The notes beneath the pieces are model-generated. The model made no database searches and was not told where the DNA came from. It saw nothing but the letters and a program-made list of their open reading frames with translations. Below are positions 1-64,000 of a stretch of DNA of 64,000 nt, piece by piece. The translations under genes were made by a program, and so were the position numbers. How positions within the stretch are numbered: the first letter of the stretch is position 1; each line of letters opens with the position of its first letter. Source of the stretch: Eutreptiella sp. 'Long Island Sound 2002' (Eukaryota; Euglenozoa; Euglenophyceae; Eutreptiales; Eutreptiaceae); NCBI GenBank assembly GCA_964036045.1, contig OZ038388.1, forward strand, positions 37,025,447 to 37,089,446, written 5' to 3'.

Positions 1-160
1 GTCCCCCCCCCCCCCAAGGGGGATGCCGCCAGGGTGTTTGTCCCCCCCCCCCGGGGATGCCGCCAGCGTGTTTGTCCCGTCATACCCCGCCCCCCGAGGA
101 TGCCGCCAGGGTGTTTGTCCCATCCTGCCCCCCCCCCCCCCGCAGCGTCTCCCATTGCCC
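1..160. repeat. Degenerate C-rich tandem repeat
   Basis: A unit of about 50 bp containing GGATGCCGCCAG and GTGTTTGTCCC followed by a run of C occurs three times, near 21, 55 and 108, with C tracts of variable length between copies. The ORF that crosses it is only repeat translation and I do not call it a gene. Confidence 0.7.
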
Positions 161-359
161 CCTTTGATGCCCCCCCTCCCCCCGGTTGATGCCGTAATAT
201 GCGCTGCAGCCCCCCCCCCCAGCCCTGGCACACACCTGTTTTCAGTCCCTGGTGGTAGGTGGCACATCCCCCTTGCACCCCCTGCCCACAACCACCAGTT
301 TGTGGCGGCCAACAATTGGAGGGCCCAGCCATCCACCCGACTGAGAGCCCACTGAGCCG

Positions 360-462
360 TTTGGCGCGCTCACTGAGCGCTCAGTGAGCGCTCACTGCGC
401 CGTTTCGCGCGCTCATTGAGCGCTCAGTGAGCTCTCACTGAGCTCTCAGTTACCTCTCAGTC
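360..462. repeat. 11-bp palindromic array (GAGCGCTC family), outer copy 1
   Basis: Units CGCTCACTGAG and the reverse-complement form CGCTCAGTGAG alternate head to tail with an exact 11-bp period near 367-400, then become less regular. The same array type recurs at about 1585-1715 and 11086-11222, on both sides of the oxygenase pseudogene. It occupies positions that the GAAATTCGTAC arrays take in the inner transposon. Confidence 0.75.
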
Positions 463-539
463 ACTGCACACCAAAAGACAGGCACTGCACAGGCACCACA
501 CAAAAGGCCAATACTTTCTTCAAAGGGACCGTTTGCAGT

Positions 540-905
540 CTGAACATACCGCAGGGGCAAGACGGGACTCCCCTGCTCTTGTACGTGCCCATAACAGGGC
601 TGAAAGAGGTGGCCCCTGGCCTGCTTGAAAAAAAAACCAAAAAAAGGGCGCAACATACCACAGGGGCCAGAGTCGGCCCTGGTCTTGAACACAGGCCCAC
701 AACAGGGCTGAAAGTGGTGGCCACTGGCCTGTGTGAAAAAAAGCCGCACATCAGAGCTGAAAGTGGTGGCCCTTGGCCGCCTAGAAAAATTTTCAGCTCT
801 GTGGATATTTTCAAAGTAACATACAACTGCAATTGGTACACGGCCAGAATCACGGCGCGTTTACCTGTGAAACAAAAGCACACAGCAGGGCAGAAAGTGG
901 TGGCA
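540..905. repeat. Degenerate tandem repeat with GGCTGAAAGTGGTGGCC core
   Basis: The core (A/G)GGCTGAAAG(A/T)GGTGGCC appears at about 597, 706, 757 and, in a diverged form, 886, with A-rich spacers. ORFs on both strands here are translations of the repeat. I see no gene. Confidence 0.6.
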
Positions 906-959
906 TAGGAAGTGCACAGCACGCTGCAATCTGTGGCCCCAGCCCCCCCAGAAGAAATT

Positions 960-1577
960 TCAGCACCATGAAGTGCTCAACAACAATATATACCATACAT
1001 ATATACGAACCACGTAGGTGGAGTGCCGCGGTACCCCCTTCATGTTCACCGTCCTGTTGAGGAGGTACGCTGGTGCGGGCTGCTTGTTGACCGGGGCAAT
1101 GTAGAGCCCCAAGTAGCCCGCGCGTACATCACTGGCCCGGGGTGGCTGCACCGGGGGGAAAGGGACCGGGGACCCGATGGCCAGGTCGGCGAGTGATGGG
1201 CCCACCGGCCCCCGACCCTTGTCAACCGCCGCTGCCCTCTCGCCCGCGGTTGTCACCATCGCGGGCTCCGCTCCCAATGCCATCGGCACCGGCTCCTTCG
1301 TCGCCGACACCAATTGCAGTTGCCGTCGCGTTGCCAGTAGCGGTGGTCGTGAGGAGCTGCTGGCACCTTCGGTGGGCAGCGCGAACGTTACCGGGCGCGA
1401 ACGTTGACTCTGTGTTTTGCTGCCGTTTGCATCAACTAAAGGCTCGTGCAGGGGGAATTGAGCCTGCAAATGTAGGGGGGGGGGGGGGCTCCAAAAGTAA
1501 CAGTTTCGATAAAGATGCAAACAGCAGCAAAGCACAGAGTCAACGTTCGCGCCCGGTAACGTTCGCGCCGCCCTCAC
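960..1577 (-). pseudogene. Possible second-exon remnant of the outer oxygenase gene
   Basis: A minus-strand open frame of about 200 codons lies just beyond the array that follows the oxygenase pseudogene. This is the position where the intact inner gene has its second exon. A stretch near its middle (DLAIGSPV then PPRASDV) weakly resembles the inner exon-2 stretch (LAARQPDP then PGPDGRQ). The similarity is too weak to be sure. Its 5' part is a 60-bp inverted repeat rather than coding sequence. Alternatively the whole frame is an artefact of GC bias. Confidence 0.25.
1374..1573. repeat. 60-bp inverted repeat (hairpin) around an 80-bp centre
   Basis: The 60 bases at 1374-1433 are the reverse complement of 1514-1573 with about three mismatches. 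Each arm contains GCGCGAACGTT twice. The centre holds a long G run. It could be a miniature foldback element inserted into the outer oxygenase locus. Confidence 0.8.
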
Positions 1578-1584
1578 TAAGAGC

Positions 1585-1715
1585 TCACTGAGCCGTCAGT
1601 GAGAGCTAATTGGGCTCACTGAGCCATTTGGCGCGCTCAGTGAGCGCGCCAAATGGCGCAGTGAGCGCTCAGTGAGCGCGCCAAATGGCTCAGTGAGCGC
1701 TCACTGAGCGCACCA
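1585..1715. repeat. 11-bp palindromic array, outer copy 2
   Basis: Repeated CTCACTGAGCG and CTCAGTGAGCG units are interrupted by the palindromic spacer GCGCGCCAAATGGC, which also occurs near 360, 1620 and 11125. The array lies between the 3' part of the oxygenase pseudogene and the possible second exon. That matches the intronic array of the inner element. Confidence 0.75.
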
Positions 1716-1902
1716 GACGGCCCAGTCAGGTCTCACTTGCACCTCCACTGGCAACTGCAACTGGCGGCAGGATGCTGGAGCCGCCTGAGCACAGCCCCAT
1801 GCAGGCCACACGGAGGGCCCGTACAGGCCCCCATACAGGCCCCATAAAGGCCAGCAGCAGACTGGCACGGCCTGTGCAAGAGGCCCACGCGCTGGCCACC
1901 TT

Positions 1903-2001
1903 GTGCACATGTTAAGCCCACTCGTGGGGCACCCTGTGCACATGTTAAGCCCGCTCGTGGGGCACCCTGTGCACATGTTAAGCCCGCTGGTGGGGCATTG
2001 C
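1903..2001. repeat. Three tandem 33-bp units
   Basis: Units starting at 1903, 1936 and 1969 begin GTGCACATGTTAAGCCC. They are multiples of three, so on the minus strand they give an 11-residue repeat inside the open frame that continues from the oxygenase pseudogene. Confidence 0.85.
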
Positions 2002-3499
2002 ACGCATAACACACAGAGAACCCCCTGCCAGCCCACAGGCCCACAGGCCCACAGCCCCAGACCCACCTTTCCAAACACCCTGGTGCACCCCACCACCACC
2101 CAGTCGCGCCCCCTACCAATATTCCCCCCAACACCCCGGTGTGAATCCTGCAAGGCAGGGGGAGAAGGGAGTAACACCTTGCCGCTGCAGATGCAGCGCA
2201 TCAAAAGCGGGACCTCGGCGCCCGCATCGCTCCTTGTACACCACTTCTCCGGCCCGCGATGCCACGAGAAGCCGAGCAGCAAAGCCTGCTGTGCGGAGAT
2301 GGGGCGGGAGGAGGGCGCCCAATACTGCTGCAGCATGGCGGCCTCCCCGGGTCCACTGTTACCCAGGTCGAGCCATGAGAGCCCGCTTGTCCACAGGACG
2401 TCGCCTTCCATCACGTACACGTGGCACATGGGGTCGGCGGCGTCCAGGGCAGGCCTAGCCAGCAGCAGCGGGTGGTATGGGCAGCCGGGGCCTGACGGGC
2501 CCACGGGGGCCAGCCAGTCGTCCAGCTACTCAAACCGCGGCAGACCGACCGCGCCCTGCAGTCCCTCGCCGAAGGCGAAGTACTGCCCCCAGTGGCTGAT
2601 AGCCCTGGCGTTGGGCAGCGGCCCGTCTCCCCGTGGACGCGAAGCCAGCTCATCCTTGGCCCCTGGCAGAGGGTCAAGGATGAACCGCTCCACGTCCACC
2701 AACTTGTGACGCTCGTCGGGGGTGAGGAAGCGGAAGAGAACGACCTGCTTCCCCACCCCCGGCAGCGCGGCAAGACCCCGATGTCTCAGCGTGGAGGCAA
2801 CGAGAAACATGTCCCCACGCTGAAACTCGAAGGTCTCGACCCGCAGAGCGTCATGGTCACCCAGGTGGCTGCCCAAGTGCACCTCCAAATGATACTTGTC
2901 CGAGAGGACAAGCATCATTGAGAGATGCCCGGGCAGCTCACCCATGCTAGGGAGCGTATGTGGCAACTTATCAACGTCAGTATGCCAGGTCTGCTCCCTA
3001 GCATCTTCCCCGGCGGCAATTGTCGACCACTGCGTTGGGAAGAGATCCCTCATCTCGGGCCAGCGAGCTCTGCACTGCTGACTAGCCCGTTGCAAGGGGT
3101 CCCTTCCCAACACAGAGATAAGCTTGCCGGGCCGAGTACCCCAGCGCCGCGGCAGTTTGGGATCAGCCAAGCACTCCTCGCGAGAGTGTGCATTGGACAG
3201 CAGATCCCAAATTGCATCCGGCTGGGTGCCGCAGGAGTCGACGAGAATGCGGTACCAGTTCTCGCACTCCTTGGCCTCTACCGCCCCCCTAACCACCCGG
3301 AGCCCCAAGCCCACAAGGATTCATCCGACTCAAGGTCATGAGCCGGGAGTTCATGTGAGAACACCGGGGCAGCCAGGGAGATGTAGGGGGGAGGAGAGGC
3401 GGCACCGCGGAGGAACACGGGCTCCTTGGTCCTGTATAGGGCTGGGGTGGTGTAGTCGGGCACATGGCACCACTCAGGAATGATGGGACAAGCCGAAAG

Positions 3500-3501
3500 G
3501 C
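3500..3501. other. Left copy of 2-bp target duplication (GC)
   Basis: GC precedes the left end TGTACCC, and GC follows the right end GGGTACA at 10479-10480. Removing the element and one GC joins the minus-strand codons GAA AGC to CTT TCG, restoring an uninterrupted frame that aligns with the intact homologue (WWES-LSA against WWDD-LGV). Confidence 0.75.
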
Positions 3502-3530
3502 TGTACCCTTCGTGAACCGGCCGTTTGAAT
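3502..3530 (+). repeat. Left terminal inverted repeat
   Basis: It starts TGTACCCTTCGTGAAC and continues GGCCGTTTGAAT after one C. It pairs with 10440-10478. The right end carries an extra 11 bp that duplicates GGCCGTT within it. Confidence 0.85.
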
Positions 3531-3875
3531 CCGAGATTCACGGTACCGTGAATTTCACCCAATTTTGCTGTGTTTTGCTCGTAACTTGGTGCTATCGTGT
3601 GCTTTTGTCGTGCTACCTTCGCCCAAAGTAAGATGCTACAAATAGGTGCAATTTAGAGGTTTAAAGTCCCCGCATGGTTTAACAGATTTGGTGAGATTCA
3701 CGTGAATGTGAGATTCACGCACCTAAATTCACGCAGAAATTCACGCTAGATTCACAGATTCACAGTATGTGAAATTCGTACGAAATTCGTACGAAATTCG
3801 TACGAATTTCGTACGAATTTCGTACGAATTTACCCTCATTTCCACTGTTTCGCTTTCCCACAGCTCTCAAACTCT
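3531..3875 (+). promoter_or_regulatory. Subterminal region and presumed promoter of the oxygenase gene
   Basis: About 345 bp lie between the left end and the first ATG. They hold several scattered GATTCACG/AATTCACG motifs (3690-3765) and the first GAAATTCGTAC array. No TATA box is obvious. Similar AATTCACG motifs lie just inside the right end (10415-10437), as expected of subterminal transposase sites. Confidence 0.5.
3771..3831. repeat. 11-bp palindromic array 1 (GAAATTCGTAC)
   Basis: Three GAAATTCGTAC units run head to tail into reverse-complement units (GAATTTCGTAC), making a 61-bp near-perfect dyad with an 11-bp period. It lies 50 bp before the oxygenase start codon. Confidence 0.95.
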
Positions 3876-3881
3876 TTGACA

Positions 3882-5801
3882 ATGTCGCAGCAGACTATGT
3901 CGCAGCTCGCCAGCCTGGCCTCGCGCCCCGACCCCGCAGCCGACACCCTCGCCCACTACCAAGCCCTCCCCGTTGCCCACCATCAATTGGAGGAGGCAAC
4001 GTACGAGTCGGAGGCACTGGGGGTGGATGCCATCGTGGGCTGGGCAGCCTCCCTCGACCCCTCCCCCGATGTCATCCACATCGACATGCGCAGCCCCACC
4101 CGCAACAGCTACCTCGGGGGGAGGGGATGGGCCACAACCCTGTGGAGGGAACTGCGCCACCAACTCCCCACCCTCAAATTTCTCCATCTGACCCCTCTCC
4201 CCTCCAGTGTTGACCAGCTCCTCAACTCGATGAGGAATAACCCTGTGGGGAAGCCTAAGGACGCCCACGTCCAGGTGTACCCCACCACTAACCTCGTCCA
4301 CACCCCCCCCCACTGCGATATGGTGTGCCTGCAGGATCTTGCTGCAGGTGCACCAGCAGGCCACTCTTTTTTCCCCTTTTCTTGGCATCTTGCCAACCCG
4401 CGGTGGTGGGATGATTTGGGCGTCGCCCCGTTCCATCCCACCATCCCCCCCCAGGTGCACGTCCCCGACGTCACCCACCCCACCTTCTACAGCACAACTT
4501 CTTTGCAATGGTACCGTGGTGCCTCATGCGCCCCCCCCTTCATTTCGAGTGAACCCCCCCTCCGCACCGAACCCCTTCCCGACCCCCCTCATGGGGTGAC
4601 GGGCAGCCCTGACCCCGCCCCCGACAGGGTTGGCCCCTCTCAGCCGCCCCTCAACTTTGTTGATGGGAACGGCTACATTGTGCTTCGGGGGCTTGTGGAG
4701 GAACGGGATTGTGAGGTGGGGTGGAACAAGGTGATGAAGGCGTGGGGCAGCGGCGACGAAAAAGTCGTCGCAAAAAATTTTGAGCTCCTTTTCAACGCCG
4801 CGCGGAGTGAGGAGCAGGCCAAGGATCCCGAGCTCCCCCGCCGGTGGCAAAGCAAGAGCGCCTTGGGGTCGGGGGTGGGGGGGCCTCTCTTCAAGAAGTT
4901 CCACCCCCACCTCACCGAAAGTGTCCCTGGGGTTGAGGACCTCCACCCAATGACGCCGGGCAGCGTCATTGTGGCCAGTGTGGGGAGTGGGCCGCAGCTC
5001 CCCCACACCGACGTGACCACCCACCCCGAAGTCCTCCCCCCCAGCGACAAGGCGGTGGGGGACTGCCACCTGAGTAGCTTCCTCTGCTTGTCAGAGGACT
5101 ACCAGGTGGCGTTGCAGGCGGGGACGGCCCTGGGGGAGGCGGCGGAGGCGCGCTGGGACACCGTTCAGCTGCATCGGGGGGACATGCTGCTGATGGTGGC
5201 CACCAGCCGCCATCATGGATTGCCTGCCCACCCTGACTCCAAGGATGGGCTGCAGGGGGCTCTTTTTAACTTGTGGACCCCCGACCCCCGACACAAACAC
5301 CACCAGGCCAACACCACACACTTGGACGCCATCCCCCCCAAGGAGGCCCTGGACGTTGCTGGGGATTTGTCCAGCTGGGACCTCCCCAGCGTGGACCAGG
5401 TGTTGTGGGTGGGGAAGGGGGCGGTTGCGAGGGTGGGGTTGTGGGAGGGGGAGGCTGCCCAGGCCCTGTTCGCCGACCCCCCGCAGACGCTCCCGGCAGG
5501 CCCCCCCACCTGCCCCTTCCACCCCACCTTCATCTCCCGGTCGGCCCCGGCCGCCGACCTCGCCGTCATGGAGGTCGGCCCCCAGTGCATGCTGTTCTTC
5601 CTGGGCAGCGTGCACCAGCTGGAGGTCGTGAAGGGGGGCGATGTCGACGCGGAGTCGGAGATCCACTTCGCCTTGTCCGGCATTGCCCCCCCGGGTCGGC
5701 CGACCACGCTGTGGCACCTGGTGAACACGGTCCCAGCGTGGCGGTCGCCCAAGTGCGCGAGGACCGGGGCATGGAGCATCACCTGCCCATGCGACTGCAA
5801 G
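3882..5801 (+). CDS. 2OG-Fe(II) dioxygenase-like protein, exon 1
   Basis: The ATG at 3882 (MSQQTMSQ) gives 640 codons to a splice donor AAG|GTGTGC at 5801/5802. Residues 1-230 form a domain of unknown function shared with the broken minus-strand copy (VIHIDMRS, RWWDDLGV, HVPDVTHPTFY). Residues about 265-480 look like a double-stranded beta-helix oxygenase: H375-T-D377, RGDMLLMVATS, distal H444 in SRHHG and R470 in PDPRHK. All of these motifs are conserved in the diverged copy, so they are under constraint. The His-Arg spacing of 26 is longer than usual. A third conserved region follows (CPFHPTFISRSA, MLFFLGSVHQLEV). Known transposon-borne 2OG enzymes include TET/JBP DNA-base oxidases in fungi and algae; whether this one belongs there is inference. 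The true catalytic activity is unproven. Confidence 0.7.
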
Positions 5802-5847
5802 GTGTGCCTGCTTGTGTGTTTGCTTTGTGTATTTGCAACAATTGGAC

Positions 5848-5928
5848 GAAATTCACGTGAAATTCGTACGAAATTCGTACGAAATTCGTACGAATTTCGT
5901 ACGAATTTCGTACGAATTTCACGTGAAT
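5848..5928. repeat. 11-bp palindromic array 2a
   Basis: It has the same GAAATTCGTAC units as array 1, three in each orientation, and is capped on both sides by ATTCACGTGA. It lies inside the intron. Confidence 0.95.
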
Positions 5929-5953
5929 AAATTTGTGTGAATTTTCTCGAGAT

Positions 5954-6008
5954 GTGAAATTCGTACGAAATTCGTACGAATTTCGTACGAATTTCTGTGA
6001 ATTTCGTC
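5954..6008. repeat. 11-bp palindromic array 2b
   Basis: A shorter dyad with two GAAATTCGTAC units and two inverted units follows array 2a after about 25 bp, still within the intron. Confidence 0.9.
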
Positions 6009-6097
6009 CAATTTGCTCCTTTTGCTCTTCCATTGCCCCGTGTCCACTCCCCCTTTCTCAATTTTTGCCTTGCACACCTCCCCACATCTGCATGCAG

Positions 6098-6643
6098 GTC
6101 CCGTTCACCGCTTGGTCGCCGGATATTCGGCACCACACCAGGCGCCAGTACAAGCCCCGGCCCCGATTGCCTGAGGAGCACGCCGAGCCCGCCGAAGGCC
6201 CCGGTGGCGCCCAGCCCGCAGGCACCGGCGGTGGACGGGCACCAAGCGAGGCCGGCAGCGTGCGCAGTGTGGGGTCGCAGCGCTCTCGGCGTTCGGGAGG
6301 CAGCGAGGCCAGCACCGCCAGGGGGCATATGGCGCGCGAGGTGGTGGTGCCCCAGCCGTCCCGCGACGAGCTGGGCGAGGCCCACACCGACCCCCCCCTG
6401 GACCGGGTCACCCTGGCCGCCAGGCAGCCGGATCCGGCCTGGACCCAGCAGGTGCCGCCCGGGCCGGATGGGCGGCAGCGGCACCTCAGTGCCGTGTGGG
6501 ACATGGAGTTGGAGTCGCGGGGGGTGCAGGGCACCCTCCGCATCTCCTTCCCCTGCCCCATTGTGCTCCGGGGGGGGTCCAACCTGCCTGCGGGGCAGGA
6601 GCTGGTGGGCATGTTTGCCTACCGGCTTGTGAGTGGGCACTAG
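6098..6643 (+). CDS. 2OG-Fe(II) dioxygenase-like protein, exon 2
   Basis: The acceptor at 6097 opens 181 codons ending in TAG at 6641-6643, for a spliced protein of 821 residues. The exon encodes a basic, Arg/Ser-rich stretch (RSVGSQRSRRSGGSEAS) and then a folded-looking segment (LSAVWDMELESRG, TLRISFPCPIVL, ELVGMFAYRL). I recognise no domain. The frame stays open past the TAG into the coiled-coil ORF, so the two could be one protein by readthrough, or one gene broken by a recent stop. Confidence 0.55.
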   Translation, partial: VPFTAWSPDIRHHTRRQYKPRPRLPEEHAEPAEGPGGAQPAGTGGGRAPSEAGSVRSVGSQRSRRSGGSEASTARGHMAREVVVPQPSRDELGEAHTDPPLDRVTLAARQPDPAWTQQVPPGPDGRQRHLSAVWDMELESRGVQGTLRISFPCPIVLRGGSNLPAGQELVGMFAYRLVSGH

Positions 6644-6682
6644 CGGGTGCAGACGGGGGTGTCGGGGATCGGGGAGGGGGGG

Positions 6683-7636
6683 ATGGTGACGACGGCAGGG
6701 ATTTGTGGGCTGAATGTGCTCACGGGTTGGGAGCAGCGGAGGCCGGAGTGGGTGGACGTGGCATGGGTTGCCATGCGCGTCCATGTGGGGAGGCAGCGGA
6801 AGATGGGGGTGGTGGCTGACGTCATTGACGTCGAGGAGGACGAACCCCCCCCCACGCGCAAGCGGAAAGGGCGCCCCGAAGGGGACACGGGCCCCACCCC
6901 CCCCCCCAAAGCCCCGCGTACGGCCACCCCGGGGGAGCGGGCAGGGCGGGCGGAGCAGGCGGAGCCGTCGGGGGGGCGGGGGCAGAGGGGGGTGGTGCAG
7001 GAGTGGGTGGACCAGCAGCGGGCGGGGGCGTGGGAGGCACGCGCCATCAGCGCGGAGGCCGCCAACCGCGACCTCGAGGCCCGTCTGCGGGACTGCGAGT
7101 CGCGGTTGGCGGACGTCACCAGGGAGCGTGACCGGCTGGCCACCAAGGTGAAGACCCTGGAGCGTGACGTGGCGACGTTGCGCAAGGCAAAGCCAGCGGC
7201 ACAGCCAGCAGAGGCAGTGGAGAGGGCTGAGGGTGCCGAGGCCCCCGCCCCCCCGGGTGACAGGGGGGGGGCCAGTGCTGCCGGTGTCCGGTACCTCCTG
7301 GCCGGCGCACAGGCCTGGCATGCCCAGGCCGAGGCATGCGCCGGCCAGATGTCCGCAGTGTCCACCGGCCTGCGGATGGCCATGATGGCCAGTGGCCAGC
7401 AGGTCAATGTGGACAGCGTGGCCCCGGACGCCCCCAAGGTGACTGCCGCAATGGAGGAAGTGCGCCGGCAGTACCCCCCCCACCGCCTCACGTCGGCGGC
7501 CATGGACCCCTCCTTTGTGGAGGCGGTGGCGGAGCAGAGCTCCCAGGGCTCCGCTAGCCGGAGCTCTGCTCCCGGGGGGGGGGGGGTGCGTAGGTACCCT
7601 CCGGAGCACCTGTCCTTTCTAACCACGCCTTTCTAA
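6683..7636 (+). CDS. Coiled-coil nuclear-type protein of the transposon
   Basis: The ATG at 6683 is in the same frame as exon 2 and follows its TAG by 39 bases; the ORF has 317 codons. It has a bipartite-like nuclear signal (PPPTRKRKGRPEG, about residues 53-65). Then comes an acidic/basic heptad region ending RERDRLATKVKTLERDV, which looks like a coiled coil. An Ala-rich helical region and a C-terminal segment (EEVRRQYPPHRLTSAAMD) follow. It may be a DNA-binding or dimerising accessory factor of transposition, or the C-terminus of the oxygenase protein read through the TAG. No family is recognised. Confidence 0.5.
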   Translation: MVTTAGICGLNVLTGWEQRRPEWVDVAWVAMRVHVGRQRKMGVVADVIDVEEDEPPPTRKRKGRPEGDTGPTPPPKAPRTATPGERAGRAEQAEPSGGRGQRGVVQEWVDQQRAGAWEARAISAEAANRDLEARLRDCESRLADVTRERDRLATKVKTLERDVATLRKAKPAAQPAEAVERAEGAEAPAPPGDRGGASAAGVRYLLAGAQAWHAQAEACAGQMSAVSTGLRMAMMASGQQVNVDSVAPDAPKVTAAMEEVRRQYPPHRLTSAAMDPSFVEAVAEQSSQGSASRSSAPGGGGVRRYPPEHLSFLTTPF

Positions 7637-8252
7637 CCACGACGAATGTTATCCTGCCCCCCCCCCCCCAAGCATGGGCAGTTTGACCGATATGTGGGGT
7701 ACTCCCCCCCCACTGTGCGAAATTTTCTGCAGCACTGTTTGTACATTACCCCCTGACCTGATGTGCCCCCTGACCTGTTAACCTGTTAACCTGTTAATTT
7801 GCGATTCCTTTCTGCGGAACTGTTTGTATATTACACTGCTGGCTGAGTGACAGCCGGAATGACAGCATGAGACAATGACAATGACAATGACAGCATGAGC
7901 ACCATCCTGAGCTTGCTTTGTGAGGGTCAACGAGGGCACAAGGATGAGGCTTTGGCAGAAATTCTGTGACAGTCATGTGAAATTCGCACGAAATTCGTAC
8001 GAAATTCACAGAAATTCGTACGAATTTCGTACGAATTTCACATTTTCAGAATATTCACACATTTCTATTCATGTGAAATTCGTACGAAATTCGTACGAAA
8101 TTCGTACGAATTTCGTACGAATTTCGTGCGAATCTATGTGAATTTCTTTTAATTGCATGCGAATCACAGTAGAGAGAGTGGTCTGCGGCAGGGGGATGGT
8201 AGAAACTTTGCGATGACGGCCTGCCCATTCAACAGGTCCTGTATCTCACATC
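7637..8252 (+). promoter_or_regulatory. Intergenic region before the transposase gene
   Basis: It holds a C-rich tract, an ATGACA microrepeat (7860-7895) and palindromic arrays 3a and 3b within 280 bp of the transposase ATG. I see no coding sequence. It probably contains the 3' end of the upstream transcript and the transposase promoter. Confidence 0.5.
7978..8134. repeat. 11-bp palindromic arrays 3a and 3b
   Basis: Two dyads lie at about 7978-8042 and 8072-8134, separated by a short AT-rich spacer. Both use GAAATTCGTAC and its inverse; 3a has a few variant units (GAAATTCGCAC, GAAATTCACA). They lie 118-275 bp upstream of the transposase start. Confidence 0.9.
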
Positions 8253-10016
8253 ATGCCACGGCCCAAGGAGCCATTGCATCTGGTAGCGGATCGTACACGA
8301 CGGCGGCGCGTACAAGAGCTCCAGGAGGTTGTTTCCAAGGAGCTTGCAGCACCCTACACCGTCAAGTACCTGCCCGACACGGGGCAAATAGTGCTTACCC
8401 CCGAAACAAGAATTGTAGCCACCGTCCAGCCCGAGCCCACCCAGGAGGAGAGGTTGATTATGGCCGTGTGGAGGATCCGGTCATTGCACCTCTCTAGGAC
8501 AGAGTCCCGGTACCTGGTGGGGAGCATGACGTACGGTGTGGTATGGGACCAGGTGTACGGCATGCTCCGGCAGCTAGCGTTGCCGGAGTCCCGGGCGTTT
8601 ACTGCCTATACGGGTGACGACACGGCCATCAATGGTGCGGCCTGCTACCTACCTGACCGCATCGCCCACCTATTCAAGTGTCGACCACCACCACCCTCGG
8701 CCATCATGCAGCCCGGGGACCGACGGCTGCATTGGTTGCCTATTGCGGTGGACGGTACATCGAGGCATGAGGCCTCGTACGTCCATTGCACGCTTGGTGG
8801 CACCGCCAGCCCCAACCAACTATCTAGTTGGTGGCTACTAGGGGGCAGTGAAAAGTGGGACACCCGCTACGCGGCCTCCCAGGAAATTGATTTTGATGAT
8901 GAGTTGCGCAAGGCCGCAACCGTAAGTTTTAAGGATACGGCAGGGAACGATAGGCAGTCCCTTTTTTTTCTGTGTGCAGATGGTAAGGCACAGGTGCTCA
9001 TGGCGGGCTGCCAAAACTGGAAGGCAGAATCCCCTGGTGCCACTGTGTGTTGGGTCTGCATGCGTAACCGTGCTCTGTGCCTTGCTACCTTTGGCACAGC
9101 AAGTGCGATAGACGGCAACTGGGAACCAGCCGTTGCCATAAGTGCTATATATAGGACCATTATGAGTGATAGGCGAGTGCCTGATTATGGCCTCCATGGG
9201 GTCCTTCGTGTCCTGTTGTGTGCAGTCAACGGGACACGGGACCTAGTTGTACAATTGACGGGGAAGGCACCGGCCACTGTGGCACGCACCATGCTGCAAC
9301 CGGTTTTAGATGAGGCACGGCTTGCTGCACGAACTTGCACCCGTGCCTCATTAAATAATGACAAGGCAAACAGCAAGGGGAAGGTGAGGATGGAGTGTGC
9401 TGCTGCCATCCATTTCATGCGCAATAAGGGTTGGGAGAAGATAATAGATGCTTGCCTAGAGCAGCCTAGTGTCAGGCAGCATCAAGTAGGGGGAAAAAGT
9501 TGGGAGTCGGTGTGCAAAACGTGGTGGGAGAATTTTGCAAGCATGTGTGTATACGCGTGGCGTTCCGCATGGTTCTCCGGGGCCGACTTGGGGCGGCTCC
9601 GGAACCATAGCATAGCCATGGGCGCTGCCCACAATGAGCTCCAGTGGGGCAAACTTCTGTGGACGCATCTTTGGATCGACCACATGTATTATTTTGCAAA
9701 GAAGTGGAGAATCTTGTCAAAGTTCTCCTGCTTTGCCATGGAGGGAAGTCACCGGAGGCTGAAGCGCATGTTGCGCAACAGCGGGGGCCTAAGCCTCCTC
9801 CGGGGGAGACTAGGGGTGCAAGTGGTTGTGGACAACCACACCATTGACGATAGCCTTTGGTTGCATGGGTGGGATGCGACCAAAAGGGCTCAACATGGGC
9901 AAGGGCCCATAAGTGTACAAACGTATGCAAACCGCACAAGAAGACGGCTTCTAACCGACATGCAGCACCTTCAGACTCTACAGCGGCGGTTCCGGTGCCG
10001 CAAGAGACGGACATGA
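8253..10016 (+). CDS. DDE-type transposase-like protein, family unassigned
   Basis: The ATG at 8253 opens 587 codons to TGA with no stop or frameshift. The layout resembles large DDE transposases of the CACTA/Plavaka/Dada kind: a candidate first Asp D167 (PIAVDGTS), a second Asp D243 (FLCADGKAQV), and a following zinc-type CxxC at C266/C269 (VCWVC). Then H315 in LHGVLRVLL (compare the lH-x-LLG motif), a W-rich helical region and a candidate Glu E497 in FAMEGSHRRLKR. The C-terminus is very basic (RRFRCRKRRT). Catalytic assignments are by motif pattern only. The gene is the most intact coding sequence in the element and lies last before the right end. It probably excises and inserts the element in the nucleus. 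Confidence 0.65.
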   Translation: MPRPKEPLHLVADRTRRRRVQELQEVVSKELAAPYTVKYLPDTGQIVLTPETRIVATVQPEPTQEERLIMAVWRIRSLHLSRTESRYLVGSMTYGVVWDQVYGMLRQLALPESRAFTAYTGDDTAINGAACYLPDRIAHLFKCRPPPPSAIMQPGDRRLHWLPIAVDGTSRHEASYVHCTLGGTASPNQLSSWWLLGGSEKWDTRYAASQEIDFDDELRKAATVSFKDTAGNDRQSLFFLCADGKAQVLMAGCQNWKAESPGATVCWVCMRNRALCLATFGTASAIDGNWEPAVAISAIYRTIMSDRRVPDYGLHGVLRVLLCAVNGTRDLVVQLTGKAPATVARTMLQPVLDEARLAARTCTRASLNNDKANSKGKVRMECAAAIHFMRNKGWEKIIDACLEQPSVRQHQVGGKSWESVCKTWWENFASMCVYAWRSAWFSGADLGRLRNHSIAMGAAHNELQWGKLLWTHLWIDHMYYFAKKWRILSKFSCFAMEGSHRRLKRMLRNSGGLSLLRGRLGVQVVVDNHTIDDSLWLHGWDATKRAQHGQGPISVQTYANRTRRRLLTDMQHLQTLQRRFRCRKRRT

Positions 10017-10439
10017 GATGACCTTACGAACCCAGACCATTGTTGCCTGTGACCGGGGTGCATGCTGGGGGGCTTACTAGGGGTGTGAGGACAAATCAGG
10101 GGGTGCACACGGGTAACATTTGTGTAAATTCACGTGAATTCACGCGAATTCACGTGAAATTCGTACGAAATTCGTACGAAATTCGTACGAATTTCACGTG
10201 AATTCACGTGAATTCACGGCTGTGAATCGGCTACAGGCTTGCCGGGTTCCGGCACCTCTCGTTTTGGGCACGGTGCGGTCATGATGCATGCTTTTGGGGC
10301 GGGACTTTCATTGGATGATGCGTAACAAAGCTAGGGGAGGAATTTTGGCCCCTCAAAGCCCTTGAAGCGAACCAAGAATATGGCATTTTCCCCCAAAAAC
10401 CTCAAGTTTTGGGTAAATTCACGTGAAATTCACGCAATT
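10017..10439 (+). other. 3' region of the transposase and right subterminal region
   Basis: No gene. It contains array 4 (10122-10220), a presumed transposase 3' UTR, and AATTCACGTGAAATTCACGC at 10417-10436, just inside the right inverted repeat. Confidence 0.6.
10122..10220. repeat. 11-bp palindromic array 4
   Basis: A central GAAATTCGTAC dyad is flanked on both sides by repeated AATTCACGTG units. It follows the transposase stop by about 105 bp. Confidence 0.92.
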
Positions 10440-10478
10440 ATTCAAACGGCCACTTAACGGCCGTTCACGAAGGGTACA
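10440..10478 (-). repeat. Right terminal inverted repeat
   Basis: It ends GTTCACGAAGGGTACA, the inverse of the left end. It is longer than the left copy by an internal 11-bp duplication of the GGCCGTT segment. Confidence 0.85.
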
Positions 10479-10976
10479 GCTTTCCCACCATTCCCCTGAC
10501 ACCACCCCGACCCCGACAGGCAGGGGCTCAAGGAGTCCCTTCTTGGGTGCCACGTGGCTGACAACAAGATCTGCAGTCCAACCGTGTTGGAGATCTTTGG
10601 TGTCATGAACTCGTGTCCCAAACTCGTGGGGGATACCGATCAGCTTTCTTGAGGACTGCTGCACCGAATCTTGGACAGCAGCCACAGGAAAGCGGAAGCG
10701 TACGGCACGAAGAGCTGGATGCACGTGGCGCAACATTTGGTTGCACCGGTGCATCCAGCTCTTTCCAAGAAGGGTCACATCGGACACGTTGATGTGGACC
10801 ACTTCGGGGGAAGGGGCAGGGAGCTGCTCGGCCCACAGCTTCAAGGGCTCTAGGTCCGTCGAAGGCACCCCCGGGTACGCTGCCTCTGTGAAAGCGGTAG
10901 GTACCCGGGGGCGACTAAGGAAAGACGCGAGAGCCTTTGAAGCTGCCGGTTCCAGGCCCGGGACGACATTAGACAT
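10479..10976 (-). pseudogene. 2OG-Fe(II) oxygenase-like gene, N-terminal part, split by insertion
   Basis: The ATG at 10976 (MSNVVPGLEP) opens 166 codons to the insertion point after WWES. The sequence matches the N-terminal domain of the transposon-borne oxygenase: EVVHINVSD against DVIHIDMRS, and GEWWES against NPRWWDD. The rest of the gene continues at 3499 and below on the same strand. The two genes are clearly diverged, so the insertion is not a recent duplication of itself. The 11-bp GAGCGCTC array lies about 110 bp upstream of the ATG. Confidence 0.8.
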
Positions 10977-11085
10977 GGTGTGAAAGAGAGGACCTATGGG
11001 AGCGAGAAGGAATGGATGGGTAGGCGGATAGGGGGGCGGAGGAGAGGCGGCAAGGGGGGGGAACCCTCTGAGTAAGCCCCCAATT

Positions 11086-11222
11086 AGCTCTCACTGAGCG
11101 CTCGCTGAGCGCTCACTGAGCCATTTGGCGCGCTCACTGAGCGCTCACTAAGCGCTCAGTGAGCCGGCTCAGTGACGGCTCAGTGACGGCTCAGTCGGGC
11201 GCTCAGTCAACTGAGCCGTCGC
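11086..11222. repeat. 11-bp palindromic array, outer copy 3
   Basis: Repeated CTCACTGAGCG, CTCAGTGAGCC and CTCAGTGACGG units with a GCCATTTGGCGCGC spacer. It sits upstream of the minus-strand oxygenase pseudogene, the same relative place as array 1 in the inner element. Confidence 0.75.
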
Positions 11223-11397
11223 CAAAAAAAGTACCCCGCCCCCCTTGAACCTTGACCAAGTGAGTATCTAAAACTTCTAAAAACATTAAATGCACATTAC
11301 CTAGCATGCAAAACGCACAACAAACAAGCACAAAGACATCGCAATGCACAACTGAGCCCCAAATGAGCTTCAACTTCACGTTTCCACTTAGCCACCA

Positions 11398-11763
11398 GTG
11401 AGCCGCAGGTGCAGGGGAGTGCGCCACTGCTGTCAGCGGGGACACCATAAAGTGTGCACCCCAGTGCCTATGCGCCGGAAGCGCCCTCTTACTACACAGC
11501 CAGAACTGCCAAACAAACGACCATGCCTACAAGGGCCTGTACGTATCTCTTCGGGTCTGCTGAGGTCCCCACACCAACCCACCAACCCTCCAGCCCCCAA
11601 ACGCAAGAGGCCGAAAACACCCCCCCCCTCCGTCCCCACCAGCCCCAGTTCCACGGGGGCTGGAGGAGACCGTGGCCGAGGATGTTGCCCGCCCGCTTTT
11701 CGTGACGAGGCAAGGGAGAGCAAATACTCTGGATACCTAGCCAGCAAAACACAGAGGTTTTGA
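11398..11763 (+). CDS. Weak ORF with nuclear-signal-like motifs
   Basis: An open frame of 121 codons without a strong start has basic patches MRRKRPL and PKRKRPKTPP and Pro/Ser-rich sequence. It could be the 5' exon of a lost nuclear protein. No family is recognised, and the opposite strand is also open. Confidence 0.2.
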   Translation: MSRRCRGVRHCCQRGHHKVCTPVPMRRKRPLTTQPELPNKRPCLQGPVRISSGLLRSPHQPTNPPAPKRKRPKTPPPSVPTSPSSTGAGGDRGRGCCPPAFRDEARESKYSGYLASKTQRF

Positions 11764-11870
11764 TTCCGCAGAAGGGAGGGAAACAACGTCACAAAGAGGC
11801 CTCGGCAGACCTGAGCCAAATGAGGCGTCCAGCCCAACGCTGCACAAGGATCCACCTCTAAAGGTACAGA

Positions 11871-11918
<48 letters not shown>
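11871..11918. repeat. (CA)n microsatellite
   Basis: About 24 uninterrupted CA units followed by TATA. Confidence 0.98.
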
Positions 11919-11921
<3 letters not shown>

Positions 11922-12079
11922 GGGGTTGGAATGCACGTGCGAAAGTGTGGCCATAGCAACTTGGGGTGGTGGCCCCATACCATACGCCATCAGGGTACAT
12001 CACCCCTCCCCGCGTACACCGGTGTATGGACTTATGTGGAGGCCACCACAATCTCCGACCAACCACTTCCGTCTTACCT

Positions 12080-12900
12080 AGGTTTACCTAGGCCAATGGC
12101 AAGCCCATCCGTGACTACCCCCTGGTTGAGGTTGCCGAGGTCACCCGGAGGGAGGAGACCTTCTCCGCTAATAATGAAGGCTTTTGTGGCATGTGGATGC
12201 AGTTCTTATCCTTACTCCACATTCACCGTGTCAAAGCGGAGTTTTGCACGTGTGCCATGTACTCCACCCTTGGAATTTGTGACAGCATCTTGCTATGGCT
12301 CCTTGTTTAAGAGCCGGGTCTGACGGTGCCTTTGCGGCAATCATCGAAGTACATTGGTGTCCAGCCCTTTAGGTACGGTTGTGTGAGGCGGACATTTACC
12401 TCCTACGTTGAACCGCCGCATGTGTGTGAATTCAAGTTGCAAGCAAGCCCCTCCAAAAAGGTGGAGAAAAAAGGCCCAAAGGATTGTTGAGGACGACTCC
12501 TCTAGTTACGGTAGTTGTGATGGGGAGCTTCTTTCTCTTGCAAAAGACGTGAGGCGTAAGTTGGCCCGCGGGAATGCCTCGTGGCATTCAATGCGCTTGT
12601 ACCGCCCACCATATACGTGTAGGCAATGCAATAGGGCGGTATATTTGTGGTGTGTCCACTGCGATGGGTGCATTCACTGCTTGGTTGGACCTGGAGTGCC
12701 TAGCCAGATGGTTCAAGAATAGGAATATGGTAAAATGGGTGCTACAAACGTGGGAGAAGGAGGTGCAAGTTGAAACCATCTTGCATCCAACTCGTTTTGT
12801 GAATGTGTGTGGAAGCAGCGCCTCTGTAGCTTGTTGTGCCGAGGCATCAAGTACCCCACTAGGCCTTGTCCTACCCATTCCATTCCCTCCAAAATGATTG
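12080..12900 (+). pseudogene. Degraded Cys-rich coding relic
   Basis: Three plus-strand frames carry protein-like stretches in series. From about 12094, NGKPIRDYPLVEVAEVTRR then GFCGMWMQFLSLLHIHRVK and FCTCAMYSTLGICDS run to a stop near 12310. From 12460 come KRWRKKAQRIVEDDSSS, then YTCRQCNRAVYLWCVHCD with CxxC pairs. From 12690, LARWFKNRNMVKWVLQTWE. The switches of frame look like indels in an old mobile-element or host gene. I do not recognise the family. Confidence 0.3.
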
Positions 12901-13916
12901 ATGCAACACCCTCTAGTCATCTCACGCTAGGTGTCATAGTGAATAACAAATCCTCGCTGATGTGTGCAAAGCACTCGGTGATAGCCACGGCTCGTTTGCC
13001 CATCCTTGTGAGAGGTTGAGACTGCTTGGTGACGATTCGGGGCTGCCACTACGTGTCACGGTTCCGGGTTTGTCGCGGCAACGATATGGGTTAGAGGTGC
13101 GCCATTCAAGGGGACCTCACCACCTCACCACCATTTCAAGCCATATATGTAGCCTTGCTCACGGCTCCGCTCCCAGGAGACAGCACCCTGGCAATGCCCC
13201 AGCCTATGACGCCGTATGCCTGTGGAGCGCTGTGGGTGTGCACCACAGTAGGTGTGTCCCGTCAATGGGTCCTAGCGCCCGCTGCCTCGACACAATGACA
13301 AGCCGCCGAAACACCGTGACGACCTACGTTGTGCCAGTGCAGGGAACACAGAGGTTGTGATGTTTTTATTGTAAAAACAGAGGTTTTGACTGACTAACGG
13401 AAAGTGCCTGCATGGATTGCACTGCCAGTCAGAGATGTACAGTTGACATTGTACATAAGTGCTGTGCTTGTCACAGTGCATTTTTGATTTGCTACCATGG
13501 GTGATGTTACTCTTGCGCTTGAAGTCCTGCTTGATTTTGCTAAGCAGGCAAATGAATTTGTGGTCGGAGTACCTGGGGTCCAATATCCTGGAGCGGGCAG
13601 CCAACACCATGTGGAAACGTATGACAAACATGGAGGGTGGTGCTGGCACAGTGACTGAAGCCCTAACTCGTATGTTCCCACCGCAAATCAGAGACCACCA
13701 CGGGGGGGCCGTCTCCTCGGTCCCGGTACGCGACTCCCCCCCCCCCCTTCGGGCCCTCCGGGCCCACTTAGTTACCAAGGGTCAATGGCTAGTAACCATA
13801 CATATGGTGGCGCCGAAGGCGCCCGAAAAATTTTTGTCATTCCCCTTGCCCACGTAGCATCCCTCCCCGCCCAAGCGGTGGAGCACCCCAACGCTATACT
13901 TCAACCCAACCTTGAC
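12900..13916. other. No recognised gene
   Basis: About 1 kb of mixed composition. Short ORFs occur on both strands but none has a motif or partner. A C run at 13736-13748 and the palindromic GGCGCCGAAGGCGCC at 13809 are the only notable elements. Confidence 0.5.
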
Positions 13917-13990
13917 TCTAACGCCCACCCCAACCCTCAGCCTGCTCCTAACCCTACACCTAACCCTACCCATGACCCTAACCCTAATCA
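13917..13990. repeat. Degenerate interstitial telomeric repeat (CCCTAA)n
   Basis: CCCTAA and variants (CCCCAACCC, CCTACACCTAACCC) run up to CCCTAACCCTAATCAAG. It marks the left edge of the first 1.15-kb duplicate. Confidence 0.75.
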
Positions 13991-15020
13991 AGACTGAATA
14001 TTGGGACCGAGCTGGTGGGAGAGGGAACATCAGCTATGACTGGTGAGGGACATCAAGAATGATTCACACATTGATGGCTCTTGACAAAGTGAAATCAGCT
14101 TGCAAGTGAACCCCATCACCACGAGGCCCACTTTCAAGGCTTTTTGGACTTCTGAGGGGCCAAAATGCCCCAAAATGGGTTCAAAATGGGCTCATTTCAC
14201 CCGTTTGTGCAACCCAAATGGTCTGGGATGAGGTAGGGGGAGGGTTTTGACCCATTTTTGACCCATTTTTGGTCCCAAAACAGCCCATTTTCAAGGCATT
14301 TTGGGATTTTCAGAGGACCAAAATGGGCCACCACCACCTCAAAACGGTCCAAAAACACTTGTTTTAGCGTCGCACGTGGTCTAGGATCATTTTTGAGAAA
14401 AGTCATCTTTTTGCCCCTACTGGACCCTGTTGACCCATTTGGGCACCCACCTGTTTGGGCTTGAGCTTGCAGCTTGCCGCAGCCTAGTGGGCCTAGGTAT
14501 GGGGGTCTAGGCGTCCGTTTGGGCAATTCTGAGGGGTGGAAACCACAAAAAGTGGGGGGTTGCGGGTGGAGTAGGTGCCCTCGGAATTGCATTTTGAGCC
14601 ATGTAGCCAAAGAGATGGCCTATTCTTGGTTTGTGGCTGTCGGCATTTGGAGCTTCTGGGGGCCTTTTTGGGCCGTTTCCGGGACATATCATGGAGTTGG
14701 AGGGCCGCAAAGAGCTCGTTGACAAGCCGCACGTGCAGTGTACCCACCGTTTCCCTTTGTTTGGCCGTTTTGAATGTGTTCTAGGGCTTTTTTGGCCCAA
14801 AAATGGCTGTTTTTGGCGCTAACCTGCAGTTTTTGAAACTCAGGTCCGCCACTTGCGAATCCCGTTCCCGGCCGCCACCGTTGAGTTTCTCGCTCAAACT
14901 TTGTGTGATTGTACTTCACACCCATAGGTATCATGCACCAAAATTTCACCCGAATCCGAAGCACCACGATGGAGTTCTGATTTTTACCCATTTCGCGCGT
15001 GCTGCTTGCTTGCTGCTTGC

Positions 15021-15051
<31 letters not shown>

Positions 15052-15124
15052 GCTAAACCTAGTACGTCCACCCTAGACACTAAAAAGGGTTATAAAACCA
15101 AGACTGGTTCCACCAGCTCGGTGA
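13984..15124. repeat. 1.15-kb subtelomere-like tandem unit, copy 1
   Basis: The unit runs from AATCAAGACTGAATATTGGGAC to GGGTTATAAAACCAAGACTGG and is repeated almost base for base at 15133-16280. It has many TTTTGACCCA / CCAAAATGGG short motifs and a GCTTGCTTGCTGCTT microsatellite. The ORFs in it are duplicated as well, but none resembles a known protein. Confidence 0.9.
15001..15056. repeat. (GCTT/GCTGCTT)n microsatellite, copy 1
   Basis: Runs of GCTTGCTGCTTGCTT. The homologous run at 16163-16210 in the second duplicate is shorter. Confidence 0.9.
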
Positions 15125-15137
15125 CCCTAACCCTAAT
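15121..15137. repeat. Telomeric repeat remnant at the duplicate junction
   Basis: GTGACCCTAACCCTAATC: two CCCTAA units lie exactly at the junction of the two 1.15-kb copies. Confidence 0.85.
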
Positions 15138-16176
15138 CAAGACTGAATATTGGGACCAAGCTGGTGGGGGAGGGAACATCAGCTATGACTGGTGAGGGAC
15201 ATCAAGAATGATTCACACATTGATGGCTCTTGACAAAGTGGAATCAGCTTGCAAGTGAACCCCATCACCACGAGGCCCACTTTCAAGGCTTTTTTGGACT
15301 TCTGAGGGGCCAAAATGCCCCAAAATGGGCTCAAATTGGGCTCATTTCACCCGTTTGTGCACCCCAAATGGTCTAGGATGAGGTTTGGAAAAATGCGTTT
15401 TTGACCCATTTTTGACCCATTTTTGGTCCCAAAACAGCCCATTTTCAAGGCATTTTGGGATATTCGGAGGACCAAAATGGGCCACCACAAGCTCAAAACG
15501 GTCCAAAAACACTTTAATTGTTTTAGTGTCGCACATGGTCTAGGATCATTTTTGAGCAAATTCATCTTTTTGCCCCTAGTGGACCCTGTTGACCCATTTG
15601 GGCACCCACCTGTTTGGGCTTGAGCTTGCAGCTTGCCGCAGCCTAGTGGGCCTAGTATTGGTGTCTAGGCGTCCGTTTGGGCAATTCTGAGGGGTGGAAA
15701 CCACAAAAAGTGGGGGGTTGCGGGTGGAGTAGGTGCCCTCGGAATTGCATTTTGAGCCATGTAGCCAAAGAGATGGCCTGTTCTTGGTTTGTGGCTGTCG
15801 GCATTTGGAGCTTCTGAGGGCCTTTTTGGGCCGTTTCCGGGACATACCATGGAGTTGGAGGGCCGCAAAGAGCTCGTTGACACGGGGAAGTCAAGCCGCA
15901 CGTGCAGTGTACCCACCGTTTCCCTTCGTTTGGCCGTTTTGAATGTGTTCCGGGGCTTTTTTGGCCCAAAAATGGCTGTTTTTGGCCCTAAACTGGAGTT
16001 TTTGAAACTGAGGTCCGCCACTTGCGAATCCCGTTCCCGGCCGCCACCGTTGAGTTTCTTGCTCAAACTTTGTGTGATTGTACTTCACACCCATAGGTAT
16101 CATGCACCAAAATTTCAACCAAAGCACCACGACGGAGTTCTAATTTTTACCCATTTCGCGTGTGCTGCTTGCTTGC

Positions 16177-16207
<31 letters not shown>

Positions 16208-16280
16208 GCTAAACCTGGTAGGTCCACCCTAGACCCTAAAAAGGGTTATAAAACCAAGACTGGTTCCACCAGCCCGGTGA
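15133..16280. repeat. 1.15-kb subtelomere-like tandem unit, copy 2
   Basis: Near-identical to copy 1 with small indels, including an extra TTAATTG near 15512 and an extra CACGGGGAAGTCAAG-type insertion near 15880. It ends in a longer (CCCTAA)n array. Confidence 0.9.
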
Positions 16281-16324
16281 CCCTAACCCTAACCCTAACC
16301 CTAGCCCTAACCCTAGCCCCAGCT
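16277..16324. repeat. Interstitial telomeric repeat (CCCTAA)n, right edge
   Basis: GTGACCCTAACCCTAACC and further CCCTAA/CCCTAG units. This is the cleanest telomere-type array in the window and closes the duplicated block. Confidence 0.9.
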
Positions 16325-16572
16325 CTCACCCCAGAGGGAGGCCAAAGGGAGGTAACGGGAGCCTGTGCCCCCCCCCCCCAACCCCAAATCGCCCCACCTG
16401 GACCCCCCCCCAACTGACCCTCCCGACCGCCCCCCCACCCCCCATCGCCCCTCCCTGAACCCCCCCCTCCAATGCCCCCCCCCTAGGGGCCTTTGGCCCA
16501 CTTCTACTGGGGGGGGGGGGGGAGTCGCGTCTAAAAGCGAGGGGACGGCCCCCCCGTGGAGACCACCAACAA

Positions 16573-17433
16573 TTGTGGAACCTGGTGACAACGTATGAGC
16601 TCTGGTCTGGTCACCTCTTGACATCGCCGGCTTTGGTGTTTGTCCAGGATGGTTTAAGCTTTGTGCTGGAGCCGGGATGGGAAGTACAGCTGCAGCAGTA
16701 CAGGAATGGCTTCGTTGAGAAGGTGCGCGCTGGGAGGGAGAATCGTCTTGTTGGTAAGACGGCGACTCAGTCTGCAAAGAGTGGTGCTAAGCCGCCCATG
16801 GACAGCTTTGCAACCAAGCCATCCCAGACAGATGACGATCAGCATATGGCAGACCCGGACAGAGGCCAGCTGAACTTGGAGGGAGCAGCGGAGGTGGTGA
16901 ATCAGGCGAAAGTCCTCTCTAAGAAAAACATGAAAATGTTGCGCAAGAGGCCTGGGGCTCCCACGTATGTTCGCCACTTTGTGAGATTAATAAGTGAACT
17001 CGCGGAAGAGCATGATGGAGCAGTGGAATTTGGCCCGGTGGAGGTGAAAATTTGGGAGGTCCTGCTGAAATGTGATGAAAAGGGCAAAAAGCACTTGAAA
17101 GATGAAGAAAAGATCCGGAGGTCCAAGGAAAAAGAACGAAAAAAGAAGGAGAAGCGGCAGGCTCGGAAGAAGAGCGAGATGGAACGAAAGAGCAACAAAA
17201 AGAAGTCGTCCAGATCGGGAAAGTGGAGTGATTCGAGCACTGATAGCTCATCGACCTTGGATTCATCGTCTGGGTCCAGCTCTGATGATAGTTCGGATAC
17301 GGACAGCTCCAGCTGTGGAGATCGCAAAGACAAGAGAGGTGGAGGTGCTGAACGCCGATCCAGGCCCAGCCAGTTCGAGTTTCGATGGATCAATGGGAAA
17401 AAGCATTTCCGCATGCGGAATGGGCAGTGGTAG
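16573..17433 (+). CDS. Gag-like ORF of the DIRS-like element
   Basis: An open frame of 286 codons to TAG; the first ATG in frame lies inside it and the displayed start is TTG. The N-terminal half is mixed. Residues about 175-215 are extremely Lys/Arg/Glu-rich (KEKERKKKEKRQARKKSE), residues 225-255 are Ser/Asp-rich, and the C-terminus has an aromatic motif (FEFRWINGKKHFRMRNGQW). Position before the recombinase and this composition fit ORF1/gag of DIRS-type elements, a nucleic-acid-binding structural protein. No zinc knuckle is seen. Confidence 0.55.
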   Translation: MWNLVTTYELWSGHLLTSPALVFVQDGLSFVLEPGWEVQLQQYRNGFVEKVRAGRENRLVGKTATQSAKSGAKPPMDSFATKPSQTDDDQHMADPDRGQLNLEGAAEVVNQAKVLSKKNMKMLRKRPGAPTYVRHFVRLISELAEEHDGAVEFGPVEVKIWEVLLKCDEKGKKHLKDEEKIRRSKEKERKKKEKRQARKKSEMERKSNKKKSSRSGKWSDSSTDSSSTLDSSSGSSSDDSSDTDSSSCGDRKDKRGGGAERRSRPSQFEFRWINGKKHFRMRNGQW

Positions 17434-17559
17434 GATTGTTCTGGACCACCGAGTAGAGAGTGCAGGTACCGTGGAAAGAGACACTGGGCATTCCAGGCCC
17501 AGGAGTTCGGGTGCAGATGACACGCAGGCTCGGGGGGGGGGGGGGGTGAGATCCGAAAT

Positions 17560-18714
17560 GAGGAGGCGACGAGATTACGAAATGGTGTGGAAGAATTTGT
17601 GGCGGCGGAAGGAGAGCCATTCGGATCATCCTATGCATCGGTGCCCTGGGGGAGATGGGAACCGGGCACCAGACTGGGGTATGTGGCGGCACTGCGACAA
17701 TTCCTCAGGTACTCGCGCGTCCATGGGTGGTTGTCCCCGAGGGAGACCCTGGAGGGGCGATTGCTGGAGATTGCAAGGGACGGGTACTTCGAAGGGCCGG
17801 TCAAGAAACTATTGTCCGGAGTCAGGATGGCTGAGAAAGCGGGTGTCATACAGTCCCTGGTACGAGGATCGGATTGGATTTTCGCGAAGTCCCCGGAGAA
17901 ACTTCGACAGGAAAATAGCAGCAGGCGGATACGGTGGTCACCATTAGGGATCCTGTATGAGGTGGCGGCCGGAAAGGGAACGTTCACGTGGCCGGAGATG
18001 GAGTGTATTGCAATGGCGGCGTTGTCGTTATGCAACCTGTTACGCATTGGAGAGGCATGGACAGCCCACCGCAGCGGGTTGGGACAACTGGTCTTCCGAG
18101 GAGAAAAGAGTCGCCCAGGAGTCCAGGTGCAGGATGTGGGACCGTGGGCCGAGAGATGGCTACGCTTCCTCCATGAGGAGAGACACCGGAGGGGGGGCAA
18201 TGGTGCAGTGGCATACAATTTCTCCTCCCCGAGCGCATTGGAAGCCCAGTGGGTCGAGTTGGTCGCTGGTACGAGCCACAGATCGTTACGTTGGCATGGC
18301 CACAGATGTGGGGGCGCAGCCCAAGCATGGGCGGCCAGGGCACGAGGTCCCCTCCTGCAGCTCATGGGAGGGTGGTGTACACCATCAGTGGCGGTTGCAT
18401 ATGCGACGCCGACTCACGCGTGGGAATTCGAGAGTAGACGCCAACAGCCAGTCCCGGTGCGTGAAGGAGGGGAACTCAAAGTTGTGTTTGGAGAGTGGTC
18501 AGCCCTTCAGTGGTGGGGAACGTGGGTTCGGAGAGAAATTCGTGAACTCGGGCGTGGTGCGACCGAGGATGGCGCGATACTGCGAAGCATTGACGTGGCC
18601 AGAAAGAGGAGACGAGCAAATTCGACAGGAGCAGGAGCTTTCAGGTTTGACCCGGAGGCATTGGAAGATTCGGCTGATGTGGCAGAAGGTATTGCAGATG
18701 CAGGAGACCAGTGA
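17560..18714 (+). CDS. Tyrosine recombinase of the DIRS-like element
   Basis: About 375 codons with the phage-integrase family pattern. The N-terminal core-binding part includes GYVAALRQFLRYSRVHGW. The first catalytic Arg is in LCNLLRIGEAW. The HxxR-like box is in LRWHGHRCGGAAQAW. The late G-W box (LLQLMGGW) is followed by the nucleophile region SVAVAYATP. The frame is intact. The enzyme would insert the circular cDNA by strand exchange at short sequence identity. The gene overlaps the start of the RT frame. Confidence 0.8.
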   Translation, partial: EEATRLRNGVEEFVAAEGEPFGSSYASVPWGRWEPGTRLGYVAALRQFLRYSRVHGWLSPRETLEGRLLEIARDGYFEGPVKKLLSGVRMAEKAGVIQSLVRGSDWIFAKSPEKLRQENSSRRIRWSPLGILYEVAAGKGTFTWPEMECIAMAALSLCNLLRIGEAWTAHRSGLGQLVFRGEKSRPGVQVQDVGPWAERWLRFLHEERHRRGGNGAVAYNFSSPSALEAQWVELVAGTSHRSLRWHGHRCGGAAQAWAARARGPLLQLMGGWCTPSVAVAYATPTHAWEFESRRQQPVPVREGGELKVVFGEWSALQWWGTWVRREIRELGRGATEDGAILRSIDVARKRRRANSTGAGAFRFDPEALEDSADVAEGIADAGDQ

Positions 18715-19660
18715 CCTGGAGACTGGAGGGGTGCTGCAAAAATTGATTGCTTCGAGCCCGAAGGAGTTGGAGTGTGACTTGGAAGAGGGCTTGTTGGTCC
18801 TGTTATCGGGAGTGATGGAGGTGGCAGGCTCTCAGGCTTTGGGGCCAATGACCTCTGTGCTGCAAGCTCTGGACGCAATGCCAGGAGATGACTGGGAGGA
18901 TGAAGATGAGGAGAGTTATTATTCTGATGAAGAAGGAGACGAGGAAGTCAGCCCCGACCTGGCTGGCAGGGGCATTGGAGAGTGTGGGAGGGTACAGCTC
19001 AGTGAGTCGCTGTGGAGGAGAGCTGTGCCGGACGACTTGTTGGGGAAATATCGAGAATGGATGAAAGATACTCGGGGGGTTGGGGACAGCAAAGGAGTAG
19101 GAGTGGCAGAGATGCTTGAGAGCCTGGTGGAGGGGGGTTCATTGTGTCGGGTGCCAAAGTCGATGGGTGCGTCGGGTAAGGCCCATGTGATCCCGAAAAA
19201 TAGTGAAAAATGCAGCTTTATCATGAATTGCATGAAACAAAATGCTTCTGACTGTCGCCCTCCCCCCAGGTTTGTACTGCCCCAGCTGGAGGCATTACGT
19301 GATTGTTTGTTGCCGCGGAAGCGCAAAAGTGTTTATATGATTAAGTTTGATGTGTCCAACTGCTATTGAAGCATTTTGATGCCCAAGCGTTGGAGAGATA
19401 TTTTTCAGGTATCAGTTTCAGGACAGAATTATGAATGGTCTTCTTTGCCCTTCGGTTGGAAGTATTCCCCTGTGATCTGCCAGCGCCTGATGGGGGCACT
19501 GGCAGAGAATTCTGTTTTTGATCTGCAGGTGCTCCCGTTTACTTATCTTGATGATATTTTGGCGGCAGGGGCGCGCAGAGATCTGAAAAGGGCAGTGCGT
19601 AGGCTGCGGGGGCGTACAGGTGGAAGTTGTCTGGTGAGCAAAAGGTTCCGCTTAGTCTGA
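18540..19660 (+). pseudogene. Reverse transcriptase of the DIRS-like element, with a TGA stop
   Basis: The frame encodes an acidic linker (DDWEDEDEESYYSDEEGD) and then RT motifs: GKAHVIPKNSEKCSFIMN, VYMIKFDVSNCY, LPFGWKYSPVICQRLMG and the catalytic FTYLDDIL (Asp codons at 19550-19555). A TGA at 19367-19369 falls right after NCY, where the family usually has a Trp-like residue, and the same frame continues. The frame ends at 19660, and later homology is in other frames, so at least one indel follows. This copy could not make active RT without suppression. Confidence 0.8.
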
Positions 19661-19739
19661 TGAGGCCGTTGCTTACGGCGGTGGTGTTTGCTTTTTTTGC
19701 CCCAGTGCTATGCTGGCCATCCATATGTGTGGCGGGGAC

Positions 19740-20214
19740 CGCCATGTTCGGTGCACGATTTTATTATTTTCGCTGATGCTGCTCCTAGAAGCAAACGGGG
19801 TTTCCGCTATGGGTTTTTTGTCGTGGAATCAGGTGCTATAAGTGCCCTGCATGGATTGAGTCGCTTCAGCAGGCTGAATTGTTGGCATTGGTGAAAGCAT
19901 TTAAGATAGCACGATATAAAGGTTGGCGTAGGGTGGCTGTGGGTTCCGGCAGCTTGGTTGCCAGAAGTCAGGTAACTGTCCAGAACCGCATTTTGTGCCA
20001 GCTATTTTGGTGGCGGCGATGGAGTAGGGTGCAGTTAGCTGTATTTTGTGTCTCTTCGGATAGAAATCCGGCGGACTCTCCAAGCCGCACGCCTCGATTC
20101 GTTGACAGGGAGGCATGCAAGAAAGCGGCAGAAAGCAGGTATGTGACGTGGAAGGAGCTGCCAAGGCCGTTTCCATATTTTGGAACGGTAGCTCCGTGGC
20201 CTGTAGGCCAATGA
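19740..20214 (+). pseudogene. RNase H domain of the DIRS-like element
   Basis: The segment DFIIFADAAPRSKRGFRYGFFVV (Asp of strand 1) is in one frame. LLALVKAFKIARYKGWRR, VAVGSGSLVARSQ and the terminal SDRNPADSPSRTPRF are in another. The NPADSPSR signature is typical of RNase H in DIRS and related retroelements. The frame switch near 19880 shows decay. Confidence 0.7.
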
Positions 20215-20530
20215 ACAGTGGGGGGGGGGGGGGGTCTGTTGATCACCTGTTTCCTGTTGACAGCCCAGATAGTCCCTCTGGCCTTCATGGCTGTTGATGG
20301 GGCTTGACAGGCACAACAGGGAATGGCGATATTTGCTTGTTCATGTTTTGTATGATCTTGAGGACGTTTGTCCTGTTTTTTTTTTCCGGTTTATGCTTTC
20401 CGGATTTGGTAGCTCTGGATTGACAGCTGGTGCGTCTGTGACGACGACAGTGACTGTCCTTAGAAATATCTATTTCTCTGGGGTACACATGAAATAAAGC
20501 ACTGGATTCTGTCGTGCATGTATGCAGTTT

Positions 20531-22260
20531 TGGAGTTAGTGTAAAACGACTGAGCCACCCCCCCCCCCCCCGGCGCCCGGCGCAGTGGATGCCGCCTAGC
20601 CCGGAGACCCCCCTAGCTTGACAGACGGAACCGGGGCCGGGCCAGGCGCGGCGCTACCGTGTGACCCGACGTGCCTCGCTGCCCCTCCAGCGCATGCCCC
20701 ACACACACAGACAGCGCGCGCGCCACATACACACAGGCACGGCGGCATCTTCCTCCCGCCTGTGCCACCGCGGTACGGGGGCGGTCATCAGTCCGGTAGG
20801 CCTTGAGACCGGATAACCGTGAACCAGCCGGACCAGTTGCGACGCGCAGGGAAGGGCGACGTCCGTGGTCCCGGAGGTCCGGATGAGGCCTTGACCCAAC
20901 CCAACCCAACCCAGCCCCCCCTCTAGCTGCCCCCCCCCCCCCCACCCTGAAAGTGGCATGGAAGTGGGAATGAGTCGGCGTATGGCCCGTTGCTGTGACC
21001 CCTCCGTGGTCTGGGTCAGCTCAAACCCACCCACAGGCAAGGTTAGCAGCAGGCTACCTACAACCATGGTCGTTTGTATGGATTTTTTCGTGCCCTATCT
21101 GCACCCCCCTTTTTCACGCTGCCTGTTGAGGTCCAGATGTGAAGTGAACTACCCCCTTTAGTCATGTAGTCATTCAGAGCCCACTAGGAATTTTCAATAG
21201 TCATGCAGGGCCCACCAGGAAATACTGCTAGTCATCCAGTGCCCACCAAGAATTTACAACAGCGCCCTCCCAGCCTCCCTTGATCAATGGCAGTCATCCA
21301 GAACCCCCCACGGATGGCCCTGGACCACCCTGTCCTACGCTCTGCAAACCTGGTTTGCCCCCACACCTGCCTCTCACCCAAGAAACACTGTTTCCACAAT
21401 GACAAAAGGCGTTGAAGAAGTCACTATTCGGGCACCAGCCCACGGAGCCCTCCCAAAAGAGGGGTGGGTCTGGCAAGGGGACCCTTTCGCAGGTAGTCCA
21501 AAGAATCCTGCCAAGAGGGGGGTTGTACCGTTGGGAAAGGGGCTCCTAGCCCCCCCATCCCCACCCCTGCCATCGTCCAGAAGAGCGCAGTTTGTGGCAG
21601 GTCCAATGAGAGTACTTTAGCGCGCCGGGCAAAGTTTTTCCACGCTTTGGTGTGGCCCCTCGAGTTGGGGTCAAGGACTCCCACACTTCGGTGTGGCCAC
21701 TTGAGTGGTCCGTCACGCACAAGAGGGGTATTCTTGGCTTTTGAGGTGGGTGGCCATGATGGGGCCTACAAGGGTAGGGTGCATTTGATCGTCCCATTTG
21801 TTGGGCAAAAAAGCGGGAAGTTATTTGATTGCCAACAGTCATACAATGTGCTTGTGCTTAGGGTTCCTGGGCTAGAGGAGGGAGTGATGTTTGGGGGTCA
21901 AGCATTGTGATAGATGGCCGGAACATTTATTTGGATGCCGGGCACGCGCCGGGCAAACGTACCCTCAATGTACAGCAGCGGGGCACCACCCAAACCGGTG
22001 TTGGCTCTGAGATGCCCCCCGCTGCAGGACACAAGCACACATGGTAGTGTTCTAGTGAGGCCCCCATGTCGCATGCCACACCTGTTGTGCCGGTGGCGTT
22101 GTGAATGGGGTCCTGAGGCAAGGAGACCCATTGAGCTGGTGTGTCCGCCACGGTGCATGACGCAGCCGACTCACTTTGCCAAGCGCAATCCGCGGGGCCT
22201 GCGGGTGAACAGGGAGAGCATGCTGGCGGTGGCGCCATGGCAGCGCTCTCTCAGCTGCTG
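20531..22260. other. No recognised gene; C-rich and dispersed-repeat sequence
   Basis: C runs at 20557-20570 and 20929-20943. Short repeats CATCCAGTGCCCACCA and GTCATGCAGGGCCCACC occur at 21170-21260. A copy of the ACTCCCACACTTCGGTGTGG / CTCGAGTTGGGGTC repeat family lies at 21640-21720. A GCGCGCCGGGCAAA motif occurs at about 21620 and 21950. I see no supported coding region. Confidence 0.5.
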
Positions 22261-22333
22261 ATGCTTGTTGCAGGGCCCCCGCCTTCGCGGTTGCCACGGT
22301 TGCCACGGTTCTTTCCAGGGTGTGTCTCTCAGG

Positions 22334-22827
22334 ATGCTGCAGCTGTGTCGTGCATGGTGGATGCTCCTGATCGTGGTGAGTATCACGGTGGCAGAGGATG
22401 CACCCGCGAAGGATGCCCCCAGGTGCTCCATAGAGGAGGTGTTCTGGAAGCTGATGGAGGCAGAGAAGGCGGAGGATGTCCGCACGGTCACGAAGCTCCA
22501 CAAGAGGCACACATGGAACGGCATTCCACTCAAGCACGTGCTCAAGCTGGTCTACAGCACCGCGGACATCGACAGAAAGATCAACGAGCGTGCGACTGGG
22601 GCGGTGTCATCGACCACCTTCGTGAGTTTCTGGGACGAGGAGTGGACCTTCCGCGACGGCACGAATCTCAGCACCTCCGAAGCGACGTACTTTGAGTTTG
22701 ATGCCAAGTGCAGGATCGCATCCTACCACCAGGTCACGGATCGCACTCAGCAGCAATTGATTATGGACAAGTTGAACGAGCTGACCAATGGGGGCATCGA
22801 CGGCTTGAGGAAGAAGCTGCAGGAGGG

Positions 22828-22869
<42 letters not shown>

Positions 22870-22918
22870 TGATGACGGCAATGATAGCAGTGACAAGGCA
22901 CATGACGGAGAGCTGTGA
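22334..22918 (+). CDS. Small secreted NTF2-like protein with acidic tail
   Basis: The ATG at 22334 gives MLQLCRAWWMLLIVVSITVA, a good signal peptide with likely cleavage before EDAPAKDAP, and a 194-residue protein. Upstream the frame is open to 22265 but has no ATG. The middle (VFWKLMEAEKAED, WTFRDGTNLS, TYFEFDAKCRIASYHQVTD) follows the pattern of a SnoaL/NTF2-like fold. The C-terminus is a run of about 18 Asp encoded by GACGAT repeats (22829-22878), as in ER-lumen calcium-buffering tails. The family assignment is by pattern only. It may have upstream exons: TTGTTGCAG|GG at 22272 resembles an acceptor. Confidence 0.55.
22829..22878. repeat. GACGAT microsatellite encoding poly-Asp
   Basis: About eight GACGAT hexamers in frame within the NTF2-like gene. 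Confidence 0.95.
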
Positions 22919-23574
22919 TGATTCAACGGCGGTATTGGTGACAACGTCGCTCTTTCAACGTGCGCCAGCGTGGTGTTGACCCTGGTACTCAATTGTGTGC
23001 AATTGTCTTGAAGTAATAGTGGCTGCGGTCTGTAGAACCCCATGGACTGTGCTTGGAACATGCCCCTGCTGTGTTTGAAGCTGCAACCTGACGGATGTGA
23101 ACCTTCTGCTCCAGACCAATGTGGATCAGACCTTCATCCACTTCGAATTTTGTTGTCGGACCTTCTGGGCACAAGTCGGGTGTGATATCCCCGGCATGCA
23201 TCCGATACCCCACACAAGCGCCCTACAGCTTACCACTTTTTTCTGGCCTCCTCTGTTCCACAGCCCTCGAAAGCACTATGCAACCACCTTCAGTGCCTTT
23301 CAACTCTCCTTGACACAGTGCTGCGGCCTGCTCCACCATCCGGCACGCGTCATTCCACCGACATTCATTGATGAGACGGTACTGTGGTACACTCGTCCAC
23401 ACAGTTATGGCGCTCCACTGGGACCTGCTGCGGGGTAACTGATCTGAGATCTCGCCCTGCCATATCAGCCGAAGCGCTGTTTCAATGCAATAACTCCTTT
23501 TCCTCTTTGTGTCCCATGCCCCTCCACATGCACCATAAAACACTCCTCAGCCCCCCCCCTTTCCTGTCCTGTCC

Positions 23575-24282
23575 TCACGGACTCTTGGACTTGGACCAAC
23601 GAAGACCGTAGTGGCAGGCGCGGTTGGCGCTAATTGCAGAGAAGCAAACCTGACCCATTGTGGCCTGTGTATTCAGGAGGGGGGCATCAATGTGGGCAAT
23701 AGGAACACCTGGCAAACGGTTCACGACACCTGCTGACACCTGCAACAGCCAGCGATAGCCCCGTGTATACTTGAATTCTTGAATTCTTGAATTCCTTCTG
23801 CTGATGCTGGCAGGCACAGAGTATGAACTGCAACTCCACCTGTTTACGCCAGCCATGAGTGTGGCTCTCAGAGGGTGTTGGGCGAGTGGGGAGGAAGACA
23901 GCTGTCTCACGTAATACTGAAAGCAACACAACCACGGATATGCCAATGCCTCTGGCAATTCACCGTCAAACACAAACCAGGCAAAATTTTGTATCTTAAC
24001 TTTCAAGGCAAGAGTGGTTGTCAGTTTGCTTGCGAAATCCTGGAATTGTGTTTTGTCATCGTCACAAATCACAGCCCCAGGCTTCTGGTAGATGGTTTGC
24101 AGGACCAACTCGAGGTCTGGTGACCGCCGTGCCTGGGGTGGGTTGCTTTCCTGTGAAAACACAGAATAGGACTGACATGGGTAGAAGAAACAACCATGCC
24201 GACAATCTGACGTGTCAGCGTGGCTGCTGTGCGAGGAATGCCAAATCTGGCTGCATTCTTGGAAACATGTCAGGTGTGGCAT
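23575..24282 (-). CDS. Weak minus-strand ORF
   Basis: An open frame of 235 codons. The segment LELVLQTIYQKPGAVICDDD, then FASKLTTTLALKVKIQNFAWFVF, is protein-like; the rest is not. No family, no promoter and no splice partner are recognised. Confidence 0.2.
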   Translation of the reverse strand: MPHLTCFQECSQIWHSSHSSHADTSDCRHGCFFYPCQSYSVFSQESNPPQARRSPDLELVLQTIYQKPGAVICDDDKTQFQDFASKLTTTLALKVKIQNFAWFVFDGELPEALAYPWLCCFQYYVRQLSSSPLAQHPLRATLMAGVNRWSCSSYSVPASISRRNSRIQEFKYTRGYRWLLQVSAGVVNRLPGVPIAHIDAPLLNTQATMGQVCFSAISANRACHYGLRWSKSKSP

Positions 24283-24668
24283 ATCCTGGTTTATTCACCA
24301 TGTTGTCAATATGGTTGGATGGCAAACAAAGCACCAAGAAAAGATCATAAATGAACATTTGCGGAGCAACGACTGATGTACTTTCTTACATTCCTACCTC
24401 ATTGCACACCCTAACCCTACCTACATTGCACCTACCTCAGTCACACCCAACTCCTCTCCTCTTCCACTTAGGCTCCTCCAGCTTCAAGGGGCACGTGACC
24501 CCCCAGGGCTTCCCCCGACATGCTGGCTGTATGCTGTCCCACGGTTAGAACAGAATTGCGTGACGTCATGATTAGAGTGCCACCACTCACTCTTTTGGAC
24601 AAGTATAGACCATCCATCATCCACCGGATTCGCCTTTGCTTCCGATTCATTTCGTTGGCGGCAACAGG

Positions 24669-24725
24669 ATAGATCTAACACTATTAGGACCCGTCCAGAA
24701 GAGTTTTCAGTCGATTGGCCCGCAT
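24669..24725. repeat. TAGATCTAACACTATTAG repeat, copy 1
   Basis: The 18-bp motif is followed by CGATTGGCCCGCATTAC and a run rich in CGCGCGAAGC-type sequence. A second copy in the same orientation lies at 27325. The pair may be ends of related elements. Confidence 0.65.
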
Positions 24726-24739
24726 TACAAAACAACCGA

Positions 24740-27700
24740 GCGACAGACAACGCGCGAAGCGGAGCGCCAGACAAGCACATGCGCGCAAACATGCATGGGT
24801 TCATCCAGCAGCACTTGATCATCCATCCTTTCGATCAAAACAGGTATAAATTCGGATTTCACCAGAAAATATACCAGAAATTGCACATAACACCAATCCC
24901 AAGATGCGATATTCATGACCTTGGAGACAGGGTTGCCGAGGGCCACTACTGATCCTCCCTATGTTCACGTCTGGGTGTGAACGCTTGGACTCCCTCTTGG
25001 ATTGGATTCACAACGACACACATTTAGCTACTACATGGAAAGCAATTGAGAACAATTGTGGTGGTGCTCAGTGTGCCCTTGTGGGCGGCTACGAGGAAAT
25101 GGCCAAACGAGGAATACTATTTTGGCAAGGCAAAGCACACCGCCCTAGCACAATGCTTCTCGTCACAAATGATGTTGTCTGAAACCACGCACAACAAGTC
25201 TGCAAAACGTCCCATCATCTTTTGTGTGGCTTGAGATTTTGCACTGCCCTGTGCCCCATAATGTAGCAGCACACTGTGGGAAGCCAAAGCGGGGGCATTG
25301 TTGCTCTGAACAACTGCTGATCGATCGATCCTAAGTGATCCATTCACGCATCTCAAGTGCACAAGCGCCCGAGGAAGCCCCCGCCACTATGAATGGAAAA
25401 GTAGCACGGTAAGTGAGGTACAAAGTCTCAAACAGAAGCAGGAGGTAGATGGAAGAACCCAAACGGACAAATTGCTTTCACTTGTTGCAAACTTACTCCA
25501 GCAACACCACCAGCTTACGCAGTTCCTACGTTCGAGCTTGAGAACGACCCGGTTTCAAGACACAAACCTCCATGCACATGACGACTAGTTGTTTGGTTGG
25601 TGCAACAATGCACAACCCACTCAAGTCCCTCAGAGCACGGCAATGACACAAACAATTCCAATTGAAAGCCCAATGACGAAATGACCCAAGAATCCAATAC
25701 GGTCCAACAATGATCCAACCAAGAGTTCACCAATGGTCCACAAAAATCCACAAATGAGCCAATACGGGTCCACTAGTCCACACGGGACGAGCACGGGTCC
25801 AAAGAGAGTCCAAACGGGCACAAGGTAGGTCCAAATGGTTCCTGAATGGTCCACCCTTGAAAAAAGAAAAGAATGCACAAGCGCGAGTAAGACTCAACCT
25901 ACTCTTCCGGTCGGACCACATGCAATGCAAAGACGAAGAGTTCATGGGCACGGGCATTATCCTATGGACTTGAGTCATGCATGCAAAAGTGTAAACCAAA
26001 ATTCACACTACTTCTGCACGCCGACATGGATGGTCTCACCGGGGGTGGAGGAGTGGAAAGAAATTATCGACACCACCGTTGGGCCATCCCCAAAGAGCAA
26101 ATGAGTCACACTTGAGTCTCCGGACGTCTTGACTACACCAACATGAGGGAGGGAAGTGCACATGCACATACATGGTCACATGGGGCATGTAAACGCACCA
26201 ACAAAGGCACCAAACCATGACCCGGTTAGCTCTTAGGATCAACAACTAATCTAAACCAAATTAGCAAATGAGCAATACACCATTGACAATGAGATCCACC
26301 TCTTGGCAAAGAAGCACACAATAGGCCAATGGCCTCCCGGGCTACTCATGGGACCTAACCTCCACCCAAAGAGAGCACGTGCATGGAGAGATGATCCCAC
26401 CCAAAGAGAGCACGTGCATGGAGAGTTGGTCTCATCCCGGAGAGCCGGAGAGAGCACATGCATCGCCTAACCATGCCCGAGAAGAGATATTCCCCAACCA
26501 AATCCCTTGAGAGAGATTGACCTATCCACCATGAGAGAGGGCATGCATGGGGAGAGATTTTCTCCTAGCCTTGACCCAAGAGAACATGCATATGGAGAGA
26601 GTTTCACCTAGCCTTGACCAAAGAGAGCATGCATGCACTTGGAGAGAGAGAGGCGAAAGCTCGACCAATGCCTATCCTTGAGTCTAATCATAAGACGGCA
26701 AAACCACGGCATGTCTTAATTGGATAACTCCCAAGCCACGGGCACTTGAAAAAAAATGAAAGAGCCCAAGAGTCTCAAAGGATCAAAGACACGGTCACAT
26801 GGCATTAAATGCTCAATTTACCTGTTGAGGAGTATGATGAATTGGGAGAGAGCGGGAGAGTGAAGGAAAGCACCGAATCCACCTTGGGGAGAGGAGACAC
26901 TATATGTTCACCTTGACCATGGAATCGTGGGCACCACCAAGTTTGAGTCACACCATGAATGAACCATCCATGAATGACAAATGCAATGTCAACTCTTAGA
27001 ATGAATGCATGAGACCTCAAAACCAAATATGGTGTGGCACCCCAATGGAATCCAATTGCAAGGCAACAACCAATGTATCCCACGACCAGCGGTGCGCCTA
27101 CCTATGCTTCCCTTGGTCTCACCTCTCGTCCCCTTCGGAAGACACCCCATGTGACTGGTAGGTTTTGCCGTGACTACTAATACCACCATAGCAGAGATAA
27201 GGACGGTCTTGGTTTCCCCGGAGGTACTCCCTCAACACTGCCCACAGAAGCCATAAACGTACGTACTATGGCTATCACATAGTCTTCCTCCGGTTGGATA
27301 AGTGATTCCAATTTCCACATGATAGATCTAACACTATTAGCACCAAACTGGAAAGGTATTCGATTGGCTGGCCTGCATTACGGCGCGACCAAAGACGGCG
27401 CGCGCGCACACACAGCAGCAGCCAATCGACGAATCGGAAATCCAAATAATTTTAGAACAGATGCTGGCCAACCGCAGAATTGAAAAAAATCAATGCAACA
27501 TCAAAAATGCAAAGACAGAACTGAAATCTGCAATCGGAATTAATTCTGGGATCGAAATCCGGGATTGGAATCAAATGCTGAGATCGCATAATAATTTACA
27601 CATGAAATGGCACACAACAAGCAACATGAGTGTGCGAAGGAGAAATGGGCAGCAAACATGGATTCTTGACATGGCTATGCCCTAAGTTTTACAGGGAGTA

Positions 27701-27960
27701 AGAAAAAGTGCTTTTCCATTGCTTTAGAGTAGACTTTAGTTGTATTAGAGATGCTCTTAGTTATCCTGCATTTTTATCTTAGTTTTGGCCTGACCAAAAT
27801 GGGTGATAACACATTTTGACCGATAGAACCAAATAGTAAACCAGGATGTTGTGTGGACACCTTAATCCCCAAGCAATGTGAACTAAAACATCATTTCCTG
27901 ACTGACTGAGGCACTGACATACTGAGGCAGAGCCTATAGATTCATCTATGTTTTCTCATG
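24740..27960. other. Gene-free AT-richer region with short repeats
   Basis: No ORF has recognisable similarity. Repeated ATGGTCCA/GTCCAAACGGG-type motifs lie at 25650-25860. AGAGAGCACGTGCATGGAGAG and related repeats lie at 26360-26650. Confidence 0.5.
27325..27395. repeat. TAGATCTAACACTATTAG repeat, copy 2
   Basis: Matches 24669-24725 with the same order of blocks: the 18-bp motif, CGATTGGCTGGCCTGCATTAC, then a CGCGCG-rich stretch. Confidence 0.65.
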
Positions 27961-27963
27961 AAT

Positions 27964-28053
27964 GCTTAGCTGTCCTAGTGGTCTGCACCCTAGGGGGCTA
28001 TGGCACCTCTTTTTGGGAGGTCCTGGGTTCAATTCCCAGTCAGCCTAGCTAAG
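27964..28053 (+). repeat. tRNA-like sequence, probable SINE head
   Basis: It has an A-box-like stretch (TAGCT ... AGTGGT), a 5-bp stem with 7-base loop (ACCTC-TTTTTGG-GAGGT), and a T-arm CTGGG-TTCAATT-CCCAG with a good B box. The acceptor pairs poorly, so it is unlikely to be a functional tRNA. A Pol III-derived SINE head is the better reading. Confidence 0.45.
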
Positions 28054-28459
28054 TAGGAATATCCGACGTGACATGGGAGTGACCTCAGCGCCACAAGCCA
28101 TGCCACCTCAGCACCTATGGGACCCAAAACAAAAGGGTGCACATCTCAGGATGGCACTATGTGGAGTGTGAGCCCTTGGGGCAGTTTTCCAATCAGTTTT
28201 TCTCAATCATCTAAAATATTTTGATCCAAGTTGCATTGATTGTCTATTGCTGTAGTCTATTGTTGATATCTTTATTATCTAACTCTTTTCTGACTGCAGC
28301 CCTTCATGCTTTGATCTTGTTTGACTTCTACTTGCTCATCTCTGGCTTGGGTTATCCTGTATTGGTTGTATTTCATCAGCTAAACATTTTCTCGATCAAA
28401 AACAAGCAGCAGAAACCCTACACCAGCAGCAAGCAACAGGAGAGGCACAATAAGAGCTG

Positions 28460-30060
28460 AAAGACTCATAAAAGCTTTCTAAGTGGTTGGAGCAGCAGCT
28501 GTTGAGTTCCTTGACCCCATACAAGGTGGACATTGTGGAGGAGGCACGCAGACATGCAGAGGAGCACGGGTTCAAGCTGGGGTCAGGCAACAAGTGGTGG
28601 CGCCTATTCAAAGCACATAACACGGACGTGGTCAGCCGTACCCCAAGCCTGGTGGAGAGTCAGCGTGCTGACCGTCGCTTGGACGAAGAACAGTGGCGAG
28701 ACTTCTTTGCTGAAGCCTCCAAGGCCCTTGCACAGATGGACTACGACGGCCGGTACATCGTGAACATGGATGAGACCTCCTTCCATCGGAACTTCATCAC
28801 CAGGGCAGCGGCACGCAAGGTGTACAGCATCAGGGGGTGGAGATCAGTGCCGCGGCGGCAGGGGTATCAGCGGAAGGCTGTGACTGTCATTGCAGCAGTG
28901 GTTGCCAGTGGAGAGGCTCTACAGCCCACTCTGTTGTTTAACACCAAGACTGTGAAGGGGAGTCATCTAATGTAGTGCGACCGAATGGTACGGGAACTGG
29001 GTGGTCCAGTAGTGAGATATTTGTTGAGTGGGTGGAGCAAGTCCTGGTTCCAAGATTGAATCCGCTCTGTAATCCCTACAACAAGATCGTGCTGTTCTTG
29101 GACGGCTCAAGGACACATCTTGGAGTGAGAGGTCTGACTGTGTGCAAGAAGACCGGTGTTTCCGTTGTCCTCTTCCCAAGTCACGCTACCGACATAATCC
29201 AACCTCTTGACCGTGCACTGTTTCGTGGTGTCAAGTGCCGGTACCGGTAGCTGCAGGATCACTTCATCAAGAGCAACCTTGGGAGGAGCCTGGGTGTGGC
29301 CAGATTCGTTTCCTTCGTTGAGCAGGCGTGGTATCAACCATGCACCGGTGAGAAGGTCCGTACAGCGTTCCGCGTTACCGGCCTTTTACCGCACAGCGTA
29401 GAGACCTTCTTACGCCACGCCCCTGAGGAACGCCTGCGCCCTAAACAGGAGGAGGCAGATGCCAAGTCCTTGGAGCTTCTTGCGCAGCTGGCATCCCGTA
29501 TTGTACCTGCAAGTGACATCTGTCCCGCATCTCAAGAGTTCTCCGCATCCCAAAACTCCCCAGTTACCACTGGAGAAATGGGATCCCAAGCAACCGTACG
29601 GACCATCACCATGGAAACGAAGGATGATGCAACGACGCTGCGCCTTGGCGGATGGGTCACGAAGAGCAGTTTCCTTGCAGCCGCGCAGGCTGCGCAGCAA
29701 GAAAGTGATTAGCAAGAGGAAGCCAAGGCGCGCCGCAAATCTTTCAGGGAAGCAAGACATAGAGGCACACACGCTCAGGCACGGCTAACGGAGCCCGTTG
29801 CTAAACGCGCTCGCACATCTGCCGAAGCATCTGCTGCACCGCACACCAATAGCAGGCTGAGACGCGCCCACACGAACGCCTTCGCCGGAGGGTCAGGAAA
29901 TGAAAAGCGTGCCCGTCAGTGTGATGAACGGTCTGAGCGTGCTGCCAAGCGTCAAGTGACGGACAGTGACACGTCTAGCGACTACGAAGCTAATGCCTCC
30001 GCATTCGCGTGCTACGTGACGCACGACAGCGGTTTGTCCATGGACATGGACTCAGAGTAA
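28460..30060 (+). mobile_element. pogo/Tigger-like DNA transposon remnant
   Basis: A single decayed transposase gene fills it. I did not find terminal inverted repeats, so the limits are those of the coding homology. Confidence 0.7.
28475..30060 (+). pseudogene. pogo/Tigger-type (DDE_1) transposase, decayed
   Basis: The N-terminal helix-turn-helix part (KWWRLFKAHN, SRTPSLVESQRA) is followed by the three catalytic Asp of the DDD type: YIVNMDETSF (28769), VLFLDGSRTHL (29101) and the Asp in IIQPLDRALF (29209). A frameshift near 28970 (SHLM-stop versus SNVVRPNG) and TAG codons at 29248-29250 and 29710-29712 break it. After each TAG the same frame stays open and protein-like. The tail after the second TAG runs to TAA at 30058-30060 and is basic then acidic (KRARTSAEAS, DSDTSSDYEAN). 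An upstream TAA at 28469 suggests the first exon is missing. Confidence 0.8.
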
Positions 30061-30379
30061 AACTGTGCATCTAATGTCCTCTCCTTCCCTCATGCCACTG
30101 TGCCATGCATGGCATGGCTATTAGACTGTGTATCTTTTGTACATGACTTATAGAGTATATATGTCATGGGACACACTGGCACACTTAGAATGATTGTGCT
30201 TTTGGGCGCGGTCATCAATAGTGCAAAGCCATACACTTTGGGCCAGGTACACGCTTATGTTCATAAGCTGTCTCAATGCTTTAAGTACCTTTACAACAGG
30301 TGTATGGGAACATTCAGAAACGGTCACCGTGTTGCTCTGTGCAAGTTTGCTAGAGAGACAGTGCACAGTTTTACAAAGC

Positions 30380-31035
30380 AGGAGATTGCCACGTTTTAGC
30401 AAAAAAAAACATTTCTTAATTTTGACAATCAACCATTGCATGGTTTTACAAACGAGAATACTGCAACCTTTCTCAAGAAAAAAACATTGCACGGTTTTAA
30501 AAAAACAAACACCTTGCATGGTTTTACAAAATGGGAGACATCCTCCTTTTGCAAGAAAAAAAACAGTACAAAGGTCTGGAAAAAAAATGAACCTTGCATG
30601 GTTTTCCAAAACAGAAGACTGCAACCTTTTGCCCGAAAAACAAACATTGCATGGTTTCACAAAAAAATAAACGTTGCATGGTTTTACAAAAAATTAAACG
30701 TTGTATGGTTTTACGAAACAGAAGACTGCAACCTCCTACATAAAAACAGATTGCAAGGTTTTCAAAAATAATAAACCTCTGCATGGTTGTACAAAACAGG
30801 GGACATCAACCTTTTGCAACAGAAAGAAATAGTACATGGTTCTAAAAAACAAATACAAACGTTGCATGCTTTTACAAAACACAAGTCATAAACTTTTGGT
30901 ATGAAGAAAACACATCGCACGGTTTTAAGAGACATAACCCTCTGCATGGTTTTAAAAAAAGAAAAGAGAACAACCTTTTACGAGAAACAAAAATATTACA
31001 CGGTTTGTAAAGGAAAACAGGTGACACAAGCTTTT
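30380..31035. repeat. Degenerate tandem repeat (GCATGGTTTTACAAAA)
   Basis: At least twelve copies of a unit around TTGCATGGTTTTACAAAA, alternating with GACTGCAACCTTTT and A-rich runs, 25-60 bp apart. ORFs across it are repeat translations. Confidence 0.85.
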
Positions 31036-31309
31036 TAGGGTTTTTAGTGTTTTAGGGTGTGCCCTCTTTATCCCCGGGGGTGCCCTTTTTATCCCGAGGG
31101 GTTGTCGTATTCATCCCCAGCCTGCCCTGATAATCCCCAGGGTGGGGCTGAACTGGTCACCGGGGATGAACGGTCCCTTTACCTTAAAGTACCCTATGGT
31201 TGAGTAGCCTAAGGTAAAGTCCAGTGAACCAACCCATTGCATCTTAATCGGCACACATGGCAACACAAAGCAATGCAACGCAAGAACGGTACTACGGTTG
31301 ATCATGGTA

Positions 31310-31495
31310 CTACGTGCATTGGGAGTCCCTAACCCCAACTTAAGGGGCCACGCAACAAAGCGTGGACTACGAGTGCCTAACCCCAACTCTAGGGGCCACA
31401 CAACAAAGCGTGAATTGCGAGTGCCTAACCCCACCTCAAGAGGCCCCGCAACAAAGCGTGGATTGTGAATCCCTAACCCCAACTCAAGGGGCGCA
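31310..31495. repeat. Tandem ~58-bp units, GAGTGCCTAACCCCAACT family
   Basis: Three to four units contain CCTAACCCCAACTCAAGGGG, then a CAACAAAGCGTGGA-type end. Diverged single copies occur at 21640-21720 and 52555-52640, and the AAGCGTGGATTC end recurs at 61750-62105. Confidence 0.75.
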
Positions 31496-32129
31496 ACAAT
31501 ACTGACCAATATGGGGTTGTGAAAAAAACAAACAAGTGGAACACTCCACATTTCACATTGTGTACCGCAATTCCACTCCCGGGTTTCCACACGGCCACCA
31601 AATGCTGGTGCTCACGCGGTTGCACGCTTTGCCCCCACTCATTGCTGAGTGTGGCACCGCTAGCGTAGCAAGGCTAGCAGCTCCGCTTGGAGAGTAGATG
31701 GATCGGACACAATGCTCAATGTGGGTGGCAGTGTCCTGCGCCAGGGGCCCCTTGTCCGCGGGCGGACGATTGCATTTAACATGTCTTGGCAACAAACAAC
31801 ATTTGTATAGCGCCTCGTCTTGCTAATCTGGCGCTCCAGAGGGGGTCTAGAGGGGCGGGCGGGGGGTTGGTGGCAAGCCTCACAGGTCAGCGTCCCCTGT
31901 GGGTGGGGAGCAATCAACCCAGAAAAAGAGTGGATGTGGTGGGAAGGCCCAAAAAGGTAGAAATGGGTGAAACAAGGGTGTAAATCCAAGCTGAGGGGGG
32001 AGGGGGGGGGGTCAAAATCAAACTTGCTTCATCACCCGTGCTGTCATGGGGTCCCCGCACACACCACGTCCCCCACAGGTGCCTAAGGAATCGCCCAGAA
32101 CACTTTTTTCACCACTTCTAAAATTTGCG

Positions 32130-32690
32130 GCATTTGCGCTAAAAAAAAATACTGCGCGCAGAAAAAAAATATTTGAGTAATTTTTTTTAGCGCGGAATAT
32201 TTTTTTTAGCGTGGAATATTTTTTACCGTGCGGAATATTTTTTAGCTAGGAAAAAATATTTCCTCTAAAAAAAAATAATCCGCATCTAAAAAAAAAATAC
32301 AAAACCCAGCTCAGGTGGGTTTAGGTAGGGCTCACATACACTCAGGTAGCCTGACCCGCCTTCCCAAACAATCAATCAGAGAGATGTCAAAGTGGGAGTA
32401 ATCTTTTTTTTGGATGCGAAATCTTTTTTTTCCAGATGCGTGAAAATTTAAGAAAGATGCTAAAATTTAAGTCAAAACAGTGAAAAAATGAGCAAAAACA
32501 GCTAAAAAATGAGCAAAAACATCTAAACAAAAAGGTTTCGCATCTAAAAAAAAAATTCTCTACTTAAAAATATGATTCCAACAAAACCCAAAATCTAAAA
32601 AAGAAGTCATTCGCATGTGTAAAAACGTCAAAAAAGCAGAATCTTTTCTTTTAGATGGCCAGGTAAAAAGTGAGATTTTGGTAAAACTAA
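32130..32690. repeat. A/T-rich low-complexity region
   Basis: Alternating AAAAAAAATA and TTTTTTTAG blocks (TTTTTTAGCGCGGAATATTT, GCATCTAAAAAAAAA). No gene. Confidence 0.85.
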
Positions 32691-32699
32691 AAGAACACA

Positions 32700-34950
32700 A
32701 AGCCAGGGGTGGGGAGGGGAGGCAGAAATGCAGTTCCTAGGGGCACCCCACCGGAGGAATCATCCACGTTCCTGAGCGAAGCCTGAAAAACAAGGCACAA
32801 AGCAAAGAACGGTAAAAAATGACCGGAGCAGATGGCTGAGCACTTGCAGAATGTGCTGTTACTACATTACGTCAAGATGATGTAACCCCCTTGATGGCGT
32901 CGGGACATGCCATTGTATCCCCGTCAACAGTGACCCATACAGCTGGTCTGCTGTTTGCTCGTTGACCCCAGTCCCCTGGTCACTTTGAGGATTTTGAGGC
33001 CGACCCTTTTTCCCATGCTCGCGATGTTATGGGCCGCTTGTTCTTCCATGTGCCACTGACGTCCGTGCTGTAGTCCGTCCCCATCAAATCTTCCCCTGAG
33101 TCCATTGCTCCCATGCCCCTGCATTGGATGGGCCTGGACTCCACTGCACTCCCCCTTAGCGAGGACCCCTGACTCTCCGATTCTGATTCACTCATTTCTA
33201 CAAGGCCTAGGGACAGCCAGATTGAGCCCAGCTCTGGGCCGTCATGCTGCGGGGGAGGCGGGGGTGTGTCTCCTGTGTGTGGCTTTACCAGACACGTGTC
33301 CGGTACGCCTGTCACCGGATCTCCCGGCACTCTCAAGTCCATTGGGATCGGGTGGAGTCACGACCTCAAACATCATGCACCAAGAAAGAGGTGTGTGATC
33401 GTGCCCAGAGTGTGCTGGGGGGTGGGGGCAACGAAACCCATCCCCGCATCCACTGGCTCCCTCACAGAAAACCAGCAAGCAAGAAATGGACCGAACCAAA
33501 CCGCCACCTTCAACATGCAAGGTGACAAATGCCCCCATTGTGACGAACCGCACCCTAACCAGCAACTGAGAAGAACTGAATGTTGCAGTGTCCATGGGCT
33601 CAGTCCCAAACACCGATGCCGCTGCCGTATGTACAGACGACACTCTGTCACATTACCCAGATAAGCACCGTTGGCTCTTGCGCCCATGACCCGCCCCCTG
33701 TGTGCACCACACCCCGGAACGGGCTCCTTCCTTGTGAAAGTGCGAATACACAGGGCAAAACTGCTCCAAAAATAGCCTCCGGCAATGGGCGTCTGCCTGT
33801 CATTGTGTTGCCCTGCCTCAGAGTGCAGCCTGTGTCTACTTTTTTGTGGTGTGATTTGTCGCTCTGTGCACACACTCAGCGGTAACATGCCTTGCTACAG
33901 GTTGCACACAGGCACGGCCCTGTCGAAGCACAGGATCCTGTGGTGCCTGCCAGATTAGCAGCAAGGATGTCTGCACTGTGGAGTGTTGTTATGAGCAGCA
34001 ACAACACGTACAGACATGACACAGCCGACCTCTTTCCGACCAAGGTGGGCTCGCACCTCAAATGTCTGACCAGAACAAATATGGTCAGAAACGACAGTCA
34101 GACGGGTGGCTGTACTGAGACTAGGCCGTGATCCCCCCGGCCTACATTCTCCTCCTGATCCCATGTGTGGCCGACCTGGCTAGTGTACCAATCGGAGGCG
34201 AGGGAGGTCGTTGGTTGGCTTAGGGAAGGAGAGGAACAGAGAAGGGCAGGGGGCACAGCCAGCCTCACCACCATATGACAGCCTGCCCCGCGAGCAAACC
34301 AAGCAGCCGGGCATTGGCGTATGTACAGTGCACAGACCGCTCGCCCCAGCCCATCGTCAAGCCTACTGGCAGCCCAGCGGTGCCAAGCAGTCTGGGCACC
34401 GCAATTGCCCCACAGAAACCTGTGCAGGCAGATTCAGGCTATTTTTGCTTGTTTTTGCCTGTTGTTGTCTGCAGTATAGCACTTTTCTTGTTCCTTTTAG
34501 ACCGCATGGGGCTGAGCATCCCTACGGGCGACAGCTGAAGAGCAACCTGACAACACCCACCAAAACCCTACCCCTCCCAACAGGCTAGTGACCGGTTGAA
34601 GAGGGTTAGGTGTGCAGACCTGCTCCAGGTCATCCAGTGATCCACAAGAGACTCTGGCGCTGGAAGCAAAGCAACGCCCTCCGAACACCCCCAAAGACCC
34701 CATGGTCTCCATTTCGCACCCGAGGTTTGACACCAATGGTTGGTCCTGCGCTAGCGCGGAGGCTAGTGGTCTTCAGAAATAGCACTCGTGTTGCGAAATA
34801 CCAAGTGTGTCCCGGGTCCCTGGGGGCAATTGGATGACAAACAAGTACCTCGGCCCCGGTCAGCACATCAGCACGGGAGGGAGAGAGATGAGACGCCGGC
34901 TGCCATAACCAATGGGCAGTGGTTACCCCCGTGTGGGACATTCCGTTGGG
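32700..34950. other. No recognised gene
   Basis: The minus-strand stretch at 32980-33200 (SESESESQGSS, GTDYSTDVSGTWKNKRP) and the frames at 33373-33888 are weakly protein-like, but they lack motifs and lie in changing frames. They may be an old mobile-element gene. Confidence 0.35.
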
Positions 34951-34956
34951 TCGCTG

Positions 34957-35525
34957 TTTCTTTACGGGGCCCTGGACAGTCACCCGTTCTTCCCTTCGCG
35001 TGTTGCGTCGGGTCGCTGTGTTCTGACGGCCGCTGCTGCCTGTGTTCCTTGTGGTGCCGTTTCCGTGTTAGTGGAGCCCAGTACTTGGCACACTGGGGGT
35101 TGTGCTGGTTGTTGCGGGGGTCCTTTTACGGTTTTTGCTGCCCACTCCCTTCCACATTCAGGTCGCCCACCACATGCTTCGCCGCGTTTCCGTGTGCGTG
35201 AGGCCCAATTGCTCCACCCCTCCACGCATTGTCCTGGGTGTCCCCCATCTGCCTCCCCATGCTGCTGTGTGCGCGGGCTCCAATTATTCCATCTCTGCGC
35301 GTGGTGCACGTGGGCATTGCGTGCACCTTCATGGTTTCCGCGGGTGTCGTGCGCACCTCCGTGGGTGCGTGTGCTTTGTGGTTGACGTGGGTGTTGTGTG
35401 CGCCTCTGTGGTGGCAAGGGTGGTTTGTGCTGCGCTGTGCCCGCGCCGTTGTCCTTGGTTCTTCCCACCCCGGTTTTGTCGGAGGTTCCTTCCCTTTCCT
35501 GTCCAACCAGACATTCTGAGGGACG
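34957..35525. repeat. Dispersed minisatellite-type repeat, copy 1
   Basis: It begins GGGGCCCTGGACAGTCACCC and shares this start and the next several hundred bases, with indels, with 50405-50800. Internally it is periodic (GTGCGTGAGGCCCAATTG, GTGCGCGGGCTCCAATTA). Both strands are open because of this periodicity; I do not call a gene. Confidence 0.75.
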
Positions 35526-36140
35526 GGTATCCCCCCCCCCCCCTCTCAGATGGACACAGCATGGAGCCGGCCATCAGGGTAGCCAGACAGTCCGGCCCTC
35601 GACCGGACATCTGCAATCTGCCGGCCACCAGTCCTGCATAATCTTCATCACCATCGGATTCGTACCCATCACCACCCCCTCTGGTACTGCAGACCCTTTC
35701 TCAACATCGTTTCGGCGTTGGGAAGAAGGACCAGCGACAAGACCCCAGTGAAAAAAATCCAGTCAGCATTTCACACTGCGCCACAGGGCCCACACAGACA
35801 AACCTGCGTTCTACTGCCAAAAACAGGCTGTTTGCGTGTGAGTCCTCCCCACAGATGCATATGCCCATCACATGTTCACTGCCTTGACATGTACCGTGGG
35901 ACTTGTCCTGGGATCTGACTGGCTGAGGCGAGGAAAGGAGGGAGTGAGCGAGTGGGGGGAAGGGCTGGAAAGGTGAGGGCAGGGAGACACGCAGGGGTCG
36001 AGAAATTTGGGGGGGGGACGGGCAGTCGGGGGTAGGCGAGAGAGGAAGGCTGAGAAATAGGGGAGAGAGGGATGGGTGGGCTGGGGGTATGAGGGGTGAA
36101 AGCGTGCGGCGTGTCCAGGAAGCCTTTCACCGACGTTGCA
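35526..36140. other. No recognised gene; G-rich run
   Basis: GA/GGGG-rich sequence at 35925-36095 and a C run at 35532. No coding evidence. Confidence 0.5.
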
Positions 36141-36146
36141 CGCTTA

Positions 36147-36569
36147 TCAGACGTGGCCGCATTCGGTGGTTTGAGCGATAAAGGGCAGCGTCACATTTCC
36201 GGCAGCCAGACAGAAGCGGATCTCGGAATCCTCTGTTGCCGCCCCTTTCGCGATGCAGCGCCCCCCGGTCAGAAGAGTTGCTCCACCAAAGGAGCCCTGG
36301 AGCGAAGCCACGGTGGATGGCATCCCGTTCTCGCACCCGACGGGAGTGGCTGAGGATTCCACATGTGGCGCATGGGAATGCCAGAAGTGGAGGCTGAGGT
36401 TGGCTTCTTCAGTGCCTCCAATCATGGGGGTGCCGTCGGCCACCTTTAGCCAAACCGGCTGGGCGTTGGTGTGGAGGAGGGATGGGTCGAGGAGCCCACA
36501 GCAGATGAGATTAACCTGGGCCCCTGAGTCCAGCAGCATGTTTTGTACGGTGCAACTGATCTTTTTCGC
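36147..36569 (-). pseudogene. Retropepsin-like protease fragment of a retroelement
   Basis: A minus-strand frame reads SCTVQNMLLDSGAQVNLI, the active-site loop DSGA of retropepsins, then PVWLKVADGTPMIG, the usual V-x-v-A-d-G strand. The frame ends after about 130 codons, and no RT or integrase follows, so this is a fragment. It lies downstream of the METTL21-like gene. Confidence 0.6.
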
Positions 36570-36589
36570 ATTTCAAATGACTCTAGATC

Positions 36590-36730
36590 AAGCATTGTGG
36601 CTAAATTTCGCGCCGGGTTTATTTCGCACAGCAGCCTGAAAATTGAGCGGGAAATTTCGCACACATTTGAAATACGAAATTTCCCACAGCGAAATATTCC
36701 CATCGCGAAATTTCCACCCCCCCTGTAAGT
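36590..36730. repeat. GAAATTTCGC-rich sequence
   Basis: Several GCGAAATTT / AAATTTCGC motifs occur in both orientations (36600-36715). It recalls, but does not match, the GAAATTCGTAC arrays at 3.8-10.2 kb. Confidence 0.5.
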
Positions 36731-36836
36731 CTCTGGTGGCGCCACCAGCCGCGCCCGTGACCACATCAGTCGCCGCTGGAGGGAGCAAAAGCCGAACGAC
36801 GTCGCTTGCGAAGCAGAGGCCCTGCCGGAAGCTCTG

Positions 36837-37131
36837 CTATGATACTGCATGCTCCAGAGCAGGCGCCTTTCTCCGGAGGATGTACAAGTGGAGGTCATGC
36901 AAATCGAACGGTTCCCCACAATCCATGGCTGCCATTTGCAGTTCCTCTGCGGAGACTTGATGGGCTTCAAAGTGAGGGGCAATCAGGTCGAAAAAGAGGG
37001 CAATGGGGGAGTTCTTGCGCCATTTGTAGCAGACGTAAATGTCCGTTTGGGCGTCACTCAGCTCCACCAGGGCCCCCACCAGCTCCGGCATGGGGGCGTC
37101 GCGGTAGATGCACTCGCAGGCAAAGATGTAC
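36837..37131 (-). CDS. METTL21/VCPKMT-like lysine methyltransferase, last exon
   Basis: The acceptor CCCGCAG|GTACATC opens 98 codons ending in TAG. The sequence YIFACECIYRDAPMPELVGA matches the post-SAM motif of Methyltransf_16 enzymes (usually D-x-x-Y; here E-C-I-Y). The following YVCYKWRKNSPIALFFDLI matches the family's C-terminal strand and FF motif. The exon starts with one base of a split codon and joins in frame to the exon ending at 48475 (AG + G gives Arg). The enzyme would transfer methyl from SAM to a lysine of a protein substrate, probably cytosolic. Asp-to-Glu in the motif occurs in some relatives. Confidence 0.75.
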
Positions 37132-38142
37132 CTGCGGGGGGGTGCAGCGGCCCTGGGGCGGGGTCTAGGGCGGCGTTTAACAGCAAACAGAAGCAAAAAA
37201 AAAACGGCGGCATTCATCGGTACCAAGGGGGCGTTTTCGCACAGCGTGGGCACAGCGCGGGCACAGCGCCAATTATTACGGTGATTATCCAGGTAACAAC
37301 CCTGAAAACCACCCACCTGCGGAATCATGCACAATCAATTCAAAACTCAAAAATTCAAACATCTGATGCCTGCCATGGGTCCCAGGGACCTAAATTCTGC
37401 CCCCTATAGCCCCGTCCACTGCAGCAGCCATTCAATGACGTCCTTTCAATCTTCTGAACTTACCGAACTCCCGGTGGTGGAGAACAGCCAACTTTTCGCA
37501 CAGCGCGCGCACAGCGCACGGTACGCCCCCCAAGCCTGGCGCTTAGATGGTGACCGGCGGCGGCTGGAGGATGACTGGCGGCATTAAGAACGGCACGGGG
37601 CGGTCGTTAAGGAGGCTGTCTTCAGCAAGAAAGAAACCGCGCTCAGGGACTGCGCTTGCGGCGGCATCTTTGGGCTGCGGGACCACGGAGGGAGAACCCC
37701 AAACGCTCCACAAAAAACACATGGAGCTGAAATCATACGGTTTATGGTCCCATGGGATGATACATGTAACACAGCCCCCGCAGGCCTTCGTTCAATGACG
37801 AAACTCAACAAACCCTCGGACGAATTAACGACAGCGCAAGGCAGCGCACGACACAAATCCTGCTTCCGTTGGTTTTCATGTTCTGATTTGGAGTGATCTT
37901 GCGAGGAATTTGACACTTCTTGCTGGGCTCGGGCACACCCCACCTCAAGGTGGGTGCTCGACGTCCCCTGAGGTCGGAGTGGAGGGTAGACAGGCGTGGA
38001 GCGGTCTGAACAGGACCAAAAAAAGAGCGTCCCGTTGTTGGACACCACCCAGACCGAGGGAAGTTCAGGACTGTGGTGGGTTTTCGAGGGCCTGGAAGGC
38101 TGTCAAGGGCTTTTTAAGTGTTGCCCGGGTGTCAAAAGATTG

Positions 38143-38162
38143 CCCCCCCCCCCCCCCCCCCA
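38143..38162. repeat. C homopolymer
   Basis: About 18 consecutive C. Similar long C or G runs recur through the window. Confidence 0.9.
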
Positions 38163-38399
38163 CAACGCTCCGCAGGGAGCCACGCATTTCAGTCTCAAAC
38201 CGCCCACCCAACAGACTCATCAGCGGGCAGTGAGGTGTATAACTACCATGAGACGTTCCCCGGCTTGTACCACGAGGCCGTGGCAGTATACAGATTGCAG
38301 AAAGTACATGAGATAGTACATGAGACGGAAGGAACTCACATTAAGGAGAATGGATTGGATGGCTACTTACCCTCACCTTGGCTTTCCATCCCGTGCGAA

Positions 38400-38500
38400 A
38401 GGGGGGGGGGGGGGCAGGCGCAGGTGCATCGCATCACGCCAGGCCCAGGAGTATTTCGCCGCAATTGCGCGCCTCGTTCCAGGAGGGACAAAGCCCATCT
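38400..38500 (+). repeat. Dispersed 90-bp repeat, copy 1
   Basis: From the G run through GCGCAGGTGCATCGCATCAC to CCAGGAGGGACAAAGC it is almost identical to 49016-49101. Both copies lie in or next to the METTL21-like locus. Confidence 0.85.
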
Positions 38501-39146
38501 ATGACCCTGCCGTGCAGCCATCTCACCCTTTCAGGGGTCTCATGGTGCAATGCATCGGGTTCAACTCCTGGCATGGCTGCAAAGAAGGAGGGGATGGGGG
38601 CAACGCTTTGTGTACCAAAATTGCCCAATCAATATTCCCGGAGCAAATTTGATTGTTCTCCGTGATAAAATTTCGGTTGAGGGGCGGCGGGGGAGGCTGA
38701 GGTTGGAAACAGGAGCCCTTCGCCTCCTTGTGTGCCTGGCCATTCTGTTTGCACAAGCAGAGCACAAGAAAACTGCACAGAACTTGGGGCAGCAGTACAA
38801 TGTATCACCAAGACCGGCGATGCCGGCGATAGAATGCTGACCCTGCCCTCCAAGAGAGCCATGGCTGCCCGCATATAAAGCGGACGCAGTCCCAGCGCAC
38901 AGCGGTCAACGGACGAGACTGACACTACACAAGTACCTGGGAACGAAAAAGTCACCCCCTCAACATGTCAGACTGCCGCCACCTGAGACGGTGATCATGC
39001 TGGACCCAACCACACGCAACCATGGTACCCAATAAAGGGCGGGGTGCAGCATGCAATCCCCCCAAACAAAACGAGACACGGTTGGGGTCCGGTGGGCGGA
39101 CGGCCGAGCCCAGAAGCGGTGCGGCCGCCGTGGGTGGGTGGGCGGG
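38501..39146. other. No recognised gene
   Basis: Short overlapping ORFs on both strands only. AGCACAAGAAAACTGCACAGAACTTGG near 38760 recurs near 39228. Confidence 0.5.
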
Positions 39147-39213
39147 AAAAGACAGAAAAACTGCCTAAGAAAGGAAGCGCAAACAAAAGTTGAAACGAGG
39201 TTCAACTAGTGTT
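39147..39213. repeat. 66-bp direct repeat, left copy
   Basis: AAAGACAGAAAAACTGCCTAA ... GCAAACAAAAGTTGA ... CAACTAGTG matches 40921-40985 with few changes. The pair flanks the 1.7-kb ORF/minisatellite block. Confidence 0.8.
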
Positions 39214-39642
39214 TGCAAAGGCGGAGCACAAGAACACTGCACAGAACTTGGGTATTCATTCTCCGCCGCAACCCTCCCTGCCCCCCCCCCCCCCCAGCCC
39301 TAGCCACGCACTGGTGCCATCAGGAACCCGCTGGGCATAGCGCCGCTGGGGAACCTGAAGGGTTGAAACTGAGTCCTAAAACCCCTCTGATTCCTAAACC
39401 CCCCCCCCAACCCATAAAACTCCCCATGGGCCTTAGGGCCGGCACCGCAAGTCAAGACAGCCAAAGCGACGGGCGATACGGGCTGTATGCTCCCGGACCC
39501 ACACACGGTGATGGCGACACAGCGGCAACAGCATCGGATCCGTCAGCGCCGAGTAGGGCTGCAGGTGGGCGCCCGGCTGCTCTGCAGCCAAACGGCCACG
39601 GCGCCGGGCGCAACTCGGCCAAGCCGAGGCTCACTCAGCAAC

Positions 39643-40866
39643 TCAGCAACGAACCAAGATCCATAACACCGGCCTTAGGGCCAACACTGCAGGTAGCCAG
39701 ATGGGGCTTTGGCTCAACAAAGTGCTTACGTTGGCGGTGCTGGTGCCGCGACCGTCATTGCTGTTGGTCCCGTTGCTATCAACGCCAGTGCTCGAAGCAT
39801 CCACGACTTTAGAGGGCGTGTGGATCGCGTCGCGCATCGAGAGGGCGGCGGCGAGCAACATCTGCGCCAGTCCTTCAGCGCTGTCGCTGCCAGTGCCACT
39901 GATCATGTTCCCGCTGTTGCCAATGCCAGTGCTCGAAGTTCCACGCCTGCAGGTGATGTGGCGACATAAAGGCAACCACACCGCTGTTGCCACCGCCAGA
40001 ACTGCTGGTGCCGCTGCTGCTGCCGCCAGCGTCACCGCTGCTGGTCCGACTGCCGCCAATGCCAGAGTCTGATGGCTCAATACCTGCAGATTGTGATGGC
40101 GATACAGAGGGAAAACCACTGCTGCTGCCGCGGCTGCCAGAGCTGCTGGTGTTGCTGGTGCCAGTTTCACCGCTGCTGGTCCCGCTGCCGCCAACATCGG
40201 GTGTTGATGCTCCTACCACTGCACATGGTGACGGCGATAGAGAGGCAACACCACTGTTGCCGCCGCTGCTGCAGAGCTGCCACCGCGGGTGCTGGTGCTG
40301 CCAGTGTCACTGCCCCGGCGGCGGTGGTGAAGGACCCGACCGAGCGCAGCGTCAAACCGTCGTGCGCAAGCGCCTCCAGCGCAGGGGCCCTCTGCAGCGA
40401 CGCAAGCAGGCCGCACTGCACGCACTGCACCGCAGCGTCGAGCCCGTTGTTGAGCTCCTGCAGGTCCGTTGTCGAGAAGGCCTGGGCGTGCGTGTACACC
40501 TCCGTCTTGAAGGCCGCCACCGACTGCGCCACAACCTCCGTCGTGCCGTTGGCCGTGAGCTGCAGGACTGCCACAATGTCTGCGACCAGCGTGGTGACCT
40601 CGGAGGAGCGGCTTGAGCCGCAGAACCATGTCCACAGCGCACTCGACATTGTGCACGACCGCCGGCAGCAGCGCCGGGCCCCGCCCCGCGTCCGCCAGGG
40701 CCTTGACCTCGGCGATGGCGGGGGTCAGGCCCACGAGCACCGCACTCTCGACGGTGGCCAGGCCGCGGTCAACCAGCCCCTTCTCAACCCCCGCGATCTG
40801 CTTCATGCGGTCCAAAAAGGAGCCGCAGCACCCGCTTGTCGCCTCAGCATGCTGACCCGCCGGCAC
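39643..40866 (-). pseudogene. Repeat-containing helical protein of unknown function, frameshifted
   Basis: On the minus strand, CCGSFLDRMKQIAGVEKGLV and LTPAIAEVKALADAGRG (40830-40660) continue, after a frame change near 40620, into EVTTLVADIVAVLQLTANGT, VAQSVAAFKTEVYTHAQAF and LNNGLDAAVQCVQCGLLASL, then run into the 130-bp repeats. The amphipathic helices look like a real protein. No family is recognised. The frame change could be a very short intron or an indel. Confidence 0.35.
39690..40315. repeat. ~130-bp tandem repeat (VNTR)
   Basis: Four to five units contain GCTGTTGCCACCGCC or variants, GTGCTGGTGCCGC and GCTGCTGGTCCCGCTGCC, then a CCTGCAG(G/A)T boundary. On the minus strand the units encode Ala- or Ser/Gly-rich repeats. 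Confidence 0.75.
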
Positions 40867-40920
40867 CGGCCCTCGGGCCCATGGGGAGAGGGCAGAACAC
40901 TACCCCCCCCCCTACAAATT

Positions 40921-40985
40921 AAAGACAGGAAAACTGCCTAAACATTGGAGACGCAAACAAAAGTTGAGACGAGGCACAACTAGTG
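40921..40985. repeat. 66-bp direct repeat, right copy
   Basis: Second copy of 39147-39213, in the same orientation. Confidence 0.8.
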
Positions 40986-41683
40986 GTATCCCCCTGCCCT
41001 GAAAGATGCCGACAACTGGTGGTCCCACACAACGCTGTCTTGACCACAAAAAGCACACAATCTTGACCTTGAAGGGGCTGCCAGCGTTTCAGGCTTTTGA
41101 GTGGCAACGGTGACGATTGGCAGTCAACCGACGATCCAAATAATGCCATGCAGCCTTATTCATGCGTCTGCCCGTGTGTGTTGATCACCTCAGTAATGGG
41201 TCCAAAAAGCTGCACACCATGGCTATTGGAAAGAGGATGCGACGCAGCCTTTTTGACTGTGTCTGCCCGTGAGTCATTCACCTCAGCAATGGGTATCGAA
41301 GGCTGCATACCATGGCTATCACGTACCCTCTCAGGATCAAGATGTGAGGTGCCCCTGCAGCTATGCGCACTCTGTTTCGGAATGTAGAGAGGCGCCCCTC
41401 CCGAGGGCAATCCCTAAAAGCAAAAAACTACCTGTGAGGGTCCGTCAACGCCACTCCGGCGGTTGTAGGGGACCAACATTCATTGGAGGGTGACCGGCAG
41501 CGGTTGGAGGGTAGCCGACGGTGTTGCACAGGAAACTTTTTTTTAGACCCGTAACAATTGTTTCACTGTGTCTGCTGTGCATGCACAAAGCAGTGCAAAC
41601 AGGCCTGGTTAAGGGTCAGACCCTTGGGCGGCCCTGACGCTATCCCTGGTGAGGCTGGCTGGTGGTTGGAAGGAGTCTTGCAC

Positions 41684-42376
41684 CTAGCGTCGCCCCTGTC
41701 GGACCCAAGTCGTGGGTGTCTGGTCTGTCCGGTCAAGACTATGGCACCCCAGTTCTCCAAGGGGATCTCCATAGATCGCATATCCTCCGGTGGCTCTAGT
41801 ATGGTCGTTATTGCAGATCGCGGTCGTTTCGAGGGCGGTGTTGACTAGCGGGGTCTGGGCCGTTTGAGCTTCCACCGCGATAAGCCATGCGTCTCGGTGT
41901 CCTAATGGCTGGTAAATCGGCCATGTTCTATTTGTTCCAATTCCCCTACATGTCGTGCAACGCGGCGGAGGCAGGCGGAATGCACCACTCTCTTCATCAA
42001 CGTCTAACTCTGTAACCGTGCTCGCATCCATTGAGAATAGGCCAGGGTCTGCTTTGCCTGTAGGGACTCGCGCAGTCGTTGGTAGAGGACCCAATGATGC
42101 GTGTAACGGTGGAGCGCATGGTACCGTACCGCCCATGCATATTCTTGTAGCACACGTACGGACTCTATGAAGAGTCCGTGTGTCATCTCCTTGGCCCGCA
42201 TATACCACAAAGCAAGGTGACGCTTCACGTGAGCCATCATGAGTGTCAGCTTGGAATTCCACGAAGACAGCAGCAAGACGTCCGCAGCGGTTGTCAATAT
42301 GAGGTGTGTTTAATGACGGTAGAGGATGTCTGTAGCGTAAACGCGGTGGCGAGGTATTGACGCCATGACGGTCCAA
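41684..42376 (-). pseudogene. LINE C-terminal ORF, function unknown
   Basis: An open frame of 230 codons after the RNase H, protein-like throughout (VFVEFQADTHDGSREASPCF, SMDASTVTELDVDEESGAF, RCTTCRGIG). Together with 42386-42901 it forms a region beyond RNase H longer than in most LINEs. I see no clear endonuclease motif, although Dualen/RandI-type LINEs of algae carry a second nuclease there. Confidence 0.4.
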
Positions 42377-42385
42377 GCGTCGCCC

Positions 42386-42930
42386 CTAGAGGACATGGTT
42401 GTTTCGGGCGGTCTGCATCCCCGTATGCTCAGTGCGGGGGCGTGTTGCCTTTACATGTTGCCGCAGCGCTTGCAGGACCCACGTGGTTTCGGCCGCCGAG
42501 TTCGCTTGGGTAAGTTGCCAACGGAGGTCGTGGAGAGTAGGTGCGACATCACGATATTGTGGCTTCTGCCGTGACGTGACCATAGTGACCCCTCTAACAT
42601 GATTCCACATGTTGCGCTTGGTGGGCTTGGCTGGATGCTTGGAGGCCCCAGGTTTAGGTGGGACCACATACATTGGCCACTTGGAAGAGACAAAAGCATG
42701 TCCCGCCTCACATTTTGTCGTGTTCCAGGCCTGCACCCTTTGGTAGACGTGGAATTGCCAGGTACCAACAACCACCCGCCAATGGACGGGGACAGCGCTA
42801 AAGGAGCGTTGCAATGAGATGGGCACTTGAAGGCAGGTGCACATGCGGCGTTCGTCTTTTGTTGCTGACTGGAGCCACTGTTCGGCTTCGGGTCGCCACA
42901 CCTCCCATGTCTCCCTCCAGAATGGTCCAA
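42386..42930 (-). pseudogene. LINE region between RNase H and the C-terminal ORF
   Basis: The frame reads MWRPEAEQWLQSATKDERRM, then VVVGTWQFHVYQRVQAW and WPMYVVPPKP. It is continuous to 42386, where a stop separates it from the next frame. Confidence 0.4.
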
Positions 42931-43124
42931 AATAGAGCTAATAAAGAGGAGGCACTCCTAGACAGCCATAGCGAGGCGTGTGTTGCACCTGGAGCACAAG
43001 ACTGGAAGGGTTTCCCCTGGTGCTCCATATCCTGGCCAACGTTTGATGCCCCAAAGCTAGGGTCCCCAGCTATCACAATTGAACATGAACAGGGGGAGCT
43101 AGGATGTCAAATGGGCGCCCGGGG

Positions 43125-43682
43125 TCAGCTTTTGGGGTCGCGCCTTGATGATCCATTTGCGTGCCGGTGAGGGCATAACGTGGTTGTTGAGTAGGATGTC
43201 GGCTGGGGACTCACTACCCATCCCTTAGCCAGGATGCATGGTTCTTGCCTCTTTCGCCTCCTCAATTCATTTCCTACCCGGTCTTGGTAGTCCTGTAGGT
43301 TGTGTGCCTTCTTCGGGTCATGGTGTCCCCGTGCCCATCGCACGGTGAGTTGTTTGGCAACAATCAGCGAGTAGGAGGCCTGATGCAGGTCATAGCTGGA
43401 GGACTGCTCGTGGGTGACTGCCTTGGTGACCGCCTTATTGTCCAACACAATCGTGTCGGTGGCGGCAATCCACAACCCGTACATCTCCGCCCTGTATGTC
43501 CTTTGTGGGCTGGGCGTACGAGATTTGATGCGCATTTTCCCGTTGACAACCGCAATTCTTGCTCGTTCTTCAAGGGGGCTACCATCGCTGTACCACGTGG
43601 TCTCGCTTGAAGAGCCCGTTTGGTGCCACTCGTGGCCGTTGCGCGACGTATTGGAACCCGCCTTCAGCTGGAGGGAGCGCAT
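43125..43682 (-). pseudogene. LINE RNase H domain
   Basis: The four-residue pattern is visible: TWYSDGSP (Asp), TYRAEMYGLWIA (Glu), TIVLDNKAVTKAV (Asp), then VRWARGHHD with the C-terminal Asp in LQDYQDRVGNE. The frame of 185 codons is intact. It would degrade the RNA strand during reverse transcription. Confidence 0.75.
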
Positions 43683-43925
43683 GTATTGTTGGGGGACGAG
43701 GGAGTCGTAGCGTGCGTGGTCTGAGTCTTCATCGTCATAAAGGTGGTCGTACTCGTCCTGCGGGCGCTTGGGTGCCTACCGCGGTGCTGCGGAGCGTGCT
43801 TTGGGCAGGCACCCCATCTCCATACCAAAGGAGAGCAGGACTTTACGGTACCATTCCACCATATGGGGGATGCGGCCGCTCCATGTTTGGGTGGGCATCT
43901 TGTGACCGGGGAGGCGCGGCGCCTT

Positions 43926-45125
43926 CTAGACCAGCTGAATCAAGGCACACATGCCTGCCCATGATGCGTTGTGTAGACCTAGACCCCCGTGTGTGGTGTC
44001 GGTGTACATGCGATGGTGCAGGTATTTCTCCACCCAAGGCGCTGCAAGTACATAATCTTCAAAGGCTGCTTCCAACCGATTGCCCCAGCATGCGTGCCAT
44101 AAGAAGAACCTCTTGTAGATCCACCGCGGCAGGAGAACAGAGTTGACGACTTGTGCACCCTCGAAGCTGGTGAGCGGTAGCTTGTGGTATGCGGTCACTT
44201 GAGCCTGGAGAAAGGCAAAGAGGGCGTCTCGTGCATTCCCTTTATACCCGGTGCCTGCAATGGTATGTCCCAAGTAGGTGAAGATAGGGTCACGAATTGG
44301 TAGGCAACTATTCCCCCACCATATATATTTTGGGACCCTTGATTTTGGGGAGTTGGGGCAATGAAATTGGAACACCTCAATCTTTTCCGGATTGAAACGG
44401 ATCCCAATCTGAGATCCATACTGACATATCTGCAAACAAACGTTCAAGTTCATGTTGGCTTTTGACAACGATAGCGATATCGTTGACATAAACGAAGGCA
44501 TTTAGATATTTGATCATGAGTTGTTTCAGCAACAATTCATAGACAACGGAGAACAACGGCGGGGAGCATGGGCACACTTCTTTCACTCCTCTCGTTGGTT
44601 TATAGTGGATGCGTTGTCCCTTGATATCACAGTAGGTGTCAGTGTGTTGGTACACCCGCTTGATGGCAGCCACATAGTTATCGGGATAGCGGGCATGCAT
44701 TAGGATTTCTAAGATGGCGGCATGCAGGGTGGAAGGGAAGGCCTTGGCTACGTCAAGTAGCACAACGTAAGCTCCCTGACCTTCCTTCTCTTCATCATGC
44801 AACGTGTTGACAAGGTTGGCGGCATGCTCGGATGCTGTGTGTTGTGACTGAGACCCATACTGTTCTGGGCTGGCGATGTGGTCCACCAGCCTTTGGAGGC
44901 GTACTCGATACAATTTCATTATGACACGGTAGATGCTGTTTGTGACCACGATTGGACGGTAATTCTCGGGGCGCTCTGGGTCCCCCTTTTTATACATGAG
45001 TACTACTCCTGAGCGCAGCCAGTGTGCTGGTATGTCCCCTGTTTTGCATATGGCTATCACGCCAGCATGCAGTGTGTGTAGGTGTTCAGCCTGAAGCATG
45101 CCCAACAACCGATGCGGTACTCCAT
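43926..45125 (-). pseudogene. LINE reverse transcriptase with YVND active site
   Basis: Motifs in order: VLMYKKGDPERPENYRPI, VVLLDVAKAFPSTLH, HYKPTRGVKE, SVVYELLLKQL, and AFVYVNDIAIV at 44479-44490, where the family has YxDD. Asn replaces the first catalytic Asp, so this copy is inactive. A frameshift near 44400 leads into GIRFNPEKIEVFQFHC and the thumb/connection region (FTYLGHTIAG, NSVLLPRWIYKRFF). Confidence 0.8.
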
Positions 45126-45395
45126 CTCGGCCGACCGCCTAGCGCCAGCATGTGCATTTGAATTCATCGAAAGTGGGAGGGTCATCTTCGATGTAGACCT
45201 GGGGAATATACTCTTTGATTAGTTTGGATATGGTGGGCATATCGTAGGGAGGATTGCAATTGAAGTCGGCGAGGAGGGCCCGCTCCACGTCGGGGTCTGG
45301 TTGTTTTTGTATTCACTTGAGGGGGCCCCGGAACCAGTTCTTGGTGAGGTGGAAGAAAGTACCGTCTTTGCGCAAGGCGGAATGTCGCATAGCAT

Positions 45396-46395
45396 TCAGC
45401 ACTTTGTTGTATTGTCTTGAAGCTCTTGAGCGAGTCGTTTCTTAGTGGCATGAAAGTTGCGATGCCATGGGTGGGTAGACTGTTTGTTCCACGGCTTCGT
45501 GCGGCGTTTTCCAAGGAGGGACACTGTTGTTGCCACTGCTTGTAGTACAGTGTCCGCATTTTGTATTGGTTCGTGTGCTAGTGTCTGTTGCGCTAATATG
45601 TGTTCTGCTTCCTTGATGGCGGCGATTTGTTGGCGTTTATTCCAACGTTTTGTGGGGTGTGTGGCGGTAACAAAGGCTTCACAGTTAGACACATTCAGCC
45701 CGGAGGTTAGCATGACTAATTGATGGTCCGGTGTGGGTAGTAGGACTCCGTGGTACGTCATAGGGTCGAGACTCTCCCACTCTGATGGGGACAGCAGTAT
45801 AGCATCCAATCGGTGGTGTCCCCTTGTGTGGGCGTCCTGCGCCGAGGCATCCGGGTTGAGCTCGTGGTGGGGATCGTAGCCGCGGGTGTGCAGCTTGCCA
45901 TGCCAAAATCAGGCAGTGTGGTGGCTCCATATGGCATCATTGTAATCCCCCAGGAGGGCGTCATATTCATACGAGCTGACGTATGTGTCTTGCCAACGTT
46001 CTCCGTCCGGCGAGTGGAGCCCATAGTAATTGAGCACCCGGAGGGGTTTTCGGTGGGGTAGGTGCACTGTTACCCCAGCATTGTGCCTTGTGTGTCTTGA
46101 AACAGATCAGGGGTCCTGTCCGGACAGCGTTTCACCATAGGATCCACGGTGTTCCTAACTAAGATGGCTACGCCATTCACATTACCATCCGGGTGCGGAT
46201 TGTAGTACATTTGCCACTCTGGGAACATCAGGGTGGTGGCAGAGGTGATGCTGGGGAAAGTGGGTTTGACGTCTTGTAGTGCCACAATGTCAAGCCACAT
46301 GTCGCCCAGGATTGTCATTTAGCAGTCCCAATCCACTGTGGGGCCTCCGATGTTGTAAGTTGCCCAACGGATGTGCGCATCGTGTGACCCTAGGC
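45396..46395 (-). pseudogene. LINE AP-like endonuclease
   Basis: It begins RWATYNIGGP, then a TAA, then LDIVALQDVKP and NGVAILVRN. After a frame change comes GDYNDAIWSHH, the GDFN-like motif, with a TGA shortly after at about 45920. The segment ending ESLDPMTYHGVLLPTPDHQL corresponds to the last His-containing part of the fold. It would nick target DNA to prime reverse transcription. Confidence 0.65.
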
Positions 46396-46739
46396 ACGTC
46401 GTGTGTGGTTTTGTCACTCCTCGCCATAGGGCTGCGAGGGCAGATTGCTAGAGGTTGGGGGTTGGACCCGGGTTGGGTTCCACGTCGCCACAGGTCAATA
46501 GAAGGAGTGCCAGCCAGTGGGGTAGAGGCCCAAATCTGCCACGGTCCCACACACAGCGAGCCAGCCAAGATCGGGTACGCCGCTTCCCTCGGTCCCCGGC
46601 ACACCGTATATGCAACGCTTTACGTTCCCACAGCAGGCCATGTTGCCACCAATCTGGACTTGCTGGGTCTAGGGCGTCGGCGGCGCATACGTGTAGGCAA
46701 GATGGCGTATTCTCCCATTCCGATCATTATGTAGTGCTA

Positions 46740-47640
46740 GGCCAGGGGGCCACCAGAAAAAAAGTTCCTGGTATCACCGTGGCATTTTTTTCGGGGGGTA
46801 CCCCTAGAGGGGGAGGGGGGTACAAAAAAATTTTCTGCGAAAATTTTTCCGGGCCCAAAAAATTGAGATTTCTTTAAATCTATCCCACTCCTTTGAATTT
46901 GGAAGGTGCAAATAGGATGCTTTTCAAGGTCTCCACTGATATTTTAACCGATATGGGCGGTATTTGTGGGCTGATTCCTGGGTTAGACCATGCCTTTTTT
47001 CAGGATGCCGCTCTTTGTGGCCGCATAAATCCTGCCCTCTCGGGGACCCAAAAGTGGGCGGAATTGCTACGTAACCCCTGTGTTCCCGGGGGTCCCCAAG
47101 AAAGGGGACAAAATCAAAGCACCGCACAGCAAAAACAAATGGGAAAAAATAATTTGCCTCTGTGCTCCAACCCATGTTGGAGTTTCCCCTTTGTCCGCAG
47201 CAAGATTTGAACCCAGAATGTGGCAAACTTAGCACCACTGCTTTTCCACTCAGGTACAAGCCAACTCTGATAGCCCTCTACGCAGGGATGGTATCGATAT
47301 TTGGTCCAATATGTTTTTCATCCATTATTGAATTCTCCTGAAAAATCTGAGTAATTTGAGTATAGACACATGGGGTGAAAAACCATTCTTTCCCCCTCTG
47401 CGGCATCAAGGAAAATTTTCTTTTGGCGCCTTTGGCGCCGATGGTCAGGCACTTCTGTGCCCGCGAAAAAAAAATCCTAACAAGTGCAGTACCTTTTTTT
47501 TCGGGAGGTACCCCCGGATGGGGGGGGGGGTTACGAAAAAACATTTTCTGCCCCCTGGTGGTAGGCGGGAACGGGGTGGGAGGGACAGATCTGGCTGATA
47601 CAACTCCGGAAGCACAAAACGATGCCGGCGAGCCAGAGCC
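46740..47640. repeat. Insertion in the LINE with similar ends
   Basis: Two related blocks at 46755-46860 and 47465-47560 share an A run, TTTTTTTCGGG(G/A)GGTACCCC, a G run and TACAAAAAAATTTTCTGC-like sequence, in the same orientation about 710 bp apart. Between them lie a copy of the GGGACCCAAAAGTGGGCGG repeat (47040-47110) and a tRNA-like sequence. Confidence 0.55.
47195..47275 (-). repeat. tRNA-like sequence, probable SINE piece
   Basis: On the minus strand, ACCTGAGTGGAAAAGCAGTGG resembles a D-arm/A box, and TTCTGGGTTCAAATCTTGC carries a B box GGTTCAAATC. The stems are imperfect, so a pseudo-tRNA or SINE is more likely than a gene. Confidence 0.35.
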
Positions 47641-47688
47641 AAAACCGTAGGCCCCTCGAACAGAGCGGGGGGTGGTTCATTTGTGGGG

Positions 47689-48241
47689 CTATTGGGCCCC
47701 CCTTCGTGCTGGTGTCAGCATCTTTGGTCTGGCACTTGGTTTGGCGGGCAAGCTAGCCGGAGGTGGCGTGGGCGTACTGTGTTTGATGGTGTCCAAGGGT
47801 CTAGGATCTTTATGTGACGTCTTTTTGGTCTTGTTGTTGATAGAAGTGGAGTCTGGGTCTAGTTTCGGTCTTTTGGGTTGCAACAGCGGATCATCTGCAT
47901 CCCACTGCATCATCTTTTCTGTGACGTCCATAACTGGCTCCTGCGGCCGTTTGACTTTCGCTTGTGCCTCATGAAGCGCCGTCATGGCCTGTTGCGCACC
48001 CAGGAACTTGGCCGCATACTGCAGTCGGTGCGAGAGGCGCACATGAACCATATCAGGGGTGGCGTCCGGCAGTAGGGTGTCTATTCTGTCATGGACGAGG
48101 GCATCAGTAGTGGGGTGTCCCGTTGTACACTGCAATACGCCCGTCTTGACTTTCAGGTACTGGCCGACCGCGAGGCCTGCGCTCTGTGCGTTTTCGTACG
48201 TAACGCGGACAAACAACATGTACGTTGGCTCGGTGAAGTAA
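47689..48241 (-). pseudogene. LINE ORF1-like protein fragment
   Basis: About 185 codons: YMLFVRVTYENAQSAGLAVG, then VHDRIDTLLPDATPDMVHVR, HRLQYAAKFLGAQQAMTALH and a basic PKRPKLDPDS tail. It lies immediately upstream of the endonuclease in the LINE. I infer ORF1 from position and composition. Confidence 0.4.
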
Positions 48242-48252
48242 TTGGGTTCCTC

Positions 48253-48312
48253 AAACAGGGAGGTATACTTCCCGAAGCTAGCCACAGGGAGGTATACTTC
48301 CCAAAGCTAGCC
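48253..48312. repeat. Two tandem 29-bp units
   Basis: CAGGGAGGTATACTTCCC(G/A)AAGCTAGCCA twice. They sit at the LINE ORF1 start, at the junction with METTL21-like intron sequence. Confidence 0.9.
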
Positions 48313-48474
48313 ACAGACGGCGTTTCACAGGAAATGCGGTTGGGCCCGAAAGAAAAGAACCATAAAATCTGTGAGTCCCCATGAACTGCCCTGCCCCTCC
48401 TGCTTCGCCTCACCCTGCGAGAATACAGCACGACCCCCCCTTGCTTCCCTAGTGTGCACATCTCAGAGACAGAC

Positions 48475-48786
48475 CTGTACGGCGCTCGCAGATGAGAGTG
48501 TGGCGCCCCCCACGTGTACTCCAGCAGCCTGCACTGCCCCGCCTCCATTGCTGCCGGCACGTTGCGGCGGAGGTTGGTGGCTGCCACCAGCAGACTCTCG
48601 GGCATATCCGTGCAGTCCACACTGCCTCCCAACAGAGACAGCACAATGCCCAGCTGGGCCGTCCCACACCCCAAGTCCAAGCACAGCGCTCCCTGCAGCC
48701 CCGGTGCGGCGCCAAACCTGTGCTCCAGGTAATGGGCCAGCACCGTGGCTCCGTTCCACAACCCCCCGCCAAGGCCCAGATCGAAC
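48475..48786 (-). CDS. METTL21/VCPKMT-like lysine methyltransferase, internal exon
   Basis: The acceptor TTGTCTGCAG|GTTCGATC and donor TACAG|GTCTGTC bound 312 bases. The translation has the family's N-terminal LWNGATVLAHYLEHRF, SAM motif I LCLDLGCGTAQLGIVLSLLG, the acidic-loop segment VDCTDMPESLLVAATNLRRN and LLEYTWG (family L-x-W-G). It splices in frame to 37131-36837. The 5' exons, with the start codon, must lie above 48800 but I could not recognise them. A small dispersed repeat (49016-49101) lies in that upstream part. Confidence 0.8.
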
Positions 48787-48799
48787 CTGCAGACAAAGC

Positions 48800-50390
48800 A
48801 TGCAAATGACGGGAAGTATCGAGTGTGTGTACGGGGGGGAGGGTGGACGAGCGTTTTAAGAGTGGATGGTCAAGCATGACGGGCGCTCTGGGGAGGGGGG
48901 GAGGGTCCAGTGCAGAAAAGAGCTATCTGGCTCGGTGCTGGCGGGCCCGCCCCGTGGACTGAGAGGGGTCGCCCCTCAGCCCCCCAACCTCCCAGTCACC
49001 CCCCTCCCGTGCCAAGGGGGGGGAGGCGCAGGTGCATCGCATCACGCCAGGCCCAGGAGTATTTCGCCGCAATTGCGCGCCGCGTTCCAGGAGGGACAAA
49101 GCGGGTCGAAGTGTGCGCCGCGTGCGTGCCAACCCTCCCAAAGCCCCCTCTGCACACCTCGCCACCCGCCCCTGAGGGGGGCGCGTCGTGCATGCCAAAG
49201 CCCCTTGCCTTGCATCCGCCTCGTGAAACGGGGCAACAGCTCCAGCGGCACTCGCCGGGTCAGGGAGAATCAGATGTGCATCAATGGTCTGGTGTGGAGT
49301 GGACCAAACCTTTGCTTGGCAACACTGGCGGGGGCTGGGGCGGTTGGGACTCTCCGGCGGATCCAGCTGTCCCCCCGCCCCTGCCCACCCACCCCGCAGC
49401 CCATGCCCCGCGGCCAGGGCACAGGGGCACGGGTGGGCGGGGCGGAGGGGGTGCTCGATGCCCTGCGTCGGAATTTATTTATCACCACATCACAGGGCAC
49501 GGGAAGCGGGGAGTGAATGCCGTGCACCAAAACCACCGGAAGGCCGAGGGGGTACTTGCGTTCATGAGCACCGCACACGTGCGCTCCTTTTGAAGCGACA
49601 CTCCCATAAAAGGCCAGAACATGAACAGCCTGCAGACCCGCCGAAAATACCCCAAAACAGCGGTCAATGGGCAGGCAAGACTTGGCCATATGGTACGGTA
49701 CTGCTATGCCTCATATCAGTCTCGTGTTGCCAGGATGAGTCTTGAGTATTTGGCCCAATCCAGGGGCACCACAAGAGGGCCATGCATGCACCACGTCGAC
49801 CGCTCCCCCGCAGCTGAGTGCAAAAGAAGAACAACAACCCCGATGCCTGTGGGGTGCACTGCGTAGGCAAAAGCAGGACACGCCAATCTGTTGGCAATCT
49901 GCCTCTGGTTGTTGCTTTGGGGAAAGGCAGGGGGCAAAACCTCTGGGAAACGACAACGTCTTGCCCCACAAATACAAAGCGCCGTGCCATCATGCCTATG
50001 TCCTCACCATCCAGCATAGCCCCTGTGCTATCAGCACAGGCCATGGTGGCTGCGAGGAGAGGAGTAGACCAAGAGCCGTGGGATGCAACTCACGCCTGTT
50101 CAATAAATCCCAAAATACCACGTGAGGGCAACCCAAACACAGAGTGCTCAGCCGGCATAGCTGCTCAGTGTGCACACCACCTTGTATGCTTGCACTGGGG
50201 TGTCCCCCCTCACCCTGCACACGAAACAATATTGGTGCTCCTTCATCAATCGCAAAAGCAGTGTTTTCGTGGTGATAAGATCATTACATTTGTAGGGTAC
50301 AGTGGCACATTGCACCACAAAGGAAAGTCATTTTGACATGTCACATCTGACGAAGATGAACAACAGCCCCCCCCCCCCCCTTTTCCGTCA
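48800..50390. other. No recognised gene; presumed upstream part of the METTL21-like gene
   Basis: GC-rich ORFs on all frames between 48910 and 49750 lack motifs. It contains the second dispersed 90-bp repeat. A first exon of the methyltransferase may hide here. Confidence 0.35.
49016..49101 (+). repeat. Dispersed 90-bp repeat, copy 2
   Basis: Near-identical to 38400-38500. Confidence 0.85.
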
Positions 50391-50397
50391 AGTTGTT

Positions 50398-50800
50398 GCT
50401 CCTTGATGGGGCCCTGGACAGTCACCCGTTCTTCCGTTCGCATGTTGCGTCGGGTTGCTGCTTTCTGCCGGCCGCTGCAGCCGGTGCTCCCGCTGGTGTC
50501 GTTTCCGCGTTCGCGGAGCCCAGTAGTTGGTGTGTTGGGGCTGTGCTGAATGTGGCATGGTGTGCCGTTTGCGAGTCAGCGGCGCCCGATAATTGGCGTA
50601 TTGAGGATGTGCTGGTTGTTGGCAGGGTTGTTTGACTGTTTTTGCTGTCCACACACCTCTGTCCACAGGCCGTCCGTAGCCTACCTCGCTGTGGTTCTGT
50701 GTGCGTGAGGCCCAGGTGCCCTGTTCCTCCACGCGCTGTCCCGGCCGTCCACCATATGTCCTTTTCCCCCTCACGTCTGGTCTGCCCCTGATGGGCTCCT
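50398..50800. repeat. Dispersed minisatellite-type repeat, copy 2
   Basis: TTGATGGGGCCCTGGACAGT and the next ~400 bp match 34957 onward with indels, in the same orientation. Confidence 0.75.
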
Positions 50801-53800
50801 GCTCCTGCTGCGCAAACAGCCCGTCTGGGCTGCGGGAGACACCCCCCCCCCTCCCCCTGAAAAAAAAAATGGGGGGAGGGGGGGGGTGTTGGAAAAGGAG
50901 CTTCCATGACTAAAAGCATGCTCTGCTTGGCCTGCTGATGCTCGCGTTGTACGACCGACATGACCCTGCACTGAGACATAGGCAATACTCATCTCACTGA
51001 TGGGATTTTATTTTTGAGTTCCTGACGGAGAGTATGTCGCCATTTAACATGGCTGCGCCAGACCTGATGGTCGTATGTGAGTGGCGCAAAAATAGTGCGG
51101 GCAATTGAAATCCCTTAGGCAGCGCTACACCAACAATAACAAAGTTGTCATCAGGATGAACATGAACATGAATGTCATCAAACTGAACATGAACATGAAT
51201 GGCAACATGTGAGGTCTGACTGATCCCCCGCCCCTTTGCCGAGGCAAAACCAAAGTTTATTGCTAAGCTTAGGGTTTGACTCAGAAAATCAGCCTGCTTT
51301 GGGACCAGTCTTGGCTTGAAACTGGGTGATGAAGCGGCCCAGACGGAATATTATGACGCATACGTCAAAATGATCAGCACGTCGTGGAGAGCATTGGACT
51401 CATGTATTTTGGTTAACCCCCCCCCCCACGTCCCTCCACGACCCCCGTTGCGGGCCCTCTCAGCGACTCGGCAACACATGGAGAGTACATAGCCAAGGGC
51501 TTTGTGCAGCATGTTTTGAATGCCGTGGTCCCACAAATCCATAAGGCAGTGGAGTGGGGGCCTCGCTATTGTGTGATACCACTCATGGAAATGAACTCCA
51601 TCTCAAACAATGGGAGGCCACATATTCCCACCTGGGGTTGTGCTCCAGCTGCATGGTGAAACCACCCTTGGGCAAGGACTTGTACTACTTTGCCACAGGC
51701 GCAGGGGGCATGAACAGTTCACTGAACGCTTAATTGCAACCACAATGTTGCATTGAATGCCTCCATACTATTGCCACTGTGCTTCAGTCCCAAATATTGC
51801 CTTTAGTTTGCAATTAGCGCTACAGTGTTCCCTGGTCTAGATTGTGGATCAAGATCAGGCCTCCCCTCTTCCTTGTGGTGTGGGTCAAGAGATTAGGCAT
51901 TGGGTCAGCTATCGGCCACATGGCCATGATGCATTCACCAACACTTGAGTTCAATCGGAATGTTGCTTGACTGGTCCCTGAATGCCGACTGTCACACCCT
52001 TTGTTCACGGCTCTCTTTGAGGCCTTGTTCAGGGTGTGTTATGGATAGGGGGAAAATGTATCAAGTCTCTCGGCACTCAAGGTATCTTTTCTGGGTCCAT
52101 GCCCAAGCCTCGACGTACTCAAGGGGGGAACCCTTGCACTGCGCGCTATTTTTAGACTAGGCTCCCCTGTGAAGAACCCCCATACCGACCCCTTCCAAAC
52201 ACCCTCAAAATTAGGCCACCCTAGCTACCCAAACACCCCTAAATTTAATTCACTCAAACTACCCTAGCTCAAGACAAATGCAAGCTACCTTCCCTTTATA
52301 TAAGACATCATGCAAAATGCGGAAAGCCACACACATATCCTCTTTTTTGTTCAATTGAAAGCTCACTCACCCTACCAGCTAGTCCCAAAGCCGCGTATGT
52401 GTCCACCCCATCCTCAACTGGACCGGGGGGCAGTTTCTTGCAGGAGGGACTCCACGTCAACCTTTGTTTTCAACTTGTGGTACAACCACGCTTCCTCATC
52501 AGTAGGGATGCGGCCTCGCATAGGGCATTCGACTGTGGTCAGGAAAAGACCGGGCAGTCCATCACATCAACTCGAGGCGCCATGCCAAAGCGTGGAGTCC
52601 ATCACCCCAACTCAAGGGCCCACACCAAAGTGTGGGAGTCCATGGTGAAGATGAGCAAAAAAAATGTGAAAAGGGGTGGAAATGGGTAAAAGTGGGTGAA
52701 AATCCAAAAATGCCATATCCCCCATGTGGAAGAAGCATCAAAACCTATGCTAGGGGCAACAATGATGCCCCTAGTATCACAAAATATGGGTCTCTAGTAC
52801 GGCTAGACACCCAAATAGTTGCACTGCGCTAAGGGCGCCCCCAAGAGATTAGGCATTTGGTCAGTCATCGGCCACAAGGGGAGGGGGGGAGGAATGCAGC
52901 TCCAGATACTTAGCTAACGTGTACCCCCGGGGTCACAAGCATGTGATCGCTCCAAGCCAGTGCCGAATGTTGCCTTGAGTTCACTGCTGCACAGCACGTA
53001 TCGAATGTTTCATGGCCTGGCTGGTCAGCTCAACCCCACCCTCAGCGCCGGTGAGACAAAACCTCCCGACAGCCTGGGGCGTTTGGGCGAGAATAAATCA
53101 GGCATCAGTGACCCCTCCCCAATGGACTCCTCTGACACACATTATCCCCTTCACTTTTCAGAATAAGACTCACAGCTATTTGGCATCTCTTGCAGTCTCA
53201 ATTCTTGCCAAATGTCTGTCACTGCTTTGTGTTGCACCACTTGCTGGCGTGCATTTTTTGCCCCTTTGGCTGCCCGCACACCAGCCTCCTCATTTCCCGC
53301 CACCCCCACGTGTGAAAGACCCACTGGATTGGGACACTGTCACCAAATAACTGCCAGCTGGTCAAAAGTTGCGCCCACAGATCTGAGTGTGCCAATGGTC
53401 CCCTCAATCCCACCCATCCACAATCCAACCTCCCCCCTGTTCGGGGCAAAAATTTTCCACTGTACGGGCCACTGTGCGGGGCGGACCTTTTTTGGTAGAA
53501 AACCCTGAGCAGGGCATTGCGTGGGGACCCCAATCACCAAAATATGTTCAGAATCTATACCACCGATAAGCCAGATGTCAGGAGAGACATGTCATACCTG
53601 AGTTGGTACATGCATGCACTCACAGCTGATGGGTCATGCGTTCAATTCCCGCATCTGGCACCTTTTCTGGCGCTTTTTCTGGCGCTTCTGGCGCCTTTTC
53701 TGGCGCTTTTTCAGCATTACAGGTGCACATGACATGCATTGGACACATGCATTGGATTTCTTTGCTTTGTGCAAAGGTTTCGTTGGTTTCACTGGTACAG

Positions 53801-54513
53801 CACGCTGGCAGTAGTAGTGGCTGAACTTGTTGCAGTATCAGTAGCGGTAGTAGCAGCAGTAGTAGTACTGGTTGAAGTAGCGGACCGACTGGACGTTGAC
53901 CCAAAAAAAGGGTTTGGGCGGGCTTGGCGGACACACAGTTCACAAATAATCTTCAGCACAATCAGAATGCTTCTGTCGAAGGGTACAACGATCCGACTCG
54001 GCCAAAGAGAAAAAAGCAACAGTTTCAGCATTCTTGGAGTGGCATACATTACAAGGCATAGTCTGGTCAAGAGCATAGGGGAGGGCAGGAAAAAGAGACA
54101 AATGGGTGCCTAATATTGCCTATTTCTGTGCTATGGTTCTGAGAACCCACTGTACAGGCCACTGTTCGGGGCTGTACGGGAAATACGGGATTCCCGTACG
54201 GGGGGGGGGGGGGGTTGTCCATGTCTGCACCATTTTTCGCACTTAAACCCACGGACACAGGCAAAGTGTTTGCACTGCGTGTGCACTGCGTGCGCACTGC
54301 GTGGGCACTGCGTGCGCACTGCGTGCACATTGCAGTGAAACCCACCCCATGCCACCTCTGTATAACACTGCAAAGCAACAAAGCCAACAGGACACACATT
54401 GAACCACTACCAACCCGGTACTTTGATGTACTTGTGAACATCTCATTTAGTGATGTAGAGTACCACTATGCAGTTGCAACCACTGTAACCCTTGTAAGCG
54501 CCATCGTGATTAA
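50801..54513. other. Gene-free repeat-rich region
   Basis: Includes a member of the CTCAAGGGCCCACACCAAAGTGTGG repeat family (52555-52640), GCGCCTTTTCTGGCGCTTTT repeats (53660-53715), a TAGTAGCAGCAG microsatellite (53820-53880) and CACTGCGTGCG repeats (54270-54330). No ORF is convincing. Confidence 0.5.
54270..54335. repeat. CACTGCGTGCG tandem repeat
   Basis: Units of 11-12 bp (GCACTGCGTGC/GGGC) repeated about six times. A second short array occurs at 54945-54990, also followed by gene-free sequence. Confidence 0.85.
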
Positions 54514-54798
54514 CTACTTCATACTCAAAGAACTGTCCGTGCATTCGCGAAGGACCACGTTGATCCCAAATCGTAACATCCGCCGACTTTCCCGGCATAA
54601 GATCTCATGTCCTTCCGCACCATACTTCATGCAGAATTCCTCCGCTATAACACAATGAACACCAATGAGGTTGACATGTTTATGGAGTTGTGAATATACT
54701 TCCCAAGGCTCCTTGGAGCGCCCAGCGGAGCACTGATCAATCCACCAAGCCACATTGGGGTCAAGGTCGTGGGGGAGTCCACATAATCCACCATCCAT
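54514..54798 (-). CDS. Exon-like ORF of unknown function
   Basis: The minus-strand frame of 94 codons is protein-like throughout: DPNVAWWIDQCSAGRSKEPW, HKHVNLIGVHCVIAEEFCMK and MLRFGINVVLRECTDSSL. I find no family or splice partner. Confidence 0.3.
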   Translation of the reverse strand: MDGGLCGLPHDLDPNVAWWIDQCSAGRSKEPWEVYSQLHKHVNLIGVHCVIAEEFCMKYGAEGHEILCRESRRMLRFGINVVLRECTDSSLSMK

Positions 54799-55859
54799 CT
54801 ACAACGAGGAACATGCAAAAAAAAGGGGGGGTGAAAATGGGTACAAATGGGTGAAAATAGGTGATAATGAATGACAATTCAAATTTGTCATATCCTGAAT
54901 GCATAAGAAGCTTAAAAAGTAGTTACCGACATACAAAACTTTGTACTGCGTGCGCACTGCGTGGGCACTGCGTGCGCACTGCGTGCATGGCATTCCCACA
55001 GGCTCAAAATCAGCCACGAGATGTATTGGCTGTCCTGGGCACTTCTTTGGAGTGCCTTGAGAGCTGCTGTGAGGTCAGCTTTGGTAATTGATTGTCCTTC
55101 ATGGACCGGCATGGGGGTCTGCTCATTTTGGGGATTCCCTTCCCCGAACCATCCGTACCCCGCAAATTCGGCTCCTCCTTGTTCATCTCTGGAACCGTCA
55201 CCAAATGCAATGTCCTACAGCCCTCTGCTGCCTTGGATTACAAAATGCTAAGCATGCTGGGCAGCATATGGGCCCACTTTTCTTGTTTTTGGGGGGGTAC
55301 CGGGCATGCACGGTACTCTCACCCCTTTGGAACGCACCACCCCTTGAGGCTGTTGCACTGGAAACATCTACTGAAACCTACCGAAACCGCTCCAACCAGG
55401 CACAGAGGTGCAGCGCCTCTGCCCTGATAAACGAAGTTTGTACGAAGTTTGCGGAGCCGACATCCAGCTCTCTACAATGACCTGCTGCGCAGTCACAAAA
55501 CCTGGAAGAGATGGTCTGGCTGATCGAAATTTCGCATCACAGTGTAGCACCCATGAGGCCCGAGCCGCCACCCACAATGGGTGTGTTGTTGCACGGTGCA
55601 CGTACAGTTCAATCTTTTTGGAATGTTCACCCAACTTTTACCCCGTTGAATGGCCCCCACAGAACCACACCCAGGGTCCCAATTTCTGCACCTTGCAGCT
55701 CTTGCTGGTATACCAGGAGTTTCTAATTTTTAGTCCGATGCTTGTCACAGGTCCCAGGGTCCCAATTTCTCCACCTTGCAGCTCTTGTGTGGGGGTTGAT
55801 CTTCTAGTTGGGGGTGCTGGGGGCTTTCAGCATCCACTGCTGGTTTGGGGGGCTCTACC

Positions 55860-56130
55860 AAAGTGTCCACCAATGCCTCATCGTACAGGAGTTGGGGGGG
55901 GGGGGGGGGGAGGAACTCTCAGCACGGCTTGGTGAAGAAGGAGTTGCAATGGCAAACCCCAACCCCTCCTCTGGGGCATACTCGTACAAAACCTCTTGAC
56001 CTCCCAATTTGTACTGAATAGAGATGCGGCGCCCACCTTTTGGACAAGGGCCAATAATAGTGGCTGGCACCCTCTCCCGAGTGGTGCGGTGGTAGCACAC
56101 AGGCAGCCCAGGGACAAGCTAGGGCAACTC
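55860..56130 (-). pseudogene. Possible retroelement C-terminal domain fragment
   Basis: LVPGLPVCYHRTTRERVPAT, then IIGPCPKGGRRISIQYKLGG and EVLYEYA resemble the small beta-barrel tails seen at the end of retroelement integrase polyproteins. This rests on general pattern only. No integrase core is visible nearby. Confidence 0.25.
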
Positions 56131-56289
56131 TGATTCAGGCACTGTGGATCTGGGGAACAAACAATACCCTGAAAGATGCACGCTGCATGCACGGTTCAGG
56201 CAACACCCCCAATGCCAACCCCTGTGCGGTCTGTAAAGAAAGTAAAGGCTCCTCCACCAACCCCCCCCCCCCCGTCCTCAATGTGCGAC

Positions 56290-56500
56290 AGCACAAGCAC
56301 CCGTTTGAGCACCAACTGCGGCGAATAATAACTTAAACCCTTTGAATTTTGAAAGAATATATTATGCCAAATTGGCATGTTGCTTGGGGGGCCGTCAGTG
56401 GCAGGGTCTGGGCTCTCTGCCTTAACTTGGAGAAGAAGGTGTAACAAGACGATTGCAGCCACATTCTCACCCCCATGCGTACCACCCCCAAACACAAGAA
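56290..56500 (-). CDS. Exon-like ORF of unknown function
   Basis: The frame reads LVFGGGTHGGENVAAIVLLH, then SNMPIWHNIFFQNSKGLSYY and SPQLVLKRVLVLSHIED. It is protein-like but unrecognised. It may belong with the fragment at 55860-56130. Confidence 0.25.
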
Positions 56501-58610
56501 TGGAGCAAAACTCGGGAGTAAAGACAGCCCGATGTTGCCCGCCCAGGTCTCAAACTCTTCCACCCAGATACCCGAAAATTGCAGCTTGTCTTTGGTTTTG
56601 ATGAGTCAAGCAAGTATTTGCACGCATGACGGCAAGCACAGTGCACCCCTGGCACATTTGGGCAACCACAAGCACGCTGATGCACATAAGTAGTGAACTC
56701 CGGAGCTCCAAGTGTAAGAAGCGCTGCCTTCAAGTTCTCGCAACCCCCGCGTAGCATGTACAGTTACAATGGGTAAATATGTACGGTAAATCGCATGCCT
56801 TACTCGTAGTATATAAGGGTGAAGGTCACGAGGACACTCTTACCCCGCAATACATTTGTGTGAGACCCCGCACGAATTTGCTTCTTTTCGGCGACTGGGA
56901 GGGGGTGAAGAGTACACCTGATGCACACCGAACGGCGGAGGAAAGTTGAACAAAAAAAATATCAAGTACTTCAAACAGACTGAGCAAGCAAGCAAGAGTC
57001 CCTGCTTCAGTGACAGCCTTGGAACAGTGCTTGAAGACTTAACCTCCTCCCATCCCCTCCCGCAGCCCAAATCAGGGAACATGACGGTCAGACGGGGATC
57101 GTGGAGTTTGACAAGGCCATGCCACAAACTTGTTACCCCACGTTCTTGACTACAAAAAGATGGTGAGCAAAACGCCAGTCAGACGAGGACACACGGCCAC
57201 TGGACAAGCCGTGCTTGCGCAAGGGTGGCGGGGGGTGGGGCCACAGACCAGTCCAGAGGAATGAAGACGCAGAAATCACACCGCTCCCATCGTCATGTGA
57301 CACAAATATATCCAAAACATTTCCCTAATTCTTCCCAGAAACTGCGCACTGCACAGACTTGTGCCTTGACGTCATCAGGCGTACAATTCCAGTTGCTGCA
57401 ATGAATGCACATCTCTTTGCGTTTTGGACCAGAACTCAATCAGAATGCAAGATCGCTCCCACATGCGCTTGATGCTATATATCCTGACGGATTGCCTCAG
57501 CCCTCCTGTTGAGCAGGAAGGCAATCATGGCAAGCAAAATCGGTTTGGAGATCCAATTGGGGGGGGGGGGTACAGCCCGGAACTGTCGGTGAACAGAAAC
57601 AACTTTGACCAGCAAATCAAATTTTTTTGGGGGTGACCCTTGGATGGTTGTGAACATCACGCTCAGTCCCTCTCAAGGGCATACTGTGCAGTCCCTCTCA
57701 ACCGCATACTGTGCGCTGTGCAGACAATTCGTCGAGTGACCCACTCAAGCAGAGCAATAATATATACTGCAGGGTTTGGGTATCAAACTGCAACCTGCCA
57801 TCAGTCAACTGCTGTCGGCCAAGGCTGTCGGTGGCCAGGCAACCCCTGCCAGTAGCCAGCCCAGCCCTGGAGGTTGACTGCCGTCCGGAGCCACAAGTAC
57901 TGCTGAGGTGTAACAGAGCAGTCCCCCCCCCCCCTGGCAAAGGCAGCCCTGTACTGATGGATGGTATGGTGGCTGACATGGGTTATCTGGCTTTCGTGCC
58001 AAAGTGTCAAACCGGGACCGTCGGTACGTCTTTGGTTGAGCGCCACTGATAGTGTCAGTCCTTTTCAAGCTGTTGCCCCCCCATCTATGGCTGTCATCCT
58101 TGTTCGCTGCTGCTTTTCATGTGCTTCGCAAGGTGCACTGCATGCGGACTATGCGTACACGCCCACAGTGTGACATGCTCACAGCGGGCACAGGGCTCAC
58201 AGTGTGTGGCCACGGCTTGCGTGTGCTACGCTGCCTCCACACTCTGCACACTGTGTGTAGCATGTGTGTGTCAAAACATTCTTGGGTATCGATCACAGTC
58301 TGATTGAGCATTGCTTTGCTCCCCTGTCGCACGGGAACGTGATTCTTCATATTTGGACGGGTTGCTCTCACGAACTGCTTGCGACATACTTTGCGCATCT
58401 GCACACCGGACACTCCGCACACGGTGCACTCCCATCTCTGTACTTGCACGTTGCGGGTTTTGCACCCAGCACACCATGCACTCTGCAGACCAAGGATTGC
58501 TCACGTGGCACCGTACACCACGCACACTGTACACTGCACATTGTGCACTTCACACTTTGTGCACTCACTCTGCAGTCTTTGTGCTGTTGACAATGTAGTA
58601 AAGCATTAGG
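56500..58610. other. No recognised gene; degenerate CA/GT-rich repeat
   Basis: Between 58130 and 58570, short motifs such as CACACTGTG, CTCTGCACAC and GTGCACTC recur irregularly. ORFs on both strands there are low-complexity. TATATAAGGG at 56811 is the only promoter-like string. Confidence 0.45.
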
Positions 58611-58724
58611 CGTCTTGGGGCAAGGCAAGGGGCGTGGCTTGGAATGTGGGGGTTTTACACCATTGTCAGGGGGATGCATTCCATTGTGGCGGGCTGGCCA
58701 AGGTCATTGCTATGAAGGTGAGAA

Positions 58725-59352
58725 TCAGTCATGGTACATAGTGTATAGTCGCGGTAAGCCAAAGTTGTTTGACCCGCGCCACCGGAAAAGACAGAAAGAG
58801 CCGTCCCTGCGCTTCGGTGTCTCTGCGCTGTGGTAGGTGACTTCGAGCTCCAGTAGCTCTCCGTCTGGCGATGGGACACGAAGGTAGAGCCCTTTTTGGA
58901 GTGTCCTTTCCAGTGTCACGTGCAGTCCATGCCACCAGGTTGGCACTGGGACAGTTACCAGCGGTTGCAGAAGATGTAGACGTGGTAAAGAGTGTGGGTG
59001 CATGCGACAGATCCACACTTCCACACCCAACAATGGAGTCATCTGCGAGAGGTGGAAACCAGCTGCATACTCTTCGCCGCCCTTCCAGTCACGGTATCCG
59101 CCTGCGCTTTTCCTCGAGCCACTTGAACTTGTAACTCGAGCCCTTCAACTTGTACCCTATTCCCATTGTGCTCAAGAAAATCACTCGGTCCATCTGTTCC
59201 GTGAGGCAAGCGGCTTTCCAAAAGAAAGACCAGAATATGTGTTGCAGGAGTGGGCAATTGCCGAGTCGCATCCAACCACAGCGCTCGTCCCATCCGTCAC
59301 ACACGCGATGTGGTGAACCCGCCTGAGCAGGGCAACAAAGAGGTATTATCCC
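58725..59352 (-). other. Weakly protein-like region downstream of the PMT exon
   Basis: Minus-strand frames give CLTEQMDRVIFLSTMGIGYK (59200s) and GLYLRVPSPDGELLELEVTY, then RDGSFCLFRWRGSN (58730-58920). They are in different frames. The first is in frame with PMT after its TAG but has no PMT counterpart. It may be 3' UTR or another decayed gene. Confidence 0.25.
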
Positions 59353-60288
59353 CTAAAATTGCCAGGACTGCAGCCAAAGGAGGTGGTGCATCGGAGAAGT
59401 TGAGTACGAAGCAGGCTCCCCCTCCATGCCATAGGTCAGTGGGGAAAAGATATAAAACGAGAGTACAGCACCAGCCAGCACACCACCAATGACTGTGTGG
59501 TAGAAGACAGGGCCAAGCAGCTCTGGCAACGATGCGCTAAACACCCGGGCCGTATAGGTGATGATAACAGCAGACAGCATGGAGGAGAACAGGAAGGCTG
59601 GGAAGTAGTGGTGGAAATATGCAACGCGCCCCATAGTCCAAAAAGGTGCGTAGTGCAGAAACCAGCCCAAGAACAGCCAGCTACACGCCGACACTGTCTT
59701 CCCACGAGCCATCTTCCACTTAGCCGACTCCACGTGCTTGCGGTGCTCTTTGAAAGCGTCCCAAGCATACAGCACCGGGAAAAAAGCCAGGCATGCCAGG
59801 TTGCCCCAAAAGATGATAGGGTTGCCAAGCATGTAGACCCTCTTTTTTGTGTTCATGCAGAACCATTGGCCCTGGTAATTCAGAGGCCACTCCCATGGTT
59901 GGGATGTGATCTCGCCCTCTTTGGGCTTCATCTGTGCATTGACGTCAAGCATGACGCGATGCAACTCTACAAACTTGGAGAGGAAGCTTGGAACAAGGTG
60001 GGAGAAGTTTGCGTTGGGCAGTCTGGGAAAGTAGATATTCTCAACGTTCCACATGTGTCGGCCGTCATCAATTCGAGTATAATTTGGGTTGCAGGACACC
60101 TCGTCCTGTTCATGGCCCCATTTTGGCAGTTTCTTGCCCGAGGTTGTAAGGAGGCACTGGTTTAATGAGCTGTAGAGCAGAAGCCTCGTTTCCAAGGCCT
60201 TGACAACTTCACCGTGTGGTCTGCCCACGCTTTCCACTTGCCAGACATCATTGGAATCCCAAAGGCCTTGACCGCCGTAGCCAGTCAC
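59353..60288 (-). CDS. Protein O-mannosyltransferase, C-terminal exon
   Basis: The acceptor TTATTCCTCCAG|GTGACT (phase 0) opens 311 codons to TAG. Part of the MIR domain comes first (VTGYGGQGLWDSNDVWQVE, CLLTTSGKKLPKWGHEQDEV). It is followed by the lumenal SQPWEWPLNYQGQWFC and the four-helix PMT C-terminal domain with the hallmark GWFLHYAPFWTMGRVAYFHH. The end FSPLTYG ... LLWLQSWQF is where POMT/PMT proteins normally stop. The enzyme moves mannose from dolichyl-phosphate-mannose to Ser/Thr in the ER. No upstream exon is recognised in the remaining 3.7 kb. A plain truncated copy is possible, but the exon itself is undamaged. Confidence 0.9.
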   Translation of the reverse strand: MTGYGGQGLWDSNDVWQVESVGRPHGEVVKALETRLLLYSSLNQCLLTTSGKKLPKWGHEQDEVSCNPNYTRIDDGRHMWNVENIYFPRLPNANFSHLVPSFLSKFVELHRVMLDVNAQMKPKEGEITSQPWEWPLNYQGQWFCMNTKKRVYMLGNPIIFWGNLACLAFFPVLYAWDAFKEHRKHVESAKWKMARGKTVSACSWLFLGWFLHYAPFWTMGRVAYFHHYFPAFLFSSMLSAVIITYTARVFSASLPELLGPVFYHTVIGGVLAGAVLSFYIFSPLTYGMEGEPASYSTSPMHHLLWLQSWQF

Positions 60289-60304
60289 CTGGAGGAATAA
60301 AATC

Positions 60305-60520
60305 AAATGAAGCAACCGGAACACTACACCACACCATGTCCCCCGGAACACTACGCTATGCCCCCGGAACACTATGCCCCCCGACAACTATGCGCCAGAA
60401 CACTATGCCCCTGGATCACTATGCCCCCGGAACATTATGCACCCCGAACACTATGCCCCTGTAACACTATGCGCCCGGTACACTATGCCCCCGGAGCACT
60501 ATGCCCCTGGAACACTCTTG
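60305..60520. repeat. GGAACACTATGCCCCC minisatellite
   Basis: About twelve units of 15-17 bp (CCCGGAACACTATGCCC and variants), immediately upstream of the PMT exon and so within its intron. Confidence 0.9.
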
Positions 60521-61270
60521 GGTGCATGGGCATATCGGGTTGACCCCCGACCCCAATTTCAGCTCACACGGTATACCGGTGGGGTGTCGGGGCGCCCCTT
60601 GGCCCAGGATCAACTCCGAGGGGGTGTCGGGGCCTCCCCTGCCCCCAAAAACAAACTAGAGGGAACTGGCGAATGAAAACGGGCCAACGGGGGGCTGGGG
60701 GGCTTTGTACATGTTCTAGCCGACTAACCGATGGAGAAGGGTGGTGGCGGCGGTATGGTGGTGTGGTGGTGCAGAAAACAGTGTGTACCGGATGGCCATG
60801 CAGCAGCGGCAGCGTGTGAGGTGTATGCCGCAGTGCTACGGGGAGAAAGCAAGGGCCAAGGCTGTGAGGAGGACAACCACACGTACGTGGCTAACGAACC
60901 TGCAGCTTGGTCGCTCAGCCTGTGCGGGGGTGGGTATACCTGAAGGAGCTGGCCAATCAGTGCAGGTAAGAGTCAAGGGTAGGTGTCCCAGCATGGTACA
61001 TGGGCCAAATGCGTGGTACCTAGTATCCACAGCATGGGCAAGCCTCTGGTTGGTACAGTCATAGGGGGAATGTTTGCCCGGCGCGCGCCCGGCGCGCGCC
61101 CGGCGCGCTACTTTTGTATTAACTATCCCGACTTCAGCCCCAGATTTACCCTCCCATGGAGAAGCCCCCCAAGTAGACCACGTTGCACTGCACACCTTCC
61201 CTACAAAGCACGTTGCAAAATAAAGCAATATCTGTGACTTCAACCACTCCAAATGTCATTTGTGTTGCAC

Positions 61271-61750
61271 TTAACAAACAACATTGGTCCCACAAGTGTG
61301 GGTGTCAATACATTCATTACAATAGTGCTCCTTACACTCATCACAAACTGCGACGGTGGAGCGCCTTTGGCAACACAAAACACACACTTCCGCCTCATCC
61401 TCTGCCTCATCTTGGAGGAGGAGATATTCCAAAATCTCATCCTCTGTCTTTTTGTTCTCCCTCGCAACCTCTTCCGCTGTGTACTCTCTTTCCGTGGAGG
61501 GTTCCACAGGGTTGGGCTGGGGCTTGGGTTTGCCTTTCGCGGACTTAGATTTGCGTTGAGGTTTGGGTTGGGGTTTGGGTTGAGGGTTGGGTTGAGGTTT
61601 GGGTTCAGGTTTGGGTTGAGGTTTGGGTTGAGGTTTGGGTTGAGGTTTGGGTTGAGGTTTGGGCTGGGCTTCAAGATTGGAACTTGAGCTAGAACTAGAA
61701 CTTGAGCTAGAACTAGAAGCTGAATTGGAGGCAAACAACAACACAAGCAA
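61271..61750 (-). CDS. (QPKP)n protein with B-box-like zinc finger, partial
   Basis: About 160 codons with no ATG; a TGA lies just upstream in frame, so a 5' exon is missing or the copy is broken. It starts with a hydrophobic [10 protein letters not shown] and a Ser run, followed by ten or so (Q/E)PKPQPNP repeats encoded by CAACCCAAACCT units. Then [12 protein letters not shown], an acidic helix ([17 protein letters not shown]) and [20 protein letters not shown], continuing [11 protein letters not shown]. The Cys/His spacing (C-x2-C, C-x2-C-x4-C-x2-C-x3-H-x-C) is B-box-like. Its place inside a TIR element suggests gene capture. Confidence 0.45.
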
Positions 61751-61756
61751 CAAAGC

Positions 61757-62096
61757 GTGGATTCAAAGATTGTCCCGGTTTCCTCAATAGCACCGGACGG
61801 TTGGGGCCCAAAAGAGGGCGGAAATGCTACATCACCCCTGCATTCTCGGGGGTCCCCAACAAAGGGAACAAAATCGGAAGTCAAAACCTACGCCGGGGGT
61901 CACCATGATGCACCACGCAACGAAGCGTGGATTCAAAGATTGTCCCGGTTTCCTCAATAGCACCGGACGGTTGGGGCCCAAAAGAGGGCGGAAATGCTAC
62001 ATCACCCCTGCATTCTCGGGGGTCCCCAACAAAGGGAACAAAATCGGAAGTCAAAACCTACGCCGGGGGTCACCATGATGCAGCACGCAACGAAGC
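61757..62096. repeat. Two tandem 170-bp units
   Basis: 61757-61926 and 61927-62096 are almost identical (GATTCAAAGATTGTCCCGG to the ACGAAGCGTG end). Part of the unit (GGGCGGAAATGCTAC, CGGGGGTCCCCAACAAAGG) is shared with 47030-47110, so it belongs to a dispersed family. Confidence 0.95.
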
Positions 62097-62213
62097 GTGG
62101 ATTCAAAGATTGTCCTAAGTGCGCCCCTTAGCGCACCCCCTAAAAGGTCACCGGTGGGGCACGGGTCCAAAAAGATGCCCGGCGCGCGCCCGGCGCGCTA
62201 ACGTTCCCCCATA

Positions 62214-63354
62214 GGGGGTTGATAACCAAACTACAACACCCACCCGCCGAATCCTAGCCAGCAATGTGCACGAGGTGTATTCCCCCTAATATGGAGCGGC
62301 CCGCTTCTCCCACGGAGGCTGTTTATACCATACACAAGTGTGTGCCATGTTCACAGGGTCTACATGTGCGCTGCACTCCCGAATCGTATGTATGTGTGTT
62401 GCGCCGCATCACAACACGGTTTTGAGTCTCACTGCATTGCCACGCCTTGCCAACGCACGCGTGTAGCCGAACCTGACCTTAACGAGATGCGTGGAGGCGT
62501 GGTGATACTATGCTAACCATTGGCCAGGCCACCTTGGGTGTTGCTTGAGGCGTAACCAGAGAAACTTGCACTAGGAAGCTATGATGGTCAAGTGCCAGGC
62601 TAGATTGGAGCTCATGTGAAACCTTGGCCCAATGTATAACGACTTCTTTGTGTTGAGCGAGGTGGGTGGGTGGTGGGGTGGGGGGGGGGGCTATTCGAAT
62701 ATTGACATCCAACCGTGTTGAAGAACTTCTGGGGGTCCAAAGAAGGGGGGATGGATGGATGGATGGATGGACAGTGCGAGAATTTGGAGCGCAACCACCA
62801 GGGACACGGGCCAATAGCTCTGCTCTCTCGCAGTCCCCACTAGGAATGCCTCTTGAATTTAGACTTAGCTGACCCACGGGATTTGGGTTCCTCCCCCGGA
62901 TGCCAACGGGCACAATAAGAGGGATGAGGGCAGCGAGGGAGGGAGGGATCTACTTATGTAAACGCACCCTTTCTAGGTGCCTCACTTGCTTACCGCCTCC
63001 CAAGCTGGGTTCTCCCTTCCCTGAGGGTTGAAAAAATTGCCCCATGGTTTGTAATTCATCTTATCACATCACATTTTGATTGCTTTTTGGGGGCTCCAAA
63101 ATGGGGTGACTACCAGTATATAGGCCCCATTGGCCTTCAAACAGGGTAGTTGGAACTTTTGCAAAAAATCCCCCGCGAAGGGAACGAGTACTCCCCTAGG
63201 CTACTCCCTTAGGGGCACCTCAACGAGGGGCAACACACTATGGGTGCTGCAGGGCAAACAGGGCACCAAGTGCAGAGAAGAGAGGGGGAGGGGCAGGCAC
63301 CAACGGTCCCCAAGAAAATTCTATTGCCTTCGGCAGTGCACGTCGAAGAGAGGC
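62214..63354. other. No recognised gene
   Basis: It contains a GGATGGAT run (62750-62770). The minus-strand stretch LAQHKEVVIHWAKVSHELQS, then SFLVQVSLVTPQATPKVAWP (62520-62680) is protein-like but unassigned. Confidence 0.4.
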
Positions 63355-63357
63355 TGA

Positions 63358-63405
63358 CAGTCAGCCAATCAGTCAGTTAGCCAATCAGTCAGTTAGCCAG
63401 GCCAG
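63358..63405. repeat. AGCCAATCAGTCAGTT tandem units
   Basis: Three units of 16-18 bp: CAGCCAATCAGTCAGTTAG repeated, the last one truncated. Confidence 0.85.
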
Positions 63406-63469
63406 TAGTTAGTCATACAGAAACACACAGTCTGGGTTTTTTGTTGGGTTTTTTGTCAGTGGCAGACTT

Positions 63470-63713
63470 GGCTCCAAGCAGTGGGGAGGAAAGTCATCCT
63501 CAGGACAAGGTGTGGCTGAATGGTAATGCAGCCGACCGCAGACTTTTTGGTCGGCGAATCGAACCCCGCTCGGGCGAATAAGGTGGCGGTGCCGCCGACG
63601 ACAGTTGACAGACCAAGGATTCAAACCGCCAAACGAAAATCCTGCAGCCGTTTGTGTTACCATTCGACCGGGGGTTGTTGTGACAGCAATGTGCCTCCCC
63701 ACTGCTTGGAGCC
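63470..63713. mobile_element. 244-bp hairpin element with tRNA-like core
   Basis: GGCTCCAAGCAGTGGGGAGG at 63470-63489 is perfectly inverted at 63694-63713. Inside, at about 63510-63590, GCTGAATGGTAATGCAG resembles a tRNA D-arm, CCGACC ... GGTCGG an anticodon-like stem, and GCGAATCGAACCCCGC a T-arm. The combination looks like a MITE or an inverted SINE derivative. Confidence 0.6.
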
Positions 63714-64000
63714 TTCCGAGCAAAAACCTTTGACCCCCCCATCCCCACCCCCACCCCCACTCCCCCCCCCCCTCAAAAAAGGGATGTCCGGTTTTAGGGG
63801 ATAGTGGCCTCAGAATCAAAAAATCCATTGGGGGATTGTCTTATTGGGCAAAATAATGATTTTACAAGGGGTTGGACATCCAATATCATGCCTTGGGGTA
63901 TGTGACGCGAATGACCCCAAAAAAGGGGGGTATACGACGCCCGCGCCTGCGCTTGATCTAACAACCTCTCTTCGCGGTGATTTTGGCTCGCTGCTGCATG

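Follow-up and report, generated by a model that had tools for sequence, protein, structure and literature searches.

Palindromic 11-bp arrays at four non-coding places in each of two nested, related DNA transposons of Eutreptiella sp.

Two nested elements of like kind

The window analyzed here, i.e., the whole stretch of 64,000 nucleotides from Eutreptiella sp. 'Long Island Sound 2002', contains a complete DNA transposon, with TGTACC ends, a 2-bp duplication, a first gene (gene 1) and a DDE transposase, that has been inserted into a second element of like kind (Table 1). We have referred to them as the inner and the outer element. Once the insert is subtracted, the outer element is ~6.8 kb long, and one of its ends reads TGCACC. 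The original prediction that both are related was borne out, their transposases being 36% identical and the two oxygenase-like parts 30% (5') and 36% (3') identical. For the coiled coil of the inner gene 1, the outer element offered no counterpart (best E 0.67). Exon 2 of gene 1 in the window has an in-frame stop (6641-6643), which is absent from three other sampled copies. The inner transposase was found at 74 scored genome places with 98–100% identity, of which 67 are free of stops, and the coding divergence among the inner copies compared was 0.06–0.5%. We tried 16 other inner copies, and all nine in which both ends could be located had 2-bp duplications. Both families have many copies and seem to be young.

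Table 1. Elements, genes and arrays at the locus (positions in the window, or in sequence L051 where so marked).
Feature	Position	Strand	Remarks
Inner element	3502..10478	+	6977 bp; TIR TGTACCCTTCGTGAAC...; TGTACC termini; 2-bp target duplication GC/GC
Inner array A	3767..3834	.	upstream of gene 1; hairpin z -10
Inner gene 1 exon 1, predicted	3882..5801	+	oxygenase-like; HxD conserved
Inner gene 1 intron, predicted GT-AG	5802..6097	+	reading frame maintained across intron
Inner array B1	5848..5928	.	within predicted intron; hairpin z -14
Inner array B2	5952..5996	.	within predicted intron of gene 1
Inner gene 1 exon 2	6098..7636	+	contains coiled coil
Inner array C1	7978..8042	.	upstream of inner transposase
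Inner array C2	8066..8136	.	upstream of inner transposase
Inner transposase	8253..10016	+	587 aa; D-D-CxxC-H4H-E motif
Inner array D	10127..10220	.	3' of inner transposase; TTCACGTGAA units on its flanks
Outer element, in-window part	1..11413	-	extends to L051:6645; ends TG[T/C]ACCTGCGGCTCACT; duplication GG/GG
Outer array	11086..11222	.	upstream of oxygenase-like gene; array scan
Outer oxygenase-like gene, 5' part	10419..10976	-	aligned to inner N-terminus
Outer oxygenase-like gene, 3' part	2526..3320	-	HxD conserved
Outer array	1585..1740	.	after oxygenase-like exon; array scan
Outer array	350..464	.	upstream of outer transposase; array scan
Outer transposase	L051:7057-8738	-	off window
Fourth outer array	L051:6865-6996	.	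beyond outer transposase

The transposase motif, read by eye, fits the D-D-E with C(2)C and H(3-4)H of the CACTA/Mirage/Chapaev (CMC) clade. Residues D167, D243, C266/C269 and E497 were invariant in the four rows of alignment A3, and the H4H is present in the window (HLWIDH) and in the database proteins P0036 (HLWVDH) and P0046 (HMWIDH); P0024 has R in place of the first H. The TGT..ACA ends and 2-bp duplications fit PlavakaA, and neither element has the CACTA ends and 3-bp duplication of CACTA/EnSpm. No Pfam-A transposase family was matched by the transposase at E up to 10, and against Pfam the encoded proteins gave nothing beyond weak coiled-coil matches. The oxygenase-like domain of gene 1 matched no known family in Pfam or PDB profiles, and the sole PDB row, a 42-residue glycoprotein with E = 1, was taken as chance. 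For comparison with the HxD...H metal site of TET/JBP-like 2-oxoglutarate/Fe(II) oxygenases, the H of the HxD was found in 13 of 14 rows of alignment A2 and the D in all 14, with a variable x (T, S, N, F). An AlphaFold model of the transposase, computed from 14 sequences, was of low quality (mean pLDDT 46). Most protein-database matches (8000 candidates scored per search) were close copies from long 'ena' contigs that probably belong to the same species; P0036 (44%) and P0046 (35%), whose contigs have 2143 and 3013 bases, may come from elsewhere. No relative was confirmed among viral contigs, and Rfam and tRNA scans gave no matches.

Units, period and symmetry of the arrays

The inner unit is CGTACG followed by AA[A/T]TT, an odd palindrome of 11 bp. 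The outer unit, GAGCGCTC followed by A[C/G]T, has the same plan and an unrelated sequence. In each element the arrays occupy four places, all of them non-coding: upstream of gene 1, inside it or directly behind it, and on either side of the transposase. Arrays were present at all the coordinates originally predicted, and the claim that period, symmetry and positions agree while the unit sequence differs held for both elements at the four places. Some details had to be corrected. All the inner arrays are where they had been described, but those of the intron and those preceding the transposase are double (B1/B2 and C1/C2). The outer arrays are also present, but they are less regular than a simple succession of 11-bp units and than the inner ones, with GCCATTTGGCG units interspersed and a stretch (1633-1737) that TRF reads as period 32. 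The third outer array, predicted around 360, is real and can now be placed upstream of the outer transposase, with a fourth one on the far side of that gene.

A lag-11 scan of positions 1-12000 of the window gave nine arrays, all with a palindrome score of at least 0.70, and none such was found in 100 dinucleotide shuffles of the same positions. Lags were compared over the window, L051 and 60 kb taken from six arbitrary places. With a score of at least 0.75 as cut-off, to which the count is sensitive (three outer-element arrays themselves score 0.65–0.73), 8 of the 17 arrays at lag 11 qualified, all eight within the two elements. At other lags there was one at lag 10 (the flank of an inner array), one at lag 12 (L056) and none at lags 8, 9 and 13–16. 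The core of the inner unit, searched in either strand, had 50 matches and none of them fell inside the predicted coding exons, which make up 5223 of the 6977 bp.

CpG amounts to 12–15 per 100 bp in the inner arrays, 7.6–10 in the outer arrays and 4.6 in the remainder of the window. The observed/expected ratio is 3.4–4.8 in the inner arrays and 0.79–1.07 in the outer ones, the density of the latter being due to their G+C richness; the rest of the window has ratios of 0.64 for CpG and 1.3 for CA/TG. Protection of these CpGs from mutation was considered and found unsupported, with 11 of 16 substitutions being CpG transitions in 335 array units (position 10 left out) that are not independent.

Recurrence in other copies and elements

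The arrays of both families are present in other copies. We examined 19 inner-unit sites on genome sequence C1, hand-picked and found via the array, for which reason they do not show the share of elements without one. All 19 were in transposons, 16 of them in the inner family and the remaining three in a different element, which has long inverted ends and the inner unit. The link of the arrays to an element family, part of the original prediction, is thus upheld at these sites, where no unlinked arrays were seen. Three small elements (0.7–0.8 kb) with inner-family ends, found and picked in the same manner, bear the inner unit as well. As for the outer unit, the first 100 places among the matches listed (C1 to 90.2 Mb) fall into 37 clusters, each with 1–4 arrays; five have exactly four, 1.7–2.6 kb apart, and none is larger. 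Over the same range, the outer unit lies at most 2 kb from all six outer transposases with at least 90% identity. Among older outer copies (76–87%) none of three had an exact array within 2 kb, so that arrays decay or vary. There is a third transposase family, that of P0024. The outer unit was absent within 5 kb of the six copies checked (C1 to 90.2 Mb), the exact inner unit was absent from the single copy checked, and a GTGC variant of the latter was within 5 kb of none of nine scored copies on C1. Peptides translated from inner-type arrays, the only type that the design of this search could reveal, were matched in 14 of 141 protein hits.

The upstream array region measured 181–225 bp, in steps of 11 bp, in 22 of 26 readable inner copies; the exceptions were the window's own, 1 bp off step, and three with larger duplications. 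Nearly identical copies differ by the gain or loss of whole 11-bp units. The downstream array has lost its core in one copy (L013) with an open transposase, and is as short in another (L020). Such a fast change in unit number could be expected of neutral tandem repeats, functionless and growing by slippage where selection permits, and coding exons would exclude repeats in any case. Outside the elements, the window also has five further lag-11 arrays. However, these score 0.47–0.72 (the highest at 61071-61113), compared to at least 0.75 for eight in the elements, the shuffles gave none, and neutral growth would have to arrive at one period, one palindromic plan and the same four places with two unrelated sequences. 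We consider this explanation quite unlikely.

The center base of the inner unit switches from A to T just once, creating a dyad, in 82 of the 97 arrays found at 30 loci around the inner transposase, and none of the 314 steps in these arrays went from T to A. At 16 left-end loci of the inner family T to A was found in 2 of 52 steps. All eight arrays tested by folding formed long hairpins (z from -6 to -14 against shuffles). Together with the single flip, this might be taken as an indication that the arrays act single-stranded, as long RNA or DNA hairpins, i.e., terminators, insulating hairpins or sources of small RNA. However, inverted arms would suffice for a hairpin, and the 11-bp period, the palindromic units and the sharing of one unit by four places would be superfluous. 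Besides, 15 of the 97 arrays lack the flip, and at 17 loci around other array sites the order of A and T is mixed, with T to A in 10 of 70 steps. A role as hairpins thus appears very unlikely.

Proposed family-specific docking sites and comparable systems

Matching arrays at four places, in two families with unrelated units and just 36% identity between their transposases, lead us to lean, with a chance somewhat better than even, towards the arrays being family-specific docking sites in cis for a dimeric DNA-binding protein encoded by the element. Also in favor are the absence of the inner core from the predicted exons, the clusters of up to four outer arrays, the nearness of the outer unit to its own transposases and not to those of the P0024 type, the 11-bp length steps, the single flip, the use of the inner unit by the small elements and by another element, and the CpG density. 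Array loss in older outer copies and in L013, the shortened array of L020, the copies out of step or with larger duplications, the arrays without a flip, the T-to-A steps, the G+C richness behind the CpG density of the outer arrays, and a gene 1 domain that matches no known family speak against it. What we infer, i.e., protein binding, the binder and its role in anti-silencing or transposition, would work as follows. The palindromic unit would suit a symmetric dimer, and its repetition at about one helical turn would bring several dimers to the same face of the helix. Since the unit recurs close to either end, within the intron and in the intergenic stretch, a single protein could mark all the non-coding stretches of its own family and not those of the other, so that the element may stay expressed or unsilenced, assemble the transposition complex, or both. 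The binder would most likely be the product of gene 1, with its oxygenase-like domain and coiled coil, or the transposase; the lack of a coiled-coil counterpart in the outer element weakens the coiled-coil protein as a common binder. Co-evolution of array and protein would rest here on two array sequences, and n = 2 is no test of co-variation.

The closest analogues are the VANC-target repeats of Arabidopsis VANDALs and the TnpA-bound subterminal repeats of CACTA. VANDALs belong to another transposon group, the MULEs. According to two studies, VANC targets gain and lose units between copies, as those described here, the repeats change together and they are tied to CG methylation (PMC5735166, PMC10398659). 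There is also in both cases an unrelated element that shares the motif, AT9TSD1 there and the one with long inverted ends here. However, the units found here are palindromic, whereas 'palindrom' has no uses in PMC5735166 or PMC10398659, and our elements duplicate 2 bp and combine an oxygenase-like gene with a D-D-E transposase bearing CxxC/H4H. By their ends, duplication and transposase motif they fit a group other than VANDAL.

CACTA (En/Spm) elements have family-specific repeats able to form stem-loops and encode a DNA-binding protein, which here is putative; their transposase is by motif in the same broad clade. They differ by their CACTA ends and 3-bp duplication (TGTACC and 2 bp here), and by the subterminal position of their repeats, found here also in the predicted intron and between genes (PMC2613891). 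The arrays might be solely enhancers of transposition at which a TnpA-like protein aligns the ends to be cleaved, the internal ones being by-products. The CMC motif and the PlavakaA-type ends, PlavakaA belonging to that clade, fit this explanation, as do the outer terminal arrays, which match each other in inverted orientation over 165 bp (88%), the arrays of the small elements, and the soybean CACTA subterminal motifs, that vary by subfamily and are taken as TNPA-type binding sites in PMC2613891. However, joining the ends would by itself need no arrays in the predicted intron or between genes, where both families have them, and we find it unlikely that enhancement is their only function.

Fungal PlavakaA shares with our elements the 2-bp duplications and TGT..ACA ends, and some transposons of its wider group (TET/JBP-carrying, fungal) have a dioxygenase gene (PMC12730594). 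The elements described here differ in lacking a Pfam match, and are compared here by motif and ends. The word 'subterminal' was not found in PMC12730594. Our literature searches found no paper on such arrays, though one may exist. The candidate oxygenase might demethylate DNA at the CpG-dense arrays of its own family, a self-contained, sequence-addressed anti-silencing in which the address differs by family and other elements free-ride by copying it; we regard this as an unlikely extension of the docking proposal.

If the arrays are docking sites, transposons outside the plant VANDAL group would have arrived at a similar solution, a private code that is placed on each non-coding stretch of the family and read by a self-made protein. 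This code would be simple and recent, an 11-bp palindrome that occurs in two unrelated versions and at hundreds to thousands of places, which makes the joint change of binder and site directly testable, with the small elements and the other element that shares the inner unit as natural controls. A link to the oxygenase-like gene would unite address and eraser in one element.

Arrays of the nested elements

The arrays of the inner and outer elements had been noted to agree in period, symmetry and position while differing in sequence. This was borne out in both families, whose units are unrelated and occupy matching places, a comparison of n = 2 unit sequences that does not prove co-evolution. 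The outer element (ca. 6.8 kb without its insert) has arrays before and after its oxygenase-like gene and before and after its transposase. These places match those of the inner element, the second being a predicted intron in the inner element and the region after the oxygenase-like gene in the outer one. The oxygenase-like genes of the two elements share 30–36% identity (44% across a short piece) and the transposases 36%; the outer element yielded nothing corresponding to the inner coiled coil.

The inner element is flanked by a 2-bp duplication of varied sequence in all nine copies whose left end was found, among 16 other copies tried. Exon 2 of its gene 1 continues into a coiled coil, for which Pfam gave weak matches below the cut-off, and the window copy carries an in-frame stop at 6641-6643 that is absent from three other sampled copies. 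A search for the inner transposase gave 8559 candidates and 74 scored places at 98–100% identity; 67 of the 74 contain no stop. The protein retains the motif residues D, D, CxxC, H4H and E, a pattern given for the CACTA/Mirage/Chapaev group in PMC12730594, which also describes TGT..ACA ends and 2-bp duplications for PlavakaA. Since no model fitted the inner transposase in a Pfam search, we have not classed it as a Plavaka member.

Features of the elements and other observations (window positions unless prefixed; L-numbers are other stretches of the assembly, L051 lying just upstream)
Feature	Position	Strand	Remarks
Inner element	3502-10478		ends TGTACC...GGTACA, GC on either side
Gene 1 intron, predicted GT-AG	5802-6097		296 bp; contains two arrays
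Inner transposase	8253-10016
Outer oxygenase-like gene	10976-10419 and 3320-2526	minus
Outer transposase	L051:8738-7057	minus	degenerate in this copy; just beyond window
Outer element ends	L051:6645; 11413		TGTACCTGCGGCTCACTT; TGCACCTGCGGCTCACT; GG on either side
Insert, 200 bp	1374-1573		60-bp inverted ends (95%); adjoins outer array after oxygenase-like exon
Further element	L061, L066, L058:4700-7100		inner-unit arrays in inverted ends (~80% identity)
Two arrays of third sequence GCACTGCGTGC	54266-54333, 54942-54988		11-bp period; ~600 bp apart; palindrome score 0.60–0.66
GCCCGGCGCGC array	61071-61113		11-bp period; palindrome score 0.72; outside both elements
Tandem repeat	61747-62115		170 bp, 2.2 copies, 98%
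Putative reverse transcriptase fragment	L051:253-1128		by eye, in open frame

Period, symmetry and array dynamics

A mechanical lag scan of window positions 1-12000 gave nine 11-bp arrays, every one with a palindrome score of at least 0.70, and none appeared in 100 dinucleotide shuffles of this region. Widening the scan to the whole window, the 9 kb before it and 60 kb drawn from six arbitrarily chosen places gave 17 arrays at lag 11. Eight reached a score of at least 0.75, all within the two nested elements; at that score lags 10 and 12 gave one array each and lags 8, 9 and 13–16 none. Three outer-element arrays scored 0.65–0.73. Lag-11 arrays also occur outside the elements (five in the window, scoring 0.47–0.72, and one in L055, 0.58), so the 11-bp period alone is not limited to them.

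The inner unit is CGTACG followed by AAATT or AATTT and the outer one GAGCGCTC followed by ACT or AGT, each an odd palindrome in which only the middle base is free. Along most inner arrays that base runs A...A T...T, and the whole array is therefore a dyad folding into a long hairpin; folding z ranged from -6 to -14 in eight arrays of both families. The centre-base steps in 97 arrays of 30 inner loci were 170 AA, 82 AT, 62 TT and 0 TA, and thus 82 arrays have a single flip and 15 none. TA made up 2 of 52 steps in 16 left-end loci of the inner family, and 10 of 70 in 17 loci round other array sites.

The 30 best-scoring inner copies showed 1–9 differences from their own majority coding sequence over 1761 coding bases. 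From 26 of them we could extract the array-bearing region that precedes the transposase. Its length was 181, 192, 203, 214 or 225 bp in 22; the window copy departs from this series by 1 bp, and three regions had larger duplications. In copies L020, L023 and L032 this region exceeded the commonest length by 119–494 bp, with stretches duplicated, as if the arrays also promoted unequal exchange. The downstream core array was lost in L013, and L020 is equally short there.

Distribution of the units in the genome

The assembly holding the window (G000:C11:37025447-37089446) comprises 2.28 Gb and is, judged by its size and gene structure, eukaryotic. GAAATTCGTACGAATTTC occurs in it at 2699 places and GAGCGCTCACTGAGCGCTC at 795 + 775; their letters read backwards occur at none. 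We inspected 19 distinct inner-unit places, all on contig C1 (the first four listed and 15 hand-picked, mostly isolated), an array-first sample that gives no rate of array-less elements. Thirteen lay in copies or relatives of the inner element or in fragments of its ends, and three in elements of ca. 0.7–0.8 kb with its ends (2-bp duplication by eye in two, L065 being without). The remaining three belonged to another element, with 230–270-bp inverted ends built round the inner unit. The original interpretation would have failed had arrays been unlinked to the family; 16 of the 19 places lay in the inner family as against three in another element. One copy of this further element (L058) is nested between both inner-family ends, and in L066 one end only is visible. 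This further element is possibly a free-rider on the inner family's putative binding protein.

The first 100 outer-unit places listed (C1 up to 90.2 Mb; cut-offs of 300 bp for arrays and 3.5 kb for clusters) formed 62 arrays in 37 clusters: 24 singles, six pairs, two triples, five fours and none larger. Spacings in the fours were approximately 2.5/2.6/2.5 kb (two), 2.1/1.7/2.1 kb (two) and 2.4/2.3/2.5 kb (one). The first exon of the outer transposase was found at 150 scored places (of 2994 candidates), 46 of which, by our own count, have 97% identity and a 610-aa open frame with no stop. On C1 below 90.2 Mb, an outer array lies within 2 kb of all six outer transposases at ≥90% identity and of none of three older copies.

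A third transposase family, resembling the database protein P0024, is 59% identical to the inner one and occupies 93 scored places (of 6477 candidates). None of six copies on C1 below 90.2 Mb had an outer array inside 5 kb, and the exact inner unit was absent from the one copy examined. Seven such transposases (92–93% to P0024, 613-aa open frames) lie within 0.8 Mb at G000:C3:170960985-171743634, perhaps a local burst of this family.

A candidate binding protein

Because period, symmetry and positions are equal and the unit sequences unrelated, a sequence-reading protein accompanying each family is indicated. Were the cause purely structural or neutral, one would hardly expect a single unit at four places and a different one at the corresponding places in the next family. 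Judged from sequence, the arrays are somewhat more probably than otherwise docking sites specific to each family; in the simplest picture one dimer would sit on each palindrome, with neighbours one helical turn apart. The gene 1 protein would be the best candidate binder and the transposase the second. We favour the former because the inner-family coiled coil could pair and the HxD motif is conserved (H in 13 and D in all of 14 alignment rows). The oxygenase-like label of gene 1 is putative, taken from a motif.

The window past 12 kb is depleted in CpG (o/e 0.64) with an excess of CA/TG (1.30/1.34), the pattern of CpG-methylating genomes. Outer arrays have CpG o/e values of 0.79–1.07, not CpG-rich beyond their G+C content. 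That the putative element-encoded oxygenase would demethylate DNA at CpG-dense arrays of its own family seems to us unlikely.

The nearest system by clade and terminal inverted arrays is TnpA with the CACTA subterminal repeats (PMC2613891). The nearest functional model is VANC, which these arrays resemble in their positions (introns, upstream regions and between genes), in gain and loss of units and in being shared by another element (PMC5735166, PMC10398659).
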